This document shows, piece after piece, positions 1 to 64,000 of a DNA stretch of 64,000 nucleotides (within the stretch, counting starts at the first letter, position 1; the number at the start of each line of letters is the position of its first letter). The DNA is taken from the NCBI GenBank assembly GCA_030604735.1, contig JAUVVG010000001.1, positions 160,367-224,366 on the forward strand, in the 5' to 3' direction. Source of the stretch: Azoarcus sp. Its GTDB lineage: Bacteria > Pseudomonadota > Gammaproteobacteria > Burkholderiales > Rhodocyclaceae. The notes beneath the pieces were generated by a model that was not told where the DNA came from, did no database searches, and saw only the letters and a program-made list of their open reading frames with translations. Made by a program: the position numbers and the translations under genes.

Positions 1-72
1 GCTACCGGCAAGCGGGTCGAGGAAGACGGTGCGGACAAACCTGGCATGCGAGCAACTCCGGTATCGGTCTGA
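1..72. other. Window edge; possible gene end, direction unclear
   Basis: The first 72 bases can be read two ways. On the plus strand an open frame runs from base 1 to a TGA at 70-72, which could be the last 23 codons of an upstream gene. On the minus strand an ATG at 47-45 has a GGAG eight bases before it and stays open to the window edge, which would suit a gene divergent from the LysR regulator, a common arrangement. Neither peptide is recognisable, so no product is assigned. Confidence 0.2.
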
Positions 73-109
73 ATCAAGAAGAACGGTTTGATACATCGTA
101 GAAATCTCG

Positions 110-138
110 TTGACTCAAGTCCAATGCATTGTTGTACA
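110..138 (+). promoter_or_regulatory. Candidate promoter of the LysR gene
   Basis: TTGACT (110-115) and TGTACA (133-138) are separated by 17 bases in an AT-rich stretch just before the LysR start at 170. Two ATGCAT hexamers (124-129 and 155-160) flank the presumed start of transcription and could be part of an autoregulatory site. The -10 match is poor, so this is only a suggestion. Confidence 0.3.
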
Positions 139-169
139 TTGATTGATAATTTTTATGCATGGATAAACT

Positions 170-1054
170 GTGACGCTGGTCCAGCTCCGCCATTTCATCG
201 TGCTCAGCGAGTCGGGCTCCTTTGCCAAGGCGTCCAAATTGCTTTTTCTGACCCAGCCGGCCCTGTCACGAAGCATCCAGGCACTCGAGTACGATCTGGG
301 CCATGCCCTGTTCGATCGCATCGGGCGGCGGATCGAACTCACCATGGTGGGCAAGCAGTTACTGTCACGGGCGAGACGGCTGGTGCAGGAGGCGGACTCG
401 CTCAAGGCCATCGGCCGTCAGATGCAGGACGGGGTCAGCGGCATCGTTCGGGTCGGACTGAGCTCGGGGCCGGGCGCCATCCTGTCCACCCCCATGCTGC
501 TTCATATGGCGCAGCATCACCCCCGCTTGCAGCTCGAAGTGGCGCGGGGCAACACCGAGTTGCTGATCCATGCGCTGCGTGCCCAGCGTCTGGATGCGGC
601 GGTGGTGGACATCCGCGCCTTGCGCCCCGCAGCCGACTTGACCGTCAGCGAGCAGGTCGAGATGTCGGCCAGCTTTTTATGCCGAAAGGGCCATCCCCTC
701 GACGAGGTCGGAGTGCCCGTGCCCTTCGAGCGTCTGCTGGCCTATCCCATCGCCTCGACCCCGCTCAGTGACGAAGTCGCTCGCATGCTCACGGAGCGGT
801 ATGGCGCTGCGGCCAACCCGGACGACATGGTGACGCTGCGCTGCGACGATACCGCGACACTCGTCGAAGTCGCCCGCAGCAGCGACGCCATCGTGCTCAC
901 CATCAAGGCCGCCGGACGCGATCTGGTGCCGCTCGATACCGTGCCGGCGCTGAACGCCACGGCCCGCTTCGGCCTCGTGACCCTGGCCCACCGGGCCGAG
1001 GTCCCGGGGCTGCGAATCGTCCGGGAACTGGTCACGCGATTGCTCACGGCTTGA
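170..1054 (+). CDS. LysR-family transcriptional regulator
   Basis: This 294-residue protein is a standard-length LysR regulator. Residues about 1-60 form the winged helix-turn-helix (the stretch around SFAKASKLLFLTQPALSRSI), followed by a linker helix and a periplasmic-binding-protein-like effector domain from about residue 90. The start is GTG at 170: the only nearby in-frame ATG (155) runs straight into a stop. The gene lies 209 bases upstream of, and in the same direction as, the TMAO-reductase-like gene. It could therefore add a second input to that gene besides TorR, but its ligand and target cannot be read from the sequence. The family is certain; its role here is inferred from position only. 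Confidence 0.9.
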   Translation: MTLVQLRHFIVLSESGSFAKASKLLFLTQPALSRSIQALEYDLGHALFDRIGRRIELTMVGKQLLSRARRLVQEADSLKAIGRQMQDGVSGIVRVGLSSGPGAILSTPMLLHMAQHHPRLQLEVARGNTELLIHALRAQRLDAAVVDIRALRPAADLTVSEQVEMSASFLCRKGHPLDEVGVPVPFERLLAYPIASTPLSDEVARMLTERYGAAANPDDMVTLRCDDTATLVEVARSSDAIVLTIKAAGRDLVPLDTVPALNATARFGLVTLAHRAEVPGLRIVRELVTRLLTA

Positions 1055-1131
1055 TCTGGCGGGGCCGCTTGCGATCGGGCGGGTCCCCACTGGGCCATCT
1101 GCCGGCCACCCACTGGGTCAGCCTTCCGTGC

Positions 1132-1152
1132 TTTGTTAACCCGATTAACAAA
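1132..1152. promoter_or_regulatory. Inverted repeat upstream of the torA-like gene
   Basis: TTTGTTAA (1132-1139) and TTAACAAA (1145-1152) form a perfect 8-bp inverted repeat around CCCGA, and a further GTTAA lies at 1186-1190. The site sits about 110 bases before the torA-like start, in the only gap between it and the LysR gene. It is a plausible operator for the LysR protein, for TorR or for an anaerobic regulator. It does not look like the decamer tor box known from E. coli. Confidence 0.4.
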
Positions 1153-1263
1153 CCCGCACCCACGGTTTGCATTTCTCGCGCCATCGTTAATCTTGGCCGA
1201 GGAAGATGGTGACCAAGCGGCCATCGGGCCGAACCCGTCGAAAGCCGATCAAGGAGAGCCATC

Positions 1264-3930
1264 ATGCAAGTCAGTCGTCGTGAATTTCTCAAGTCGACCG
1301 CAGCCATCGCCGTCGCAACCGGTGGGCTGAAGATCTTCGGTGTCAACGAAGTCTTTGGTGCCGACACCGTGCTGATTCCGCACGCTTCGCACTACGGCCC
1401 TTTCCTGGCCGTGGTGAAGAATGGCATTCTGGTCGGGGTGCAGCCGCGCAAGGAGTTCGATGCGATGCCGACCCAGATGCTGATCGACGGCATCCTCAGC
1501 CGCACCTATCACCCGACCCGGGTACAGGGGCCGATGGTGCGTCGCTCCTACCTCGCCAATCCGCGCGGTGACACCAAGCCGCATCTGCGCGGTCAGGAAC
1601 CCTTCGTCCGCGTAAGCTGGGACGAGGCGCTGGCGCTGGTGGCCGACGCGACCTTGCGCACCATCGAGGAGCATGGCAACGATGCGGTGTTCAGCTCGTC
1701 CTACGGCGGCTGGTCGCATGCCGGCGTGCTCCGCCCGCAGGTGCTGCAGGGGCGCCTTTTCGGCCTGATCGGCGGACACAGCGTGACCACCGGTGACTAT
1801 TCCGGTGGTGCCTCGCAGGTCAGCCTGCCGCACATCATCGGCGACATGGAGGTGTATTCGCCGCAAACCGCTTGGGAAGTCGTGCGCGAGCACACCGAGG
1901 TGTTCGTGCTGGTCGGCTGCGATCCGTGGAAGAACAACCGCATCGAATACACCGTGGCCGACCACCAGATGTACCCGCGCTGGCAGGCGATCCGCGACGC
2001 CGGCGTGAAGTTCATCGCCATCGATCCGCAGCGCACCACCACCGCCGAAGCGATGAACGCCGACTGGGTGAAGATCGTGCCCAACACCGACACCGCGCTG
2101 TTCCTCGCGATGTGCTGGCATGTCTACACCACCGGCAAGTACGACCAGGCCTACCTGGACAAATACACCGTCGGTTTCGAGCGCTTCCTGCCCTATCTGC
2201 TCGGCCAGGATGCGGACGGCACCCCGCCCAAGACCCCTGAATGGGCGGCTGCGATCACCGGCATTCCCGCCGCGAAGATCGTCGAACTGGCCGATCTCTT
2301 CGCCAGCAAGCGCACCCAGTTCGCCGGCGCCTGGTCGCTGCAGCGCGCCCACCACGGCGAGATGAGCCACTGGGCCATCATCGCCTTCGCTGCGATGACC
2401 GGCAAGATCGGCAAGCCGGGGCAGGGCGTGGGCTTCAGCTGGCATTATGGCGGTGGCGGTATGCCGGTTTCCGGCAAGCGCGGCGCGGTAGGCATCTCGC
2501 AGGGCCGCAACCCGGCCAAGGGACGCTGTCCCGCGTCGCGGATATCGGAAATGTTGCTCAATCCGGGCAAGGCCTTCACCCGCGATGGTACGACGCTGAC
2601 CTATCCCGATGTGCACATGATCTATAACGCCGGCAACAACTTCGTCCATCACCAGCAGAACACCAACGAGCTGATCGAGGCGATGGCGAAGAAGGTACAC
2701 ACCGTGGTCAACCAGGACCCGTGGTGGTGTGCCTCGTCGCGCTACGCCGATATCGTGCTGGCCGCGACGACTACGCTCGAGCGCGACGACATCAGCTCCG
2801 GCGGCACCTACAGTAACGACAAGATCTGGGCGATGCGCCAGGTCATCCAGCCTTACGGGGACAGCCTCGACGACTTCGAGATCTTCCGTCGCCTGGCGGG
2901 TCTGCTCGGGGTCGAGTACGGCTTCACCGAGGGTCTGACGATGATGGACATCGTCAAGAACAGCTACGCCAATACCGACGCGGCCATCCCGTTCGAGACC
3001 TTCTGGGAAGCCGGCGTGGCCGAGATGGAAGTGCCAACCGAGGCGCGCTTGTGGGTTCGCCACGGCGACTTCTACACCGACCCGGAGAAGAGCCCGCTGC
3101 ACACCGAGTCCGGCAAGATCGAACTCTTCTGCGAAGCCTTCGAGCGCTTCGGCACCCAGGAATGCCCGCCGATTCCGAAGTATCTCGAACCGGTGGAGTT
3201 CCTCGGCAACGCCAAGCCCGGACAGTTGCACGTGGTGAGCCCGCACCCCTACATGCGCGTGCATTCGCAGATGGCCAACGCTTCGGTCGCGGACGAACTG
3301 AACATCCAGGGTCGCGAGTTCGCCTTCGTCAATACCGAGGATGCGCGGGAGCGCGGTGTCAAGGATGGCGACCTGATCGAGGTCTTCAACGATCGTGGCT
3401 CGATCATCGTCGGCGCACGGGTCACCGACAACATCATGAAGGGCGTGCTCAGCATCTACGAGGGGGCCTGGTTGTCCAAGGACAGCAAGGGTCGCTGCAA
3501 CAGCGGGGCGGTCAACATGCTGACCACCAGCGTGGCCTCGAGCGACCTGAGCCAGGCGACCAGCGCCAACACCTGCCTCGCATCGTTCCGCAAGTGCACC
3601 GACGCGGACGGCCCCAACCGTGCCTACGAGCCACCTCCGGTCGAAACCCTCGCCCATGTCGAGCTCGACGTCGCGGCAATGAAGCTCGTGGAGCGTGCCT
3701 ACGAGGCCAGAACCGCCGCCACGGCGACCATGACCCCGGGTGAGCGCCTGTTCTACAACAACTGCACGCTATGCCACGTGCCTCGCGAACCGAGTGAATT
3801 CACGACGCGGCAATGGCATGGCATCACCGAGAGCATGTTCCCGAGAACCGGTCTGACCGAGGAAGAGCGCAAGCTGGTGCTCGAATTCCTCGAACAGAAC
3901 GCCAAGGATGCAGTGAAAACGGCAATCTGA
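1264..3930 (+). CDS. torA: TorA-type TMAO reductase fused to a C-terminal haem c domain
   Basis: A periplasmic molybdopterin oxidoreductase of the DMSO/TMAO reductase family, expected to reduce trimethylamine N-oxide (or a related S- or N-oxide) as terminal electron acceptor. A Tat signal is clear: twin arginines at 5-6 in SRREFLK, a hydrophobic stretch, and likely cleavage after VFGA (about residue 33). Ser180, in the YSGGAS context, matches the serine that ligates molybdenum in this family. Residues to about 800 align with full-length TorA. The last 70 or so residues carry a CTLCH haem-binding motif (834-838) in a domain resembling the C-terminal monohaem domain of TorC. E. coli TorA is about 850 residues and has no haem. 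AAGGAG precedes the ATG. TorT, TorS and TorR homologues lie next door. The true substrate (TMAO, DMSO or biotin sulfoxide) is not fixed by sequence. Confidence 0.88.
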   Translation: MQVSRREFLKSTAAIAVATGGLKIFGVNEVFGADTVLIPHASHYGPFLAVVKNGILVGVQPRKEFDAMPTQMLIDGILSRTYHPTRVQGPMVRRSYLANPRGDTKPHLRGQEPFVRVSWDEALALVADATLRTIEEHGNDAVFSSSYGGWSHAGVLRPQVLQGRLFGLIGGHSVTTGDYSGGASQVSLPHIIGDMEVYSPQTAWEVVREHTEVFVLVGCDPWKNNRIEYTVADHQMYPRWQAIRDAGVKFIAIDPQRTTTAEAMNADWVKIVPNTDTALFLAMCWHVYTTGKYDQAYLDKYTVGFERFLPYLLGQDADGTPPKTPEWAAAITGIPAAKIVELADLFASKRTQFAGAWSLQRAHHGEMSHWAIIAFAAMTGKIGKPGQGVGFSWHYGGGGMPVSGKRGAVGISQGRNPAKGRCPASRISEMLLNPGKAFTRDGTTLTYPDVHMIYNAGNNFVHHQQNTNELIEAMAKKVHTVVNQDPWWCASSRYADIVLAATTTLERDDISSGGTYSNDKIWAMRQVIQPYGDSLDDFEIFRRLAGLLGVEYGFTEGLTMMDIVKNSYANTDAAIPFETFWEAGVAEMEVPTEARLWVRHGDFYTDPEKSPLHTESGKIELFCEAFERFGTQECPPIPKYLEPVEFLGNAKPGQLHVVSPHPYMRVHSQMANASVADELNIQGREFAFVNTEDARERGVKDGDLIEVFNDRGSIIVGARVTDNIMKGVLSIYEGAWLSKDSKGRCNSGAVNMLTTSVASSDLSQATSANTCLASFRKCTDADGPNRAYEPPPVETLAHVELDVAAMKLVERAYEARTAATATMTPGERLFYNNCTLCHVPREPSEFTTRQWHGITESMFPRTGLTEEERKLVLEFLEQNAKDAVKTAI

Positions 3931-3983
3931 GGCCAGGGCCTGCTGCCTGGCGACGGTTCGAGCCATACATCGGCGCGGATGCT

Positions 3984-5096
3984 TCAGGGCGTGCGCGCCG
4001 TTTCCACTTCATAGACTGGTGCGAAGCCGGCCGGCGCCATCATCCAGTCGGCCGGAAAGCGGGCCAGGGTGGCGGGCTCGACCAGCTCCACATCCGGACC
4101 GACATGCGGCTCGACCGGCAGCCCTTCCAGTACGCGCAGCACTTGGCGCATCGCAAGACGTCCCTGCAGCACCGGGAAATCGGTGACCGAGGCCAGAACG
4201 CGGCCGCGGATCAGCGCGCCATACACGCCGGGGGTGATGTAGCTCGCGACGATACCGGTCGTGTCATCGCGTTGGCGGCGAAGCAACTCGGCGACGGCGA
4301 CCTCGGCCATCGGCGCGTTGCCGACCAGATAATCGAGTCGCGGGTGCGCTTCGAGTGCATCCTCGACCAGCTGTCGCTGCACCGAGCGGCCGGTGTCGCC
4401 CCAGCGCACGGTAGCGACCTCCACTGCGCTGCCGGTCAGTGCGGCGTGGAAGCCACGGTCGATGAAGCCGACCCAGCCCGCTTCCTGCGGACCCGGAAAC
4501 CACGCGATCCGCACCGGCGCCGATCCGGCCGGATGACGCTCGGCCAACCAGCGGCCGATCTTCCAGCCGAGCTGATACCAGGGCACGCCCACCTTGGCGC
4601 GCACGCTGCCCGCGGCTATGTCATTGACCAGGGCCAGTGTCGGGCGGGTGGCGAGCGCTGGCACCAGAAGATCGTTGAGGCCGGCAAAGGTCACCGTGCC
4701 GACGAGCAAGGCATCGACCGCGGAATCCGCCAGGCAATCACCAACCAGCTCGCGCTGGCGCGCGAGATGCTCGTATCCGCCGGCTTCGAAGACACGTAAT
4801 CCGATTCCGAGCGCACGCGCCTCCTCGACCATGCCGAAGTTCACCGCATGCCAGTAGCTGTCCTTGAGATGCGGATAAATCGCGCAGACCTGCCAGGCTT
4901 GCGACCGCGCGACGGCCTTCATTTCGTCGGCGGTCGGGCGAGTGTCGGCTTGGGCGGAGCCATCGGCCAGCCAGCGCGCCATCGGCCAGTCCTGGGCCAA
5001 ACCGGGTGACGCGAGCAGCAGGGCGACCACAAGCGATACCGTCCGACCTGAGTCGAACCATGCCCGACAGGGTGAGCAACGGTAAGATGGGCGCAT
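3984..5096 (-). CDS. torT: TorT-like periplasmic binding protein
   Basis: A periplasmic sugar-binding-protein-like receptor that in characterised tor systems binds TMAO and presents it to the sensor kinase TorS. The 370-residue product starts at ATG 5096 and has a long but typical export signal: a basic start, the hydrophobic stretch VSLVVALLLASPGLA, and cleavage near residue 34. The rest reads as a two-lobed type I periplasmic binding fold. The frame stays open upstream on the minus strand, but that part lies antisense to torS and is not coding. The gene is divergent from torS with 51 bases between the starts, and convergent with the torA-like gene. The TorT assignment rests on its likeness to the family plus the adjacent TorS and TorR homologues. 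Confidence 0.82.
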   Translation of the reverse strand: MRPSYRCSPCRAWFDSGRTVSLVVALLLASPGLAQDWPMARWLADGSAQADTRPTADEMKAVARSQAWQVCAIYPHLKDSYWHAVNFGMVEEARALGIGLRVFEAGGYEHLARQRELVGDCLADSAVDALLVGTVTFAGLNDLLVPALATRPTLALVNDIAAGSVRAKVGVPWYQLGWKIGRWLAERHPAGSAPVRIAWFPGPQEAGWVGFIDRGFHAALTGSAVEVATVRWGDTGRSVQRQLVEDALEAHPRLDYLVGNAPMAEVAVAELLRRQRDDTTGIVASYITPGVYGALIRGRVLASVTDFPVLQGRLAMRQVLRVLEGLPVEPHVGPDVELVEPATLARFPADWMMAPAGFAPVYEVETARTP

Positions 5097-5147
5097 CTTT
5101 TTATTGTGCCGGCTTGCAGCGCCTCTGCGCTGCGCTCTGGCGAAAGC

Positions 5148-8147
5148 ATGAGCGCTCCATCTTACGCCAAAGCCCCTTCGCCGCGACGCTTCGGTCTGCG
5201 TGAGCGTCTGCTGCTCGGCCTGCTGCTTGGTGCGCTCGGGACCGTGCTGGTGGCGGTGGTGGGGTGGTTGAGCTTTCAGCGCGTCGTCGACAGCCAGGCC
5301 GTCCTCGTGCGTGAAACCCTGCCGGCTGCCGACGTCTTGCACGACACGGTGCGCGCGAACGCGCGACTGGCGGCGGTCGCACCGCGGCTTGCCAGAGCAG
5401 ACTCGATGGCCGAGCTGTCGCAACTGCGCACCCTGCTCGACCGGGAGTTGCCGCAGATTCGCGACCGCCTCGCCGCGCTCGACTCTCCGCATGTGGAAGA
5501 GGCATTGCGGCAACACCTGCAGCAGACCGCGGCGAGCTTGTCCCGGCAACTGGACGCCATGGCGGATGCCATCGCCGAGCGCCTCGCGCTGCGCGCCCAA
5601 CGGGCGGCCCTGATAGACCGTCTGCGTGAGCAGATCGACAGGCTCGAGGGCGTCGCCCGGATCCAGGCCGACAACGCGACCGCGTTTCTGGTCGCGACCC
5701 TGACCGCGATGCTGCACCGGCAGGACGGTACGAGTTCGACGCCTGGACACACCCGTGACAGCGTGCTCGATCTCGACATCGATACGCTGGAGCGCATGCA
5801 TGAACTCAACCTCACAGTGAATGCATTGGGTGCGGTGATCGACCGCCTCGAAGAGCTGGACACACAAGGCACGCTCGAGCTCTCGCGCCAGCACTTCGAA
5901 ACCCGGCTGGCGCTGCTGTTGCGCCGTGTACGAGACATGCCCGACCCGGGTAGTCGCGCCCAGGCGATGGAGCTGCACGGATTGTTGAGTGCCGCCCTCG
6001 CGCCAGCGGGCGCGTTCTCGATTCGCGGGCGGGAGATCGCGCTGCTTCACGACATTAGCGCGCTGCAGATCCGGGTCGGGGAACTCACCACCGAACTCGA
6101 TGCGCTGGCCGGTGAGCTGATCCATCGCGGCGGCCGGATGCTCGCCTCCGCCACCTTGGCGGCTGACCGCAGCGCCACGCCTGGCTTCATCGCCTTTGGC
6201 ATTCTCGCGGCGGCGCTGCTGCTGTTCTCCACCACCGTCATCGTGCACATCATGCGCCGCCAGACCCTGGGCCGCCTGCTCGCACTGGAGAGCGCCACGC
6301 TGGCCCTGGCGGCCGGTCAGCGCGACGTCGCCATCGACACCCGTGGCCACGATGAACTGGCCTCCTTGTCGCGTGCGCTGGAAAGCTTCCGGCAGGATGC
6401 GATCGAGCGCGATCGGCTTGCCGAAGCGCTCAGGCTGGAGCGGGAGAATCTAGAATCCGAGGTCGCCAACCGTACCGCGCAGTTGCGCGACGCCAATGCC
6501 GCGCTGGCGCACGAGATGGTCGAACACGACGCCGCGCGGGCGCGCGCCGAGAAAGCGGACTTGGCCAAGACGGCCTTTCTCGGCACCCTCAGCCACGAGC
6601 TACGCACACCGATTTCCGGCATGCTCGGCTTGCTGGAACTGCTGCAGCCGGCCCTCGCCTCGCCGACTCAGCAGCATCGGGTGGGGCAGATCCGTTCGGC
6701 CGCGACCCTGTTGCTCGACCTGATCGAAGACATGCTGGACTTCGCGCGTATCGAGGCGGGCCAGGTGCATATCGACAAGACGCCGTTCAAGATCCGGCAG
6801 GCGGTCAACGATGTGTTCGCCGTGCAGGGCGCGCGTGCGGCCACCCGCGGCCTGGCCCTGGTGTCGGATATCGATCCTTCGATCCCGGAGTCCCTTGTCG
6901 GCGACCGCCCCAAGCTGATGCAGATTCTGCTGAACCTGGTCGGCAACGCGATCAAGTTCAGCGATCAGGGCGTGGTGCAGTTGCGGGTCGTCCCGATCGA
7001 TGGGCCTACCCACCTGCGCTTCTCGGTGGTCGACCATGGCATCGGTATCGATCCGACGCGGCAAACCGAGGTCTTCGAGCCTTTCGTGCAGGTGCGTGAC
7101 CAGGGCGGTCGCCATCATGCCGGCACCGGCCTCGGTCTGGCCGTGTGCAAACGGCTGGTGCAGGCCCTGAATGGTCGCATCGTGCTCGAGAGTGTGCCCG
7201 GCGTCGGTACCACGGTGAGCTTCGAGCTTGGATTCGACGCCGTGCCGAGTGCGCAGGTCACGCCCGTAGCTGATTCGGCGGCCGGGCCTGCTGCGGCGCT
7301 ACTGCCTGGGCAGCACGTGCTGGTGGTCGAGGACGATGAAGTCAACCAGCTGGTGATCGAGCGTTTTCTGGGTTTGCTCGGACAGGTGCCGCTGTGTGCG
7401 GACGGTGTCGAGGCCGCGTTGCGTATCGCGGCCGAGGTTCATGTCGACATCGCCCTTGTCGACATGAACCTGCCCGATGGCGACGGCTTGGGCTTGTTGT
7501 CGAGACTGCGTGACATCCCGGGTTTCGGCCGGACGCCTGCCATTCTGATTTCCGCCCATCTTCCAAAGCAAGAGATTCAGTCCATGCTCGCCGCAGGCTT
7601 CTCTGCCGTCCTGCAAAAGCCTTTCACCCAGGCGCAGCTGGGGGCTACGCTGGCACGGGCGCTCGATGCCGCGGCAACCGGCGAGCCGGGCTCCGGCTCT
7701 CTCTCCGAGTCGTCTGCCCGGTCGTCCACCGGCCATCCGGACCGTTCCGGCCCAGTGGGGGAGGCCGGGTCCGACCCGAGCGCGGCGCCCTGGATCGATC
7801 TCGCCTTTCTGCAAGCGGAACGCGATGCGCTCGGCATGGCGACGCTGAACGAGATTGCAGCGGTGTTCCAAAGGCAGGGCGAGATGCTGGTCGCATCGCT
7901 TGGCCAGGCCGCCGCCGCGGACGATCGCGAGGCGTGCCGCAAACTGGCGCACAAGCTCCGCGGCGCGGCCGCCAATCTCGGGCTCTCGCGACTTGCGACA
8001 CAGGCCGCCGGCCTGGAGCAAGGCCTTGCCCGATCCGGGCCGGAAGTCGATCTGGGGGAATGTACTGACGCCCTTGTGCGCGATTACAGGCGTACGCTCG
8101 GGGAACTGGAGGGGGCTCTGCGCGGGATCGACTCCAGCACTGATTGA
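5148..8147 (+). CDS. torS: TorS-like tripartite hybrid sensor kinase
   Basis: A 999-residue inner-membrane sensor that should phosphorylate TorR when TorT reports TMAO. In order it has TM1 (about 21-43), a helical periplasmic sensor domain of about 300 residues, TM2 (about 345-370), HAMP, a histidine kinase core with His483 in FLGTLSHELRTP, an ATPase domain with the N box (about 588) and GTGLGL, a receiver domain with Asp772 in LVDMNLPDG, and an HPt domain with His935 in LAHKLRG. This His-Asp-His layout is that of E. coli TorS. The chosen ATG at 5148 gives a normal N terminus; an in-frame ATG at 5106 would only add residues before TM1. In E. coli, TorS also monitors immature TorC, a partner that is missing here. 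Confidence 0.88.
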   Translation: MSAPSYAKAPSPRRFGLRERLLLGLLLGALGTVLVAVVGWLSFQRVVDSQAVLVRETLPAADVLHDTVRANARLAAVAPRLARADSMAELSQLRTLLDRELPQIRDRLAALDSPHVEEALRQHLQQTAASLSRQLDAMADAIAERLALRAQRAALIDRLREQIDRLEGVARIQADNATAFLVATLTAMLHRQDGTSSTPGHTRDSVLDLDIDTLERMHELNLTVNALGAVIDRLEELDTQGTLELSRQHFETRLALLLRRVRDMPDPGSRAQAMELHGLLSAALAPAGAFSIRGREIALLHDISALQIRVGELTTELDALAGELIHRGGRMLASATLAADRSATPGFIAFGILAAALLLFSTTVIVHIMRRQTLGRLLALESATLALAAGQRDVAIDTRGHDELASLSRALESFRQDAIERDRLAEALRLERENLESEVANRTAQLRDANAALAHEMVEHDAARARAEKADLAKTAFLGTLSHELRTPISGMLGLLELLQPALASPTQQHRVGQIRSAATLLLDLIEDMLDFARIEAGQVHIDKTPFKIRQAVNDVFAVQGARAATRGLALVSDIDPSIPESLVGDRPKLMQILLNLVGNAIKFSDQGVVQLRVVPIDGPTHLRFSVVDHGIGIDPTRQTEVFEPFVQVRDQGGRHHAGTGLGLAVCKRLVQALNGRIVLESVPGVGTTVSFELGFDAVPSAQVTPVADSAAGPAAALLPGQHVLVVEDDEVNQLVIERFLGLLGQVPLCADGVEAALRIAAEVHVDIALVDMNLPDGDGLGLLSRLRDIPGFGRTPAILISAHLPKQEIQSMLAAGFSAVLQKPFTQAQLGATLARALDAAATGEPGSGSLSESSARSSTGHPDRSGPVGEAGSDPSAAPWIDLAFLQAERDALGMATLNEIAAVFQRQGEMLVASLGQAAAADDREACRKLAHKLRGAAANLGLSRLATQAAGLEQGLARSGPEVDLGECTDALVRDYRRTLGELEGALRGIDSSTD

Positions 8148-8152
8148 GCCGA

Positions 8153-8884
8153 TCAGGCGCGGACCCTGACTGGATCGACCGCCAGCCGATAACCTTCACC
8201 GCGTATGGTGGCGATCAAGGACTCGGGCTGGATCTCGTCGTCAAGCTTGGCGCGCAGACGTCGGACCAGAACATCGATGCTGCGGTCGTTGGGATCCCAT
8301 TCCCTGCCGCTGACCGCAAGCGACAAGCGGTCGCGGCTGATGCTCTCGCCGGCATGACGTACCAGCAGCGACAACACCTCGAACTCGCCCCGGGTCAGTG
8401 ACACTTCGCGGCCACCCGAGTCGGTCAGGCGCCTTTTCGGCAGATTCAGGGTCCAACCGGCAAAACCGAAGGCTTCATCCAGCTGGGGTCGATGATCCAG
8501 CGTGCGTCGCAACAGGCTCTTTACGCGCGCGAGCAACTCGCGCGGGTTGAACGGTTTGGTCACATAGTCGTCCGCGCCGACCTCGAGCCCGACCACCTTG
8601 TCGATGTCGTCGTTGCGACTGGTGACCAGGATGATGCCGATGCCCGGGTCGCGGGCGCGAAGGTCGCGAGCCAGGGACAAACCATCGCGGCCGGGCAGGT
8701 TGACGTCGAGCAGCACCACGTCCACCACATTGCCGGACAGGCTCTGCCAGAAGGAATCGCCGTCCTGAGCGAGCAAGGTCCGATAGCCTTCCTGCACAAA
8801 GTAGGCGTTCAGTCGTGCCTGCGTGACCAGGTCGTCATCAACGATCAACAAGGTGGGGCCGGCGGCTTGGGAGGCGTCTTGCAT
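8153..8884 (-). CDS. torR: TorR-like OmpR-family response regulator
   Basis: A 243-residue OmpR/PhoB-type regulator expected to receive phosphate from the TorS homologue and activate the torA-like gene. The receiver domain (about residues 10-125) has the acidic pocket in LLIVDDD and the phosphoacceptor Asp60 in LLDVNLPG, with Lys in VTKPFNP. The winged-helix DNA-binding domain fills the C-terminal half (RRLTDSGGREVSLTRGEFEVL onward). It converges with torS, only 5 bases separating the two ends, so the genes are co-located but not co-transcribed. I could not find an obvious tandem decamer tor box before the torA-like gene, so the binding site may differ from that of E. coli. Confidence 0.86.
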   Translation of the reverse strand: MQDASQAAGPTLLIVDDDLVTQARLNAYFVQEGYRTLLAQDGDSFWQSLSGNVVDVVLLDVNLPGRDGLSLARDLRARDPGIGIILVTSRNDDIDKVVGLEVGADDYVTKPFNPRELLARVKSLLRRTLDHRPQLDEAFGFAGWTLNLPKRRLTDSGGREVSLTRGEFEVLSLLVRHAGESISRDRLSLAVSGREWDPNDRSIDVLVRRLRAKLDDEIQPESLIATIRGEGYRLAVDPVRVRA

Positions 8885-9053
8885 TGTCCATTCTCGACGA
8901 CGGTAATGGGTCTATCGGGGATCGATGGGTGGGCGGATGGGCTGACTACGCTCGACTTGGCGCGGGCCAGGCGGGGCGACAGGGCTCTGAACCGCCTGGC
9001 TCACGACGCTCATCAAAACGTTCTACACGCTGTCGTTTTCTTTGCGAACGCCA

Positions 9054-9071
9054 TTTCCCGCATGCGGGAAA
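9054..9071. terminator. Perfect palindrome after the dienelactone hydrolase gene
   Basis: TTTCCCGCATGCGGGAAA is an 18-bp perfect palindrome 11 bases beyond the hydrolase stop codon on the minus strand. As RNA it forms a 7-bp stem around CATG with A/T flanks on both sides. It may end transcripts of the hydrolase. There is no long T run. Confidence 0.45.
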
Positions 9072-9081
9072 CAGGATGCTC

Positions 9082-9846
9082 CTAATTGATGAATTCCATC
9101 AGCGCCTTCCAGCTCGCCTGGTCGGCATGCTCATCGTAGGCGAGCGGCATGTTGTGCGTCTTGCCGACTTCGGTGGCGCCGGGGTTGGTGAAGCTATGCA
9201 CCACACCGGGGAAGCTCATCAGCGTGAGGTCGGCGCCGGCGGTGGACATCTCGGTGACGAAGTTGCCGACCTGCTCGGGCGGGACCATCGGGTCGGCCCC
9301 GCCGGTGGCGACCAGGACGCGTGCTTTGACTGCGCCCGGTTCGGCCGGGCTGTCGGTGCCAAGACTGCCGTGGAAACTCGCCACGCCGGCCAGATCCGCG
9401 CCCATCCGCGCCTGGTGCAGCACCACGGCACCGCCGAAGCAGTAGCCCACGCCGTAGATGCGGCCCGCGTCGACATTGGACTCGGCGACCAGGGCAGCGC
9501 GCGCGGCGTCGAAGCGCGCCCCCATCTTCTCGGGTTCGGCGAGCGCAGCCTGCATGAAGGCCTGGGCATCGGTCGGGTGGTCGGCGACCTGGCCATGTCC
9601 GTACATGTCGACCGCGATCGCGGTGTAACCGGCCTCGGCGAGTTGGCGGGCACGGTCGCGGGCGTAGTCGTTGAGTCCCCACCATTCGTGGACGACGATG
9701 ACCGCCGGACCAGGCTCGGTGGTCGCGGCGGAATAGACGACGGCAGTGCCGAGGTTGTCGGGCAGCGCGATTTCACGTCCCTCGATCGCCAGGGCGGGTA
9801 ACGCGGCCGCAGCGCAAAGGGTGGCAAACCAGTGACGTAGCTTCAT
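9082..9846 (-). CDS. Exported dienelactone hydrolase family protein
   Basis: A 254-residue alpha/beta hydrolase of the dienelactone hydrolase family with an N-terminal signal peptide (MKLRHWFATLCAAAALPALA, cleaved near residue 20), so it acts in the periplasm, whereas the classical enzymes are cytosolic. The catalytic triad is visible: the nucleophile Cys136 in GVGYCFGG, an Asp in GGADPMVPP and a His in PGVVHSFTNP. The oxyanion region HEWWGLND is also present. The ATG at 9846 has an AGGAG seven bases upstream. The natural ester or lactone substrate is unknown; many such proteins are annotated by family only. Flanking genes give no pathway hint. Confidence 0.82.
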   Translation of the reverse strand: MKLRHWFATLCAAAALPALAIEGREIALPDNLGTAVVYSAATTEPGPAVIVVHEWWGLNDYARDRARQLAEAGYTAIAVDMYGHGQVADHPTDAQAFMQAALAEPEKMGARFDAARAALVAESNVDAGRIYGVGYCFGGAVVLHQARMGADLAGVASFHGSLGTDSPAEPGAVKARVLVATGGADPMVPPEQVGNFVTEMSTAGADLTLMSFPGVVHSFTNPGATEVGKTHNMPLAYDEHADQASWKALMEFIN

Positions 9847-9951
9847 GGGGCTTCTCCTCGCTGTTGTTGCAGGGGTGGATGTTCTTCGTCGCTCGAGACG
9901 GAATAATGACCTACTTTCGGCGATGCGGTTCGTCAAGGTAAGGATGAATGC

Positions 9952-9989
9952 GGGTGAGGGCACGGCCAATCCCGGCCGTGCCCTCACCC
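9952..9989. repeat. Perfect 16-bp hairpin next to the broken kbp gene
   Basis: The arms GGGTGAGGGCACGGCC (9952-9967) and GGCCGTGCCCTCACCC (9974-9989) are exact inverted copies around a 6-base loop. The hairpin ends just where similarity to the BON-LysM protein begins. No T run follows, so it looks more like a repetitive extragenic element or a deletion scar than a Rho-independent terminator. Confidence 0.7.
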
Positions 9990-9993
9990 GATC

Positions 9994-10169
9994 AGGCGAC
10001 CCGCGAGCGCATTCTGCTTGCCGCGGTTAAGGTTCAGGGGGCGATCACCAAGACCTACTACGGCAATGCCAACAAGTACATGTTGATTTTCGAGGCCAAC
10101 AAACCCATTCTGAATCACCCGGACAAGATCTACCCGGGTCAGATGCTGAGGATTCCGGTCGAAGGCTGA
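9994..10169 (+). pseudogene. Remnant of a BON-LysM potassium-binding protein (Kbp/YgaU type)
   Basis: The last 35 codons match the end of the LysM domain of Kbp/YgaU closely ([20 protein letters not shown], then [11 protein letters not shown]). Just before them [15 protein letters not shown] matches the end of the BON domain of the same family. The stretch expected between them, the BON/LysM linker and the start of LysM with its YTVKSGDTL motif, is missing in frame, as is the whole N terminus. An ATG at 9948 is in frame but lies next to the hairpin and codes for nothing family-like. I read this as a gene that lost its front and an internal segment, not as a functional short protein. Confidence 0.7.
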
Positions 10170-10226
10170 GACCTAGACCGATGTCGAACATTCTTGCCGG
10201 GTGGCGGCGAAAGGAAAGGATTCATC

Positions 10227-11060
10227 ATGAGTTTTGGGAACATCATCGGGCAGTTGCTCCAACAGGGCATGGCTTCGCAGACCCGTTCGCGACTGGAGCG
10301 CACCACAGGCTCGAAGGCGCAGGGCGGCGGGCTGGATCAAATGCTGGGCGGTTTGCTGGGCGGCCTCGGCAGTGGCTCGCCCAGTGGTGGCGGTAGCGGT
10401 GGACTGGGCGGCGCAGGGGGGGCTTCGCAGCTGGACGGGCTGCTGGGTCTGGCCAAGCAGTACATGGGGAACAAGCAGGCGGGCAACCTGACCGGCGCAC
10501 AGGTCGGCGGGATTGGCGCGCTTGCCGGCGCGCTGCTTGGCGGCGGGAAGGGGGCGGCCAAGGGTGCGTTGGGCGGCAGCGCCATGGCGATTCTGGGTAC
10601 GCTCGCGCTCAATGCGCTGCAGGCGCGGATGGCGAATCAGGCTTCTGGCGCGGGTACTGCGCCAGCCCAGCTGGACGTCAGCCAGGCGCAACTGCAGACA
10701 ATGGTCGATCCGGCCACGGAGCGCCTGGTGCTGCGGGCGATGATCTCGGCGGCCAAGGCCGATGGCGAAGTGGATGAAGAGGAGATGTCGCGCATCGTCG
10801 GCAAGATCGGGGTCGATGGTGTGACGCCCGAAGAACGGCAACTGGTCCTGGACGAATTGCGCCGCCCGCTCGATATCGCCAGTCTGGTTTCGGAGGTCCC
10901 CAATCCCCTCGTGGCAGCCGAAGTCTACGCGGCCTCGCTGCTGGCGATCGATGTGAATACCGCCGACGAGATCGCCTATCTGAAGCGACTGGCACAAGCC
11001 CTGCGTCTCGATGCCCAGACGGTGGCCCGTTTGCATGAGATGACCGGCCTGCCCAAGTAG
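10227..11060 (+). CDS. DUF533 (YebE-like) TerB-fold membrane protein
   Basis: A 277-residue protein of the DUF533/YebE family. The first 150 residues are rich in Gly, Ala and Gln with several low-complexity glycine runs (about 40-70) and a small-residue hydrophobic segment (about 90-130) that may insert in the membrane. The C-terminal 120 residues are a TerB-like all-helical domain with the acidic motif AAKADGEVDEEE. In other bacteria the family is linked to envelope stress, but its biochemical role is not known. The ATG at 10227 follows AAAGGAAAGG at a normal distance. A GC-rich inverted repeat lies downstream. Confidence 0.75.
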   Translation: MSFGNIIGQLLQQGMASQTRSRLERTTGSKAQGGGLDQMLGGLLGGLGSGSPSGGGSGGLGGAGGASQLDGLLGLAKQYMGNKQAGNLTGAQVGGIGALAGALLGGGKGAAKGALGGSAMAILGTLALNALQARMANQASGAGTAPAQLDVSQAQLQTMVDPATERLVLRAMISAAKADGEVDEEEMSRIVGKIGVDGVTPEERQLVLDELRRPLDIASLVSEVPNPLVAAEVYAASLLAIDVNTADEIAYLKRLAQALRLDAQTVARLHEMTGLPK

Positions 11061-11087
11061 GGGTGTTCGGACAGCATTCGGCGCGTG

Positions 11088-11118
11088 CCCCGGGGCTATG
11101 CATGACAGGCCCCGGGGC
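11088..11118 (+). terminator. GC-rich hairpin after the DUF533 gene
   Basis: GCCCCGGGGC occurs twice (11088-11097 and 11109-11118). As each copy is its own reverse complement, the two can pair into a 10-bp stem with an 11-base loop. It starts 27 bases after the DUF533 stop. No T run follows, so it may only stabilise or pause the transcript. Confidence 0.45.
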
Positions 11119-11268
11119 CGTGACGTCGGGGCATCCAGACGCGCGCCAAAGCGACCGAGGCTTGACCGGCTGAGGCTGCTGCTCAGGTGCGCTTCGAAAC
11201 GCTGGTCGGCCCATTTTAGGTTCCGGATCTCGGGTAGTGGGCTGGGTGGCGAGGCCCGGGCGGGCGAG

Positions 11269-11298
11269 TTGGTCGCACCCCGAGCCCGCTGATATACT
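11269..11298 (+). promoter_or_regulatory. Promoter-like pair of the candidate small RNA
   Basis: TTGGTC (11269-11274) and TATACT (11293-11298) are 18 bases apart. No start codon with a good ribosome binding site follows, but a terminator-like hairpin lies about 160 bases downstream. Confidence 0.45.
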
Positions 11299-11304
11299 GC
11301 GCGG

Positions 11305-11481
11305 CGCGTCGATGTCCGGCTATTTTCCACGGCGACTCGACCAACCGATGGCTTGTGATCGAGTGCCACGCGTTGCCGGGACTTGCACAGGTGTAGATCG
11401 CTAGAGAGGCCCTGTAGTCGGGTCGATTCTGCCCCTGGGTACCCGTTCTGTCGAGCGGGCCGGTTCATGCCGGCCAGTTTT
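11305..11481 (+). ncRNA. Candidate small RNA upstream of hemA
   Basis: The span from the expected transcription start after TATACT to the hairpin at 11458-11480 would give an RNA of about 177 bases. It has several self-complementary segments (for example GTCGA near 11309 and TCGAC near 11337) and no open reading frame of note. I checked it by eye against what I know of 6S, tmRNA, 4.5S and RNase P RNA and do not recognise it. It could equally be an untranslated leader or noise. Confidence 0.35.
11458..11481 (+). terminator. Terminator-like hairpin before hemA
   Basis: GGCCGG (11458-11463) pairs with CCGGCC (11470-11475) across TTCATG and is followed by AGTTTTAG. The stem is short (6 bp) but all G-C, and the T-rich tail suits a weak Rho-independent terminator. 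Confidence 0.5.
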
Positions 11482-11552
11482 AGTTCGCCGCTAGCTTTTG
11501 GCTCCTCGAAACTCCTTGATTTTGCTTAGTCTTTTCGGCTCTGGCAGGGTGA

Positions 11553-11558
11553 TATAAT
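11553..11558 (+). promoter_or_regulatory. TATAAT -10 element of hemA
   Basis: A perfect TATAAT lies 30 bases before the hemA ATG, giving a leader of roughly 20 bases. No good -35 hexamer is found at 16-18 bases, so the promoter may depend on an activator or an extended -10. Confidence 0.5.
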
Positions 11559-11587
11559 GCCGCGATGCCGCTAGGAAGCTCCGTTTA

Positions 11588-12841
11588 ATGCAACTCTACG
11601 CCCTGGGTCTGAACCATCACACGGCGCCGCTCACGATTCGTGAACGCCTGGCGTTTCAGCCTGACCGGCTGGACGATGCGTTGCATGACCTGACGCGGGG
11701 GCGTGGCGTGCAGGAAGCCGCCATTCTGTCTACCTGTAACCGCACCGAGGTCTATTTCGCCGGGGAGCAGCCACAGGATGCGGCAGACTGGCTGGCCCGA
11801 TTTCAGGGCTTGTCGCTGAATGAAGTGTCGCCCTATCTCTACGCCTATCCGCAGCGGGATGCAGTGCGCCATGTGTTCCGGGTCGCCAGCGGGCTGGATT
11901 CGATGGTGTTGGGCGAGCCGCAGATTCTGGGGCAGGTCAAGGATGCGGTACGCCATGCTGAAGAAGCCGGCACGATGGGGGTGTTGCTGCACAAGTTGTT
12001 CCAGAATACCTTCGCCGTGGCCAAGGAGGTACGCTCCACCACTGCGATCGGCGCCAACATCGTCTCGATGGCCGCGGCCGCGGTGCATTTGTCGGAGCGG
12101 ATTTTCGAGCGGATCTCGGATCAGCGCGTGCTGCTGATTGGTGCCGGCGAGATGATAGAGCTGTGTGCCGCACATTTTGCCGGTGCCAAGCCCAAGGCGA
12201 TGGCGGTGGCGAACCGTACCGAGGAGCGGGCGCGAGTGCTGGGCGACCGGTTCAACGCCGAAGTCATGCGCCTGGACGTGATCGGCGACGTGTTGCCCAA
12301 GTTCGATATCGTCGTCTCCTGTACCGCCGCACCCTTGCCCATCGTAGGCCTGGGCATGGTCGAGCGGGCGGTCAAGGCGCGCCGGCATAGACCCATCTTC
12401 ATGGTCGATCTCGCGGTGCCGCGCGATATCGAGCCGGAAGTCGGCAAACTGGACGATGTATTTCTGTATACCGTCGACGATCTGGCCCAGGTCGTCGATG
12501 CGGGCATCGAGTCTCGCCAGCAGGCGGTGGTCGAGGCCGAGCAGATCATCGATACGCGGGTCGAAGGGTTTCTGCACTGGGTGCAGGCCCGCGACGCGGT
12601 GCCGACCATCCGTGCTCTCAGGCAGCATGCCGAAGCGTTGCGCGCCGCGGAGCTGGAACGGGCCTCACGCTTGCTCGCCAAGGGCGAGGACCCCAAGGTC
12701 GTGCTCGAGGCGCTCAGCCAGGGGCTGACCAACAAGTTGCTGCACGGACCGACCCGCTACCTCAACCAGCCCGAGGGTGACCAGCAGGTCAACGCCAGTC
12801 AGCTGGTGAAGAAGCTGTTCAATCTCGATTCGCGCGAATAG
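11588..12841 (+). CDS. hemA: Glutamyl-tRNA reductase
   Basis: This enzyme reduces glutamyl-tRNA to glutamate-1-semialdehyde, the first committed step of the C5 route to 5-aminolevulinate and haem. The 417-residue length is normal. The N-terminal catalytic domain has the active-site Cys in [11 protein letters not shown] and the signature [17 protein letters not shown]. The NADPH-binding Rossmann domain follows (VLLIGAGEM, about residue 180), then the C-terminal dimerisation helices. The gene heads a rightward run with prfA, prmC and grxD, the usual arrangement in betaproteobacteria. TATAAT lies 30 bases upstream of the ATG. Confidence 0.97.
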
Positions 12842-12891
12842 CGACTCTCCATTGGTGCCCCCGGGCGACCGATCAATCATCGCCAGTCTCC

Positions 12892-13971
12892 ATGAAGCCG
12901 ACCATACGTGACAAACTCGAACAGCTTTCCTCGCGCCTGGAGGAACTGGATCGCGCGTTCGCTTCCGAAGAGACCGCGCGTGACATGGACCGCTATCGCG
13001 CACTCGGCAGGGAGCGGGCCGAGATCGAGCCGGCGGTGTTGCTGTACAAGCGATTCCGGCAGGCCGAGCAGGCGCGCGACGAGGCGAGTGAGATGCTTTC
13101 CGATCCCGAGATGCGCGAGCTCGCCGAGATCGAGCAGGCCGAAGCCGACGAGACGCTGGAGGCGCTCGAGAGCGAACTCAGACTCGCGCTGCTGCCGCGC
13201 GATCCGGATGACGACCGCAACCTATTCCTCGAGGTCCGCGCTGGCACCGGTGGCGACGAGGCCGCGTTGTTCGCTGGCGATCTGCTGCGAATGTACACCC
13301 GTTATGCCGAGCGCCAACGCTGGCGGGTCGAGATCGTCTCTGCGAGCGAATCCGATCTGGGCGGCTACCGCGAGGTGATCGCCCGCATCGTCGGGGCTGG
13401 CGCCTATGCGAAGCTCAAGTTCGAGTCTGGCGGGCACCGGGTTCAGCGCATACCCGTGACCGAAACCCAGGGACGGATTCACACCTCGGCCTGCACCGTG
13501 GCGGTGATGCCGGAGGCCGACGAGTTGGTCGAAGTCGCGATCAATCCTGCCGACCTTCGCATCGACACCTTCCGGGCCAGCGGCGCGGGCGGGCAGCATA
13601 TCAACAAGACCGACTCGGCGGTTCGTATCACCCACATCCCGACCGGCATCGTCGTCGAGTGCCAGGATGATCGCTCCCAGCACCGCAACCGCGCCCAGGC
13701 CATGTCGGTGCTGGCGGCACGGATCCACGACATTCAGTTGCGCGAGCAGCAGGCGAAGGAAGCGGCGACCCGCAAAAGCCTGGTCGGTAGCGGCGACCGC
13801 TCCGAGCGGATACGCACCTATAATTTTCCGCAGGGGCGGGTCACCGACCATCGCATCAACCTGACCTTGTACAAGCTGGATGCGGTGATGGAAGGCGACC
13901 TGGACGAGCTGATCGGTGCGCTGACGCTGGAGCACCAGGCCGGCCTGCTGGCCGATCTGGCGGGGGATTGA
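12892..13971 (+). CDS. prfA: Peptide chain release factor 1
   Basis: RF1 recognises UAA and UAG stop codons and triggers peptide release on the ribosome. The 359-residue product has the GGQ motif at 233-235 ([17 protein letters not shown]), whose glutamine contacts the peptidyl-tRNA ester. It lies 50 bases after hemA and one base before prmC, whose product methylates that glutamine. This pairing of substrate and modifying enzyme in one operon is conserved. Nothing unusual is seen. Confidence 0.97.
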
Positions 13972-13972
13972 G

Positions 13973-14812
13973 ATGACCGTATCGGTATCGCCGGACATCG
14001 TCGGGGCGCTGAACTGGGCCCGAGGCCTGATCGGTGCGGTTGATGCGCGGGTCTTGCTGCGTCACGTGCTGCGCTGTCCGGCCGCGAGGCTGGTGTCACG
14101 GCCCGAGACCGTGCTCAATCAGACGGAGTGGTCGCACTTTCAGTCGCTGGTCGAACGACGCGTGGCGGGCGAGCCGGTCGCCTATCTGACCGGCGAGCGG
14201 GAGTTCTACGGGCGCAGCTTCGTGGTCACGCCGGCGGTGCTGATTCCGCGCCCGGATACCGAGCTGTTAGTGGAACTGGCGCTCGCGCATTTCCAGGACC
14301 GTCGTGCGGTGCGCGTGCTCGACCTCGGCACCGGGAGTGGCGCGCTCGCGGTGACCTTGGCTTGCGAACTGAACGAGCCGGACATCACCGCGGTCGATCG
14401 CTCGCGTGAAGCGCTGCTGGTCGCGATGGCGAATGCCGCACGCTTGCAGGCGAGCGTGTCATTCGTGCTGAGCGACTGGTTCTCGTCACTGGCCGGCGAC
14501 CGTTTCGATCTGATCGTGGCCAATCCGCCCTATGTCGCGTCGGCCGATCCGCATCTGGATGAGGGCGATGTCCGTTTCGAGCCTCAGACCGCACTGGCCT
14601 CCGGCCCGGAAGGGCTGGATGATCTCGCGCTGATCGCATCTCAGGCGCCGCACCATCTCGAACCGGGGGGCTGGCTGTTCATGGAGCACGGCTACAACCA
14701 GGCGGCCCGGGTAAGGAGCTTGCTGACCGATGCCGGGTTTTCCGCGATCGCATCGCATCGCGACCTCGCCGATATCGAGCGGGTCACCGGCGGACAATGG
14801 CTGGGACGTTGA
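13973..14812 (+). CDS. prmC: Release factor glutamine methyltransferase
   Basis: A SAM-dependent N5-glutamine methyltransferase that methylates the GGQ glutamine of release factors RF1 and RF2. The 279-residue protein has the helical N-terminal substrate-binding domain, the SAM-binding motif VLDLGTGSGALAV (about 115) and the catalytic NPPY at 184-187, which is diagnostic for N5-glutamine methylation. The start codon directly follows the prfA stop (TGAGATG), so the two are translationally linked. Confidence 0.96.
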   Translation: MTVSVSPDIVGALNWARGLIGAVDARVLLRHVLRCPAARLVSRPETVLNQTEWSHFQSLVERRVAGEPVAYLTGEREFYGRSFVVTPAVLIPRPDTELLVELALAHFQDRRAVRVLDLGTGSGALAVTLACELNEPDITAVDRSREALLVAMANAARLQASVSFVLSDWFSSLAGDRFDLIVANPPYVASADPHLDEGDVRFEPQTALASGPEGLDDLALIASQAPHHLEPGGWLFMEHGYNQAARVRSLLTDAGFSAIASHRDLADIERVTGGQWLGR

Positions 14813-14873
14813 CGGCAAGCCCGGCGAGACCTAGAATTATCCGACTAATTAACTCAACTTTTAGAGCGTAAAA

Positions 14874-15206
14874 ATGGACGTCCAGGCATTCATCCGCGAG
14901 CAGGTCACCACCCACCCGGTCGTGCTGTTCATGAAAGGCACCCCGCAGTTTCCCCAATGCGGTTTTTCGGCGACAGTCGTACAACTCCTGAAGCAGGCCG
15001 GGGTCAAGCAGGTCGCCGCGATGAACGTCCTCGAAAGCGACGATTTGCGCCAGGGTATCAAGGAATACGCCAACTGGCCGACTATCCCGCAGTTGTACAT
15101 CAACGGTGAGTTCGTCGGCGGCTGTGACATCGTCAAGGAGATGTTCGAAAGCGGCGAGTTGCAGCAGATGCTGGCTGCTGCCGGTGTGAGTGGCCCGGCC
15201 GCCTGA
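14874..15206 (+). CDS. grxD: Monothiol glutaredoxin (Grx4 type)
   Basis: A 110-residue CGFS-type glutaredoxin. Cys29 lies in QCGFSATV, and the glutathione-binding elements [16 protein letters not shown] and GGCDIV are present. Such proteins bind a [2Fe-2S] cluster with glutathione (often with BolA) and take part in Fe-S trafficking and iron sensing, unlike dithiol glutaredoxins, which mainly reduce disulfides. It ends the hemA-prfA-prmC run, as in many betaproteobacteria. Confidence 0.95.
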
Positions 15207-15265
15207 TTGCATCCGCGTCAGTCGTGCTCTTTATCGGGCAGGGGGCCGAGCATGGACAACGCAGC

Positions 15266-15493
15266 TCAGCCTCGAAGGTTCGAGCCGTTTTCGTTTCGGT
15301 TGCCCGTAATAAGGTGTAGTTTGAGAAAACAGCCTGAAACGATCAGAGCGATGCCGCCGATAAAAACCGTCGAAACGGGCACGCCGATCACGTAATAGTA
15401 TCCGGCCAGTCTTAGCATCACCGTCGCCAGACAGACGAACATGCCAGCAAGACCCATTGCAGTCGCGCAAGCGTTAATGATTCCGGATTTCAT
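15266..15493 (-). CDS. Small two-helix membrane protein, unknown
   Basis: A 75-residue protein with two hydrophobic segments (about 4-27 and 32-57) and a short polar tail. The ATG at 15493 has GGAGGG about four bases upstream, which is a good start signal. No family is recognised. It stands alone on the minus strand between grxD and the HPr-rel-A island, with its 5' end facing the AT-rich intergenic region. It is likely an inner-membrane protein; nothing more can be said. Confidence 0.55.
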   Translation of the reverse strand: MKSGIINACATAMGLAGMFVCLATVMLRLAGYYYVIGVPVSTVFIGGIALIVSGCFLKLHLITGNRNENGSNLRG

Positions 15494-15852
15494 CTGCCCT
15501 CCACCAGGATCGCACTCCTCGCCGAACTCAGGGCAAAAGAGGTTTGTCCGAAGCGATATTATGCGCTCACCGTGATGGATGTCACGAGGCTATATTGCTG
15601 CCATCGTATAATCAAAAGCGAACAATAGTCTGACGTCAGCGCCCGACTGTCGGTTTTTTTTACAGTTGGCGACAGTCTGGTGTGGGGTCAGTACTTAAGT
15701 CTTGTCTAAGTGCTTGAGGTTTAGATTGTTTGGCCATTGTGTTGCCAGGTGGTTCGGTTCTTGCTTATATAGCACTGACCAGATCGATCGGAATCCTCTT
15801 CCGCCCCGGCGTCACGTTTGATAACAGAGGATTGCGGATAAGGAAGCTTCCA
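15494..15852. other. 359-bp AT-richer gap before the HPr-rel-A island
   Basis: No gene is evident. The stretch is clearly lower in GC than its flanks. It contains TATAAT at 15607-15612, the palindrome TGACGTCA at 15631-15638 and an 8-bp inverted repeat around a T8 run at 15645-15677. It probably carries the promoter and control sites of the island that starts at 15853. Confidence 0.5.
15645..15677. promoter_or_regulatory. Inverted repeat with T8 loop
   Basis: GACTGTCG (15645-15652) and CGACAGTC (15670-15677) are exact inverted copies; the 17-base loop holds eight consecutive T residues. A smaller hairpin, CCGA-CTG-TCGG, sits directly before the T run and could act as a weak terminator. The alternatives pairings suggest a control element for the genes downstream, though this is inference. 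Confidence 0.4.
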
Positions 15853-16374
15853 ATGTCCAACCTAGTATCGGAACGAACCAAACAGCGACGACGGATCTTA
15901 CGGGCGGCCGTAGGCACTCCTTTAGTATTCTCGTTACCTAGCGGTGCTGCGATCGCCGATACAAGTTTGAGTTGCAAAGTTAAGAGCCATAGTTTGGCGA
16001 CGTCGGAGCCAGCATTAGGAGCGACGTCGTCGCCAGATAAGTGGGTGCGTTTTGAAGTATCTGCTTATCGGATAAATCAACCGGGAGGGCACGTTCGAGG
16101 ATTTAAACTGAATGATGGTCTCCAGGACTCTTGGTATCGCGTGAACAACGATGGTACTGTGTCCAACATCACGCCGAATGGAAATGCGGTGGAACAGTCG
16201 GAAAAGTTTTATCTTTTAGTCGATTACGATTCGTATATTGCGAACAAGACCAACCCGATCATGTATGTATATAAGGGAGGGGACGGAATTAGTAGTCCCA
16301 TTGCAGGCACATCTTGTTGGAACTCCATTAGTATTTTAGGCGACGAAATACTTTCGACCGTGATTAGAGGTTAA
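15853..16374 (+). CDS. Exported protein of unknown function, HPr-rel-A island
   Basis: A 173-residue protein with an N-terminal export-type signal: basic KQRRRILRAA, a short hydrophobic stretch and a cleavage-like AIADT near residue 25. The RRR could allow Tat export, though the hydrophobic part is weak. The mature part has no family I recognise. It contains only two cysteines (in LSCKV and TSCWN) and many Ser, Thr, Asn and Tyr. ATG 15853 follows AAGGA; an in-frame ATG at 15730 would add 41 unlikely residues. Base composition and codon choice are visibly AT-richer than the flanks, pointing to transfer or fast evolution. Only 16 bases separate it from the PqqD-like gene, so I suggest it is the substrate or cargo of that island, without proof. 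Confidence 0.65.
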   Translation: MSNLVSERTKQRRRILRAAVGTPLVFSLPSGAAIADTSLSCKVKSHSLATSEPALGATSSPDKWVRFEVSAYRINQPGGHVRGFKLNDGLQDSWYRVNNDGTVSNITPNGNAVEQSEKFYLLVDYDSYIANKTNPIMYVYKGGDGISSPIAGTSCWNSISILGDEILSTVIRG

Positions 16375-16390
16375 TGAGCATACGCTGACA

Positions 16391-16648
16391 ATGAGTCTTG
16401 CTTTGCTTGATGTGCGGCGTCTCGGTGACGCCGCAGTCGTTTTCGACGGCCGAACTTGGCAGACCCACCTTTTACCGCCTGCCGCTGCTGTCGTCGCCGA
16501 TTTGATAGAAGAGCTCAACGAGCAGGGTCCATTTACCCAAGAGCAACTCGAATCGGCGGTTCGTGTTGATCTGGAACTGGATCCAGGCACTCCCGAGATG
16601 AGAGACTTGTTCCGTATGTTCAAGGACATCGGGCTGCTCGGCGAATGA
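16391..16648 (+). CDS. HPr-rel-A system PqqD-family peptide chaperone
   Basis: An 85-residue PqqD-like protein. PqqD folds are RiPP recognition elements that bind the leader of a precursor peptide and hand it to a modifying enzyme. The size and the conserved shape (a beta-hairpin start DAAVVFDGRTWQTHLLPP, a helix VVADLIEELNEQGPFT, and a C-terminal helix MRDLFRMFKDIGLL) fit the family found with HprK-related kinase A. Its stop overlaps the kinase start as ATGA, so the two are translationally coupled. No pyrroloquinoline quinone genes are nearby, so a role in PQQ synthesis is excluded here. Confidence 0.8.
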   Translation: MSLALLDVRRLGDAAVVFDGRTWQTHLLPPAAAVVADLIEELNEQGPFTQEQLESAVRVDLELDPGTPEMRDLFRMFKDIGLLGE

Positions 16649-17586
16649 TTCCCTCCTCCGGTGGATTGATAGCATCCCGTTCGGATGCCGAACTGAACTC
16701 GGCGCTTGGAGGCGACGGTTGCTTCGTTGACTACGGCGCCTGCGTGGTGCGGGTCCGGTCTGTGGCGCATCCCTTCACCGATCTGCTGCGTCGGGTTTAT
16801 GGCGCGTTTCCACTCCAAGCGTCGGCCGAGTTCGCCGATTTTCATGTTGAACTGGTGCCTGGCAAGGGTGTGCGGCGATGGTTGCGGCCGACTGCTCGTT
16901 TCCGTATCGACGGGGTCGAACCGTTCGAACCGTTTCCGGCGACCAGCACGCTGCCCTTGTTCGAATGGGGAGTGAATTGGTGTTTCGGCCAACGTTTCAA
17001 CCAGCATGTGCTGCTCCATGCCGGCACACTGGCGATCGGCGAGCGCGCGGTCGTGATGCCGGCGGTGCCCGGATCCGGGAAGAGCACCTTGTCGGCAGCG
17101 ATGATGTTGCGCGGGTTTCGCCTGCTGTCCGATGAATTCGGGGTGCTGAAGCCGGAAACCGGTGAGTTGCTGGCGATGTTGAAGCCGGTGGCGCTGAAGA
17201 ATCAGTCGATTGGAGTGATCCGCGCCTTTTCCGGTGACGCCGTGCTGGGTCCGGTCTTTCCAGAGACGCGCAAGGGCGATGTCGCCCATCTCGCCCCGGA
17301 CTTGGCGAGCGTGTCGGCGATACACCAGCCTGCACGTCCCGCACTCGTCATTTTTCCGCGTTACGTCGAAGGTAGCGATCTGGAAGTGACGCCTCAGCCG
17401 CCCGAACAGGCGTTCGCCCGGCTTGCATTCAACAGTTTCAACTATGCGCTGCTCGGGCCGGTTTCGTTTCACGCGGTTGCGGATGTAGCGGAATCCTGTC
17501 CCGGCTATGCTCTGCGTTACAGTCGCCTCGACGAAGCCATAGACTGTATCGTTAGTCTGCTGGAAGACACGCGGGGGCCGCGGTGA
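16645..17586 (+). CDS. HprK-related kinase A
   Basis: A 313-residue P-loop protein related to the catalytic domain of HPr kinase/phosphorylase. The Walker A sequence VPGSGKST ends at residue 148 (G143-T148), followed by LLSDEFGVL, which resembles the acidic segment after the P-loop in HprK. There is no N-terminal HprK domain and no HPr or PTS gene nearby, so classical carbon-catabolite control is unlikely. In lasso-peptide clusters, related kinases phosphorylate the precursor peptide. The gene overlaps both neighbours (ATGA before it, TGATG after it), so all three are produced together. The substrate is unknown; the exported protein encoded at 15853 is a candidate. Confidence 0.82.
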   Translation: MIPSSGGLIASRSDAELNSALGGDGCFVDYGACVVRVRSVAHPFTDLLRRVYGAFPLQASAEFADFHVELVPGKGVRRWLRPTARFRIDGVEPFEPFPATSTLPLFEWGVNWCFGQRFNQHVLLHAGTLAIGERAVVMPAVPGSGKSTLSAAMMLRGFRLLSDEFGVLKPETGELLAMLKPVALKNQSIGVIRAFSGDAVLGPVFPETRKGDVAHLAPDLASVSAIHQPARPALVIFPRYVEGSDLEVTPQPPEQAFARLAFNSFNYALLGPVSFHAVADVAESCPGYALRYSRLDEAIDCIVSLLEDTRGPR

Positions 17587-18689
17587 TGCGCTTGCGAAGC
17601 AAGGGACGCGAGGTGGAAGCGCATCTGTTGCCCCTGCTCAGGGACATCGCCCATGCCGACACAATGACGCTGGCCGATTGGGATGCGACCTTGCGTCTGG
17701 CGCGCCTGGCACGGGTGCTGGGTGTGCTTGCACACCGGATTCGTAGCGATCAGTCACGCTGGGCGCGAGTTCCCGAGCCTGTCAGGGGCCACTTGCGAGC
17801 ATCGATCAATTATGCAGCCCATCGCGCCCAGATGGTCAGGATGGAGCTGGCTGCGCTGGACCGGGCCTTGCCGGCGGACATGCAGGTCATCGTACTCAAG
17901 GGGGCCGCTTATCAGCTTCAGGGGGTGCCGATTGCCCAAGGGCGCAGTCCGAACGACGTCGATCTGCTGGTCGCGCGCGCGGACCTCGACCGGGCCGAGT
18001 CAGTGTTGAACCAGGCCGGCTGGGTCTCGGAGGTCAGGGATGACTACGACCAGCGCTACTACCGCGAGTGGAGTCACGAGCTACCGCCGATGCGCTACCC
18101 AGGGCATGCGCTCGAAGTCGACTTGCACCATACGATAGCACCGGTGACGAGCCACGCCCGCGCCGATGACAGATTGCTGTTCGACGGGCTGGTGCTGATC
18201 CCCGGCTCTCGCTACTGGGCGCTCGACCCCTGTGATCAGATCATTCATGCGGCGGTGCACCTGTTCCAAGACTCGGAACTTGATGCACGGCTGCGTGATC
18301 TGGTCGATATCGATGGGTTGGTCCGTTTTCATCTTCGGGATGAGGGGACCTGGAACCGGCTGATCGAGCGGGCAGGGCGTCATGGAGCGACCCGGTTGCT
18401 TTGGTACGGACTGCATTACTGCAAGGCTTGGTTGGCAACGCCAGTGCCGGAGCGGGCATTGCGGCAGGCGCCGCCGCGTCGGGCGCAATGGGCGATGGAC
18501 TGGGTTTTCAGTCGCGCGACCTTGCCACGTTTACCCGATCGTCCGCCCGGCGCGATGGTCCGTCTTGCCGGGGCGTTGGGTCGGCTTCGCTATCACCTGC
18601 TGCGCATGCCGCCCGCGCTGCTGTTACGTCACCTCGCACACAAAACCTGGACGAGGCGTTTTGCCAGGCGCTCCGCTTCACCGCGATAA
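17586..18689 (+). CDS. Nucleotidyltransferase family protein (NTP_transf_5)
   Basis: A 367-residue protein of the NTP_transf_5 family. The catalytic pattern is visible: VIVLKGAAY, then GRSPNDVDLLV, the two-Asp metal-binding motif, then LEVDLHHTI with a third acidic residue. The C-terminal half is helical. Family members occur beside HprK-like kinases and PqqD-like proteins, including in lasso-peptide clusters, and may transfer a nucleotide to a peptide or small molecule. ATG 17586 overlaps the kinase stop by one base (GTG at 17583 is an alternative). The 3' end runs 61 bases into the convergent kinase gene on the other strand. Confidence 0.8.
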   Translation: MRLRSKGREVEAHLLPLLRDIAHADTMTLADWDATLRLARLARVLGVLAHRIRSDQSRWARVPEPVRGHLRASINYAAHRAQMVRMELAALDRALPADMQVIVLKGAAYQLQGVPIAQGRSPNDVDLLVARADLDRAESVLNQAGWVSEVRDDYDQRYYREWSHELPPMRYPGHALEVDLHHTIAPVTSHARADDRLLFDGLVLIPGSRYWALDPCDQIIHAAVHLFQDSELDARLRDLVDIDGLVRFHLRDEGTWNRLIERAGRHGATRLLWYGLHYCKAWLATPVPERALRQAPPRRAQWAMDWVFSRATLPRLPDRPPGAMVRLAGALGRLRYHLLRMPPALLLRHLAHKTWTRRFARRSASPR

Positions 18690-19552
18690 CCACGCCCAAA
18701 CAGGTTGAGGTGGTTGAGGATGTGATAAAGCCGGTAGAGCGGTTTGCGGTCTTCGCTGTCCTCGGCGGGGGGGTGCTGGCGGCGATATTCGGCGTAGAAG
18801 CTGGCCGGGAAGCCGCCGAACAACTCGGTCATCGCGAGGTCCGATTCGGGGTCGCCATGATGGACTGCCGGGTCGAATACGACTGGCGTGCCGGTGGGGT
18901 CGATTGCGGCGTTACCGTGCCACAGGTCGCCATGCAGCAGGGCGGCTGGTGGCCGATAGTCCAGGAATAGTGCCGGCACCCGGTCGAACAGCCTTAGGCC
19001 GAGTTGTTGCAGCTCGCCATCGAAACCCTTGAGTCGGGCGAGTGCGAACTGAGGCTTGAGCCGCTGTTCGACAAAAAATCGTGCCCAATTTGGTGATGGC
19101 GTATTGGTTTGCGGCGTCGCACCGATGAAGTTGTCACGCGGCCAGCCGAACGACTCGCCGATGCTGCGATGCATCTGTGCCAGCGCTTTGGCGAAGCGGG
19201 TGCCGTCGTCGGCGGTCGCGAGCGGGCGAAGTTCGAGGTGCTCCAGCACCAGCCAGGCCTGGTGTTCGTCTTCACCCAGGGTGATGAGTTTCGGAACCCG
19301 CAGCGTGCCAGTTCGATCGATCGCATCCAGGCCGTCGGCTTCGGCGGCAAACATCCCGGCGCTGGCGGGTGTTCCCAGTTTGACGAAATAGCGGGTTCTA
19401 CCGTCGCTCACGATCCGAGCGTCGTGAATGCAACCGCCCGAGACCGCAGCCGACTCGCGCAAGGTAAAGGCCTGGCCGGTCGCGGTGCGAATCGCGCTTT
19501 CGATGCTTGCCAGGGCCGTGCGCTCAGGGTCGGCTCTCGTGCCGGAGCTCAT
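18629..19552 (-). CDS. Fructosamine kinase family protein
   Basis: A 307-residue aminoglycoside-phosphotransferase-fold kinase of the fructosamine/ketosamine kinase family. Members phosphorylate sugar adducts on protein amines so that they fall off, which counts as protein deglycation. Visible motifs are the Lys in RYFVKLG (ATP binding), the hinge VLEHLEL, and the Brenner-type motif LLHGDLWHGN followed by VFDPAVHHGD. Its start overlaps the stop of the upstream Ser/Thr kinase by four bases (ATGA), so the two are coupled. Its 3' end overlaps the nucleotidyltransferase gene on the opposite strand by 61 bases. Confidence 0.88.
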   Translation of the reverse strand: MSSGTRADPERTALASIESAIRTATGQAFTLRESAAVSGGCIHDARIVSDGRTRYFVKLGTPASAGMFAAEADGLDAIDRTGTLRVPKLITLGEDEHQAWLVLEHLELRPLATADDGTRFAKALAQMHRSIGESFGWPRDNFIGATPQTNTPSPNWARFFVEQRLKPQFALARLKGFDGELQQLGLRLFDRVPALFLDYRPPAALLHGDLWHGNAAIDPTGTPVVFDPAVHHGDPESDLAMTELFGGFPASFYAEYRRQHPPAEDSEDRKPLYRLYHILNHLNLFGRGYRGEAERLAKRLVQVLCAR

Positions 19553-20838
19553 ACGCTGGCGATCCGCGTGTTCGCCAGCGACAGACGCGTGGACAACACT
19601 TCCAGAAAGGCCTTGTAGAAGTGCATGCGGCAGGTGTCCGAAGCGCGTTGCAGCGCGCCCGCGCTGATCCTCACCACGCTTGCCGGGGTGGCGGATTCGA
19701 CCGAGGCCGAGCGTACCCCGCCGCCGGCCGAGAACAAGGCCATCTCGCCGAAGCAGTCGCCGACGCCGAGCATGTTGAGCAGCTTGCCACGCTTCTTGAC
19801 CTTGGCTTCACCGTCGGCGAGAAAGCAGAAATGGTCGCCGGTATCGCCCTCGCGCATCAGGAGTGCGCCGGTTTCGACCCGCTCCCATTTGGAAAAGCCG
19901 ACGATTTCCCAAAGCTCGACATCGCTGAACTCGCGGAAGAAGTTCAGCTCGCGCAGGCGCTGGAAACGCTCGGTCTCCGGGATCGCGAGCGCCTCTATGG
20001 TCAGCGCCCGGTTCCGAAAAGCCTGGGCGAGGTCGTGCGAAAAATCGCTCCAGTCCTGATAGCGTTGATCGAGCTCCTTCTCCATCGCGCGCTGAACGAT
20101 CAGACTCAACGCTTCCGGCACCTCCGGCCGCAGTTCGGTGACAGGCGGCGGGGACTCATTGGCGATCCGGTAGAGCAGGCTGTAATGGGTTTCGCCTTCG
20201 AACGGGAGCTTGCCGGTCAGTAGCTGATACATCACCACGCCCAGCGAGTAGATGTCGGTGCGCTGGTCTACCGGCATCTCGCGGATCTGCTGCGGCGACA
20301 TGTAGGCCGGAGAGCCGACGCCGAGCACCTGGGTGGCATCGCTGGCCGAGTGGAAGGCGGCGCCGAAATCGGACAGCTTGATGTCCTGGCCATCCGGATC
20401 GACCAGCAGGATGTTGGCCGGTTTGATGTCGCGATGGGTGATGCCGTGGTGAAAGGCGTAGTCCAGCGCGCGGGTGCATTTGAAAATGATCTCGACGATG
20501 CGCGGGAAGGGCAGCAAGCGGTCCGGGCGGGTGAAGGCTTCCAGCGTGCCCCCCGGAACGTATTCCATCACGACATAGGCGTCGTCATCTTCGACCGAGG
20601 CGTCGTAGATCTGGGCGATGTGGGGGTGGTTCAGTTTGCCTGCCAGCGAGGCCTCGTTCATCAGCAGGTGTCGATACAGTCGTCCGCGCTCCGGGTCGTT
20701 CAGCATGTGCGGGTGAATCTGCTTGAGCGCGACCTCTCGCTGCGCAAAAGAGTCGTAGGCGAGATAGACGCGACTGGTGGCGCCCTCGCCGATCAGCCTT
20801 CTGATCTCGTATTTGCCGATCTTTTGCGCGGTCGACAT
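19549..20838 (-). CDS. Ser/Thr protein kinase with cyclic-nucleotide-binding domain
   Basis: A 429-residue cytosolic Hanks-type kinase. Residues about 9-270 form the kinase domain: glycine loop GEGATSRVYLA, Lys in EVALKQI, catalytic loop HRDIKPANILL, DFGAA, and the activation-segment end SPAYMSPQQI. Residues about 300-410 are a CRP-like cyclic-nucleotide-binding domain with a phosphate-binding cassette FGEMALFSAGGGVRSASV. No membrane anchor or PASTA repeats are present, unlike the common PknB type. The layout suggests a kinase switched by a bound nucleotide or another ligand. It lies 15 bases after argH and overlaps the fructosamine-kinase gene. Targets are unknown. Confidence 0.88.
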   Translation of the reverse strand: MSTAQKIGKYEIRRLIGEGATSRVYLAYDSFAQREVALKQIHPHMLNDPERGRLYRHLLMNEASLAGKLNHPHIAQIYDASVEDDDAYVVMEYVPGGTLEAFTRPDRLLPFPRIVEIIFKCTRALDYAFHHGITHRDIKPANILLVDPDGQDIKLSDFGAAFHSASDATQVLGVGSPAYMSPQQIREMPVDQRTDIYSLGVVMYQLLTGKLPFEGETHYSLLYRIANESPPPVTELRPEVPEALSLIVQRAMEKELDQRYQDWSDFSHDLAQAFRNRALTIEALAIPETERFQRLRELNFFREFSDVELWEIVGFSKWERVETGALLMREGDTGDHFCFLADGEAKVKKRGKLLNMLGVGDCFGEMALFSAGGGVRSASVESATPASVVRISAGALQRASDTCRMHFYKAFLEVLSTRLSLANTRIASV

Positions 20839-20853
20839 GGCGCGTCTGCGGGG

Positions 20854-22251
20854 TCAGGAAAGCGTTTTGCGGGCTTGGGCGATCGCCTGCCTGACCTGCT
20901 CCGGCGCCGTGCCCCCGATATGCTTACGTGAAGCGAGCGAGCCTTCGACGGTGAGGACCTGGAACACATCCTCTCCGATCAGCGACGAATAGACTTGCAG
21001 CTCGACGAGGCTGAAATCCGGCAGGTCGCGCCCACTGGACTCCGCCGCGCGTACTGCCAGCGCGACCACCTCGTGCGCGTCGCGGAACGGCAGTCCCTTC
21101 TTGACCAGGTAGTCGGCCAGGTCGGTCGCGGTTGCGTAGCCCTGGGTCAGCGCAGCGCGCATCGCGTCTGCCTTGATCCGGATGCCGGTGATCATGTCGG
21201 CATAAATGCGCAAGGTGTCGATGACCGTATCGGCGGTGTCGAACAAGGGTTCCTTGTCTTCCTGGTTGTCCTTGTTGTAAGCGAGTGGCTGGCCCTTCAT
21301 CAGGGTCAGCAGCGCGATCAGGCTGCCATTGACCCGGCCGGTCTTGCCCCGGACCAGTTCGGGCACGTCCGGGTTCTTCTTCTGCGGCATGATGCTGGAG
21401 CCGGTACAGAAGCGGTCGGCCAGGTCGATGAACCCGACCCGCGGGCTCATCCACATGATGAGTTCTTCGGACAGCCGCGACAAATGCATCATCAGCAGCG
21501 AGGATGCGGCGCAGAACTCGATCGCAAAGTCGCGATCGCTGACCGCGTCCAGCGAGTTGGCACAGACTTCGTCGAAACCGAGTTCGCGGGCGACGAACTC
21601 GCGGTCTATCGGGAAACTGGTACCGGCCAGCGCGGCGCTGCCCAACGGCAGTCGATTGACTCGGCGGCGGACGTCGATGAAGCGCTCGGCATCGCGGCGG
21701 GTCATCTCGTAGTAGGCCATCAGATGGTGGCCGAAAGTCACCGGTTGGGCGACCTGCAGATGGGTGAAACCGGGGAGCGGCGTGTCGGCATGCTGCTCGG
21801 CGATGTCGAGCAGATTGGCCTGAAAGCTGCGGATCAGAGCGAGAATCTGGTCGATCGCGTCCCGCAGCCACAGGCGGATGTCGGTGGCGACCTGGTCATT
21901 GCGGCTGCGGCCGGTGTGCATGCGCTTGCCGGCATCCCCGACCAGCGCGGTCAGCCTTTTCTCGATGTTGAGATGGACGTCCTCGTCGTCCAGGCTCCAG
22001 ATGAATTCGCCGCGCTCGATCTCCTGCATGATCAAGGCCATGCCGCGCTCGATATCGGCCAGGTCGCTCTTGTCGATGATGCCCTGCCTGGCCAGCATCT
22101 TGGCATGGGCGAGCGAGCCACGAATATCCTGCATCGCCATGCGTTGATCGAAGAAAACCGAGGCAGTATAGCGCTTGACCAGATCGGAGACCGGTTCACT
22201 GAAACGGCCTGACCAGGCCTTGTCCGGGGAGGAGGTGCTAGTGTCTGTCAT
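20854..22251 (-). CDS. argH: Argininosuccinate lyase
   Basis: The last step of arginine synthesis: argininosuccinate is split into arginine and fumarate. The 465-residue protein has the superfamily signature [12 protein letters not shown] and the conserved [14 protein letters not shown] and [14 protein letters not shown] segments. ATG 22251 gives the usual N terminus (about 10 residues before KAWSGRF); the frame stays open for 40 more codons, but they are not family-like. It is divergent from the AlgR-type regulator, a neighbourhood seen in many beta- and gammaproteobacteria, and heads a leftward group with the Ser/Thr kinase and the fructosamine-kinase-like gene. Confidence 0.96.
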
Positions 22252-22423
22252 GATATGCTGAATAGGAAGGCGTCGCTGCGGCCGCTGGCTTGAAAAGGCA
22301 GTCGAGAAAATGTACTCGGCCTGCGTTTCGTATCGCGACGAGTATAAAGCAAAAGCCGGTCTTGCCCGCACAGCGGGAGCGCATGGCGGGCGAGCGCAAG
22401 CAAGTCCTACCCGGAAGGAGTCG

Positions 22424-23185
22424 ATGAAGCTGGAGCGTTTGAAAGTCCTGATCGTGGATGACGAGGCCCCCGCCCGGACCCGGTTGCGGGATCTGCTAGA
22501 CGATATCGCGGATCGTCAGCCGACCGAATTGATCGGCCTGGTGGCGAACGGCGTGGAGGCCTTGCGTCTGCTCGAGACGACGCCGGCCGATGCGGTGCTG
22601 GCGGATATCCGCATGCCCTTGATGGACGGGGTGGAACTGGCCAGGCATCTGGCCCGTTTCGAGCCACGCCCGGCGGTGATCTTTACTACCGCCTATGATC
22701 AGTACGCGGTAGAGGCCTTCGAGCTGGCGGCGGTCGATTACCTGCTCAAGCCGGTCCGGGGCGAGCGTCTGGCGGATGCTCTGGTCAAGGTCAGGCGCCA
22801 GCGTCCGCCTGCCGACGAGGCGCTGGCGGCCCTGCCCGGGCCGGGGCGACAGCATTTCAGTGTCAATGAGCGCGGCAGGATCCTGCTGGTGCCGGTGGCC
22901 GAAGTGCTTTATCTGAAGGCCGAGCTCAAATACGTCACTGCCGGCACCGCCGAGCGAGAGTACCTGCTCGACGAATCCCTGGTCCATCTAGAACAGGAGT
23001 TCCCGGAGCGTTTCTTGCGTATCCACCGCAACTGCCTGGTGGCGCGGTCCGCGATCGCAGGCGTCGAGCGGGTCGGCGAACACGAAGGAGAGGGGCATTG
23101 GGACGTATTGCTGAAGGGCACGGACGAGCGACTGCCTGTCAGTCGTCGGCAATGGGGCGTGGTCAAGCAGATGCTGCGCCTTTGA
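22424..23185 (+). CDS. algR: AlgR-type LytTR response regulator
   Basis: A 253-residue response regulator with an N-terminal receiver domain (DDEAPAR near residue 12, phosphoacceptor Asp61 in [12 protein letters not shown], Lys in LLKPVRG) and a C-terminal LytTR DNA-binding domain (about 140-250, with [12 protein letters not shown]). AlgR governs alginate, pili and other surface traits in Pseudomonas; in betaproteobacteria its targets are mostly unknown. AAGGAG lies five bases before ATG 22424. The location near argH and hemC is conserved, but the usual partner kinase gene algZ/fimS is not next to it here. Confidence 0.9.
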
Positions 23186-23203
23186 GGGGCGCTTTCAGGC
23201 CCT

Positions 23204-25966
23204 TTAGCCGCTGTTGCGCAGACCCGCCGCGATGCCGTTGATCGAGATATGGATGCCGAGCCGGATCCGCTCGTCGTCATGGGTCTCGCGGTGCCGCCTG
23301 AGCAACTCGACCTGCACGTGGTTGAGCGGATCGAGGTAGGGGAAGCGGTTGCGGATCGAACGCTTCAGCAAGGGGTTGCCGTCCAGCAGTTCCCGCTGGC
23401 CCGTGATCGCGAGGAGCGCCTCGACCGTGTCGTGCCACTCGGTCCGGATGCGGCCGAAGATGGTGTTTCGCAGCTGCTCGTCCTTGACCAGCTTGGCATA
23501 GCGCGAGGCGATCGCGAGATCGGACTTGGCGAGCACCATGTCCATGTTGGACAGCAGCGAGGCGAAGAAGGACCAGTCCTTGTGCATCGCCTGCAGGTGA
23601 GCGAGCCCCTCCTCGGGATGGGCCGCCAGCCATTGTTTGACTGCGCTCCCGAAACCGAACCAGCCCGGCAACATCAAGCGGCATTGCGACCAGCTGAACA
23701 CCCAGGGGATCGCCCGCAAGTCCTCGATGCGGGTGCTTTTCTTGCGCGATGCCGGACGGGAGCCGATGTTGAGTTCGGCGATCTCCGAGATCACGGTCGA
23801 TTCCCAGAAGTAGCGCTCGAATCCCTCGGTCTCATAAACCAGGCCGCGATAGGCGGCGAAGGCTGCATCTGACAAGGCCTGCATCGTGTCGAGGAAGTCG
23901 GCGCGGGGGGCCGGTGCCTTGCCTGACAGGAGCGTGGCTTCCATCGTTGCCGCGACCAGTACCTCGAGGTTGCGCAGGCCGACCTCCGGATTGCCATACT
24001 TCGCGGCGATGACTTCTCCCTGTTCGGTGAGTCGGATCTGCCCTTGCACCGCACCGCCCGGTTGCGCGAGGATGGCCTGGTAGCTGGGGCCGCCACCGCG
24101 CCCGACCGAGCCGCCGCGACCATGGAATAAACGCAACCTGACCTGATGCCGGGCGAAGATATCGACCAGCCCGATCTCTGCCTTGTAAAGCGCCCAGCCC
24201 GAAGTCAGAAAGCCGCCATCCTTGTTGCTGTCGGAGTAGCCGAGCATGATTTCATGGCTGCGCCCGCGGGCTTCGACCAGATGCATGTACACCGGCAGGG
24301 CGAACAAGGCGTCCATCACCGCTGGTGCATTTTCGAGGTCTTCGATGGTCTCGAACAGCGGGATGATGTTCGCATCGAGCGCCTGTTCATGCGGGCGCAG
24401 GATGCCGGCCTCTTTCAACAGCAGCGCGAGCTCCAGCATATCGGAGGCACTGTCGGTCTTGGAAATGATGAAGTTCGGGAGCGCGGCGATGCCGAAGCGT
24501 TGGTGCGCACGGCGGGCCGCGCGGAAGATCGCCAGCTCGGATTCGGTTTCCTGCGAGTAGTGGATATGCGGCGAGACCAGCGGCCGGGGTGATTCGATCT
24601 CGGCCGTCAGTCGCTCCACCCTGGCCGCTTCGTCCAAAGACAGATAATCCGTGCCGGGGTGCGCTATACCCAGCAGTTCGGCGACCACACGCTCGAATAC
24701 GTCCGAGTTCTGGCGCAGGTCGATCGGGGCGAGGTGGAAGCCGGACACTTTGGCGGCGCGGCGCAGCATGCGCAGGCGACCGCGCGCGAGGGCCGCCGAG
24801 CCGTTGGCGACCAGCGACATGTGGATGGTGTCCAGGTCCTGAACAAAGGCCTCGGGTGAGGCATAGGGCTCGGCGGCCGCGACCGGATGGCGGGCAGGAT
24901 CGGTGCCGAGCAGATCCCGGTGGGTTGCCGCGAGGCGGGCATAGATGCCGGTGATCGCGCGGCGGTAGGGTTCGTCATTACGGTGCGGCGAATGGTCTGG
25001 CGAGTTCGCCGCGAGCGTGAGCAGCGCATCGGACGCGTTGATCAGCCCGACCGCCAGCGACAGCCGTGCCCCGAGGGCGTGCAATTCATCGAGGTAGAAG
25101 GACAGCACCAGCGAGGCCTGCATCGTCAGTGCCCGATCCAGCACCTCGGCGGTGACGAAGGGGTTGCCGTCACGGTCACCGCCGATCCAGCTGCCGACCT
25201 TGAAGAAGCCCGGCAGCTCGAGCGCTCCCAGGGCCGGGTCCCGGCTTGCGAGCAAATCCTCTATGCCGGCATACAGCCTGGGCAGCTGGCGCAGAAAAGT
25301 CGCGTCAAAATACGACAGACCGTTGGCGACTTCGTCGACCACCGACAGCCGGGCGGGCCGCAACATGCGGGTCTGCCACAGGGTCAATACCGCCTGCCGC
25401 AGCGCTTCGTCGTTCTCAGACAATTCATCCGGGGTCAACTGCATCCGGTCGCGCTGATCGAGTAGCCGCGCGATGTCGGCCTGACAGTTCAGGATGCTCT
25501 TGCGCTGGACTTCGGTCGGGTGTGCGGTCAGCACGGGTGAAATCAGTGCGCCATCGAAGAAGGCGGACAGCTCGAGTGGCGTGTGGCCGTGCGTCAGCGC
25601 TCCTTGTACCGCCTTGGCCAGGCTGCCGTCCCTGGGTGCGGAGCCGGCGAGGCGGTGCACCCGGCTGCGGCGGATGTGGTGCTGGTCCTCGGCGATGTTG
25701 GCCAGATGCGAGAAGTAGCTGAAGCCACGCACGACTTGTATCGTCTGTTCGCGGGATAGGGCGTCGAGAAGCGCCTCGAGCTCGGCTCGCGCACCATGGT
25801 CATCGTCGCGGCGGAAACGCACCGAGGTCTGGCGGATCCGCTCGATCAGATCGAAGGTGGCCTCGCCCTGCTGCACGCGGATGGTGTCGCCCAGCAGGCG
25901 GCCCAGCATGCGTATGTCGTCCCGCAACGGGGCGTCCTTGTCGGTGGGTCGGTTCATCGTGGTCAT
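23204..25966 (-). CDS. ppc: Phosphoenolpyruvate carboxylase
   Basis: Carboxylates phosphoenolpyruvate to oxaloacetate, refilling the TCA cycle. The 920-residue product has the two classical signatures: [13 protein letters not shown] with the catalytic His, and the segment around [20 protein letters not shown] with the neighbouring glycine-rich [13 protein letters not shown] loop. The C terminus [19 protein letters not shown] ends in the conserved NG-type tail. ATG 25966 was chosen (ATG 25957 is also possible); the frame continues upstream but overlaps the thioredoxin-like gene. It lies 8 bases after that gene, so the two probably share a transcript. Confidence 0.96.
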
Positions 25967-25974
25967 GGCTCGTG

Positions 25975-26520
25975 TCAAGGTTGGAGCGTGGAGCGGGCTT
26001 GAAGAATCGCCTGCTCGACATAGTGGCTGTAAAAATCCGGCAGTCTCATGCCCAGGATCGGTTCGCCGAGAATCTGGCCGTCGGGGCCATAAAGGGTCAG
26101 GGTCGGCGTGAAACGCGCATTCTGCTCCCGGGCAAAGCGGCGCTGGGTCGTCGCGCGTCCGGCGAAGTCGATCAGGGGGGCATCGGAGTCGAGGTCGATT
26201 TGCCGGAACAAGGCTGCGGCGTCGGTTTGCAACGACATCGGAATCAGATGCATCCTGGCATGATCGCACCAACTGCAGTTGCGCTGACTGAACAGCACCA
26301 CCAAGGGGCGACCACTCGCTGCGATCTGCGACGCTTCCTCACGCAAATCGGTGGGCTGCGCCAGGCCGGACCGTCCTTGACCTAGCGCAGGGGATGCGAA
26401 AAACGCCCATGCTAGAATCAGCCCCAAAAGTGCCGGCGGTAGTCGGAATGCGCTTGGCAGAGAGCGTGCAAGGCCCAGCCGGGGCTTGTCGCCCGACAGG
26501 GGCGCAGCCACATAGTCCAT
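25975..26520 (-). CDS. Periplasmic thioredoxin-fold protein
   Basis: A 181-residue thioredoxin-like protein. The N terminus has a hydrophobic signal (about 22-44, [23 protein letters not shown]), placing the rest in the periplasm. The redox motif is CSWC (in [14 protein letters not shown]), followed by cis-Pro-type FTPTLTLYG. It resembles SoxW- and DsbE-like proteins in general layout. Start ATG 26520 has GGAG ten bases upstream; the frame could extend to 26550. It is divergent from hemC with only 33 bases between starts, and is followed by ppc. Its partner is unknown. Confidence 0.8.
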
Positions 26521-26553
26521 TATCGAATCACTCCAGAAACGAGTCCGCAAATC

Positions 26554-27498
26554 GTGAGCCTACCCCAGACAGAACGCCAACCCGAACGCATCGTCATCGC
26601 AACCCGCGAGAGCCGCCTGGCCCTTTGGCAGGCCGAGCATGTCAAGGCAAGACTGGAAGCATTGTATCCCGCGTGTCGCGTCGAACTGTTGGGGATGACC
26701 ACCCGCGGCGACCAGATTCTGGACCGTCCGCTGGCCAAGGTTGGCGGCAAGGGATTGTTCGTCAAGGAGTTGGAGACGGCGCTGCTCGACGGCCGAGCCG
26801 ACATCGCGGTGCATTCGATGAAAGACGTGCCGATGCAGCTGGGCGCGGAATTCGTGCTGCCGGTCATCAGCGAGCGCGAAGTGCCGCTCGACGCCTTCGT
26901 CTCGAATCGCTATGAGCGGCTTGCCGACATGCCGCCGGGTGCGGTGGTCGGTACGTCGTCTCTGCGGCGCGAGTCCCAGATCCACATGCAGTATCCGTAT
27001 CTTGCGGTGACCAGTCTGCGCGGCAACCTCGACACCCGTTTGCGCAAGCTCGACGAGGGGCGGTACGACGCCATCATCCTGGCCGCGGCCGGTTTGAAAC
27101 GGCTGGGGCTGGGCGAACGGATCCGGTCGGAGCTGCCGGCCGAGGTGTCGCTGCCATCGGCAGGGCAGGGCGCACTCGGAATCGAGTGTCTCGCGGGGCG
27201 GCTGGACCTCGAGGCCTGGCTCGCGCCCCTGCACCACCCGGAAACGGCGGCCTGTGTGCTGGCCGAGCGCGCCGTGTCGCGCGCACTCGGGGGCAGTTGC
27301 GAAGTCCCGCTGGGCGCTTACGCGATCGTGCGTGATGGCCAGATCTGGTTGCGTGGCTTCGTTTCCGCGCCGGATGGCAGTCGCGTGGTCCGCACCGAGC
27401 GCAACGGTCCGGTCGACCAGGCCGAGACCTTGGGACTGGCGTTGGCCGAAGAGTTGCGGGTGGCGGGGGCCGACGAAATCATGGCCGCGCTGCCCTGA
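26554..27498 (+). CDS. hemC: Hydroxymethylbilane synthase (porphobilinogen deaminase)
   Basis: Joins four porphobilinogen units into hydroxymethylbilane. The 314-residue protein starts with GTG at 26554; no ATG occurs before the conserved [15 protein letters not shown]. Other hallmarks are [16 protein letters not shown] and Cys249 in [14 protein letters not shown], which carries the dipyrromethane cofactor. It opens the hemC-hemD-hemX-hemY run. The promoter must lie within or beside the divergent thioredoxin-like gene start. Confidence 0.97.
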
Positions 27499-27510
27499 GC
27501 GGATTTCGCC

Positions 27511-28302
27511 ATGACAGAGCAGACGCTGGCCGGGCGATGCATCGTGGTGACCCGTCCCGAAGCCCAGTCGGATTCACTGTGCCGTGAGATCGTTGCGCGT
27601 GGCGGGGAAGCGATCAAGTTCCCGGTGTTGGGCATCGCGCCGGCGTCCAACCGTTCCGAGTTGTTGTGGGCAATCGAACATCTCGATCGCTTCGATATCG
27701 CTTTCTTCGTGAGCCCTAATGCAATCCAGCATGCGCTCGACGCGATCCTTGAACAGCGTCGATGGCCCGACTCGGTCGCGGTCGCATGCGTCGGGGGAGG
27801 CAGTGCTCAGGCCTTGCATGCGAGGGGTTTTCCGGAAGTGATCGCGCCGTTCAGCGGTTTCGACAGCGAAGCGGTGTTGCGACTGCCGGTATTCTCGGCT
27901 GACGCGATCGCCGGACGAAAGGTGGTGATCTTTCGTGGCGACGGCGGGCGTGATCTGCTGGGAGAGAGCTTGCGCGCGCGCGGGGCGGAGGTTGCCTATG
28001 TCACCTGCTACCGCCGTTTCCAGCCGGTACTGGACCCGGCGCCGATGCTTGCACGGGCGCGGGATGGTCGCCTGGATGCGATCACCCTGACCAGCAGCGA
28101 GGGCGTCGGGAACTTCGTCAGGATGGTGGGCGATAAGGGTGTCCAAGCATTGGCGAAGGTGCCGTTATTCGTTCCCCATGCGCGGATCGCCGCATGTGCG
28201 CGTGACCAGGGTTTCTTGGACGTCACCGAGACCGCTCCGGGCAATCTCGGTTTGTTGACGGGTTTGGAGGCGCGTTTCCCGAGTGTTCGCGGTGTTGGCT
28301 GA
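27511..28302 (+). CDS. hemD: Uroporphyrinogen-III synthase
   Basis: Closes and inverts ring D of hydroxymethylbilane to give uroporphyrinogen III. The 263-residue protein has the weakly conserved two-domain fold of the family: VVTRPEAQSDSLC at the start, FFVSPNAIQHAL, VACVGGGSAQAL, VVIFRGDGGRDLLGE and a late TLTSSEGVGNF. It is separated from hemC by 12 bases, so co-translation is likely. The family has low sequence identity, but context makes the call firm. Confidence 0.94.
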   Translation: MTEQTLAGRCIVVTRPEAQSDSLCREIVARGGEAIKFPVLGIAPASNRSELLWAIEHLDRFDIAFFVSPNAIQHALDAILEQRRWPDSVAVACVGGGSAQALHARGFPEVIAPFSGFDSEAVLRLPVFSADAIAGRKVVIFRGDGGRDLLGESLRARGAEVAYVTCYRRFQPVLDPAPMLARARDGRLDAITLTSSEGVGNFVRMVGDKGVQALAKVPLFVPHARIAACARDQGFLDVTETAPGNLGLLTGLEARFPSVRGVG

Positions 28303-28521
28303 ATCGGATATCGATGTGCCAGCAGTGCCGACGGAGGCTTGGGCAGGGGCATCGTTCGCGTTAAGCTGAGGCCGGTTCGCCTCATATGTCATGCAGGGGG
28401 ACGGTTGCGGTGTGTGGCCCGGACATTCATATGGTTTTAGTGCTGGATTTCCTATAGATTCATAAATGCCATTGATTATCGGCCATCTGACTCCCGGCCA
28501 CACTCGGTTACACTCGACATC

Positions 28522-29976
28522 ATGAAAAAAGACAAGCCCGTGCTTACTCAACCGCCCGTCATCGACAAGACGGCAGCGCAGACTCCGGCCGAACCCGTTT
28601 CGCGCCCGGATGACGAGATGTTGCGTTCCGACGATGTGCCGCGTCCCGATGAGGTGCCGAACGACACTGGCAGGACCGGTGTGGATGACCCGGTGGCCAG
28701 CGACTCGACCGTGGAGTCGTCATCCGGAAGCGCGGCGACGCCTGAAGCCGAAGTCCCCCCGGGCGATGTGCGCGAAACGAATGAATCTGGCGAACCCTTT
28801 GAGAAGGGTGAGCAGCGGCCGGAATCTGACGAGGCCCCCGCGTTGCTGAAACCGCCGCCTGCCGCCGGGCAAACGGTCGCCGAGTCACCCCGTCCCAGTC
28901 GTCTGCCTTTGGTGATTTCGGTGCTGGCGCTGATCGGGGTCGGTTTGATTGGCTGGCAGGTGTGGGAGCTGCGGGCGTTGTCCAAGGAGACCCGGCAGGA
29001 GGTGGCGCAGCGTTTGTCCGCGGGAGACGGTTCGGTCGCCGAGATCAGGGCGCTGACCCGTCAGCAGCAGGAGCAGATCTCGGCCTTCCAGAGTCGTTTT
29101 GGTGTGCTCGAATCGCAGGTTGCCGCAACCGAGGGACAGGCTGCGGCGCTGGAAGCGCTCTACATGGAGTATTCACGCTCGCGAAGCGATCAGGCCTTGG
29201 CCGAGGTCGAGCAGGCGATTAATATCGCCGCCCAGCAGCTCCAACTGGCGGGTAATTTCGAGGCCGGCTTGATCGCGCTGCAAGGCGCCGAGGCACGCCT
29301 GGCGATGCCGGATCAAGGGCATCTGCAGGCACTGCGCCGGGCGCTGATCAGGGACATCGAGGAGATCAAGGCGCATCCGCAGGTCGATGTGCCCGGCCTC
29401 GCCCTCAAGCTCGAGATATTGCTGGAGCGGGTTGATCGCTTGCCGTTGGCGTTCGAGGTCAGGCTCGAGCAGGAGGTGGCGGCTGCACAGGCTAAGGCCG
29501 AGCGTGCCGCGACGGACGGTGGCGATGGCTACCTGGCGCAGGCGCTCTCGTATGCGCGCGCCCTGAGCGCGGATATCTGGGGCGAAGTCAAAGGCATGGT
29601 GAGGCTGGAGCGCATGGATAGTGCCGATCCGGTGCTGCTCGCCCCGGCGCAAGCCACGTACCTGCGTGAGAACGTCAAGATCCGCCTGCTGACCGCCCGT
29701 TTGGCGCTGCTGGCCAGGGACGGTCGCACCTATGCGTCGGACCTAGCGATGGCGAAGAACTGGATAGAGCGTTACTTCGATCTTGAAAACGAGCAGGTGC
29801 AACGCGCGATGTCCGATCTCACCGACTTGGCCCAGACGCCGATCAAGGCCGAGTTGCCTGCTTTGACCGAAACCTTCGCCGCGTTGCGCCTGGTTCAGGC
29901 TCGTTCGTCGCAGCGCCCTGTCGGTGAAGCCTCCGAATCCTCGTCCGCGCCGGCCGCGGGCGAAGGCGCACGCTGA
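28522..29976 (+). CDS. hemX: HemX-like membrane protein
   Basis: A 484-residue protein of the HemX family, which sits between hemD and hemY in many proteobacteria. It was once annotated as uroporphyrinogen methyltransferase but has no methyltransferase motif. Residues 1-130 are a disordered tail rich in Pro, Glu, Asp and Ser. One transmembrane helix follows (about 131-150, RLPLVISVLALIGVGLIGW), then a long coiled-coil and helical periplasmic part (about 160-460). A role as scaffold for haem-synthesis enzymes has been proposed but is not established. It starts 219 bases after hemD and 12 bases before hemY. Confidence 0.9.
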   Translation: MKKDKPVLTQPPVIDKTAAQTPAEPVSRPDDEMLRSDDVPRPDEVPNDTGRTGVDDPVASDSTVESSSGSAATPEAEVPPGDVRETNESGEPFEKGEQRPESDEAPALLKPPPAAGQTVAESPRPSRLPLVISVLALIGVGLIGWQVWELRALSKETRQEVAQRLSAGDGSVAEIRALTRQQQEQISAFQSRFGVLESQVAATEGQAAALEALYMEYSRSRSDQALAEVEQAINIAAQQLQLAGNFEAGLIALQGAEARLAMPDQGHLQALRRALIRDIEEIKAHPQVDVPGLALKLEILLERVDRLPLAFEVRLEQEVAAAQAKAERAATDGGDGYLAQALSYARALSADIWGEVKGMVRLERMDSADPVLLAPAQATYLRENVKIRLLTARLALLARDGRTYASDLAMAKNWIERYFDLENEQVQRAMSDLTDLAQTPIKAELPALTETFAALRLVQARSSQRPVGEASESSSAPAAGEGAR

Positions 29977-29988
29977 GGAGATCGTCAA

Positions 29989-31173
29989 ATGCGTGCTTTG
30001 CTCTGGATCATTGCAATATTCGCGCTCGCGGCCGGTGTCGCGATGCTCGCCGGCGCCAACGAAGGCTATGTGTTGCTGGTGATGCCACCATGGCGGGCCC
30101 AGGCCTCGTTGAATCTCGTCATCGTCGCGGCGGTGGTCGGGTTCCTGGCGAGTTATTTCCTGCTGCGTCTGATCGCGCGGACACTGGACTTGCCCGGTCG
30201 GGTGGGGGCCTTTCGTGCCCGGCGACAACATGAGAAGGCGGCTCGAGCCATGAAGGACGGCCTCCGCGCCCTTTACGAAGGCCGATTCACCGATGCGATC
30301 AAGTCCGCCAAGGTCGCCTATGCCTCGGGTGGCGACGCCCCCGAGGCGGCGCTCATCGCGGCACGGGCGGCCGATGGTGTCGGTGACGAGCGACGTTATC
30401 GCGAGTGGATGGACAAGGCGGCCGCAAGCGACGAGGGACGCATCGCACAGTTGCTCACCGGGGCGGAACTTGCGCTGGGGCGCGGGGATGTTGATGAGGC
30501 AGCTCGCTCTTTGGATGCCTTGCGCAAGCGAACCAAGGGCCACCTCGGAACGAGTGCGCTACGCCTCGCGCTGGAAGTCGCGCGACGTAGGCATCGCTGG
30601 GATGAGATCATCGACCTGGTCGGGCGATTGTCGGCCAACAAGGCGATCAATGCAGACGAGGCCGGCGGGCTTCTGCGTGAGGCCCGGCTGTTGCGTTTGA
30701 AAGAACTGGTCGGTGACCCGGACAAGATGGCCGAGTTCTGGCGTGGCCTGGGCAAGGAAGATCTGGCCGATCGCCTTTTCGTCATGCAGGCGCTGCCGGT
30801 ACTGGCGAAGGTCGGCAAGGCGGCCATTGCCCGCAAGACGGTCGAACGATTGCTCGAGATCGAATGGAATAGCGAACTGGCGCGCTGCTATGTGCTGTGC
30901 TCGGGGGAAGGTGACGAAGCCAAGGATGCCTTGTCCCGCGCCGAACGATGGCTGACCGCCCACCCGGATGATCCCGGGTTGTTGTATTCATTGGGTCGGC
31001 AGTGCATGGTCGCTCAAATCTGGGGCAAGGCGCAAAGCTATCTCGAAACCTCGGCAAAGCTGATGCCGCGCGCGGACGTCAGCTTCGCGATCGCCGAACT
31101 GATGGACGCGCTGGAGCGTCCAGCCGATGCGAAAGCGCATTATCGAAGCGCTGCGTTGGCGATGCAGTCTTAG
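29989..31173 (+). CDS. hemY: HemY-like TPR membrane protein
   Basis: A 394-residue protein of the proteobacterial HemY family (unrelated to the Bacillus protoporphyrinogen oxidase of that name). It has two N-terminal transmembrane segments (about 3-21 and 39-60) followed by TPR-like helical repeats. In other bacteria the family is linked to porphyrin metabolism by its location, and recent work suggests a regulatory effect on haem synthesis. It closes the hem run. A REP-like hairpin lies downstream. Confidence 0.9.
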   Translation: MRALLWIIAIFALAAGVAMLAGANEGYVLLVMPPWRAQASLNLVIVAAVVGFLASYFLLRLIARTLDLPGRVGAFRARRQHEKAARAMKDGLRALYEGRFTDAIKSAKVAYASGGDAPEAALIAARAADGVGDERRYREWMDKAAASDEGRIAQLLTGAELALGRGDVDEAARSLDALRKRTKGHLGTSALRLALEVARRRHRWDEIIDLVGRLSANKAINADEAGGLLREARLLRLKELVGDPDKMAEFWRGLGKEDLADRLFVMQALPVLAKVGKAAIARKTVERLLEIEWNSELARCYVLCSGEGDEAKDALSRAERWLTAHPDDPGLLYSLGRQCMVAQIWGKAQSYLETSAKLMPRADVSFAIAELMDALERPADAKAHYRSAALAMQS

Positions 31174-31204
31174 CGTAAAAGCGGCACTGGCGACTCACCA
31201 GGCC

Positions 31205-31228
31205 CCCTCGCCCGCTTACGGGTGAGGG
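31205..31228. repeat. REP-like hairpin after hemY
   Basis: CCCTCGCCCG (31205-31214) and CGGGTGAGGG (31219-31228) pair across CTTA with one G-U pair. The shape is that of short extragenic palindromic elements in other gamma- and betaproteobacteria. It shares GGGTGAGGG with the hairpin at 9952-9989. It lies between the convergent hemY and hemF genes. Confidence 0.5.
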
Positions 31229-31379
31229 AAATCGGTCATGGTGGCTTTCATGAGCCGGGGCGGGCCGATTCCATGATCGTTAGCCGGGAATTCGGTTCGG
31301 ACGGGGTGTCAGAGTCGAAGAGCGCCATGTTCTCAGGCGCCGCTGGTAGCGCCCATTCCCTGTAGCCCGACCGGTTCTA

Positions 31380-32294
31380 TCAGACCCAGTCGCGCGCCTT
31401 GAGGAATTCCGCGTAAAGCCGATGTTCCGGCGTGCCGGCTTCGGGCGTCCAGTCGTAGCGCCATTTGACGAGCGGCGGTAGCGACATCAGGATGGACTCG
31501 GTGCGCCCCCCCGACTGTAGACCGAACAGGGTGCCCCGGTCGAAAACCAGGTTGAACTCGACATAGCGCCCACGTCGGTAAGCCTGGAAGTCCCGCTCGC
31601 GCTCGCCGTAAGCTTGGTCGCGTCGCCGGTCGACGATGGGCAGGTAGGCTTCCAGGAAGGCGTCGCCTACGCCGCGGGTGAGGCCGAAGCATTCCTCGAA
31701 CGGTCGTTGGCCGTCGGCGCCGAGATCGTCGAAGAACAGGCCTCCCACGCCACGTGGTTCATTGCGGTGCTTCAGGAAGAAATACTGGTCGCACCAGTCT
31801 TTCAAGCGCTTGTGTTCGGCTTCGCCGCCGAACGGGACCACCGCATTCCTGCAGGTCGTGTGGAAATGCCGCACGTCCTCTTCGAAAGGATAGTAAGGCG
31901 TGAGATCCATGCCGCCGCCGAACCACCACACCGGATTCGGTGTATCGGCGCCGGCGATGAAGAAGCGGACATTGAGGTGGACCGTGGGGCAATAGGGATT
32001 GCGCGGGTGCAACACCAGCGACACGCCCATCGCCTCGAAACCGCGCCCAGCCAGGTCGGGCCGGTGAGCGGTCGCCGAAGGCGGCATGGACTGACCGAAT
32101 ACATGGGAGAAATTGACCCCGCCCCGTTCGAAGAAGATCCCTTCCTCGAGCACGCGCGAGGTGCCGCCCCCACCGCCGGGCCGCTCCCAGCTGTCGCTCA
32201 GAAAACCGTGACCGTCGAAGGCCTCCAGCGCGGTAACGATATTCGCCTGTAGTCCGAGAAAGTATTGCTTGATGGTCGCTGTGTCGATGTGCAT
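31380..32294 (-). CDS. hemF: Oxygen-dependent coproporphyrinogen-III oxidase
   Basis: Converts coproporphyrinogen III to protoporphyrinogen IX with O2. The 304-residue protein has the family's conserved stretches: [20 protein letters not shown] with [14 protein letters not shown], and [18 protein letters not shown], then a [16 protein letters not shown] segment. ATG 32294 gives the usual length; the frame stays open further upstream without family similarity. It is the last gene of the long leftward run that begins at amgK. It points to aerobic haem synthesis in an organism that can also respire without oxygen. Confidence 0.96.
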
Positions 32295-32343
32295 TCCGGC
32301 GAGCCTGGGGCGTGGGTAGGGGGCGTTGGCGGGTTGGGCCGAC

Positions 32344-33621
32344 TCAGTTCTTGCGCGACAGCGCGCGATGGCCGATGTCGCGGCGGTACTGACGTCCCTC
32401 GAAAGTGATGCCCTCGGCGAGTTCATAGGCGCGCTTCTGGGCGCTGCGGACATTGTCGCCCAGCGCGGTGACGCATAACACCCGGCCGCCGGCGGTGACG
32501 ACCTGGCCGTCCTGTTCGGCGGTGCCGGCGTGAAACACGTGGGCGTCCTCCATTTCCTGGGTCGGCAGACCTGCAATTGGATCACCCTTGCGCGGTGAAT
32601 CGGGATAGCCGCCCGCGGCCAGGACCACGCCGAGCGCGATGCGCCGGTCCCACTCCGCTTCGACCTGATCCAGTCGTCCGTTGATGGCCGCTTCGATCAG
32701 GTCGGCCAGATCGGTCTTGAGGCGCATCAGAATGGGTTGTGTCTCCGGATCACCCATCCGGCAGTTGAACTCGACTACGCGTGGTTGTCCTTGCTCGTCG
32801 ATCATCAGACCAGCGTAGAGAAAACCGGTGTAGGCCATACCGTCTGCGCTCATGCCGGCCAGGGTAGGAAAAATGATCTCCCTCATCACCCTGGCATGGA
32901 CTTCCGGGGTCACCACCGGCGCCGGTGAGTAGGCGCCCATGCCACCGGTGTTCGGACCCTGGTCGTTGTCGAGCAGGCGCTTGTGATCCTGGCTGGTGGC
33001 GAGTGCCAGCGCATTTCGGCCATCGGCCATCACGATGAAGCTCGCTTCCTCGCCCCGCATGAATTCCTCGATCACGACACGTGCGCCGGCCTCGCCCATG
33101 CGGTTGTCGAGCAACATCATGTCGATCGCGGCGTGGGCCTCTTCGCGTGTCATGGCAACGACGACCCCCTTGCCAGCGGCCAGACCATCGGCCTTGATCA
33201 CGATCGGGGCACCTTCCGACTCGACATGGGCGTGCGCCTCGGCGGCATCGGAAAAGGTCTGGTAGCGTGCGGTGGGAATGTCGTGGCGCGCCAGGAATCG
33301 TTTGGCGAAATCCTTGGAGCTCTCGAGCTGCGCCGCGGCCTGGGTCGGGCCGAAGATCGGCAGACCCTCTGCGCGGAAGGCGTCTACCACGCCTGCGGCA
33401 AGCGGGGCCTCCGGGCCGACCACGGTGAACTGCACCTCTTGGTCACGCGCCAGCTTGACCAGATCGGCGATGGTGGTGACGGGAACGTTCTGGATCAGCG
33501 GCTCCCGCGCCGTGCCGGCATTACCGGGTGCGACGAGCACCCGGGTGACTTTGGGCGAGTGGGCCAGTTTCCAGGCGAGAGCGTGTTCGCGACCGCCCGA
33601 TCCGATGACGAGTACTTTCAT
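32344..33621 (-). CDS. purD: Phosphoribosylamine-glycine ligase (GARS)
   Basis: The second step of purine synthesis, joining phosphoribosylamine and glycine with ATP. The 425-residue ATP-grasp enzyme starts [19 protein letters not shown] and has the diagnostic RFGDPETQP-like stretch, here [16 protein letters not shown]. It follows purH by 82 bases, with a strong hairpin between them, and is 49 bases before hemF. The purH-purD pair is the common arrangement. Confidence 0.97.
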
Positions 33622-33669
33622 GTGTTTGACTATCCGCAGTGTCTGGGTGAAGCCAGCCGACCGGCCTGT

Positions 33670-33693
33670 CCGGGGCGGATGTCCGCGCCCCGG
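33670..33693 (-). terminator. Hairpin between purH and purD
   Basis: CCGGGGCG (33670-33677) pairs with CGCCCCGG (33686-33693), and an inner GCGGATGTCCGC can form an alternative stem. It lies 10 bases after the purH stop on the minus strand. No T run follows, so it may set the purH:purD ratio or protect the RNA end and need not stop transcription fully. Confidence 0.45.
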
Positions 33694-33703
33694 GGTACAT
33701 GCA

Positions 33704-35287
33704 TCAGTGCCTGAAATGACGGAAACCGGTGAACAGCATCGCGATGCCTTGTTCGTCGGCGGCGGCGATGACCTCGGCGTCACGCATCGAACCGCCCGGC
33801 TGGATGACCGCCGTGGCGCCCGCCTGGGCCAGCACGTCGAGTCCGTCACGGAACGGGAAGAACGCATCCGAGGCCACCACGCTGCCCTTGACGCTCAGCC
33901 CGGCGTTCTCGGCCTTGATCGCAGCGATTCGCGCCGAGTCAACCCGGCTCATCTGACCTGCCCCGACGCCGACGGTCATGCCATCGTGGCAGAAGACGAT
34001 TGCGTTCGATTTCACGTACTTCGCGACCCGCCAGGCGAACAGCAAATCGTCCATTTCCTGCGGGCTGGGTTCACGCCGGGTTACCACCTTGAGGTCAATG
34101 TGCTGGATTCGCGCTTCGTCGGCGCTTTGCACCAGCAGACCGCCGCCGACCCGCTTGTAGTCGCGCGCGCCAGCCGGTGCGCCTAGCGGACAGACCAGTA
34201 CGCGTACATTCTGCTTGGCGCGCAGAAGCGCGAGCGCGTCGTCGGTATAGGACGGCGCGATCAGCACTTCGAGGAACTGCGCCGACACGGCCTCGGCCGC
34301 CACACGATCCACCGTGCAATTGAAGGCGATGATCCCGCCGAAGGCCGAGGTCGGGTCGGTCGAGAAGGCCTTGCGGTAAGCGGCTTCCGGGGAAGAGGCG
34401 AGGGCGACGCCGCAGGGATTGGCGTGCTTCACGATGACGCAGGCCGCGGTATCCGCGTCCTGGTCGAAGGCCTTCACACACTCCCAAGCCGCGTCGGCGT
34501 CGGCGATGTTGTTGTAGGACAGCTCCTTGCCCTGCAACTGGGTGTAGGCCGCGATCGTGCCCTCGGGCGTGTTCGGCTCGCGGTAGAACGCGGCATTCTG
34601 GTGCGGATTCTCGCCGTAGCGAAGGTCCTGGACCTTGTCGAAGGCCAATTGCAGCCGCTCCGGGTAGGCCTGCTTGCTGCCATCTTCGTTCAGCGCGGTC
34701 AGGTAATTGGCGATCGCGCCGTCGTAGCGTGCGGTATGGGTATAGGCCTTCACCGCCAGACCAAAGCGGGTGGCATAGGTCAGCGCCCCACCGTTGTCGC
34801 GCAATTCGTCGATGATTCGGTTGTAATCGTCCGGGTCGGTGATCACGCCGACCCCACCGTTGGCGTCGCCATGGTTCTTCGCTGCCGCGCGAACCATCGC
34901 GGGGCCACCGATGTCGATGTTCTCGATCGCATCGGCCAGGCTGCAGTCCGGCTTGGCGACGGTCTGTTCGAAAGGATACAGATTGACCACCACCAGGTCG
35001 ATGCGTGAAATGCCGTGGGCCGAGATCGTGTCCATGTGCTCGGTCAGGTCGCGGCGGGCCAGGATGCCGCCATGGACCTTGGGGTGCAGTGTCTTGACCC
35101 GTCCGTCCAGCATCTCCGGGAACCCGGTATGTTCGGACACGTCGGTGACCGGCAGGCCCGCCTCACGCAACATCGCGGCGGTACCGCCGGTAGAGAGCAG
35201 TGCGACGCCGGACTCATGCAGGGCACGGGCGAAGTCGAGTACGCCGCGCTTGTCGGAGACGCTGATCAGGGCTTGGGAAACTTTCAT
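33704..35287 (-). CDS. purH: Bifunctional AICAR transformylase / IMP cyclohydrolase
   Basis: Catalyses the last two steps to IMP. The 527-residue length is normal. The N-terminal IMP cyclohydrolase domain (about 1-150, MGS-like fold, with SVSDKRGVL and LLSTGGTA) is followed by the AICAR transformylase domain with KHANPCGVA and the late IQPGGSMRD. It sits 64 bases after fis in the leftward run. In many gammaproteobacteria purH-purD form their own operon; here they follow dusB-fis as is common in betaproteobacteria. Confidence 0.97.
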
Positions 35288-35350
35288 GGCTGTGTGACTG
35301 CAAGAATGAAAAGACGGTGGGGCGGAGCCGGTGGGCAGTCCGACCGGCGT

Positions 35351-35587
35351 TTACAACAGATCGTGCTCGTTCAGCTTGCGGCGCAGGGTGTTGCGATTGA
35401 TTCCCAGGATCTCGGCGGCTGCAGTCTGATTGCCGTTGGCCTGACGCAGGATGAACTCGAGCATAGGGCGCTCGACATTGCGGATGACCATGTTGTAGAC
35501 GGCGCAGGGCTTTTCCCCGTCGAGATCCCGAAAGTACTGGTCGAGCGTGCGCTGCACGCACTCGGCGATTTCGTTGGGATGACTCAT
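35351..35587 (-). CDS. fis: Fis-family DNA-binding protein
   Basis: A 78-residue nucleoid protein of the Fis family. The helix-turn-helix NQTAAAEILGINRNTLRRKL fills residues about 53-72. It is somewhat shorter than E. coli Fis (98 residues), lacking the N-terminal beta-hairpin arm used to stimulate Hin and Gin recombinases, as is usual outside enterics. It overlaps the dusB stop by four bases (ATGA), the ancient dusB-fis pairing. It should bend DNA and adjust rRNA and growth-phase transcription. Confidence 0.95.
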   Translation of the reverse strand: MSHPNEIAECVQRTLDQYFRDLDGEKPCAVYNMVIRNVERPMLEFILRQANGNQTAAAEILGINRNTLRRKLNEHDLL

Positions 35588-36606
35588 GCGGCGAGCTCCT
35601 GCGGATAGTCGGTTTCGTAACGAAGGCGGCTGTCTTCTTCCGCCAGACGCCCGAAGAACTGGTCGACCGCATCCAGTTGCGAAGGAATGTCGGGCAACTG
35701 ATTCATCATCCGCCGGAACGCAGCGGAACCGATCAAGCCCTTGGTGTACCAGGAGATATGCTTGCGTGCGATCTTGAGCCCGCGATCCTCGCCATAGAAG
35801 GTATAGAGGTCGGCGAGGTGTTCGCGACATACCTGGTGGATCTCGGATACCAGCGGGGGCGGCAGATGCACGCCGGTGGCGAGAAAATGCTCGATCTCGC
35901 GGAAGATCCAGGGGCGCCCTTGCGCGGCACGGCCTATCATCACGCCATCCGCGCCGGTGTAGTCGAGCACGAAGCGCGCCTTCTCCGGCGTGGTGATATC
36001 ACCGTTTGCGATGACCGGGATCCGGATCAGGGTCTTGACCCGGGCGATGGTGTCGTATTCTGCATCACCGGTGTATTGATCGGCCCGGGTGCGGCCGTGA
36101 ATCGCGATCGCACGGATGCCGCTGTCTTCCGCGATGCGGGCGATCGTAGGGGCATTGCGGTTGTCGCGGTTCCAGCCGGTACGGAACTTGAGCGTGACCG
36201 GGGTGTTCGGCACCGCCTTGACGACCGCCTCGAGGATGCGCGCGACCAGCGGCTCGTCCTGCATCAGTGCCGACCCCGCCATCACATTGCACACCTTCTT
36301 GGCCGGACAGCCCATATTGATGTCGATGATCTGGGCCCCGTTGTCGGCGTTGTAGCGCGCCGCCTCGGCCATCATGGCCGGATCCGCTCCGGCGATCTGG
36401 ACCGAAATCGGATCGACTTCGCCTTCATGGTTGGCGCGACGGCGGGTTTTCTCGCTGCCGTAGAGCAGGGAGTTCGAGGTCACCATTTCGGACACGGCGA
36501 CCCCTGCGCCGAGCTTCTTGCACAGCTGACGGAAAGGACGGTCGGTGACACCCGCCATCGGTGCGACGAAGAGGTTGTTGCGGAGGGTGAAGCCGGCGAA
36601 CTGCAT
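35584..36606 (-). CDS. dusB: tRNA-dihydrouridine synthase B
   Basis: An FMN-dependent enzyme that reduces uridines in the tRNA D-loop. The 340-residue TIM barrel begins MQFAGFTLRNNLFVAPMAGVTDRPFR, has the catalytic Cys100 in DINMGCPAKKV, and FMN-phosphate motifs NGDITTPE and GADGVMIGRAAQG. The gene precedes and overlaps fis. A 200-base gap separates it from ubiH upstream, so a promoter for dusB-fis may lie at 36607-36806. Confidence 0.96.
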   Translation of the reverse strand: MQFAGFTLRNNLFVAPMAGVTDRPFRQLCKKLGAGVAVSEMVTSNSLLYGSEKTRRRANHEGEVDPISVQIAGADPAMMAEAARYNADNGAQIIDINMGCPAKKVCNVMAGSALMQDEPLVARILEAVVKAVPNTPVTLKFRTGWNRDNRNAPTIARIAEDSGIRAIAIHGRTRADQYTGDAEYDTIARVKTLIRIPVIANGDITTPEKARFVLDYTGADGVMIGRAAQGRPWIFREIEHFLATGVHLPPPLVSEIHQVCREHLADLYTFYGEDRGLKIARKHISWYTKGLIGSAAFRRMMNQLPDIPSQLDAVDQFFGRLAEEDSRLRYETDYPQELAA

Positions 36607-36806
36607 GAGTGGGCGAATGACCGTGGCGGAGTCAGGGTAAAAGAAGGAAGGCGGTATTCTAACCGAAGCCGATTCGACCGGGCAGTTCGCCTTGCCGCCT
36701 TGCGTGGCTAATTCGGCCGGAAAGGCGTCTTTGCCGGACCAAGGATTGCCCGCATCGGGGCGTGACGGCGGGCGGACGGGATCGGTACGGGCCGCCGAGG
36801 ATGGCC

Positions 36807-37970
36807 TCAGGGCCAGGCGCGGGCGCCGAACATCATGCGCCTGGCCACGAAACCGGAAAGGGGCGGGAGCATGTCCAGCGCGAACAAGCCGGCGCCACGC
36901 AAGTGTCGCAAAGGTGCAACATCGTTGCTGAAGCTGCGGATCAGCGTATCGGTGAAACCGATGGTGCCGAAGCGGTCGAGTCGGCGACCGCCCGCATAGC
37001 GCGACAGGCGTTGGGAGGTGCCGGGATCGCCAGGGGCGGCCAGCAGCTCTTTGGATAGCGCCATGACATCGCGCAGCGCGAGATTGAAACCTTGTCCGGC
37101 CACCGGGTGCAGGGTTTGGGCAGCATTGCCCAGCCAGACGGTCCGGGCCTGGAGTGAAGCGGTCTCGCGGCGATAGCGCAGCACGAGCGGGTAGCGTAGG
37201 CGTTCGCTGACGCCGTGGAGGCGGATCCGTGATCCGAAGCTGGCCTGCAGGGCCTGAAGATAGGCCTCGTCGTCCAGGCTTGCGACCACGTCGGCGCGGT
37301 GCGACGGGACCACATGTACCAGTGCCAGGGCCCGCCCGTTCGGGAGCAAGGCGATCGGACCGTCGGGGGTGAAGCGTTCGAAGGCGCGACCGTTGTGATC
37401 ACCGACCTGCGTCACATGGCCGATCAGCGCAGTCTGTTCGTAGTCGTGATGTGTGACGCCCGGTGTGCCGTCGTTCAATCCGCCTTCGGCGCAGGCGAGC
37501 AGACGGGCGCCGATGAGGGTTTCGGTGTTCTCGCCGTCGGTCGAGACCAGCCTGCATTCGACCTCGTTGTCGCGACTGCGACTGTCAACCAGGCGGACAT
37601 TGTCGATGATCCGCATGCCGGCCGACTCGACCGAACGACGCAGTGCGGCAGCCAGGGCGCCGGCCGAGCAGACATGGCCCAGCGCCTCCAGACCATGCTG
37701 TTCCGCTTCCAGCAGGGTGCGCCCGAAGCCGCCCTTTTGCGAGATGTGGATGCTCCGTATCGGCGTCGTCTGGAGGGCGTTCCAGACGCCCAGCCGCTCC
37801 AGTGTCAGTCTGGAGCCGTGCGCGAGAGCGAGTACTCTCGGGTCGGCGGAGGTCGCCAGCGCATCGCGGGCATCGACCAAGGTGACGGCGAGTCCGCTGT
37901 CCTTGAGCGTAAGGGCCAGGGCCAGCCCGACCGGACCAGCGCCGATGATCAGGACATCACAGGTCGCCAT
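36807..37970 (-). CDS. UbiH/VisC-type FAD monooxygenase
   Basis: A flavoprotein hydroxylase of the UbiH/UbiF/VisC family, which hydroxylates the ring of ubiquinone precursors. The 387-residue protein has the FAD-binding GAGPVGLALAL motif near the N terminus, and the second FAD motif in [23 protein letters not shown]. The choice between UbiH, UbiI and UbiF (different ring positions) cannot be made reliably by eye. Its start lies 14 bases inside the end of pepP, the standard pepP-ubiH coupling. Confidence 0.9.
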   Translation of the reverse strand: MATCDVLIIGAGPVGLALALTLKDSGLAVTLVDARDALATSADPRVLALAHGSRLTLERLGVWNALQTTPIRSIHISQKGGFGRTLLEAEQHGLEALGHVCSAGALAAALRRSVESAGMRIIDNVRLVDSRSRDNEVECRLVSTDGENTETLIGARLLACAEGGLNDGTPGVTHHDYEQTALIGHVTQVGDHNGRAFERFTPDGPIALLPNGRALALVHVVPSHRADVVASLDDEAYLQALQASFGSRIRLHGVSERLRYPLVLRYRRETASLQARTVWLGNAAQTLHPVAGQGFNLALRDVMALSKELLAAPGDPGTSQRLSRYAGGRRLDRFGTIGFTDTLIRSFSNDVAPLRHLRGAGLFALDMLPPLSGFVARRMMFGARAWP

Positions 37971-39309
37971 GGGCGCCTTCGCGCATCAATGCCTCGATCT
38001 CGTCGATCTCGCGCGGAACGCCGTCGGTGATGTAGTCGCAACCGTTGTCGGTCACGACCGCGTCGTCCTCGATCCTGATCCCGATATGCCAGAAGTGCTC
38101 CGGGATATCGGCCGCGGGCCGGACATAACACCCCGGCTCCACCGTCATGACCATGCCCGGTGCGAGCGGACGCCACTCGCCTGCCTGCTTGTATTCTCCG
38201 GCATCGTGGACATCGCGGCCCAGCCAGTGACCGGTGCGGTGCATGTAGAAGCGGCGGTAATCACCCTTTTCGATGACCCCGTCCAGCGAACCCGAGAGCA
38301 GGCCAAGGTCGATCAGCCCCTGGGCGATGACACGCACCGCCGCTTCATGCGGCTCGTTCCAGTGCGCGCCCGGTTTGATCTCGGCCCGTGCGGCATGCTG
38401 CGCCTCGAGCACGATCTGATACAGATCGCGCTGGGGAGCGGAGAACCGGCCGTTGACTGGAAAGGTACGGGTGATGTCCGAGGCGTAGCCATCCAGTTCG
38501 CAGCCGGCGTCGATCAGCAGCAGGTCGCCGTCGCGCATGGTCCGGTTGTTCTCGACATAGTGCAGCACGCAGGCATTCGGGCCGCTGGCGACGATCGAGG
38601 TGTAGGCCGGGGCCTGACTGCCGGCGGAGCGGAAGGCATGCAGCAGTTCGGCCTCGATCTGGTACTCATTGACGCCAGGGTGGGCGAAGCGCATCGCACG
38701 GCAGTGCGCATCGGCCGAGATGGCCGCGGCGCGGCGCATGATAGTCAGTTCGGTCGCATCCTTGATCAGCCGCATCTCGTCGAGCTCGGCATGGATGTCG
38801 CGGATGCTGTGCGGCGGGACCGTGCCCGCCCTCGCGTTGGCGCGTACCGCATTGAGCGCGCGGGTCACGCGTTCGTCCCAGGCCGGGTCATAGCCGAAGC
38901 CGCTCCACAGGACCGGCTGGTCGGCCAGCAGGTCGGGCAGTCGCTGGTCGAGGTCGCCGATGGTCCAGGTCTCGTCGAAGCCGTAGCGCGCCAATGCCAT
39001 ATCGGGGCCGCAGCGGTAGCCGTCCCAGATCTCCCGCTCTTCGTTCTTCTCGCGGCAGAACAGGATGGCCTTGGGTGAGGCGCCGGCGACCAGCGCGACG
39101 ACGGCTTCCGGTTCGCCGAAGCCAGTCAGATAGTGGAAGTAGCTGTCGAATCGATAAGGGTAATGCGCGTCCCGGTTGCGGGGACGCTCCGGTGCGGTCG
39201 GAATCACGGCCACGCCGCCTCCGGCTGCGTTCATGCGGGCGATGAGCCGAGCGCGTCGGTCGACGAAAGGAGCGATGTCCAGGGCAGGTGATTCGGCAGG
39301 TGCGTTCAT
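37957..39309 (-). CDS. pepP: Xaa-Pro aminopeptidase P
   Basis: A cytosolic metallopeptidase that removes N-terminal residues preceding proline. The dinuclear metal site is visible in order: DAGCELDGYASDITRTFP, MHRTGHWLGRDVHDAG, TVEPGCYV and GIRIEDDAVV. The N-terminal half is the regulatory AMP_N domain. The start could be ATG 39318 or ATG 39309. I prefer 39309 because a TATAAT on the minus strand (39322-39317) would place transcription start at about 39310. It lies about 60 bases after murU and overlaps ubiH by 14 bases. Confidence 0.93.
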   Translation of the reverse strand: MNAPAESPALDIAPFVDRRARLIARMNAAGGGVAVIPTAPERPRNRDAHYPYRFDSYFHYLTGFGEPEAVVALVAGASPKAILFCREKNEEREIWDGYRCGPDMALARYGFDETWTIGDLDQRLPDLLADQPVLWSGFGYDPAWDERVTRALNAVRANARAGTVPPHSIRDIHAELDEMRLIKDATELTIMRRAAAISADAHCRAMRFAHPGVNEYQIEAELLHAFRSAGSQAPAYTSIVASGPNACVLHYVENNRTMRDGDLLLIDAGCELDGYASDITRTFPVNGRFSAPQRDLYQIVLEAQHAARAEIKPGAHWNEPHEAAVRVIAQGLIDLGLLSGSLDGVIEKGDYRRFYMHRTGHWLGRDVHDAGEYKQAGEWRPLAPGMVMTVEPGCYVRPAADIPEHFWHIGIRIEDDAVVTDNGCDYITDGVPREIDEIEALMREGAHGDL

Positions 39310-39373
39310 GGTGTGCATTATAGAGTCGGGTCCGGGTTGGAAGCGTTCGACCGGTGTCGAGCGGCCGGGTTCG

Positions 39374-40063
39374 TCAATGCCCGGGCCGGGTCAGTCGCCG
39401 GTCCAGCTCGGCGAGCCGCGCCGGTGTGCCGATGTCCTGCCATTCGCCGTCGTGGCGGCTGCCTCCGACCAGGCCCTTGTCGATCGCATCGCGCAGCAAT
39501 GGAGCGAGTGCTTGCCGGGTGTCAGTTGGAAGGTGGGCGAACATCGCAGGATCGTAAAGACCGACACCGGAGAAAGTGAGCTTGTTTGTGCCGTGATTGC
39601 GGACCCGGCCACCTTCCAGCACGAAGTCGCCTGCAGGATGTTGCGGCGGGTTGGGAACCAGGATCAGATGTGCCAGGTCGCGAGCCCGCAAGAGCTCATC
39701 GCTGTGCTCACGAAGCGCGCCGAAGTCGATATCACAGAAGATGTCGCCGTTGATGACGATGAACGGTGCCTCGCCGAGCAGGGGGAGCGCCTTGCGGATG
39801 CCTCCGGCCGTCTCGAGCGCGGTGTTTTCCGGGGAGTAGGCAATATGCAGACCGAAAGCACTGCCGTCACCAAGGCGGGTTTCGATCCGGGCGCCGAGAT
39901 GGGCGTGGTTGATCACGACCTCTTTGAAGCCATGGCGCCTCAGCCGTTCGAGGTGGTGCGCGATCAGGGGCTTGCCGCCCGCTTCGAGCAGCGGTTTCGG
40001 ACAGGTGTCGGTCAGCGGACGCATTCTTTCTCCGCGACCGGCTGCCAGGATCATCGCTTTCAT
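39374..40063 (-). CDS. murU: N-acetylmuramate-1-phosphate uridylyltransferase
   Basis: Makes UDP-MurNAc from MurNAc-1-phosphate and UTP in the cell-wall recycling route that bypasses MurA and so gives intrinsic fosfomycin tolerance. The 229-residue protein has the nucleotidyltransferase signature MILAAGRGERMRPLT, followed by CPKPLL, and a metal-binding segment VINGDIFCDIDF. ATG 40063 gives the MurU-typical N terminus. It follows amgK by 29 bases, and that pair is the recognised recycling module, which distinguishes it from sugar-nucleotide enzymes for surface polysaccharide. Confidence 0.92.
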   Translation of the reverse strand: MKAMILAAGRGERMRPLTDTCPKPLLEAGGKPLIAHHLERLRRHGFKEVVINHAHLGARIETRLGDGSAFGLHIAYSPENTALETAGGIRKALPLLGEAPFIVINGDIFCDIDFGALREHSDELLRARDLAHLILVPNPPQHPAGDFVLEGGRVRNHGTNKLTFSGVGLYDPAMFAHLPTDTRQALAPLLRDAIDKGLVGGSRHDGEWQDIGTPARLAELDRRLTRPGH

Positions 40064-40092
40064 CTGCGGGACGACCGGGTTCTCGCCGATTA

Positions 40093-41097
40093 TCAGAAGG
40101 TGTAGCCGACCGAGACCGGCTGCGGCTCGACCAGGTCCAGCAATCTCAGCAAAGGCTTCAACTCGCGGTAGCGGGCGCAGGTCTTGCGCAGATAGGTCAT
40201 CACGCGCGGCATTTCCTTGAGGTAGCCGTCCTTGCCGTCGCGGTGATGGAGGCGGGCGAAGATGCCGAGCACCTTGAGGTGGCGCTGCACCCCCATCCAT
40301 TCGTAGTCCCACAGGAAGTCGGCGAAATCCTGCCGGACCGGAAGCTCGAGCTGACGGGCGGCTTCCCAGTAGCGGATCAGCAGGTCGAGCACGAACTCCT
40401 CTTCCCAGTCGATATAGGCGTCCTTGAACAAGGACACCAGGTCGTAGCTCAAAGGGCCGTAGACCGCGTCCTGGAAGTCGACGATGCCTGGATTGCCTTG
40501 GCCGGGGCAATACATCAGGTTGCGCGAATGATAGTCACGATGGACGAATACGCGCGGCTCGTTCAGATTGACCGCGATGATCTGATCATAGAGTGTGTGC
40601 AGCGTGGCGGTCTGGGCGGCATCCAGGCGCACGCCCTTGTGCCGTTCCACAAACCACTGGTCGAACAGACGAAGCTCGGCGAGCAGGCGCTCGTGACTGT
40701 AATCCGGCAACACGCCGGCGCGGCTGCTCTTTTGCAGAGCAAGCAGGCTGCCGAGTGCGTCGGCATAAAGGTGCGCGGCATTGTCCGGTGTCAGCGCCTG
40801 TAGATAAGTCGTGTCTCCGAGGTCCGACATCAGTATGAAACCTTGCTCGGTGTCGTGCGCGATCACTTCAGGCACATGGATCCGTGCTTTGCTGAAGCAG
40901 TCGGCGACCGTCAGCCAGGGGTGGCAGTCCTCGTGCTCGGGAGGCGCATCCATCACGATCAGCGAGGGCGTGCGGCCAGCCTGGGCAACCCTGAGGTAGC
41001 GTCTGAAGCTGGCGTCGGACGAGGCCGGGCTCAGCGCAAAGGGCTGGTCGGGGAGTTGCCGGGTCAGCCACTGCTGCAATTGTTCGTCGCGATTCAA
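40093..41097 (-). CDS. amgK: Anomeric N-acetylmuramate/N-acetylglucosamine kinase
   Basis: Phosphorylates recycled MurNAc (and GlcNAc) at the anomeric carbon, feeding MurU. The protein has the aminoglycoside-phosphotransferase fold: ATP lid region SDASFRRYLRV, hinge FILMSDLGDTTYL, catalytic VFVHRDYHSRNLMY, and metal-binding IVDFQDAVYGPLSYDL. No ATG is available near the N terminus. I chose TTG 41097, which has GGAG six bases upstream and gives 334 residues; TTG 41133 would add 12 residues without a binding site. It is the first gene of the long leftward run and is divergent from lptD. Confidence 0.92.
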   Translation of the reverse strand: MNRDEQLQQWLTRQLPDQPFALSPASSDASFRRYLRVAQAGRTPSLIVMDAPPEHEDCHPWLTVADCFSKARIHVPEVIAHDTEQGFILMSDLGDTTYLQALTPDNAAHLYADALGSLLALQKSSRAGVLPDYSHERLLAELRLFDQWFVERHKGVRLDAAQTATLHTLYDQIIAVNLNEPRVFVHRDYHSRNLMYCPGQGNPGIVDFQDAVYGPLSYDLVSLFKDAYIDWEEEFVLDLLIRYWEAARQLELPVRQDFADFLWDYEWMGVQRHLKVLGIFARLHHRDGKDGYLKEMPRVMTYLRKTCARYRELKPLLRLLDLVEPQPVSVGYTF

Positions 41098-41172
41098 TTC
41101 GATCTCCGCCGTCGTCGTTCGGGTCCCGGTCAAGGGGGAACGCTATCTCGCTACCGGTCCGCTCGTTCGGCA

Positions 41173-41201
41173 CCGACAGTGGAACAGCCTTGGTGTAAAA
41201 T
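41173..41201 (+). promoter_or_regulatory. Candidate lptD promoter
   Basis: CCGACA (41173-41178) and TAAAAT (41196-41201) are 17 bases apart, in the gap between the divergent amgK and lptD starts. Transcription would begin near 41208, about 65 bases before the lptD start. The -35 matches the consensus at four of six positions. Confidence 0.45.
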
Positions 41202-41271
41202 CGCGCAGTTTAACAAATCCGGATGCGGCGTCGGCAGAGCCGGCACGTGGGCTCATTTGAGGGGAAGGCGC

Positions 41272-43962
41272 TTGCGCGCAACAGGCTTGAAACCGCGGGT
41301 AAAACTGCTTCCATTGGCGTTGTGGTGTCTGACCGGAACGGCTTCCGCCACCGGTTTGCCGCCCTTGGTGGTGTCGCCCGATCTCGTTCGTGGCACAGCG
41401 ACTACCCGGCCAGCCGTCGCGCCGGTGCCGACCACGTCGCGCGAGGGGGGTGATGTCGGTCCGGGCGCTGCGGAGTCGTCCGTGCCCGTGGTCGAGCGGC
41501 GCGCGCCTGCTGCGGTTTCTGGCCTGCGAACTGGGGCTGGCGAGGATGCAGTTCCCGCCACGACATCGCAGCCGGGTGCGGCCCCCTCCGAGGCCGCAAC
41601 GACGACCCCGGCCGCGCGGGTGCCCGAGCCGAGTTCCGAGGAAGGCTTGCAGGATGGGCGAGAGTCGCCTGCTCGGGACGAGGCCCAAGGGGCATCTTCC
41701 CGGGCTGCCGGGCGCGATGTGGCTCAACCGCTGTCGTCTAGCCAAGCGCAAGGCACGATGGGGCAGGCCCGAAGTGCTGCGTCTGCAGGGCGTGAGCCGG
41801 GAATGACCGAGGTTTCGGCCCTTCGTATCACCGGCGTCCGTGCGGTCGAACTCGTCGCCGAAGGCGAGGCCGAGTTGATTCGTGACACTACAACGCTGAC
41901 CGCGGATCGACTGGTCTATAACGAGCTGACCGACGAAGCCCGTGCCGATGGCAATGTGGTCCTGTTTCGCGACGATGACCGGATGACCGGTGACTGGGCG
42001 CGACTGATCGTCCACGAGTGGGTCGGTGAGATCGACTCGCCGACCTACGCCTTTACGCGCGAGTCGCGCACCCGTCCCGGTGAGGCGGCGCGAAGTGTGG
42101 CTGGCAGCGGTCAGGCCGACGTGATGTACTTCGAGGGCGAGAACCAGTACCGCCTTAAGAACGCGACCTGGACGACCTGCGAGCCGGAAAGCCTGGACTG
42201 GTACATCAAGGCTGCCGACCTCGAGCTCGACTACGATCGCGAGGTCGGCGTCGCCCGTGGCGCTTCGGTGGTGTTCAAGGACGTGCCCATCCTGTGGTGG
42301 CCGCGGATGTCTTTCCCGCTGGCCGAACAACGGCAGTCCGGTTTTCTGGTGCCGACCGTGGGTTTGTCGAACAAGACCGGTTTCGACATGGCCGTGCCCT
42401 ACTACTGGAACATAGCGCCCAACTATGACGCAACCGTGACCCCGCGCTACATGGGAAGGCGCGGGCTGCAATTGGGCGGCGAATTCCGCTATCTGCAGCC
42501 GGAGTACAGTGGCGAGATCCGCGCCGAGTGGTTGCCCAAGGACAAGGTCACCGGGGAGGCGCGGTCGCTGGGCGCATTGCAACACGTCCACAGGATCACG
42601 CCGCGGCTGCATGCTTCGCTGGACTACAACTGGGTGTCTGACGACGAGTACTTCGAGGATTTGAGTTCAAGGGTTTCAGTGGCATCGAGAGTCAATTTGC
42701 TGCGCGAAGGGCGCCTGAACTATTCGGGAGGGTGGTGGCGTGCATCGGCGAGAGCGCAAAGTTATCAGACTCTCGGTAGTTCAACCGGGCCTTATCGCCG
42801 ATTGCCACAGCTGACGTTGGATGCGCGCAGGTCGAATTTGTTAGGTGGCACTACAGTCGCTTTGACGAGCGAGTATGTCGAGTTCAAACACCCGGATCAG
42901 AGACGGGCAGAAGGTAGCCGTTTGCACCTGTATCCTCAGATTTCTCTCCCGTTTCAACGGCCATCGTATTATGTGACGCCTAAGATCGGACTCAGCTACT
43001 CCAAGTACGACTTGGACCGACCGCTGCCCGGCGGGCGTCGTTCGATAACGCGGACGTTGCCGATTTTTACTTTTGATAGTGGGATGGTATTTGAGCGAGA
43101 TACTACTTTCTTTGGTCAGAGTTTCGTCCAAACCCTTGAGCCTAGGCTCTTCTATAGTTACATCCCTTATCGCGATCAGCAGGAAATTCCGCGCTTCGAC
43201 ACCGGGCGATACGACTTTGGCTTCGCGCAGATGTTTACAGAAAATCGTTATACAGGTGTTGATCGCATTGGCGATGCAAATGAGCTCACCGCGACAGTGA
43301 CCTCAAGAGTCATAGACCCCGCGTCGGGGGCGGAGCGACTCAGAGCAACGGTTGGACAGCAGTTTTACTTCAGTGACCAGCGGGTTACTTTGAATGAATT
43401 GGGGCGACGGCCCGTCGAAGATCCTCGCATCAGACGTCGTACGGATATTCTTGCAGCCCTGAGCGGACGAGTGACCGCCTCTACGACGCTCGACACTTTC
43501 CTCCGTTACAACCCGTTCGAAGGCCAGACCGAGCGTTTCAATTTCGGCGTGCGCTACCAGCCCGAATTCGGCAAGAACCTGAACCTCAGTTATCGTTTCG
43601 CGCGTGATCTGGTCGATGGCGGTCGTCCCGGGTTGGAGGATCTCGACTTGTCCGGTCAGTGGCCGCTCGGCAATCGCTGGTATGGTGTCGGCAGGATCAC
43701 CCGCTCGATCAAGGAGAACCGGATCACCGAGGCAGTGGCGGGGCTGGAGTACATCAGCACCTGTGGTTGCTGGGTTTTCCGCACTGCAGCGCACCGTTTT
43801 GCGACCAATCCGAGCCGGGTCACCAATGCCTTGTTCGTCCAACTCGAGCTGACTGGCCTGGGTGGCATCGGGGCGAGTCCGGTCAATCTGTTGACGCGCA
43901 GCGTACCGGGCTATGGCAAGATCAACGAACCGATGTCCAACCGTTTCTTCGGCGAGGATTGA
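41272..43962 (+). CDS. lptD: LPS-assembly outer-membrane protein LptD
   Basis: The outer-membrane barrel that, with LptE, inserts lipopolysaccharide into the outer leaflet. I chose TTG 41272, preceded by AGGGGAAGG, which yields a signal peptide cleaved after TGTASA (about residue 22) and an 896-residue precursor. Residues about 35-175 are a low-complexity stretch rich in Pro, Ala, Ser, Glu and Gly. The OstA/LptA-like domain follows (VRAVELVAEGEAELIRD onward), then the barrel. Conserved cysteines occur at TTCEPESLDW and in STCGCW near the C terminus, which should form the structural disulfides. The protein is longer than E. coli LptD (784) because of the insert. Bases about 42640-43500 are visibly AT-richer than the rest of the gene. 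Confidence 0.94.
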   Translation: MRATGLKPRVKLLPLALWCLTGTASATGLPPLVVSPDLVRGTATTRPAVAPVPTTSREGGDVGPGAAESSVPVVERRAPAAVSGLRTGAGEDAVPATTSQPGAAPSEAATTTPAARVPEPSSEEGLQDGRESPARDEAQGASSRAAGRDVAQPLSSSQAQGTMGQARSAASAGREPGMTEVSALRITGVRAVELVAEGEAELIRDTTTLTADRLVYNELTDEARADGNVVLFRDDDRMTGDWARLIVHEWVGEIDSPTYAFTRESRTRPGEAARSVAGSGQADVMYFEGENQYRLKNATWTTCEPESLDWYIKAADLELDYDREVGVARGASVVFKDVPILWWPRMSFPLAEQRQSGFLVPTVGLSNKTGFDMAVPYYWNIAPNYDATVTPRYMGRRGLQLGGEFRYLQPEYSGEIRAEWLPKDKVTGEARSLGALQHVHRITPRLHASLDYNWVSDDEYFEDLSSRVSVASRVNLLREGRLNYSGGWWRASARAQSYQTLGSSTGPYRRLPQLTLDARRSNLLGGTTVALTSEYVEFKHPDQRRAEGSRLHLYPQISLPFQRPSYYVTPKIGLSYSKYDLDRPLPGGRRSITRTLPIFTFDSGMVFERDTTFFGQSFVQTLEPRLFYSYIPYRDQQEIPRFDTGRYDFGFAQMFTENRYTGVDRIGDANELTATVTSRVIDPASGAERLRATVGQQFYFSDQRVTLNELGRRPVEDPRIRRRTDILAALSGRVTASTTLDTFLRYNPFEGQTERFNFGVRYQPEFGKNLNLSYRFARDLVDGGRPGLEDLDLSGQWPLGNRWYGVGRITRSIKENRITEAVAGLEYISTCGCWVFRTAAHRFATNPSRVTNALFVQLELTGLGGIGASPVNLLTRSVPGYGKINEPMSNRFFGED

Positions 43963-43974
43963 GTCCTCCGACAT

Positions 43975-45309
43975 ATGAAAAGATACATAGCCATGCGAAT
44001 GAATCTACCCGCCACCTTGTTGCTGACTGCCACGCTCGCTTTCTTCGGCGCCGGGGCCTCGGCTGCGTTCGCACAACGCGCTATCGAGGTGGACCGGGTG
44101 CTTGCGGTGGTCGGCAACGAAGTCATCACTGCGGTCGAGTTGCGTGACCGGGTCGTATCCACCACCCGGCAGCTGGAACGACAAGGCATTCAGCTGCCGC
44201 CGGTCGAGGTGCTCGAGCGGCAACTGCTCGAGCGGATGATTCTCGAACGCGCGCAAATCCAGCTGGCTGAGGAGACCGCATTGCGTGTCGATGAACCGAC
44301 GCTGGAGCGGGCCATCCTGCGCATCGCGGAAAACAACAACCTGACCGAGGATCAGTTGCGCGCCGCGCTGAGCCAGGATGGCATCTCCTGGGAGCGTTTT
44401 CGCAACGAGATCCGGACCGAGATCCTGCTGACCCGTCTGCGCGAACGCGAGGTCGACAGCCAGGTCGTGGTGACCGATGCCGAGATCGACAACTTCATCG
44501 CCAACAATCCCGATGCGTTCTCCGGTGAGGAGTTGTTGGTAGCGCATGTGCTGATCCGGGTGCCCGAGGCCTTGTCGCAGGCGGAACAGGCGCGCTATGC
44601 AGCGCGTGCCGAGGAAGTCATCCGGCGCCATGCGTCGGGCGAGGACTTCGGCCAGTTGGCCGCGGAGTACTCCGATGCGCCCGATGCGGTCGATGGTGGC
44701 GTGATCGGTTGGCGTGGACTGGACCGCTTGCCGGCCTTGTTCGCGGATGCGGTTCGCAACCTGCAGCCGGGACAGGTCTCCCCCGTGATGCGCAGTGCCG
44801 CCGGCTTCCATGTGGTCAAACTCGTTGGCGTGCGTGGGGGTGAATTGGCCGGCGCCGAAGCCCTGGAGCAGACACGTGCGCGCCACATCCTGATCCGGAC
44901 CTCCGAGGTCTTGTCCGATACCGACGCGGAAGCCCGCTTGATCGGACTGCGCGAGCGCATGGTAAGGGGTGGCGAGGGCTTCGAAGACCTGGCCAAGGTC
45001 CATTCCGACGATTTGTCGGGTGCGCGTGGCGGTGATCTCGGCTGGATTTATCCCGGCGACACGGTGCCCGAGTTCGAGCGTGCGATGGATGCACTCGACC
45101 CGGGCGAAATCAGCGAGCCGATCCGGTCCCCGTTCGGCTGGCACCTGATCCAGGTGCTCGAGCGGCGTGTGCAGGATGTCTCGGACGAACGGATCCGCAG
45201 TGCCACCCGCAATGCCTTGCGCGAAAGAAAGGCGGACGAGGCTTACGAGAACTGGTTGCGCGAGTTACGCGACAGCACCTATGTTGAGTATCGCATCGAG
45301 TTCGACTGA
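43975..45309 (+). CDS. surA: Periplasmic chaperone and peptidyl-prolyl isomerase SurA
   Basis: Escorts outer-membrane proteins, notably LptD, through the periplasm. The 444-residue protein has a signal peptide cleaved near AFAQ, an N-terminal chaperone module (IEVDRVLAVVGNEVITAVELRDR), and two parvulin PPIase domains (about 185-285 and 295-395; the repeated pattern is LVAHVLIRV / ARHILIRT and GGVIGWRGL / GGDLGWIYP). ATG 43975 is used; in-frame ATGs at 43993 and 43999 are alternatives. It lies 12 bases after lptD, the standard pairing of substrate and chaperone. Confidence 0.95.
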   Translation: MKRYIAMRMNLPATLLLTATLAFFGAGASAAFAQRAIEVDRVLAVVGNEVITAVELRDRVVSTTRQLERQGIQLPPVEVLERQLLERMILERAQIQLAEETALRVDEPTLERAILRIAENNNLTEDQLRAALSQDGISWERFRNEIRTEILLTRLREREVDSQVVVTDAEIDNFIANNPDAFSGEELLVAHVLIRVPEALSQAEQARYAARAEEVIRRHASGEDFGQLAAEYSDAPDAVDGGVIGWRGLDRLPALFADAVRNLQPGQVSPVMRSAAGFHVVKLVGVRGGELAGAEALEQTRARHILIRTSEVLSDTDAEARLIGLRERMVRGGEGFEDLAKVHSDDLSGARGGDLGWIYPGDTVPEFERAMDALDPGEISEPIRSPFGWHLIQVLERRVQDVSDERIRSATRNALRERKADEAYENWLRELRDSTYVEYRIEFD

Positions 45310-46365
45310 GTGAGGACTCTCGCTGAACGCCCCGTCATTGCGGTCACCAGTGGCGAGCCGGCTGGCATCGGGCCGGAGTTGTGCGCAGCGCTCGCCGGCT
45401 ACCGGGCGGATGTCCGGATTGTCGTCCTCGGAGATATCGCGCTGATACGTTCGCGGGTCGGGCGTATCGATCCTTCGATCAGGGTGCTGCCCTATGTCAG
45501 CGGAAGCCGTCAGCCGGACCCTGACAGGGATCACCTCGATGCAGCGACAGGTCTCCTCGAGGTCGGATCGGTACCGCTATGCACACCCTCGGTGCCGGGG
45601 CGACTCGAGGTCGCAAACGCACCTTATGTCTTGAACATGCTCGATGCGGCGGTCGATGGATGTCTCGCCGGCGCATTCTCGGCGATGGTCACCGCGCCGG
45701 TACACAAGGCGGTGATCAACGATGCCGGCATTCCCTTTTCCGGTCATACCGAGTATCTGGCGCAGCGGACCCATACTGATCGCGTCGTGATGATGCTGGT
45801 CGGGGGCGGGATGCGGGTCGCGCTGGCCACGACCCATCTGCCTCTTGCTGCGGTGCCGGCCGCGCTGACTACGGAAATGCTTGAAACCACTCTGCGTATC
45901 CTGCATGGTGACCTGGTGTCGCGATTCGGCCTGAGCCAGCCGCGCATCCTGGTTGCCGGTCTCAACCCGCATGCGGGTGAGGGCGGTCATATCGGACGCG
46001 AGGAGATCGAGGTGATCGAGCCGGTGCTGAGGCGCTTGCGCGACCAGGGGATGCGTCTGATCGGCCCCTTGCCGGCCGATACGTTGTTCGTGCCGCATTC
46101 TCTCGCCCAGGGAGATGCGGTGCTGGCGATGTATCACGACCAGGGTTTGCCTGTGCTCAAGCATGCGAGTTTCGGCGGTGGCGTCAATGTGACGCTGGGC
46201 TTGCCTATTGTCCGGACCTCGGTCGATCACGGCACGGCGCTGGAGCTGGCTGGCACTGGCAAGGCGGACCCGGGGAGTCTGCTCGCCGCAGTGGACCTGG
46301 CATGCGAGGTGGTGGTCGCCTGCGACGGCGGAAGCTCGCGCGTCTCAGTGAGCCTGGACGGGTGA
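45310..46365 (+). CDS. pdxA: 4-hydroxythreonine-4-phosphate dehydrogenase
   Basis: Oxidises 4-phosphohydroxy-threonine on the way to pyridoxal phosphate. The 351-residue protein has [16 protein letters not shown] N terminus ([14 protein letters not shown]), FSGHTEYLA with a metal-binding His, and the late [11 protein letters not shown] and [14 protein letters not shown]. It starts with GTG directly after the surA stop (TGAGTG), so translation is coupled. The next gene, rsmA, follows after two bases. Confidence 0.96.
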
Positions 46366-46367
46366 GC

Positions 46368-47147
46368 ATGGAACATCGGGCCCGCAAGCGCTTCGGTCAG
46401 AACTTCCTGACCGATCCGAATATCATCCGCAAGATCATAGACGCGATCCGCCCAGTGCCGGGCGAAACCATGGTCGAGATCGGCCCCGGGCTGGGCGCGA
46501 TGACCGAGCCGCTGATCGAGCGACTCGGGCATCTTCATGTGGTCAAAATCGATCGCGACCTGATCGAGCGGTTGCAGATCCGCTTCGACCCAGCGCAGCT
46601 GACGATTCATGCGGGCGATGCGCTGCGCTTCGATTTCTCGACCCTGGGTTCACCGCTGCGGGTCGTCGGCAACCTGCCCTACAACATCTCGACCCCGCTC
46701 TTGTTCCACCTCGCCGGCTTTGCCGACCGGGTCAGCGACATGACTTTCATGCTGCAGAAGGAAGTCGTGATGCGGATGGTGGCGGAGCCCGATAGCCCGG
46801 ACTACGGGCGATTGTCGGTGATGCTGCAGTACCGTTTCCGGATGGGCCGGCTGTTCGACGTAGCGCCGGGGGCGTTCCGCCCGGCGCCCAAGGTCACGTC
46901 CAGCATCGTCAGAATGATTCCCCGGCCTGCCGAAGAGCTGGGGGCCAGGGATGTCCGGATTTTCGAGAATATCGTGACCGCGGCGTTCGGACAGCGTCGC
47001 AAGACCTTGCGCAATACCTTGCGGGATTACCTCGAGGACGCTGATTTCGTCGCACTGGAGCTCGATCCGCAGTTGCGTGGGGAGCGTCTGTCGATGGCAC
47101 GCTTCGTCGAGATCAGCAATCACCTCGCGACCAAGAACGGAGCGTGA
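46368..47147 (+). CDS. rsmA: 16S rRNA dimethyladenosine transferase
   Basis: RsmA/KsgA dimethylates two adjacent adenosines near the 3' end of 16S rRNA. The 259-residue protein has [12 protein letters not shown], the SAM motif [15 protein letters not shown], and catalytic NLPYNIS. ATG 46368 follows the pdxA stop by two bases (TGAGCATG); the frame is open further upstream inside pdxA but not coding. It completes the lptD-surA-pdxA-rsmA block. Loss of this enzyme gives kasugamycin resistance in other bacteria. Confidence 0.97.
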
Positions 47148-47236
47148 ACGGCTCAGGGCGTGAGACCGGGTCCCATCCGGCCCCTCCGCCTCGTAGCAAG
47201 TCCCTTATCCAGAAGGCCGCGCCGGGTTTCGCGCGA

Positions 47237-47431
47237 TTACTTCTTGTCGGGCGAGCAGGTATTGGCGCCGATCAGCAGGTAAGCCGGGCACCAGCCCATC
47301 AACCCGGTCGCCAGCGGCACGATGCCGATGAAGGTCCACGGCGCACCGATGCCCATGATGCCGAGCGCGATCAGCACGATGCCGGCGACGATGCGAATGA
47401 TCTTGTCGATACCACCTACGTTTGTCTTCAT
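47237..47431 (-). CDS. DUF2892 small membrane protein
   Basis: A 64-residue protein of the DUF2892 family: N-terminal KTNVGGIDKIIRIVAG, two transmembrane helices (about 10-27 and 31-52), and the C-terminal CPAYLLIGANTC. The family is the membrane anchor of YgaP-type rhodaneses; stand-alone forms such as this lack the catalytic rhodanese domain. AGGAG precedes the ATG. A near-perfect Crp/Fnr-type operator is placed 74 bases upstream of the ATG, so it is likely a target of the regulator encoded just upstream. The two Cys of the C-terminal motif could be functional. Confidence 0.85.
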   Translation of the reverse strand: MKTNVGGIDKIIRIVAGIVLIALGIMGIGAPWTFIGIVPLATGLMGWCPAYLLIGANTCSPDKK

Positions 47432-47477
47432 GATTCAGCTCCTGTGCATTTGACGGTCGTCGATCGAACCCGATCGC

Positions 47478-47483
47478 ATTAAA
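47478..47483 (-). promoter_or_regulatory. -10 element of the DUF2892 gene
   Basis: On the minus strand TTTAAT reads from 47483 to 47478, predicting a transcription start at about 47471. No -35 box is evident, as expected for a promoter that needs an activator. The centre of the upstream palindrome lies 41.5 bases from that start. Confidence 0.5.
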
Positions 47484-47504
47484 GCAGCTGCAGTCGGGAG
47501 GGTC

Positions 47505-47520
47505 TGTAACCTGGGTTACA
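47505..47520. promoter_or_regulatory. Crp/Fnr-type operator
   Basis: TGTAACCTGGGTTACA is a perfect inverted repeat of the form TGTAA-N6-TTACA, the CRP/DNR-like site pattern. It lies between the Crp/Fnr gene and the DUF2892 gene. Its centre (47512.5) is 41.5 bases from the predicted start of the DUF2892 transcript, the classical class II activator position. Confidence 0.75.
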
Positions 47521-47615
47521 CAGGCGCGCGTAGCAGCCCTGGCCGGTAAACGGCCCCGCCCCGTGTAGGCGGAGGTGCCAGGTTTCTGCCTCCGAACAGG
47601 GGAACAGCGCTGGGG

Positions 47616-48302
47616 TCAGTTCTGCCCCTCACTGGCCATTCTGCGCAACCCTGCCGGGTCGAGCACTTCCAGTTGCTCGCGCCCGAGCCGGACCAGGCCT
47701 TGCTCGGCAAAACCCTTGAGCAAGCGAGACACGATTTCCCGCACGCTACCCAACTCATCGGCCAGTTGCTGATGGGTGACATGCAACAGCCGACCCTTGC
47801 CGAGCAGCAGCGCGGCCAGACGCTGATCGAGTCGCTGGAACGCGCCCGCCTCGATCAGCTGCATCAGGTCTGCGATGCGCTCGGAAAAGAGGTGAAACAC
47901 AAAAGTGCGGAATGCCGGCTCGGCCAGCAGGGATTCGAAGGTGGTGCGCGGTAGCAACATCAACTCGGTGTCGGCCTCGGTGATGCCGCGGGCGTTGTAG
48001 TCCCTGCGGCCGAGCAGGCAGGACGAGGAGATGATGCAGGTCTCTCCCGGGGCGACGCGGTAGAGCGGCAACTCGCGACCGTTAGGGGCAAGCTTGGAGA
48101 CCCGCACCGAGCCTGTTATCAGGAAGGGGAAGCCGGCGCAGGCCTGGTGGTCGTCGAACAGCAGCTGGCCCGCCGGCACTTTCAACCACTGGCCCGACGA
48201 CACCATACAAGTCCTAGCCGCTTCGGGAAGTGCAGCCAGCATCGGATACAGGGCGGTGATCCGCTCGAGCGGTGACGAGACGGCGGCATCCGCCGGGCTC
48301 AT
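47616..48302 (-). CDS. Crp/Fnr-family transcriptional regulator
   Basis: A 228-residue regulator with an N-terminal cyclic-nucleotide-binding-like beta-roll (about 20-130) and a C-terminal winged helix (HVTHQQLADELGSVREIVSRLLKGF). Cysteines occur in CAGFPF and ETCIISSSCLLG, so a redox or metal ligand is possible, but the FNR four-Cys cluster pattern at the N terminus is not present. The recognition helix VREIVSRLL is compatible with a TGT..ACA-type site such as the one at 47505-47520. It overlaps the xthA stop by four bases (ATGA). The neighbouring DUF2892 gene is the likely target; the signal is unknown. Confidence 0.88.
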   Translation of the reverse strand: MSPADAAVSSPLERITALYPMLAALPEAARTCMVSSGQWLKVPAGQLLFDDHQACAGFPFLITGSVRVSKLAPNGRELPLYRVAPGETCIISSSCLLGRRDYNARGITEADTELMLLPRTTFESLLAEPAFRTFVFHLFSERIADLMQLIEAGAFQRLDQRLAALLLGKGRLLHVTHQQLADELGSVREIVSRLLKGFAEQGLVRLGREQLEVLDPAGLRRMASEGQN

Positions 48303-49093
48303 GTTGGGGCTCCGGAGGCACCGGCGTTGGCGAGCTCGATCAATACCGGGGCATGGTCCGACGGCCGCTCGAGCTTGCGTGGTGTCTTGTCGATGATGCA
48401 TCGTGAGCAGGCTTCCCGCAGCGCGGGCGACACCAGGATGTGGTCGATGCGCAGCCCGAAATTTCGCCGGAACGCGCCCATCCGGTAGTCCCACCACGAG
48501 AAGCTCGGTTCGGGCTGCTCGAACAACCGGAACGCGTCGATCAGCCCGAGGTCGGTCAGTGCGGCGAAGGCGGTTCGCTCCGGCTCGGAAACATGAATCT
48601 CGTCCTTCCAGTCGGGGTGGGCGTCGCGCGCCTCCGGCGCGATGTTGAAGTCGCCGGTCAGCACGAGCCGGGGGTGGTGTGACATCTCGTCCCGAACCCA
48701 GTCGGTCAGCGCTGCGAGCCAGCGCAGCTTGTAATCGAACTTGTCCGAGCCCACCGCCTGTCCGTTCGGGAAATAGCCGCAGATCACTCTAACGCCACCG
48801 ACGGTAGCGGCAATGATCCGTTTTTGCTCGTCGGCGAAGCCGGGAATGTCGCGGACTACCTCCTCCGGTGGCTCGAGTGTCTCCGGCGTCAGGATCGCGA
48901 CCCCGTTATAGGTCTTCTGACCGTTGAACACGGCCCGATAACCGGCCGCCTCGAGTTCCGCAACCGGGAAGACCTTGTCTTCGAGCTTGAGCTCCTGCAG
49001 GCACAGCGCATCCGGCCGGTGTTCCGCAAGCCAGTCGAGCACATGCGGCAGACGAACCTTCAGCGAGTTGACGTTCCAGGTGGCGATCTTCAT
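48299..49093 (-). CDS. xthA: Exodeoxyribonuclease III
   Basis: A DNA-repair exonuclease and AP endonuclease of the Xth/ExoIII family. The 264-residue protein starts MKIATWNVNSLKVRLPHVLDWL and has LQELKLED with the metal-binding Glu, the catalytic GDFNIAPEARD, and the C-terminal SDHAPVLIEL with the catalytic His. It overlaps the Crp/Fnr gene downstream by four bases, so both are on one transcript. Substrate range (ExoIII or the APE-like ExoA group) is not decided by eye. Confidence 0.95.
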   Translation of the reverse strand: MKIATWNVNSLKVRLPHVLDWLAEHRPDALCLQELKLEDKVFPVAELEAAGYRAVFNGQKTYNGVAILTPETLEPPEEVVRDIPGFADEQKRIIAATVGGVRVICGYFPNGQAVGSDKFDYKLRWLAALTDWVRDEMSHHPRLVLTGDFNIAPEARDAHPDWKDEIHVSEPERTAFAALTDLGLIDAFRLFEQPEPSFSWWDYRMGAFRRNFGLRIDHILVSPALREACSRCIIDKTPRKLERPSDHAPVLIELANAGASGAPT

Positions 49094-49166
49094 GCGAGAC
49101 AGCCCATGTCTGGCAATGCGCCATCCTGCAGGTGCGGCGGCATGACCTGAACCCAGCGCGCCGATC

Positions 49167-51227
49167 TCATGCTTCCTCCACCATGCCGCTGTGCCTCAGC
49201 AAGGCATCTACCCGTGGCTCACGGCCGCGGAAGGCCTTGAAGGATTCGAGCGCGGGACGGCTGCCCCCGACCGCGAGGATCTCCCGCCAGAAGCGCTCGC
49301 CGGTGGCAGGATCGAGCAGGCTGCCTTTGCCTGCGCCGGCTTCTTCGAAGGCCTCGAAGGCGTCGGCCGACAACACTTCGGCCCATTTGTAGCTGTAGTA
49401 GCCAGCCGCGTAACCGCCTGCGAAGATGTGCGAGAAGCTGTGCGGAAAACGGTGCCATTCGGGCGGCGTCAGCACTGCGACTTCCTGCCGGACCTCGTCC
49501 AGCAGTGCCAGTACCTGCGCGATCGGCACCGGTCCGTCGGTGGGGGCGATCTCGCTGTGCAGGCGCAGATCGAACATCGAGAACTCCAGCTGGCGCACGG
49601 TCTGCATGCCGCTCTGGAAGTTCCTGGCCGCGATCATCTTGTCGAAGAGTTCGCGCGGCAAGGGCGCTCCGCTGTCGACATGGGCGGTCATGCCCTGGAT
49701 GACGTCCCATTCCCAGCAGAAGTTTTCCATGAACTGGCTGGGCAGTTCGACCGCATCCCACTCGACGCCATGGATACCGGCGAGGGCGAGCTCGTCGACC
49801 TGGGTCAACAGGTGGTGCAGGCCATGGCCACACTCGTGAAACAGAGTCTGTACGTCGTCGTGAGAGAAGGTTGCCGGCTTGCCGCCGGACGGGCCGGAGA
49901 AGTTGCAGACGAGGTAGGCGACCGGTGTCTGCACGCCGCGGGCGGTCAGATGCCGGCTGCGGGCCGAGTCCATCCAGGCGCCGCCGCGTTTGGTTTCACG
50001 CGCGTGCAGGTCCATGAAGAAATGACCTATGGTCTCGCCGTTGCGCTCTATCCGGAAGAAATGCGCTTCCGGATCCCAGCGCGGGGCCTCCTCGGGCAGG
50101 ATGTCCACGCCGTAGAGCGTGCGAATCACGCCGAACAAGCCGTCGATGACCTTGGGCTCTGGGAAGTACTGCTTGACCTCCTGCTCGGAGAAGGCATAGC
50201 GGGCCTGGCGCAGCTTCTCCGAGGCATAGGCGACGTCCCAGGGTTCGAGCGGCTCGATGCCGAGTTCGGTCGCGGCGAAGTCCTTGAGCTCGGCCAAATC
50301 CCGCTCGGCGAACGGCTTCGCCTTCGCGGCCAACTCGCGCAGGAAGTCGAGGACCTGGTCGGCGCCTTCGGCCATCTTCGCGACCAGCGACACCTCGGCA
50401 TAGTTGGGGTAGCCGAGCATTCGCGCTTCTTCGGCCCGCAGCGCGAGAATCCTGCCGATCAACGGGCCATTGTCGAGTTTGGCATCGCCGAACTCGGAGG
50501 CTCGGGTCGCGTAGGCCTTGTACATCCGCGCGCGCAGCGCACGACTGTCGGCGTACTGCATCACCGGGAGATAGCTCGGCATCTGCAGGCTGAATTTCCA
50601 GCCCGGCCTGCCGGCCTTCTCGGCCGCAGCCCTGGCCGCTGCGATGGCGTCCTGCGGAATGCCGGCAAGTTCGGCTTCATCCGCTATCCACTCGGCATAG
50701 GCATTGGTGGCGTCGAGCAGGTTCTCCGAGAACTTGGCCGCCAGCGCGGAGAGTTCTTCCTGGATGGCCTTGAAGCGCGGCTTTTGCTCGTCGGGCAGTT
50801 CCGCGCCAGCCAGTCGGAAATCGCGCAACTCGTGTTCGAGAATCCGCTGTCGTACCGGAGAGAGCGACGTGAAGGCCGGGCCATCATGCAGTGCCTTGTA
50901 CTTCTCGAACAACTTCAGATTCTGTCCCACATCGGCGTAGAAGCTCGAGATCTCGGGCAGTATCTGGTTGTAGGCATCCCGCCATTCCGGCACATCCATC
51001 ACGCTGTGCAAGTGCCCGACGACGCCCCATGCCCGGCCGAGTTGCTCGCCGGCTTCGGTCATCGGTGCGACGAAATTCTCCCAGGTCGGTTCGGTGTCGT
51101 CGGCGATCGACTCGTCGATCAGGCGTCGATTGGTCGCGATCAACTCCGAGATGGCCGGTTGTACATGTTCGGGCCGGATCGTGTCGAAACGGGGAAAGGA
51201 CGAAAAATCCAGCAGCGGGTTGCTCAT
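49167..51227 (-). CDS. prlC: Oligopeptidase A (M3 metallopeptidase)
   Basis: A cytosolic zinc oligopeptidase that degrades short peptides, including released signal peptides. The 686-residue protein has the M3 zinc motif HECGHGLHHLL near residue 465, the third ligand region downstream (VEWDAVELPSQFMENFCWE), and the usual N terminus SNPLLDFSSFPRFDTIRPEHV. It is followed, 74 bases on, by xthA. Nothing unusual is seen. Confidence 0.96.
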   Translation of the reverse strand: MSNPLLDFSSFPRFDTIRPEHVQPAISELIATNRRLIDESIADDTEPTWENFVAPMTEAGEQLGRAWGVVGHLHSVMDVPEWRDAYNQILPEISSFYADVGQNLKLFEKYKALHDGPAFTSLSPVRQRILEHELRDFRLAGAELPDEQKPRFKAIQEELSALAAKFSENLLDATNAYAEWIADEAELAGIPQDAIAAARAAAEKAGRPGWKFSLQMPSYLPVMQYADSRALRARMYKAYATRASEFGDAKLDNGPLIGRILALRAEEARMLGYPNYAEVSLVAKMAEGADQVLDFLRELAAKAKPFAERDLAELKDFAATELGIEPLEPWDVAYASEKLRQARYAFSEQEVKQYFPEPKVIDGLFGVIRTLYGVDILPEEAPRWDPEAHFFRIERNGETIGHFFMDLHARETKRGGAWMDSARSRHLTARGVQTPVAYLVCNFSGPSGGKPATFSHDDVQTLFHECGHGLHHLLTQVDELALAGIHGVEWDAVELPSQFMENFCWEWDVIQGMTAHVDSGAPLPRELFDKMIAARNFQSGMQTVRQLEFSMFDLRLHSEIAPTDGPVPIAQVLALLDEVRQEVAVLTPPEWHRFPHSFSHIFAGGYAAGYYSYKWAEVLSADAFEAFEEAGAGKGSLLDPATGERFWREILAVGGSRPALESFKAFRGREPRVDALLRHSGMVEEA

Positions 51228-51371
51228 ACTCTATTCACCTGCGTTTTCGTTGGCTCAAAAGCAGTCCGCCGGCGAGCCGGCGGACCTCGTGTTGCTTCAT
51301 TCTACGTGTTCGGGCGATTCGAACGCGCTATGGTCGCGATCGATTCGGCGCGAAAGCCGAGGCAGCCGGGC

Positions 51372-52145
51372 TCACTCGACCAAGTCACGATAGGCATGCC
51401 AGGAGGCGTGGCCCAGCAAGGGCAGCAGAATGACCATGCCTATCATCATCGTCGCGAAACCGATCGTGATCAACGCGACGATCAGGGCGGCCCAGACCAG
51501 CATCGCCACCGGGTTGGTGCTGGCGGCACGTACACTGGTCATCATCGCGGTGACCATGTCGGTGTCCCTGTCCATCAGCATCGGCACGGCGACCACGGTC
51601 GCGATGAAGACGATTGCCGCGAAGACCGCACCGACCATCACATAGGCGGCGACGAAGCCCAGATGCTCGCCGGACAGCAGCACGGTTCGCATGAAACCGC
51701 TCAGTTCCGCGATCTCGCCCGGGAAGAGCAGCGCGAACAGCACTGCCGAGATGCGCTCCCAGCCGAGCATCACGATGGCGAGAAAGACACCGATCGACAG
51801 AAGTGATTCACGGCTGTCGAGGATGCCGCGCAAGGACGCGCGCAAGTCGGCCGCTTGCCCGTTGGCCCCGCGTCGAGAGATCTCGTAAAGACCGGCGGCG
51901 GCCAATGGACCGATCAGGAAGAAGCCGGAGATCGAGGCGGTGATCAGATAGGGGCGCGGTGCGGCGAAGGACATGATCAGATACCCGAGCACTGCGAAGA
52001 AAATGCCATAGGCTATGCTGGCGAAGGCATGCTCGCGCAGATCCTCCCATCCGAGCTTGATCCAGTGTAGCGGGCGGGCGTTGTCGACTTCGCGAATGTG
52101 AGGCAGGTTGAAATGGCGATCGAGCGAATGTGCCGAATGTTCCAT
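51372..52145 (-). CDS. DUF2189 multi-pass membrane protein
   Basis: A 257-residue inner-membrane protein of the DUF2189 family. It opens with a soluble stretch (PHIREVDNARPLHWIKLGWEDLREH), followed by about six hydrophobic segments with paired Ile/Val/Ala-rich helices. Members occur widely in alpha- and betaproteobacteria; some are annotated as possible cytochrome-c-oxidase-associated subunits, without proof. No partner gene is adjacent. The gene lies between prlC and the MFS transporter gene, all on the minus strand. Confidence 0.82.
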   Translation of the reverse strand: MEHSAHSLDRHFNLPHIREVDNARPLHWIKLGWEDLREHAFASIAYGIFFAVLGYLIMSFAAPRPYLITASISGFFLIGPLAAAGLYEISRRGANGQAADLRASLRGILDSRESLLSIGVFLAIVMLGWERISAVLFALLFPGEIAELSGFMRTVLLSGEHLGFVAAYVMVGAVFAAIVFIATVVAVPMLMDRDTDMVTAMMTSVRAASTNPVAMLVWAALIVALITIGFATMMIGMVILLPLLGHASWHAYRDLVE

Positions 52146-52393
52146 GTTGACCTCCTGTTCAGCGTGGCGGGAAAGTGTCGATCCAATCGGTAAGGCGTTT
52201 TGCCGCCTACCCGGATTTGAACCGGATTACCCTTACAAGTTCGACGATGGGGCGGGCTTGGTCAAGGTCAGATCAGTCGACTTCCCCACTAACGCAGCGG
52301 ACGCGCAGGCATCCGGTCGCGACCTTGCGTGCGCGTCTGCCTCCCGGGTCACCGACGCCGCTTCTTGCGGGTGGCGATCGACCCGTCTCCGGC

Positions 52394-53653
52394 TTACTTG
52401 CCTTGCCAGATGTTGCGGCAGCCGGTTTCACGCACGAACAGGCTCGCGATGGTTCCGACGAGTGCGAGGGCTGCGATCAGGCCAATGCCGAGCAGGAAGG
52501 TCTGTTCGCTGTACTGACGGACGCCGTCGATCACCGTGCCGTCCCAGCCGAGGTCCATCACGAAGCCGACCGCAGGTTGGATCAGTGCGGCCGCGAGAAA
52601 GCCGCCCATGTTGGTCACGCTGGTGCTCATGCCGGACAGCTGCGGAGGGTTGACCTCCTTCGCGCAGGCCCAGGTCAGCACGAAGCCCGCAGTCGCCACA
52701 CCCATCGCACCGAACACGACATGACTCGACCACAGCGGCATCGGGGTGGCCGACAGCAACAGCGCCCAGAATCCGCAGATCACCACGCCACTGCCGAACA
52801 GCACCGGTTTGCGCCTGCCGAGTCGATCCGACAGGGAGCCGACGCCCAGACACCCGACCGCGAAACCGGCGAAGTACAGCGACAGATGGCCGGCGGCGGT
52901 GACCGAACTCATGCCATGAATGTTGATCAGGTAGGGGGTGAGCCACAGGCCGCCGAAGGTGAAGAAGCTGCCGGTCAGGCCGAAGTTGACCACGACCGGC
53001 GGCCAGGTAGCGCGATTCTTCAATACGCCGGCCAGCGCGCTCAGGATCACGGTCCGGTCGAAGCGCGGCCCGCCGGACGCCGCAGGCAGGTTCTCCCGGA
53101 TCAGTAGCCAGCTGCCGACCGCGATCATCAACGAGACTCCGGCGATGCCGACGAATATCATCCGCCACGACACGACCTCGGCCAGCGCGGCCAGCGGTGT
53201 ACCGGCCAGCACCGAGCCGGTGTTGCCGACCAGCATCGCCAGTCCGACCAGGGTTGCGAAGCGCCGTTCGTCATACCACAGCGCGATCAACTTGAGCATG
53301 GCGATGAAGACGACCGAGACGCCCAGACCGATCAGCGTTCGCCCCAGCATCGCGATCCCCAGGTCCGGTGCCAGTCCGAACAGCAGGCTCCCGGCTGCTG
53401 CGATCAGGCTGCCGACGGTGAGGATGCGACGCGGTCCCAGGGTGTCGACCAGCACGCCGGTCGGGACCTGCATGATGGTGTAGATGTAGAAGTAGGTCGC
53501 GGCGAGCACACCGAGCGAGGCCGCGCTGGTCTGGAAGGTCGTCGCCAGCTCGGCCGCGATTCCGGCCGGTGCGAAGCGATGGAAAAAGGACAATACATAG
53601 GCTGCGATCACGAGCGCGAGTGCAATCGTGCGGCCGGAATGGGCGCTGCTCAT
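52394..53653 (-). CDS. MFS transporter
   Basis: A 419-residue major facilitator superfamily permease with 12 predicted membrane segments. It begins with GRTIALALVIAAYVLSFFHRFAPAGI, and the loop 2-3 signature appears as DTLGPRRIL; a second copy is SDRLGRRKPVLFG in the second half. It resembles the anion/organic-acid or nitrate/sugar-phosphate porter groups only broadly, so the substrate is not called. It lies alone between the DUF2189 and purC genes. Confidence 0.85.
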   Translation of the reverse strand: MSSAHSGRTIALALVIAAYVLSFFHRFAPAGIAAELATTFQTSAASLGVLAATYFYIYTIMQVPTGVLVDTLGPRRILTVGSLIAAAGSLLFGLAPDLGIAMLGRTLIGLGVSVVFIAMLKLIALWYDERRFATLVGLAMLVGNTGSVLAGTPLAALAEVVSWRMIFVGIAGVSLMIAVGSWLLIRENLPAASGGPRFDRTVILSALAGVLKNRATWPPVVVNFGLTGSFFTFGGLWLTPYLINIHGMSSVTAAGHLSLYFAGFAVGCLGVGSLSDRLGRRKPVLFGSGVVICGFWALLLSATPMPLWSSHVVFGAMGVATAGFVLTWACAKEVNPPQLSGMSTSVTNMGGFLAAALIQPAVGFVMDLGWDGTVIDGVRQYSEQTFLLGIGLIAALALVGTIASLFVRETGCRNIWQGK

Positions 53654-53773
53654 GGTGTCTCCCTGTCGGCGCGTGATCGCGCTCTTGGTGTCTTCACTGG
53701 CGCCTCCGATGGAGGTCAGGCGTGACAGATGTTACGTTCTGGATGCAGTCGAGCTGAGGGCTGGTTGTCATTG

Positions 53774-53797
53774 CTGCAGCCCCCGAGGGGGCTGCAG
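53774..53797 (-). terminator. Hairpin after purC
   Basis: CTGCAGCCCCC (53774-53784) and GGGGGCTGCAG (53787-53797) are an exact 11-bp inverted repeat around GA. It lies 30 bases beyond the purC stop on the minus strand. The T run is missing, so it may need help, but the stem is strong. Confidence 0.55.
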
Positions 53798-53826
53798 TTC
53801 TCACACTAACCAGGCCGGTGTTTTGG

Positions 53827-54747
53827 TCAAAGCGTTCTGCCGGTCAGTTTCTCGAAGGCTTCCCGATACTTGGCGGCAGTCCGCGCGATCACCTCGTCTG
53901 GGAGCCTGGGGCCGGGTGCCTTCTTGTTCCAGGTCAGGGTCTCCAGATAGTCGCGGACATACTGCTTGTCGAAGCTGGGCGGGCTGATGCCTTCGCGGTA
54001 CTGGTCGGCAGGCCAGAAGCGGGACGAGTCCGGAGTCAGGGCTTCGTCGATCAGGAACAGCCGGCCGGCGCGATCGACCCCGAACTCGAACTTGGTGTCG
54101 GCGATGATGATGCCGCGTGTCGCGGCGTAATCGGCCGCTGCGGAATAAAGCGCGATCGCCGCCTCGCGCGCCTGGTCGGCCAGGGCCGCCCCGTCGGCAC
54201 CGGTGTCGGCGAGCGCGGCGGCGCAGCGTAAGCGGGCCTCGTCGAAGGAGATGTTCTCGTCGTGATCGCCGGCTTCGGCCTTGCTCGCCGGGGTGAAGAT
54301 CGGCTGCGGCAGCCTGGCTGCCTGCTGCAGGCCGGCGGGCAGGCTGATTCCGCAGATCGCGCCGCTGGCCTTGTAGTCGGACCATCCGGAGCCGATCACA
54401 TAGCCCCGCACGACCGCTTCGATAGGCAGCGGTTTGAGCCGCTTGACGACCAGCGCCCGTCCTCGCACCTGATCCCGCTCGCTTGACGCGACAACGCTTT
54501 CCGGGTCGATGCCGGTGAGCTGGTTGGGGATGATGTCGCCGAGCCTGTCGAACCAGAACAAGGCCATGGCGGTCAATACTCGCCCCTTGTCCGGGATCGG
54601 GTCCGGCAGGATGACGTCGAACGCGGAAAGGCGATCGCTGGTGACGATCAGCAAGGTGTCGTCATCGACCGCATAGATGTCGCGGACTTTGCCGCGCCCG
54701 AGCAGTTGCAGGCTGGAAATCGAAGATTCGAACAAGGTATGGGCCAC
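53827..54747 (-). CDS. purC: SAICAR synthetase
   Basis: Condenses CAIR with aspartate during purine synthesis. The 306-residue protein has [30 protein letters not shown] at the N terminus and the signatures of the long form: [36 protein letters not shown] and [11 protein letters not shown]. The length is typical of the eukaryote-like long PurC found in betaproteobacteria, not of the about 240-residue E. coli type. It is separate from purH and purD in this genome region. Confidence 0.96.
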
Positions 54748-54798
54748 GGTATCGGATTCCGCAAAACGGGATGAATGAAGTCAGGCGCCCATTATAGG

Positions 54799-56091
54799 TC
54801 ACTCGATCCCGGCTTCCTCGGCTGCGAGCTTGCTGCGGGTGCGGCGCAAGCCGAGATAGACCAGACCCGCGATGAGCGGGATCGCCGCGGCGGTGACGAT
54901 TTCCGGGGTGAATGGCGAAATCCAATCCTTGGCGCCCTTGGCCAGGTAATTCACCAGCTGTGAGCCGTAATAGGTGATCGCGACGATGGACAGCCCTTCA
55001 ACGGTTTCCTGAAGCCTGAGCTGCAGCTTGGCGCGGCGGTTCATCTGGGCGAGCAGGGTCTGGTTCTGGCGTTCGAGCTCGATGTCGACCCGGGTTCGCA
55101 GCAGTTGCGAGTTGCGCGCGATACGGCCGGACAGTTCTTCCTGGCGGCGTGCGATCGTCTCGCAGGTGGCCATGGCTGGCGCGAGACGGCGCTCCATGAA
55201 TTCTCGAATCGTCGGGAATCCCGCGACCCGACGCTCCCGAATCTCGTCGATCCGCTGACGGACGAGCCGGTAATAGGCGGTCGCAGCGCCAAAGCGGAAA
55301 GTGGTGCGCGCGACCGATCGCTCGATATCGGCTGCGAGTCGGGTCAGTCGTCCCAACACCATGCGCTCGTCTTCCGAGCTTTGCGCCTTGCCCATGTGAT
55401 CCATCAGGTCGGCGAGCTCGTCTTCGGCACCGGAGACGAGTTGGCCGACTTCCTTCGCGACCGGGAAAGCCAGTAGCGCCATCGTCCGGTAAGTCTCGAT
55501 CTCGAGCAAACGCTGAACCATCCGGCCAGCCTGCCGCGGGGTGAAGCCCTGGTCGACCAGCAGAAAGCGCGAGTACCCCTCGTGAATGTGGAAGTCGGTA
55601 AATACCCAGCCAGCACCTTCGGCGACCTGGGCAGCGACCTGGGTCGGCCCCTGCGGCGCGAGCTGGTTCATGATTGCCTCGGGGGAAACCTCGGCGACCT
55701 GACGGAGTTCGATATGGGTCGCGACGATCAGCTGGCCGGGAATCGCCTTGCGCCAGCCTGTAGGGACCACCAGCAGTGCTCGGTCATCGGCCGTCTCGGC
55801 GCCTTCGATTCGACTGAAGAACGTGTAACTCGAGAACTCGTTATGCCGCTCCCACTTCAGACGGAACTCGCCGGCATCGAGGAACACATGGCCGGACTCC
55901 GGTTCAGGTTCCGTCAGTTGAAACTGTTGTGCCAGGGACTTGAGATGCAGGGCCTCGCGCTCGGCGCTGCCATTCTCGTGCAGGAAAGCGAGATAGGTCA
56001 CGAACTCGGGGGCATCGAGTGGGACCGGGGGGCGAGCGTGGACTTCGTCGTTCAGGCGACGGCGGAGGGGGTGTTCATCGAACAACGACAT
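54799..56091 (-). CDS. DUF3422 membrane-anchored protein
   Basis: A 430-residue protein of the DUF3422 family, recognisable by its start LFDEHPLRRRLNDEVHARPP. The bulk is soluble and helical with a coiled-coil region (about 300-360). Two hydrophobic segments near the C terminus (about 361-382 and 395-415, VEGLSIVAITYYGSQLVNYLA and IVTAAAIPLIAGLVYLGL) anchor it in the inner membrane. Function is unknown; the family occurs in alpha- and betaproteobacteria. It lies 51 bases before purC on the same strand. Confidence 0.85.
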   Translation of the reverse strand: MSLFDEHPLRRRLNDEVHARPPVPLDAPEFVTYLAFLHENGSAEREALHLKSLAQQFQLTEPEPESGHVFLDAGEFRLKWERHNEFSSYTFFSRIEGAETADDRALLVVPTGWRKAIPGQLIVATHIELRQVAEVSPEAIMNQLAPQGPTQVAAQVAEGAGWVFTDFHIHEGYSRFLLVDQGFTPRQAGRMVQRLLEIETYRTMALLAFPVAKEVGQLVSGAEDELADLMDHMGKAQSSEDERMVLGRLTRLAADIERSVARTTFRFGAATAYYRLVRQRIDEIRERRVAGFPTIREFMERRLAPAMATCETIARRQEELSGRIARNSQLLRTRVDIELERQNQTLLAQMNRRAKLQLRLQETVEGLSIVAITYYGSQLVNYLAKGAKDWISPFTPEIVTAAAIPLIAGLVYLGLRRTRSKLAAEEAGIE

Positions 56092-56622
56092 GCTGGGCAG
56101 TCTCTCACGGAAGAAGGTTGAATAGTGGCGGTAACGAGGGTTGGCGGAAAGCCTTTAAAGAGTTCATCTCGTCCGGATGGATCCTTAGGTCGGACCATGC
56201 TGCTGCGACTCTAGCCCGATGCCACGGCCAACAAGGGCGGTGCATGGAAATGAGCTGGCACCCGAAGCATGAGGCTACCGGGGTACAACTCCGCCGGACC
56301 AACCGCTTTCCGAACTGCAGGATGCGGTCATTTAGGTAGCAGCCCACAAGAGGGCAAGGAGGTTCTTGGGGCTGACCGGGCTGGCTTTGATCCTGTTCTT
56401 GACTCTGAACTTCACCCGCTTCGACGACGAAGTCCTGAGTCACGAGTCTTAGCAGCTCATGCTAGATGAGCGCGGGATGAAGGCGGGCCCTAATTCGTGC
56501 TATTGCCGGCGGCTTGATCGCGATCCACATCTCTCGTCTGGCCTTCTATTTCCTGGGCGGGCTTGCGTTCGGATCCTAGGATGGGCTGGCACTCGCCCAA
56601 TGTGGCTGCCTCATCGTTTAGT
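56092..56622. other. 531-bp gap, no clear gene
   Basis: No family-like protein is encoded on either strand. A 28-codon hydrophobic frame with a Shine-Dalgarno-like AAGGAGG lies at 56366-56452 on the plus strand and is listed separately. The remainder shows no hairpins or repeats I would defend. Confidence 0.5.
56366..56452 (+). CDS. Possible 28-residue hydrophobic peptide
   Basis: TTG at 56366 opens a short frame of 28 codons ending in TAG. The peptide is one hydrophobic helix (MGLTGLALILFLTLNF) with a polar tail. AAGGAGG lies three bases before the TTG, which is closer than ideal. It resembles small membrane proteins in outline only. The distance, the TTG and the lack of known relatives make it a weak call. 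Confidence 0.2.
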   Translation: MGLTGLALILFLTLNFTRFDDEVLSHES

Positions 56623-57447
56623 TCATCGCATCTCATCGTGTGAGCCGACACGGTGGGATGGAGTGATCGCGTTGCGCCTGGCAAGCCGGTCAGGCGGTTC
56701 GAAGGGCTCGAGTGACAATTGCTGAGCCTGCCTGATCGCCTCGGGCTGCAGACTTCTCGCCATGGCCTCTCTTTCACGCGCGGCATCGAGATGGTGCGCG
56801 GCAGCTGCACGGTTCATCCACACATAGGCACTGATCAAGTCCTTGTCGAAGCCGATGCCGTCACGATAGAAGCGGCCAAGTTCAAGCATCCCTTCCGGGT
56901 CATTGGCAGCCGCAGCCCGCTGTATCCAGTCGGCCGCGATGTCGTAATTCTGCAAGGCGCCGACGCCGCTGCGAAACATCCTTCCCAACTGGATCATTGC
57001 TCCAGTGTGGCCGTTCTCGGCGGCCCGCGTCAGCCATTCAAGTGCTTCCGGGGCTTTTTGCGATTCGAGTGCGGCCTCCATCAGCAGCTTCTTGCCGACA
57101 CGAAACTGCGCTTCCGGGTGACCTGATTCCGCCGCTTGAAGCGTGTCGCTGGCGAGGATCGAAAAGGTATCCGGCATAGCCGAATAGGATTCTGTTTCGA
57201 CCGTTTCGTCTGTCATAGATAATAACTGGACGAAAAGGGAAAGGGTCAGAATTCCCGCAGCCCCAACCGATAGCGCGGCCCATCTGATTTGAGGTGGGCG
57301 CTGGGTGAGAAAACGATGGGAACAACCCAGGCAACGATAGGGCTTCAGCCCCGGATTGGCATTCTTTTCCGCACGGGACTCCCACTTTGACTCACGCAGC
57401 AAAGATGCATTGCACCGCGGACAGACCGGTTTTCTCGACGAGAACAT
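56623..57447 (-). CDS. Sel1-repeat protein with N-terminal zinc ribbon
   Basis: A 274-residue protein of unusual layout. Residues 9-12 (CPRC) and 39-42 (CLGC) form a likely zinc ribbon. One transmembrane helix follows (about 55-75). The C-terminal part (about 100-225) carries Sel1-like TPR repeats: AESGHPEAQFRVGKKLL, AAENGHTGAMIQLGRMF and AAANDPEGMLELGRFY. The ribbon would stay in the cytosol and the repeats in the periplasm if the helix spans once. Sel1 repeats mediate protein contacts; no partner can be named. The stretch around it is a little AT-richer than the chromosome average. Confidence 0.78.
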   Translation of the reverse strand: MFSSRKPVCPRCNASLLRESKWESRAEKNANPGLKPYRCLGCSHRFLTQRPPQIRWAALSVGAAGILTLSLFVQLLSMTDETVETESYSAMPDTFSILASDTLQAAESGHPEAQFRVGKKLLMEAALESQKAPEALEWLTRAAENGHTGAMIQLGRMFRSGVGALQNYDIAADWIQRAAAANDPEGMLELGRFYRDGIGFDKDLISAYVWMNRAAAAHHLDAAREREAMARSLQPEAIRQAQQLSLEPFEPPDRLARRNAITPSHRVGSHDEMR

Positions 57448-57695
57448 GCGATTTGACTTCCCGAGTCGAATCTGTTCTTTGATTTTACAGCCTTGTCATG
57501 GGATTCCAAGGAAAAACACGGTGTTTGACCCGGCGCAATGGAAGGGGAAATGCACGATCGCCCATGGTCACGGAAGGGAGCGGTCGCTGGAATAGAGGGT
57601 GGCCGCAAAATAACCCCGTCTCCATGTCCTGACCCGCGACCCTGGTGGATCACCTACGACGCAACAGACGCCGCGGGTCGGGTTGGATGTTTGGC

Positions 57696-58343
57696 TTATT
57701 GCAGCGGGATGATCAGCATCTCGACGCGACGGTTCTGTGCTCGTCCATCCGGTGTCGAGTTGTCGGCGATCGGCCTCGTCATACCATAACCGTAGGCCTC
57801 GATCCGGTTTGCCGGTACTCCGCGTTGTACCAGGTAGCTGCGCACACTGAGGGCCCGATTTTCGGATAGGGTCTGGTTATAGGCGGCCGAGCCGACAGAG
57901 TCGGTATGGCCTTCTACCCGCAGCAAGGTATCCGGATACTGGGAGAGGCTGTTCGCGACCTGATCAAGCACCGACCTGAACTGAGGCCTCACATCGGCCC
58001 GGTTGGTGTCGAAGGTGATGTTCTCCGGGGCTTGCAGGCGAATGGTATCGCCTTCACGCTGGACCTCTACACCGGTGCCTTCCATCTGGCGACGCAGTTC
58101 CGCCTCTTGTTGATCCATTTGCCGACCGATCAGACCGCCGACAGTCGCGCCGACCGCAGCGCCGATCAGGGCGCCCTGAGTACGGTCACCAGAACCGGAA
58201 ACTGCCCGGCCCAGCACCGCACCGCCGACTGCGCCGATGGTCGCACCGGTCGCGGTGCGGGCATGGTCCCCTTGGTAAGGATTGGTTGCACAGCCTGCGA
58301 TCAGCATGACGCTGGCTGCGCTGAGGATTAGGGTCTTTCTCAT
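57696..58343 (-). CDS. OmpA-family lipoprotein
   Basis: A 215-residue outer-membrane lipoprotein of the YiaD type. The lipobox LIAGC places the lipidated Cys at residue 18. A glycine-zipper region (about 30-75, ATGATIGAVGGAVLGRAVSG) follows, which may insert in or oligomerise at the membrane. The C-terminal OmpA-like domain (about 105-213) has FDTNRADVRPQF, VEGHTDSVGSAAYNQTLS and the Arg in ENRALSVRSYL, and binds peptidoglycan. GGAGAG precedes ATG 58343. It is monocistronic, with an AT-rich upstream region. Confidence 0.9.
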   Translation of the reverse strand: MRKTLILSAASVMLIAGCATNPYQGDHARTATGATIGAVGGAVLGRAVSGSGDRTQGALIGAAVGATVGGLIGRQMDQQEAELRRQMEGTGVEVQREGDTIRLQAPENITFDTNRADVRPQFRSVLDQVANSLSQYPDTLLRVEGHTDSVGSAAYNQTLSENRALSVRSYLVQRGVPANRIEAYGYGMTRPIADNSTPDGRAQNRRVEMLIIPLQ

Positions 58344-58691
58344 GATCTTCTCTCCCAGGCGATTATTGTTGACGTCTGAATTGTGTATCAATAGACCCGG
58401 CGAAAAGTGTCGGGTTCGTGTTCAATTGTAAGCGGAGGCTATCGCGCTGTATGTTGAACAAATTCTGTGCGAGCCTGATCTGATCTCTATGTCGTCGAAA
58501 ACGATCATCGCGAAGATCGAAAAACCTGGCAACTCAATGTAACGTAATTCCCCCGAGCTAAGTGAGCGTTGCCCAGCGTGGAGGTTGGCAGGACGCTGCA
58601 ACTTTCGCAGTACAGACTTGTTTTGTCGGTGTGACAGCGCACATTGTCCTTTCGCCGTTTGTGGAACGAGGTTTAAGCGCCTTGCACTTAC
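58344..58691. other. 348-bp gap, no gene seen
   Basis: The first part presumably carries the promoter of the leftward OmpA-like lipoprotein gene. A short inverted repeat, GACCCG...CGGGTTC (about 58395-58417), lies just upstream of that gene. The rest, to the end of the glycosyltransferase gene, shows nothing I can identify. Confidence 0.4.
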
Positions 58692-59300
58692 TCAAGGGGG
58701 CCAGGGCAGCCAACGAAGGTCGTCTGGCGTGTCAATGTCATGCAGGGTCTGCCGGATGTCTACGGTCCAGCCGAGTTCGAGGACGCGGGACAAGGTCGTC
58801 GTCGTGACGTTTTCGGTACTCCAGGTGATGTCCTCGAACAGTCTCGGGCTGAAGCGGCGCAGGCCGAGCAAGGCATAGCCGCCGTCCGCAGTGGGGTGGA
58901 TCACGGCATCGTGGTGCCTCAAAGCCTGGGCTGCGCGCTGCAGCAAGGGGGAGGTGAGTTCCGGGCAGTCGGTGCCGACCAGCATCACCGCATCTTCCTG
59001 GGCTAGCGCAGTTGTGGCGGCGGTGGCCATTCTCATGCCCAGATCGCCCTCACCCTGGTCGCTGATGCGTGCGCTCGTATCGGGCAGCAAGCCACGCCAA
59101 GCCGGGTCATCCGAGTCGGGAGTGACGTGCAGTTCGACCGGGCCGAGCTTTGCATCGAGGGCAGCGTCTACACAGATAACGAGCATGCGTTGCGCCAGTT
59201 TCGCCGCGCCAAGTGCGCCGAGAGCAGGGATCAGGCGGGTCTTCGCAAAGCCAGGGCGCGGCGCCTTGGCGAGGATGACGATTCGCGTAGTGGGTGTCAT
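58692..59300 (-). CDS. TIGR04282-family glycosyltransferase (arsenosugar-associated)
   Basis: A 202-residue nucleotide-diphospho-sugar-transferase-fold protein of the DUF2064/TIGR04282 family. The N terminus IVILAKAPRPGFAKTRLIP is the family hallmark, with VGTDCPELT and GGYALLGL later. Members are annotated as arsenosugar biosynthesis-associated glycosyltransferases because they neighbour arsM and arsS; here no arsenic gene is near. It lies 10 bases after the next gene, a TIGR04283 enzyme, so the two are co-transcribed. Chemistry is not proven. Confidence 0.85.
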   Translation of the reverse strand: MTPTTRIVILAKAPRPGFAKTRLIPALGALGAAKLAQRMLVICVDAALDAKLGPVELHVTPDSDDPAWRGLLPDTSARISDQGEGDLGMRMATAATTALAQEDAVMLVGTDCPELTSPLLQRAAQALRHHDAVIHPTADGGYALLGLRRFSPRLFEDITWSTENVTTTTLSRVLELGWTVDIRQTLHDIDTPDDLRWLPWPP

Positions 59301-59310
59301 GAAGGCCGGT

Positions 59311-60033
59311 TCATCGGTACTGGCGCGCCAGCACACTTGCCGGCACGCCGCGCCAGAACTGGCAACGCAGGCGCCACATCAGCCAGATGGTTCGCCAGAG
59401 TCCGTGGCGTTCCCAACGCCGTCCGGAGGTGACGGCGCGTGCAGTCAGGCAGACGGGGCGCGAGCGACGGCGCAAGCGTGCCGAAAGGACGATGTCCTCC
59501 ATCAGCGCCAGATCGGGGTATCCGCCGACCGCATCGAAGGCGCGGCGGGTCACGAAGATCGCCTGATCACCGGTTGCGATCCCGGTCCAGCGCGAGCGCA
59601 AGTTCATCATCGTCGCAATCACCGGAAGCATCCAGTGCCGGCCCTCGATCCGCACATCGAAACGCCCCCATTCCCTGCCGCCTTCGTCGAGGGCGGCTGT
59701 GACTAGCACATCCGCATCCTGCGGGAGTACGGTGTCGGCATGTAGGAAAAGCAGTATCGCCCCCTTGCTTGCGGCGACTCCAGTCATCATCTGTCGTGCA
59801 CGACCAGGTGATGACTGGATGACCTCGACCGCGGCGGACCGCGCTATCGCCACCGTGTCGTCGCTGCTACCCCCGTCTACCAAAATGAGTTGCACACCCC
59901 GCCGCTGCAGCGGGGCCAGTTCAGCAAGCCGGGCCGACAGGTTATCGGCCTCATTGAGGACGGGCATCACGATCGACAAGGTTGGTGCCGTCTCGGGTCG
60001 TATCGAATCAGCCGGGCAACGAGTCGTGCTCAT
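59311..60033 (-). CDS. TIGR04283-family glycosyltransferase (arsenosugar-associated)
   Basis: A 240-residue GT2-type glycosyltransferase of the TIGR04283 family. It has IVMPVLNEADNL, ILVDGGSSDDT, the DxD-like FLHADTVLP, and the acceptor-side GDQAIFVTRRAFDAVGGYP with LMEDIVLSARL (the ED catalytic motif). A C-terminal basic and Trp-rich segment could sit on the membrane. The TIGR04282-TIGR04283 pair is the recurring unit in arsenosugar loci, but in this window it stands alone, so another polar-lipid or sugar role is equally possible. Confidence 0.86.
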   Translation of the reverse strand: MSTTRCPADSIRPETAPTLSIVMPVLNEADNLSARLAELAPLQRRGVQLILVDGGSSDDTVAIARSAAVEVIQSSPGRARQMMTGVAASKGAILLFLHADTVLPQDADVLVTAALDEGGREWGRFDVRIEGRHWMLPVIATMMNLRSRWTGIATGDQAIFVTRRAFDAVGGYPDLALMEDIVLSARLRRRSRPVCLTARAVTSGRRWERHGLWRTIWLMWRLRCQFWRGVPASVLARQYR

Positions 60034-60143
60034 CAGGGTATGCTTTGGTCGCTTCCGCCCCGGTCCGGGACAATAGTTTCGGTGGTGCTTTCGCCGCAGA
60101 GCAGGGGAAAACTAAAATCGCGATGTCTACCCGCGAACTGCGT

Positions 60144-60572
60144 TCAACAGCGTCGGCAGGGATCGGTTGGCAAGTTGCGGGCGAGCCAGCCGGGCCCAGC
60201 ACCGCTGCCGACCATGCCTTCCTTCACATTGTAGACTCGGGTGAATCCCTGTTGCTGGAGGAAACGTTGAGCGGTTGTCGTACGGTTGCCAGTGCGGCAG
60301 ATCAACCCGATCGGGCGGTGTTTGTCGCCTTCAGTCAGACGCAGCACGTTTTCCAGCATGTGGTCAGGTCCCTCGTAGAAGTCGATTCTGGCTGCTCCGG
60401 GTGCAGTGCCGGTCTGGCGCCATTCGCGCGGGGTTCGGATGTCGATGAGCATGATTTCGCCAGCTTCGACGGCTTTATGGGCTTCCGGTGCGCTCAAGTC
60501 GGGGGCGGCGAGGGTGCTGACAGGGAGCAAGGCGACCAGGAGAGTGCAAAAGAATAATTTGCTTCGCGACAT
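60144..60572 (-). CDS. Periplasmic rhodanese-like protein
   Basis: A 142-residue single-domain rhodanese with a signal peptide (MSRSKLFFCTLLVALLPVSTLAA, cleaved near residue 23). The active-site loop CRTGNRT starts with Cys92, so sulfur-transfer chemistry is possible; IDIRTPREW is the usual CH2-type motif. ATG 60572 was chosen because it starts the signal peptide cleanly; ATGs at 60590 and 60617 are in frame. Such exported rhodaneses may handle thiosulfate or cyanide, or quality control of thiols. It lies 110 bases before the glycosyltransferase pair. Confidence 0.85.
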   Translation of the reverse strand: MSRSKLFFCTLLVALLPVSTLAAPDLSAPEAHKAVEAGEIMLIDIRTPREWRQTGTAPGAARIDFYEGPDHMLENVLRLTEGDKHRPIGLICRTGNRTTTAQRFLQQQGFTRVYNVKEGMVGSGAGPGWLARNLPTDPCRRC

Positions 60573-61010
60573 GTGTCGGGTTCCAGTCATATTGATTCGC
60601 AATGGTCTGTGACGCACAGAATCCTAATTGGGTTTCCTGTGGGTGAATTTTCTGTTGCTGCTGGTGGGGACGGCCACTGTGGTGGGCATGCCGATCCTGG
60701 TCCGCCGGCCGTTGCGTCGAAAAAGGGGCGTGAGGCCGTTGGCCAGCGCTTTCGATCGATATGCATGTTTCGGGGGGCTAAACAACGGCACTCGACCCGA
60801 TTCGCCGTGCTGATCCGAGCGCGTGAGAGTTTTTCCATGTCGCAAGACTTCGTTGGCTGTTTGCGGAGACAGCAACCGTCTGGATTGTGAGTCGTGTGTT
60901 GTTGCGGCCTGGATTGTAATTCGGGTCTTTATCTGTTATTTTTCCGCTCTTACCCTTGCTCCACCGGATATCGCATGCCGGGGAGCTGTCATCAACCGCA
61001 AGGAGCATGC
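60573..61010. other. 438-bp gap before rpsF
   Basis: This stretch holds the upstream side of the rhodanese gene and the promoter region of the ribosomal rpsF run. One plus-strand frame (60628-60813) encodes a hydrophobic then basic 61-residue peptide and is listed separately. No clear hairpin is seen. Confidence 0.5.
60628..60813 (+). CDS. Possible small membrane protein (61 residues)
   Basis: A frame starting with TTG at 60628 (or GTG at 60643) encodes NFLLLLVGTATVVGMPILV, a membrane-type helix, then RRPLRRKRG, a strongly basic segment consistent with the positive-inside rule. It has no good ribosome binding site and no recognised family. It may be a genuine small protein or a chance frame. 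Confidence 0.25.
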   Translation: MGFLWVNFLLLLVGTATVVGMPILVRRPLRRKRGVRPLASAFDRYACFGGLNNGTRPDSPC

Positions 61011-61406
61011 ATGCGACACTATGAAATCGTGTTCATCGTTCACCCGGACCAGTCCGAACAGGTGCCGGCGATGATCGAACGCTACAAGTCGCTCGTTACC
61101 AGTCGTAACGGGCAAATCCATCGTCTGGAAGACTGGGGGCGTCGTCAGATGGCCTACCCGATCCAGAAGATGCACAAGGCCCACTACGTTCTGATGAACA
61201 TCGAGTGCGACGGCGAGACGCTGGCCGAACTCGAGCACGCGTTCAAGTTCAACGACGCCGTTCTTCGTCATTTGACCGTCAAGCAAAAGGCCGCCGTGAC
61301 GACTGCGTCGCCGATGATGAAGGAAGAGAAGGCTCGCTCGCTGACCGCCGCCGCCACTGACGGTGACGCCGAAGGCGACAAGGCCGAAGAAGCGGAATCC
61401 GCCTGA
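61011..61406 (+). CDS. rpsF: 30S ribosomal protein S6
   Basis: S6 binds 16S rRNA with S18 on the platform of the small subunit. The 131-residue protein starts [25 protein letters not shown] and has [14 protein letters not shown]. The C-terminal tail (about 105-131) is rich in Ala, Glu and Asp, typical of betaproteobacterial S6. AAGGAG precedes ATG 61011. It leads the rpsF-priB-rpsR-rplI run, then dnaB. Confidence 0.97.
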
Positions 61407-61410
61407 GGTC

Positions 61411-61764
61411 TTGTCTGAAGCGCTGAATCGGTTCTCGTTCGATGCCAGGCTGTCCGAGTTGCAGCCCTTGCGTCGAACCCCGGCAGGTATACCGGTCGCA
61501 AACTGCAGCCTGGTCCATCAGTCCAGGCAGGCGGAAGCCGGTGTCGAAAGAGATGTGTCGGTGGAATTGCCGGCCGTCGCACTGGGGGACCTGGCCCATG
61601 TACTGGTGGCCGCTGCGCCCGGGATGAGTCTTCGTGTGACCGGTTTTCTTGCAGCGAGAAGCCTCAAGAGTCGTATTCCGGTCCTGCATCTGAGCACAAT
61701 CGAATTTCTGGAAGGAACGAAAAATGGCGTTCAAGCCCAAATCAAAGTTCAAGAAGAAGGATGA
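61411..61764 (+). CDS. priB: Primosomal replication protein PriB
   Basis: A small single-stranded-DNA-binding OB-fold protein that helps PriA restart stalled forks. I chose TTG 61411 (GAGG just before), giving 117 residues, [27 protein letters not shown] being the family N terminus. No ATG is available. The OB fold ends at LSTIEFLEG; a further 14 residues ([15 protein letters not shown]) are read from DNA that overlaps the start of rpsR by 41 bases. Whether that tail is real or a later stop was lost is unclear. Confidence 0.85.
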
Positions 61765-61999
61765 TCGCGGTAACCGCGGTCTGTTCAAGCGTCGCAAGTT
61801 CTGCCGCTTCACGGCCGAGAAGATCGAAGAGATCGACTACAAGGACGTGGATCTGCTGAAGGACTTCATCACCGAAACCGGCAAGGTCATGCCGGCGCGT
61901 ATCACCGGCACCAAGGCCGGCTACCAGCGCCAGCTGTCTACCGCGATCAAGCGTGCCCGCTTCCTCGCGCTGCTGCCTTACACCGACCTGCATCAATAA
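61724..61999 (+). CDS. rpsR: 30S ribosomal protein S18
   Basis: S18 partners S6 on the small subunit. The 91-residue protein has [49 protein letters not shown], and a basic N terminus with a lysine-rich [16 protein letters not shown] stretch that is longer than in E. coli (75 residues). GGAAGGA precedes ATG 61724. It overlaps the end of priB by 41 bases. Confidence 0.97.
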
Positions 62000-62011
62000 G
62001 GAGAATAGAGC

Positions 62012-62464
62012 ATGCAAATCATTCTTCTTGAAAAGGTCACCAACCTCGGCACCCTCGGCGACATCGTCAAGGTGCGCGATGGTTACGCGCGAAATTTCCT
62101 GATCCCGCAAGGCAAGGCCAAGCGTGCGACGGAAGCCAACAAGGCCGAGTTCGAAGCGCGTCGCGCCGAGTTCGAGCGTGTTCAGGCCGACAAGCTCGCC
62201 GAAGCCCAGGCGCTGGCTGGCAAGCTGGAAGGCCTGATGGTTCAGATCACGCGCAAGGCCGGCATGGACGGTCGCCTGTTCGGCTCGGTCACCAACGCCG
62301 ACATCGCCGAAGCGCTGGAAGCCCTCGGTTTCTCGATCGAGCGCAGCGCGCTGCGTCTGCCGGATGGCCCGATCAAGCAGGTCGGCGATGTGCAGATCGA
62401 CGTGTCCTTGCACGCCGATGTCGTCACTGCCATCACCGTGTCGGTGCTCGGCGACCAGCAGTAA
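62012..62464 (+). CDS. rplI: 50S ribosomal protein L9
   Basis: L9 reaches from the L1 stalk to the next ribosome and helps reading-frame fidelity. The 150-residue protein has the N-terminal [40 protein letters not shown], a long connecting helix, and a C-terminal domain with [25 protein letters not shown] sequence. It follows rpsR by 12 bases and is succeeded by a strong terminator. Confidence 0.97.
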
Positions 62465-62487
62465 TCGCTGATCTCCTGTACGCGTAG

Positions 62488-62519
62488 AATGGGCTGCCTT
62501 GTGCAGCCCATTTGTTTTT
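62488..62519 (+). terminator. Rho-independent terminator after rplI
   Basis: AATGGGCTGC (62488-62497) and GCAGCCCATT (62503-62512) form a perfect 10-bp stem with a CTTGT loop, followed by TGTTTTT. It is the best intrinsic terminator in the window and separates the ribosomal run from dnaB. Confidence 0.92.
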
Positions 62520-62592
62520 GGCGCGCCCGGGAGGGCTTGTCTGCTCGATTCGGGACCGTTAGAACCGGTCCCCTGAACGCGATCTGGATTCC

Positions 62593-63993
62593 ATGGCTAC
62601 TTCGAAACGAACTTACTCAGACGGTCCGCGCGACGCCGACATTGCGGCGATCCGCTTGCCGCCCCATTCCATCGAGGCCGAGCAATCGCTGATCGGCGGA
62701 ATCCTGCTCGACAATGCCGCGTGGGAGCGCATCGCCGACCTGGTGACGCCCGAGGACTTCTATCGCGACGATCACCGGCGCATTTACCAGCACATCGGCC
62801 GCCTGGTCGATATGGGCAAGCCGGCGGACGTCGTGACCGTGTTCGAGTCGCTGGAGAAGCACAACGAGGCCGAGCAGGCCGGTGGACTAGCTTATCTCGC
62901 CGAGGTGGCGAACAGCACGCCGTCGGCGGCGAATATCCGACGCTATGCCGAGATCGTCCGCGAGCGGGCGATCCTGCGCAAGATGGTGACCGTCGGCGAT
63001 CAGATCGCCGCCAGTGCGCTCAATCCGTCCGGCCGTGACGCGAAGGCCTTGCTGGACGAGGCCGAGTCCCGGGTGTTCGAGATCGCCGAGGCGGGTGCGC
63101 GGCACGCGAGCGGTTTCGTGTCCATTCAGCCTATCCTGAAACAGGTCGTCGATCGTGTTCAGGAACTGTACGACCGCGACAATCCGAACGAAGTGACTGG
63201 AGTCCCGACCGGGCTGGTCGATCTGGACGAGAAGACTTCCGGTTTGCAGCCGTCCGACATGATCATCCTGGCGGGCCGGCCCGCGATGGGCAAGACCACG
63301 CTGGCGCTGAATATCGCAGAGCATGTCGCGGTGGATTGCCGGCTGCCGGTGGCGATCTTCTCGATGGAAATGCCGGGCACGCAACTGGCGATGCGTTTCA
63401 TCTCGTCACTGGGTCGGATCGATCAGACCAAGCTCAGGACTGGACGCCTGAGCGACGAGGACTGGCAGCGCCTGACCGCAGCGATGGGCAAGCTCTACGA
63501 TGCACCGCTCTTCATCGACGAGACGCCCGGGCTGAATCCCATCGACCTGCGCGCCCGTGCAAGGCGACTGTCGCGCCAATGCGGCAAGCTCGGATTGATC
63601 GTCATCGACTACCTTCAGCTGATGACCAGTACCCGCGACAGCGACAACCGGGCCGCCGAGCTGTCCGAGATATCTCGCTCGGTCAAGTCGCTGGCCAAGG
63701 AGTTGCATGTGCCGATCATTGCGCTTTCCCAGCTCAACCGAAGCCTGGAGCAGCGCCCGAACAAGCGTCCGGTGATGTCGGACTTGCGTGAATCCGGCGC
63801 GATCGAGCAGGACGCGGACATCATCATGTTTATTTATCGGGATGAGGTTTATAACCCGGATTCGCCGGACAAGGGTTCGGCGGAGTTGATCATTGGCAAG
63901 CACCGTAATGGACCGACGGGGATGGTACGGATGACGTTTATCGGGGAGTACACGCGCTTTGAAAATTTCTCGCCCTCGATGCAGTCGTACTAA
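62593..63993 (+). CDS. dnaB: Replicative DNA helicase DnaB
   Basis: The hexameric 5'-to-3' helicase of the replication fork. The 466-residue protein has the N-terminal DnaC/primase-interaction domain (LPPHSIEAEQSLIGGILLDN), the linker, and the RecA-like ATPase with Walker A GRPAMGKTT (about 235), Walker B LIVIDYLQLM, the SQLNRSLEQR segment and the arginine-finger-containing end. The stop codon at 63991-63993 lies 7 bases before the window end. It normally follows the S6-S18-L9 run, as here. Confidence 0.97.
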   Translation: MATSKRTYSDGPRDADIAAIRLPPHSIEAEQSLIGGILLDNAAWERIADLVTPEDFYRDDHRRIYQHIGRLVDMGKPADVVTVFESLEKHNEAEQAGGLAYLAEVANSTPSAANIRRYAEIVRERAILRKMVTVGDQIAASALNPSGRDAKALLDEAESRVFEIAEAGARHASGFVSIQPILKQVVDRVQELYDRDNPNEVTGVPTGLVDLDEKTSGLQPSDMIILAGRPAMGKTTLALNIAEHVAVDCRLPVAIFSMEMPGTQLAMRFISSLGRIDQTKLRTGRLSDEDWQRLTAAMGKLYDAPLFIDETPGLNPIDLRARARRLSRQCGKLGLIVIDYLQLMTSTRDSDNRAAELSEISRSVKSLAKELHVPIIALSQLNRSLEQRPNKRPVMSDLRESGAIEQDADIIMFIYRDEVYNPDSPDKGSAELIIGKHRNGPTGMVRMTFIGEYTRFENFSPSMQSY

Positions 63994-64000
63994 GGGTGGG

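Follow-up and report, generated by a model that had tools for sequence, protein, structure and literature searches.

In the window, by which we mean the whole 64,000-nucleotide stretch of Azoarcus sp. DNA analysed, four consecutive genes form a quartet that our analysis confirms as real: a candidate substrate gene followed by genes for a PqqD-like protein, an HprK-related kinase and a nucleotidyltransferase (Table 1). The last three constitute the HPr-rel-A system already named by NCBIfam, and the partner gene in front of them is what is new. The program-made list of open reading frames begins the substrate gene at a TTG (15730); the ATG at 15853 was used instead. As the original prediction had it, the genes of the trio overlap at every joint (ATGA at 16645-16648, GTGA at 17583-17586); the substrate gene does not overlap, 16 nt separating its end from the start of the PqqD-like gene. 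The substrate gene is also AT-richer, as had been remarked, with a GC content of 0.473 against 0.56-0.64 for the trio and 0.633 for the window.

Table 1. Genes and sequence features of the locus, in positions of the window.
Feature	Position	Strand	Details
Box TGTCGGTTTTTTTTAC	15648..15663	+	probable enhancer site for a PrsR-type regulator; inside inverted repeat 15645-15677
Sigma-54 (-24/-12) promoter-like site TGGTTCGGTTCTTGCT	15750..15765	+	102 nt past box start; GG-N10-GC, 10/12 consensus letters
Candidate substrate gene	15853..16374	+	173 aa from ATG; twin-arginine-type leader at about residues 8-36, Cys41, C-terminal CWNS with Ser158
Ser158 codon (TCC)	16324..16326	+	sole invariant Ser of the type-A alignment; proposed acceptor
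PqqD-like RRE protein gene (TIGR04353)	16391..16648	+	85 aa
HprK-related kinase A gene (TIGR04352)	16645..17586	+	313 aa
Nucleotidyltransferase gene NTP_transf_5 (PF14907)	17583..18689	+	368 aa; GRSPNDVDLLV stretch, by eye

The trio and its recurring partner

The kinase (371.2 bits, cut-off 200) and the PqqD-like protein (40.4 bits, cut-off 35) both lie over the cut-offs of their HPr-rel-A models, for which the one-line NCBIfam descriptions name no substrate. The expectation that the PqqD-like protein adopts an RRE-type fold, the winged helix of lasso B1 proteins, is backed by profile and model alike. Its profile matches the lasso RREs TbiB1 (E 4.4e-8) and TfuB1 (E 1.9e-6) better than PqqD (E 0.22), and the predicted structure, three strands followed by three helices (pLDDT 87.8), finds its best structural match in TbiB1 (TM 0.71, prob 1.00, Foldseek E 4.8e-3). 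The kinase profile matches solved HprK weakly (E 0.011), and the catalytic residues are retained, His125, the P-loop Lys146, Asp163 and Glu164 being invariant in a 41-row alignment. The third gene product matches PF14907 with an E of 1.3e-50; one locus, L172, carries a natural HprK-NTP fusion, and the third gene is a TPR-sulfotransferase in 7 of the 28 loci sampled later.

A scan of seven window proteins (14874-20838) shows no macrocyclase or B2-type peptidase, in agreement with the earlier reading, and no SpI-like leader peptidase or MsbA-like transporter; Transglut_core3 (PF13471) has no match anywhere in the 95%-complete assembly. The identity of a lasso cluster was rejected on the absence of cyclase and B2 from the scanned proteins and of PF13471 from the assembly. 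A defence system was likewise rejected, since PADLOC found nothing beyond a weak AbiEii resemblance of the nucleotidyltransferase (E 0.0011 at best).

Absence of the upstream gene from most neighbourhoods had been named as grounds for giving up the proposal; the survey found the leader-bearing partner beside the cassette at all 79 loci of the first sample (77 by profile, L073 by eye, and L051 with the partner downstream of the trio) and at 25 of the 28 loci of the later one. Because the quartet recurs in relatives, it is more than a chance arrangement. The PqqD-like protein went undetected at 8 of the first 79 loci (six from Rheinheimera, L049 and L051), and at L049 an open reading frame sits where its gene would be expected. 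Gene sets of such make-up are carried by many proteobacteria. Of 299 genomes drawn from the host phylum, 51 encode an HPr-rel-A kinase that exceeds the cut-off. For the substrate protein itself, neither Pfam nor NCBIfam yields a match at E 0.1; a single-sequence search with it matched only itself and one relative, and a type-B substrate profile collected 53 proteins, of which those with a name are all 'hypothetical' and one has a Pfam domain (PF27764).

Leader and acceptor serine

The window leader, QRRRILRAAVGTPLVFSLPSGAAIA, runs from twin arginine through a hydrophobic stretch to a small-residue cleavage site (RRRIL...GAAIAD), the arrangement of a Tat signal, and TatC is present. A leader motif shared among the partners had been foreseen; the one found is twin-arginine-like. 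By the profile, all 71 distinct leaders have RR and 70 of them RRx[FLIVMWA]; S or T precedes the pair in only 25. The 21-position Pfam model TAT_signal matches one of 31 type-B members (E 0.23); because this match is poor and S or T before RR infrequent, we base the Tat assignment on motif and profile. Two members left out of training, whose relatives had been in it, scored 36.2 and 37.5 bits, well clear of the generic Tat candidates, so that the leader is distinct from generic Tat signals.

In a group of short precursors, read by eye, YxxPx[ILV] occurs within the leader in all 11 frames, which are 63-106 codons long and situated near related kinases; it is the published motif bound by the RREs of lasso peptides and of linear polyphosphorylated peptides (LPP; PMC13381572). 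Type A and B leaders are without the aromatic residue of this motif, so RRE binding there must differ.

The mature parts of the partners diverge into unlike types, while the leader and a serine stay. Across 21 aligned type-A relatives, R12, R13, L28, C41, C155, W156 and S158 are invariant, and at another locus (L087) a precursor of only 74 aa retains leader and serine. A C-x(2,3)-S site directly after the leader was considered as a universal acceptor and dropped, since type A does not conserve that serine but does conserve the C-terminal one. The structure model of the substrate is poor at the C-terminus and too poor for a fold search. PEP-CTERM proteins end in a C-terminal PEP, a transmembrane segment and a basic tail; the substrate ends in ...CWNSISILGDEILSTVIRG and has no such tail.

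Position of the serine and ancestry of the kinase go together. The C-terminal motif [STAG][CSA]xxS[FILMV] accompanies 53 of 53 window-clade kinases (30/30, then 23/23 in the later sample) and none of 47 in the sister kinase group; a narrower form, already on record when the later sample was drawn, gave 25/30 and then 20/23, with 0/47 in the sister group. With a single change, the kinase tree divides according to acceptor type (100/99; 200/200 bootstraps). In a FastTree run with a distant short-precursor outgroup, in which the L172 fusion had been entered with its non-kinase half, eight kinases of the N-terminal type fall among those of the C-terminal type with a support of 0.686. Substrate and kinase are linked genes, and their histories could therefore also agree by co-inheritance.

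Control region and exosortase link

Upstream of the operon, the box matches the consensus at 16 of 16 positions. At 13 of 16 or better it is found in 41 of 74 upstream regions against 3.6% of 2220 random stretches, and with at most one mismatch it occurs at five places in the 4.06 Mb assembly (reversed control: none), two of the other sites preceding PEP-CTERM genes when read by eye. Sigma-54 sites scoring at least 10 are likewise present in 41 of 74 upstream regions, against 7.4% of random stretches; in the window GG-N10-GC is matched once more, at 15731-15746. PrsR is present, and PrsK, PrsR, PrsT or EpsB-type genes adjoin two cassettes. Exosortase is encoded in 38 of 41 cassette genomes as against 89 of 328 others (p 1.6e-16), and in at least 10 of those 38 it shares a contig with the cassette within 60 kb. 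The operon is likely to be switched on by sigma-54 and PrsK/PrsR along with the exosortase/PEP-CTERM exopolysaccharide programme. A literature search running mostly outside subscription papers returned no match for HPr-rel-A, for HprK-related kinase, or for HPr kinase together with exosortase.

A model for the operon and its relation to known systems

We lean towards a model in which the operon makes a serine-modified exported protein by means of RRE, kinase, nucleotidyltransferase and Tat. Bound by the RRE protein, the leader would stay in the cytoplasm, where the HprK-like kinase would phosphorylate Ser158 of the C-terminal CWNS; the nucleotidyltransferase, acting after the kinase, may then extend the phosphoserine before the Tat pathway exports the product, whose leader would be removed by signal peptidase rather than by a dedicated peptidase. 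Since the kinase needs ATP, which is cytoplasmic, modification would more likely precede export than follow it. The modified protein probably belongs to a slime-matrix programme. The earlier interpretation is supported in part: the surveys bear out the recurrent quartet and the shared leader motif, and profile and model support the RRE-type fold. Leader binding, phosphorylation and nucleotidyl transfer are inferred, as are the modified residue, the kinase-then-transferase order, the export route and the role in the matrix. The named NCBIfam trio, the twin-arginine-like leader, the single invariant serine and the PEP-CTERM-type sigma-54 control region go beyond it.

The same protein could be the acceptor in another sense, the phosphoserine being only an activated intermediate through which the third enzyme joins the protein covalently to an exopolysaccharide or glycolipid, yielding a matrix anchor instead of a decorated protein. 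The requirement of PsmN for a hexose on phospho-Ser (PMC9266682) provides a precedent, and the enrichment and proximity of exosortase, the PrsK, PrsR, PrsT or EpsB-type neighbours and the PEP-CTERM-type control region would all suit such an anchor. The cassette is, however, without a constant polysaccharide-transferring enzyme, and the TPR-sulfotransferase as third gene suggests a cap instead, so that we regard anchoring as unlikely.

HprK is classically a regulatory kinase, and the unit might accordingly act on a cytoplasmic protein, with the PqqD-like protein as adaptor and the exported protein merely co-transcribed. An ordinary regulatory HprK was set aside, since the acceptor motif of the neighbour tracks the kinase tree and is predicted by kinase clade; the partner keeps leader and serine while its remainder diverges, and precursors of about 60-80 residues exist, which together make this reading improbable. 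We give still less credence to the leader being an ordinary Sec or Tat signal whose likeness among loci reflects descent of one secreted family. Pfam and NCBIfam Tat models do match the leaders weakly, and six of the 77 profile matches reach only 12-15 bits, within the range of the best generic Tat candidate, but when read by eye these six proteins all retain an acceptor motif. None of the 26 generic Tat candidates exceeds 17.7 bits, the leader is constant across unlike mature types, and among 328 genomes of the class without an over-cut-off kinase (at most eight candidates scored in each) only six hold leader-bearing matches, the five clear ones having a related kinase no more than about 1 kb away.

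Building on the favoured model of a serine-modified, Tat-exported protein, a broader idea can be put forward tentatively, as possible rather than probable. RiPP-type tailoring may have merged its leader with a Tat signal, the RRE motif lying inside the hydrophobic core, so that one peptide recruits kinase and transferase and also brings the finished protein, already folded, to the envelope. The third enzyme, exchangeable between a nucleotidyltransferase and a sulfotransferase, would cap or link the phosphoserine. Across Pseudomonadota the outcome would be a class of modified matrix proteins under shared regulation with the substrates of exosortase. The favoured model itself supplies a substrate, a leader and one residue to mutate, making NCBIfam's HPr-rel-A system directly testable; it also offers the prediction of acceptor motif from kinase clade. 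Kinase/nucleotidyltransferase tailoring, as in Firmicute lasso peptides and LPP, would thereby be linked to exported proteins as a whole rather than peptides, and to the matrix programme of PEP-CTERM and exosortase.

The closest known system is that of the LPP of Bacillota (PMC13381572), the only paper found for the combination of HprK, RiPP and leader peptide in a search mostly outside subscription papers. Both systems have a discrete RRE, an HprK-like kinase and an NTP transferase, and no macrocyclase. LPP precursors are described as having 35-200 residues with a conserved N-terminus and a variable remainder (Popov et al. 2026, PMC13381572), as for the partners here. LppK phosphorylates one serine of its precursor, LppN is reported as inactive in its host, and the loci often lie in or near capsular polysaccharide loci (PMC13381572). 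Unlike the cassette here, LPP clusters encode an SpI-like leader peptidase and an MsbA-like exporter; their leader motif YxxPxVLxHQxIxFETxxS is absent from the window leader, which is an export signal of Tat type in its own right. In the window's clade the serine proposed as acceptor is C-terminal, unlike in LPP, and the hosts are Pseudomonadota rather than Bacillota; in the text of the LPP paper the words 'twin-arginine' and 'Proteobacteria' do not occur (PMC13381572).

Lasso tailoring of paeninodin and pseudomycoidin offers a second parallel (PMC9266682), with a C-terminal-Ser kinase (PadeK), a later-acting nucleotidyltransferase homologue (PsmN) and B1/RRE; here, no lasso cyclase or B2 was seen in the cassette, and the acceptors are proteins of up to about 250 residues. 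The SynChlorMet cassette (ScmC/ScmD, TIGR04249/TIGR04248) likewise pairs an HprK-like with a PqqD-like protein, the short-precursor cassettes matching its models weakly and far below the cut-offs (best 27 of 125 and 40 of 100 bits). With the PEP-CTERM/exosortase system, from whose proteins the substrate differs in its C-terminus, the operon has in common a two-part sigma-54 control region (Haft 2006, PMC1569441).

The cassette and its leader-bearing partner

The four genes of the original prediction were found where it had placed them, on the plus strand, and the overlapping joints that it described proved to be 4-base overlaps at each joint of the three enzyme genes, with the PqqD-like start of the window lying 16 nt beyond the end of the upstream gene. 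The window's PqqD-like protein matches TIGR04353 (40.4 bits, cut-off 35), its kinase TIGR04352 (371 bits, cut-off 200) and its third gene PF14907 (E 1.3e-50), and profile matching identifies the trio as NCBIfam's HPr-rel-A system. No Pfam or NCBIfam family matched the window's upstream protein. A second trio lies on another contig of the same assembly with its own leader-bearing gene upstream. Fructosamine-kinase-like genes adjoin three separate cassettes, and the window also holds an 888-aa ORF with a Tat-type match.

Coordinates of features in the window and in collected cassette loci
Feature	Sequence	Position	Strand	Remark
Box	window	15648	+	upstream of substrate
Sigma-54 site	window	15750	+	upstream of substrate
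888-aa ORF (L127)	window	1264-3930	+	Pfam TAT_signal over cut-off
Fructosamine-kinase-like gene	window	18629-19552	-	PF03881
Fructosamine-kinase-like gene	L002	11-220		look-alike by eye
Fructosamine-kinase-like gene	L118	5563-6456		look-alike by eye
Kinase-NTP_transf_5 fusion	L172	1438-3561		single 708-codon frame
Short leader-bearing frame(s)	L108	3613-4516		kinase absent from DNA at hand
Short leader-bearing frame(s)	L111	169-375		kinase absent from DNA at hand

The neighbourhood survey that had been proposed places a partner with a twin-arginine-type leader upstream of the trio in 77 of 79 first loci and at 25 of 28 later loci. The first set comprises distinct loci with HprK above 100 bits: 31 came from a contig scan and 46 from a genome search, and the window and its second copy complete it; three duplicates and 11 loci whose kinase-like match was weaker were left out. 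It is not independent, as it includes 12 Accumulibacter-named and six Rheinheimera-type loci. The leader profile was seeded with 13 of the 79; six of the 77 score only 12-15 bits. The upstream protein of L073 keeps the type-B motif and misses the leader profile, and L051 has its leader ORF downstream, after the trio. The nucleotidyltransferase was found in 79/79 and the PqqD-like protein in 71/79. In the Rheinheimera-type L028-L033, leader protein, kinase and nucleotidyltransferase are present and the PqqD-like protein is unmatched, with at most a 62-85-codon frame in its place. For the later loci, from a phylum-wide draw, the profile was trained without the window and L002; 21/28 reach 15 bits (lowest 17.9), and in four more the leader is evident from its pattern; L166, among these 25, has its leader gene on the opposite strand. 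The best of 35 control loci scored 14.3. Neither profile nor pattern detected a leader in L168, L169 and L175, in which a PqqD-like ORF likewise went undetected.

Candidate substrates include type A, like the window's with a C-terminal CWNS serine, and a sister group, type B, with an N-terminal motif. Scoring the best 6 to 8 candidates per genome, so that absences are incomplete, the type-B profile matches at least 39/41 cassette genomes against at least 10/328 others; the former figure is partly by construction, many of these genomes having supplied profile rows, and the rarity in the 328 is the informative one. Four of the ten matches are an SPGYWK-type domain alone. Proteins of G140, G144, G159 and G275 also carry this SPGYWK-type domain, a mature domain of type-B substrates, with the leader part unmatched.

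Among the 328 class genomes in which no kinase exceeds the cut-off, five yielded type-B profile matches to SRRxF-bearing frames of 63-106 codons, and each of the five has at least one such frame no more than about 1 kb from a related HprK that scores below the cut-off. A sixth match (G392) is weak and by eye resembles an EF-hand protein. L107 is a complete quartet, with PqqD (PF05402, E 1e-14), an HprK-like kinase, NTP_transf_5 (E 1.4e-44) and a 79-codon frame, and L109 holds three short leader frames with PqqD and HprK-like genes. Short frames without a kinase in the DNA at hand number two on another G419 contig and one in G346; those of L108 and L111 suggest precursors served in trans.

Leader and candidate acceptor serine

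The predicted shared leader motif was borne out as RR in 71/71 distinct leaders of the first set and RRx[FLIVMWA] in 70, preceded by S or T in 25/71; xxxPx[hydrophobic] lies within 61/71. The two members withheld from training, in which their relatives stayed, scored 36.2 and 37.5 bits; the 26 generic Tat candidates that PF10518 gives in the same genome at E up to 10, several of them obviously false, do not exceed 17.7. The Pfam Tat model matches only 1/31 type-B members, and NCBIfam formate_TAT weakly matches 12/21 type-A members (best E 0.0081). TatC is present in the window's assembly, and from these sequence features Tat is the likely export route of the leader proteins.

Aligned type-A proteins (n=21) are invariant at R12, R13, L28, C41, C155, W156 and S158, so that the CWNS serine, the only serine in this list, is the sole invariant one. 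Type B (n=31 aligned) is invariant at M1, R29, C56 and S63 and nearly so at S59 and C74. The pattern [STAG][CSA]xxS[FILMV], written once both sets had been inspected, occurs in the last 40 residues of 30/30 distinct proteins of the window-kinase clade and 23/23 of the later sample (type-B L152 and L167 excluded), each of these 23 in the form C[WL]xS[FILV], and is absent there from 47/47 distinct type-B proteins, against shuffling expectations of 1.9, 1.4 and 1.0. A narrower [AS][CSA]xxS[LIVF], fixed before the later sample was drawn, gives 25/30, 20/23 and 0/47. Five of eight outlying clade members replace the cysteine and keep the serine, so it is Ser rather than Cys that stays constant. In the smallest members little remains besides leader and motif (C-termini AGSACISCNASLI in L087 and SASTQCDTATASCLDSFNGL in L176).

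A first kinase tree (84 rows) groups type A in a single clade (98/92), which joins with the outliers at 100/99; the short-precursor kinases form a clade of their own (100/100). The second tree, of 86 rows including later loci (18 near-duplicates, five short-type and three substrate-less rows excluded), divides 42 C-terminal-motif from 44 N-terminal-motif kinases by one change, at 100/99 and in 200/200 bootstrap trees of a bootstrap not fully settled; a FastTree version splits less cleanly. Linked inheritance could also be a source of this kinase-acceptor agreement, but it leaves unexplained the persistence of leader and acceptor motif in otherwise unlike proteins.

Control region and genomic setting

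Of 74 regions preceding the substrate gene, 41 contain a box TGTCGGWTTTTTTTAC (at least 13/16), compared with 3.6% of 2220 random stretches, and 41 contain a sigma-54 site (at least 10/12), compared with 7.4%; the 74 come from 77 loci, three having short or truncated upstream DNA, and include many close relatives. Among 40 regions with box and site (at least 9), 38 spacings fall at 67-104 nt, mostly near 80, 91 and 102, which differ by one helical turn. At up to one mismatch the box has five places in its own assembly: one in the window, two before PEP-CTERM genes (assigned by eye, one with a sigma-54 site) and two without a clear gene. Together with the sigma-54 site it resembles by description, with only TTTACA of the published logo compared, the two-part region before PEP-CTERM genes tied to PrsR, PrsK and PrsT in the available text of Haft et al. 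2006 (PMC1569441); an RpoN-dependent PEP-CTERM gene is on record in the accessible part of PMC9850573. PrsR is present in the window's assembly (745.9 bits).

Exosortase was found in at least 38/41 cassette genomes against at least 89/328 others (best 6-8 candidates per genome). At least ten cassette-exosortase pairs lie within 60 kb and others far apart (G051, G302, G309); two cassettes sit among PrsK, PrsR, PrsT or EpsB-type genes. The window's flanks resemble housekeeping genes, partly by eye, and its genome's exosortase is on a different contig from the cassette.

Proposed mechanism and relation to known systems

In the scheme that we propose, the RRE would capture the leader in the cytoplasm, the conserved serine would receive a phosphate from the kinase and the third enzyme would add to the phosphorylated residue, after which Tat would export the product and signal peptidase remove the leader. 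The PqqD profile best matches TbiB1 and TfuB1, and the window protein is modelled as an RRE (pLDDT 87.8; TbiB1 TM 0.71, Foldseek E 4.8e-3). H125, P-loop K146, D163 and E164 do not vary across 41 aligned kinases, and together they come close to the His-Lys-Asp-Asp set described for lasso kinases in the text available from PMC9266682. L172 carries a natural fusion of HprK-related kinase and NTP_transf_5. The third gene of the 28 later loci is a nucleotidyltransferase in 14, a TPR-sulfotransferase in seven and unsettled in seven, partly short stretches; the sulfotransferase replaces the nucleotidyltransferase beside HprK_rel_A in L163, L164, L173 and L177 (PF13469) and in L165, L178 and L179 (phmmer).

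The closest precedent is the linear polyphosphorylated peptides (LPP) of Bacillota, for which the available part of PMC13381572 reports kinase-dependent phosphorylation of one serine, with LppN inactive in that host. The same text has lasso and LPP RREs bind [Y/W]xxPx[L/V/I/A/F/Y], which is fitted by Y[VIT]AP[AV][IV] in 11/11 short leaders (by eye), whereas in type A and B leaders small or aliphatic residues replace the aromatic one. Because the defining LPP features SpI and exporter were not seen in the cassette, and its leader is other than that of LPP, the cassette is not LPP; it is best called kinase/RRE peptide tailoring, newly with leader and export signal in one.
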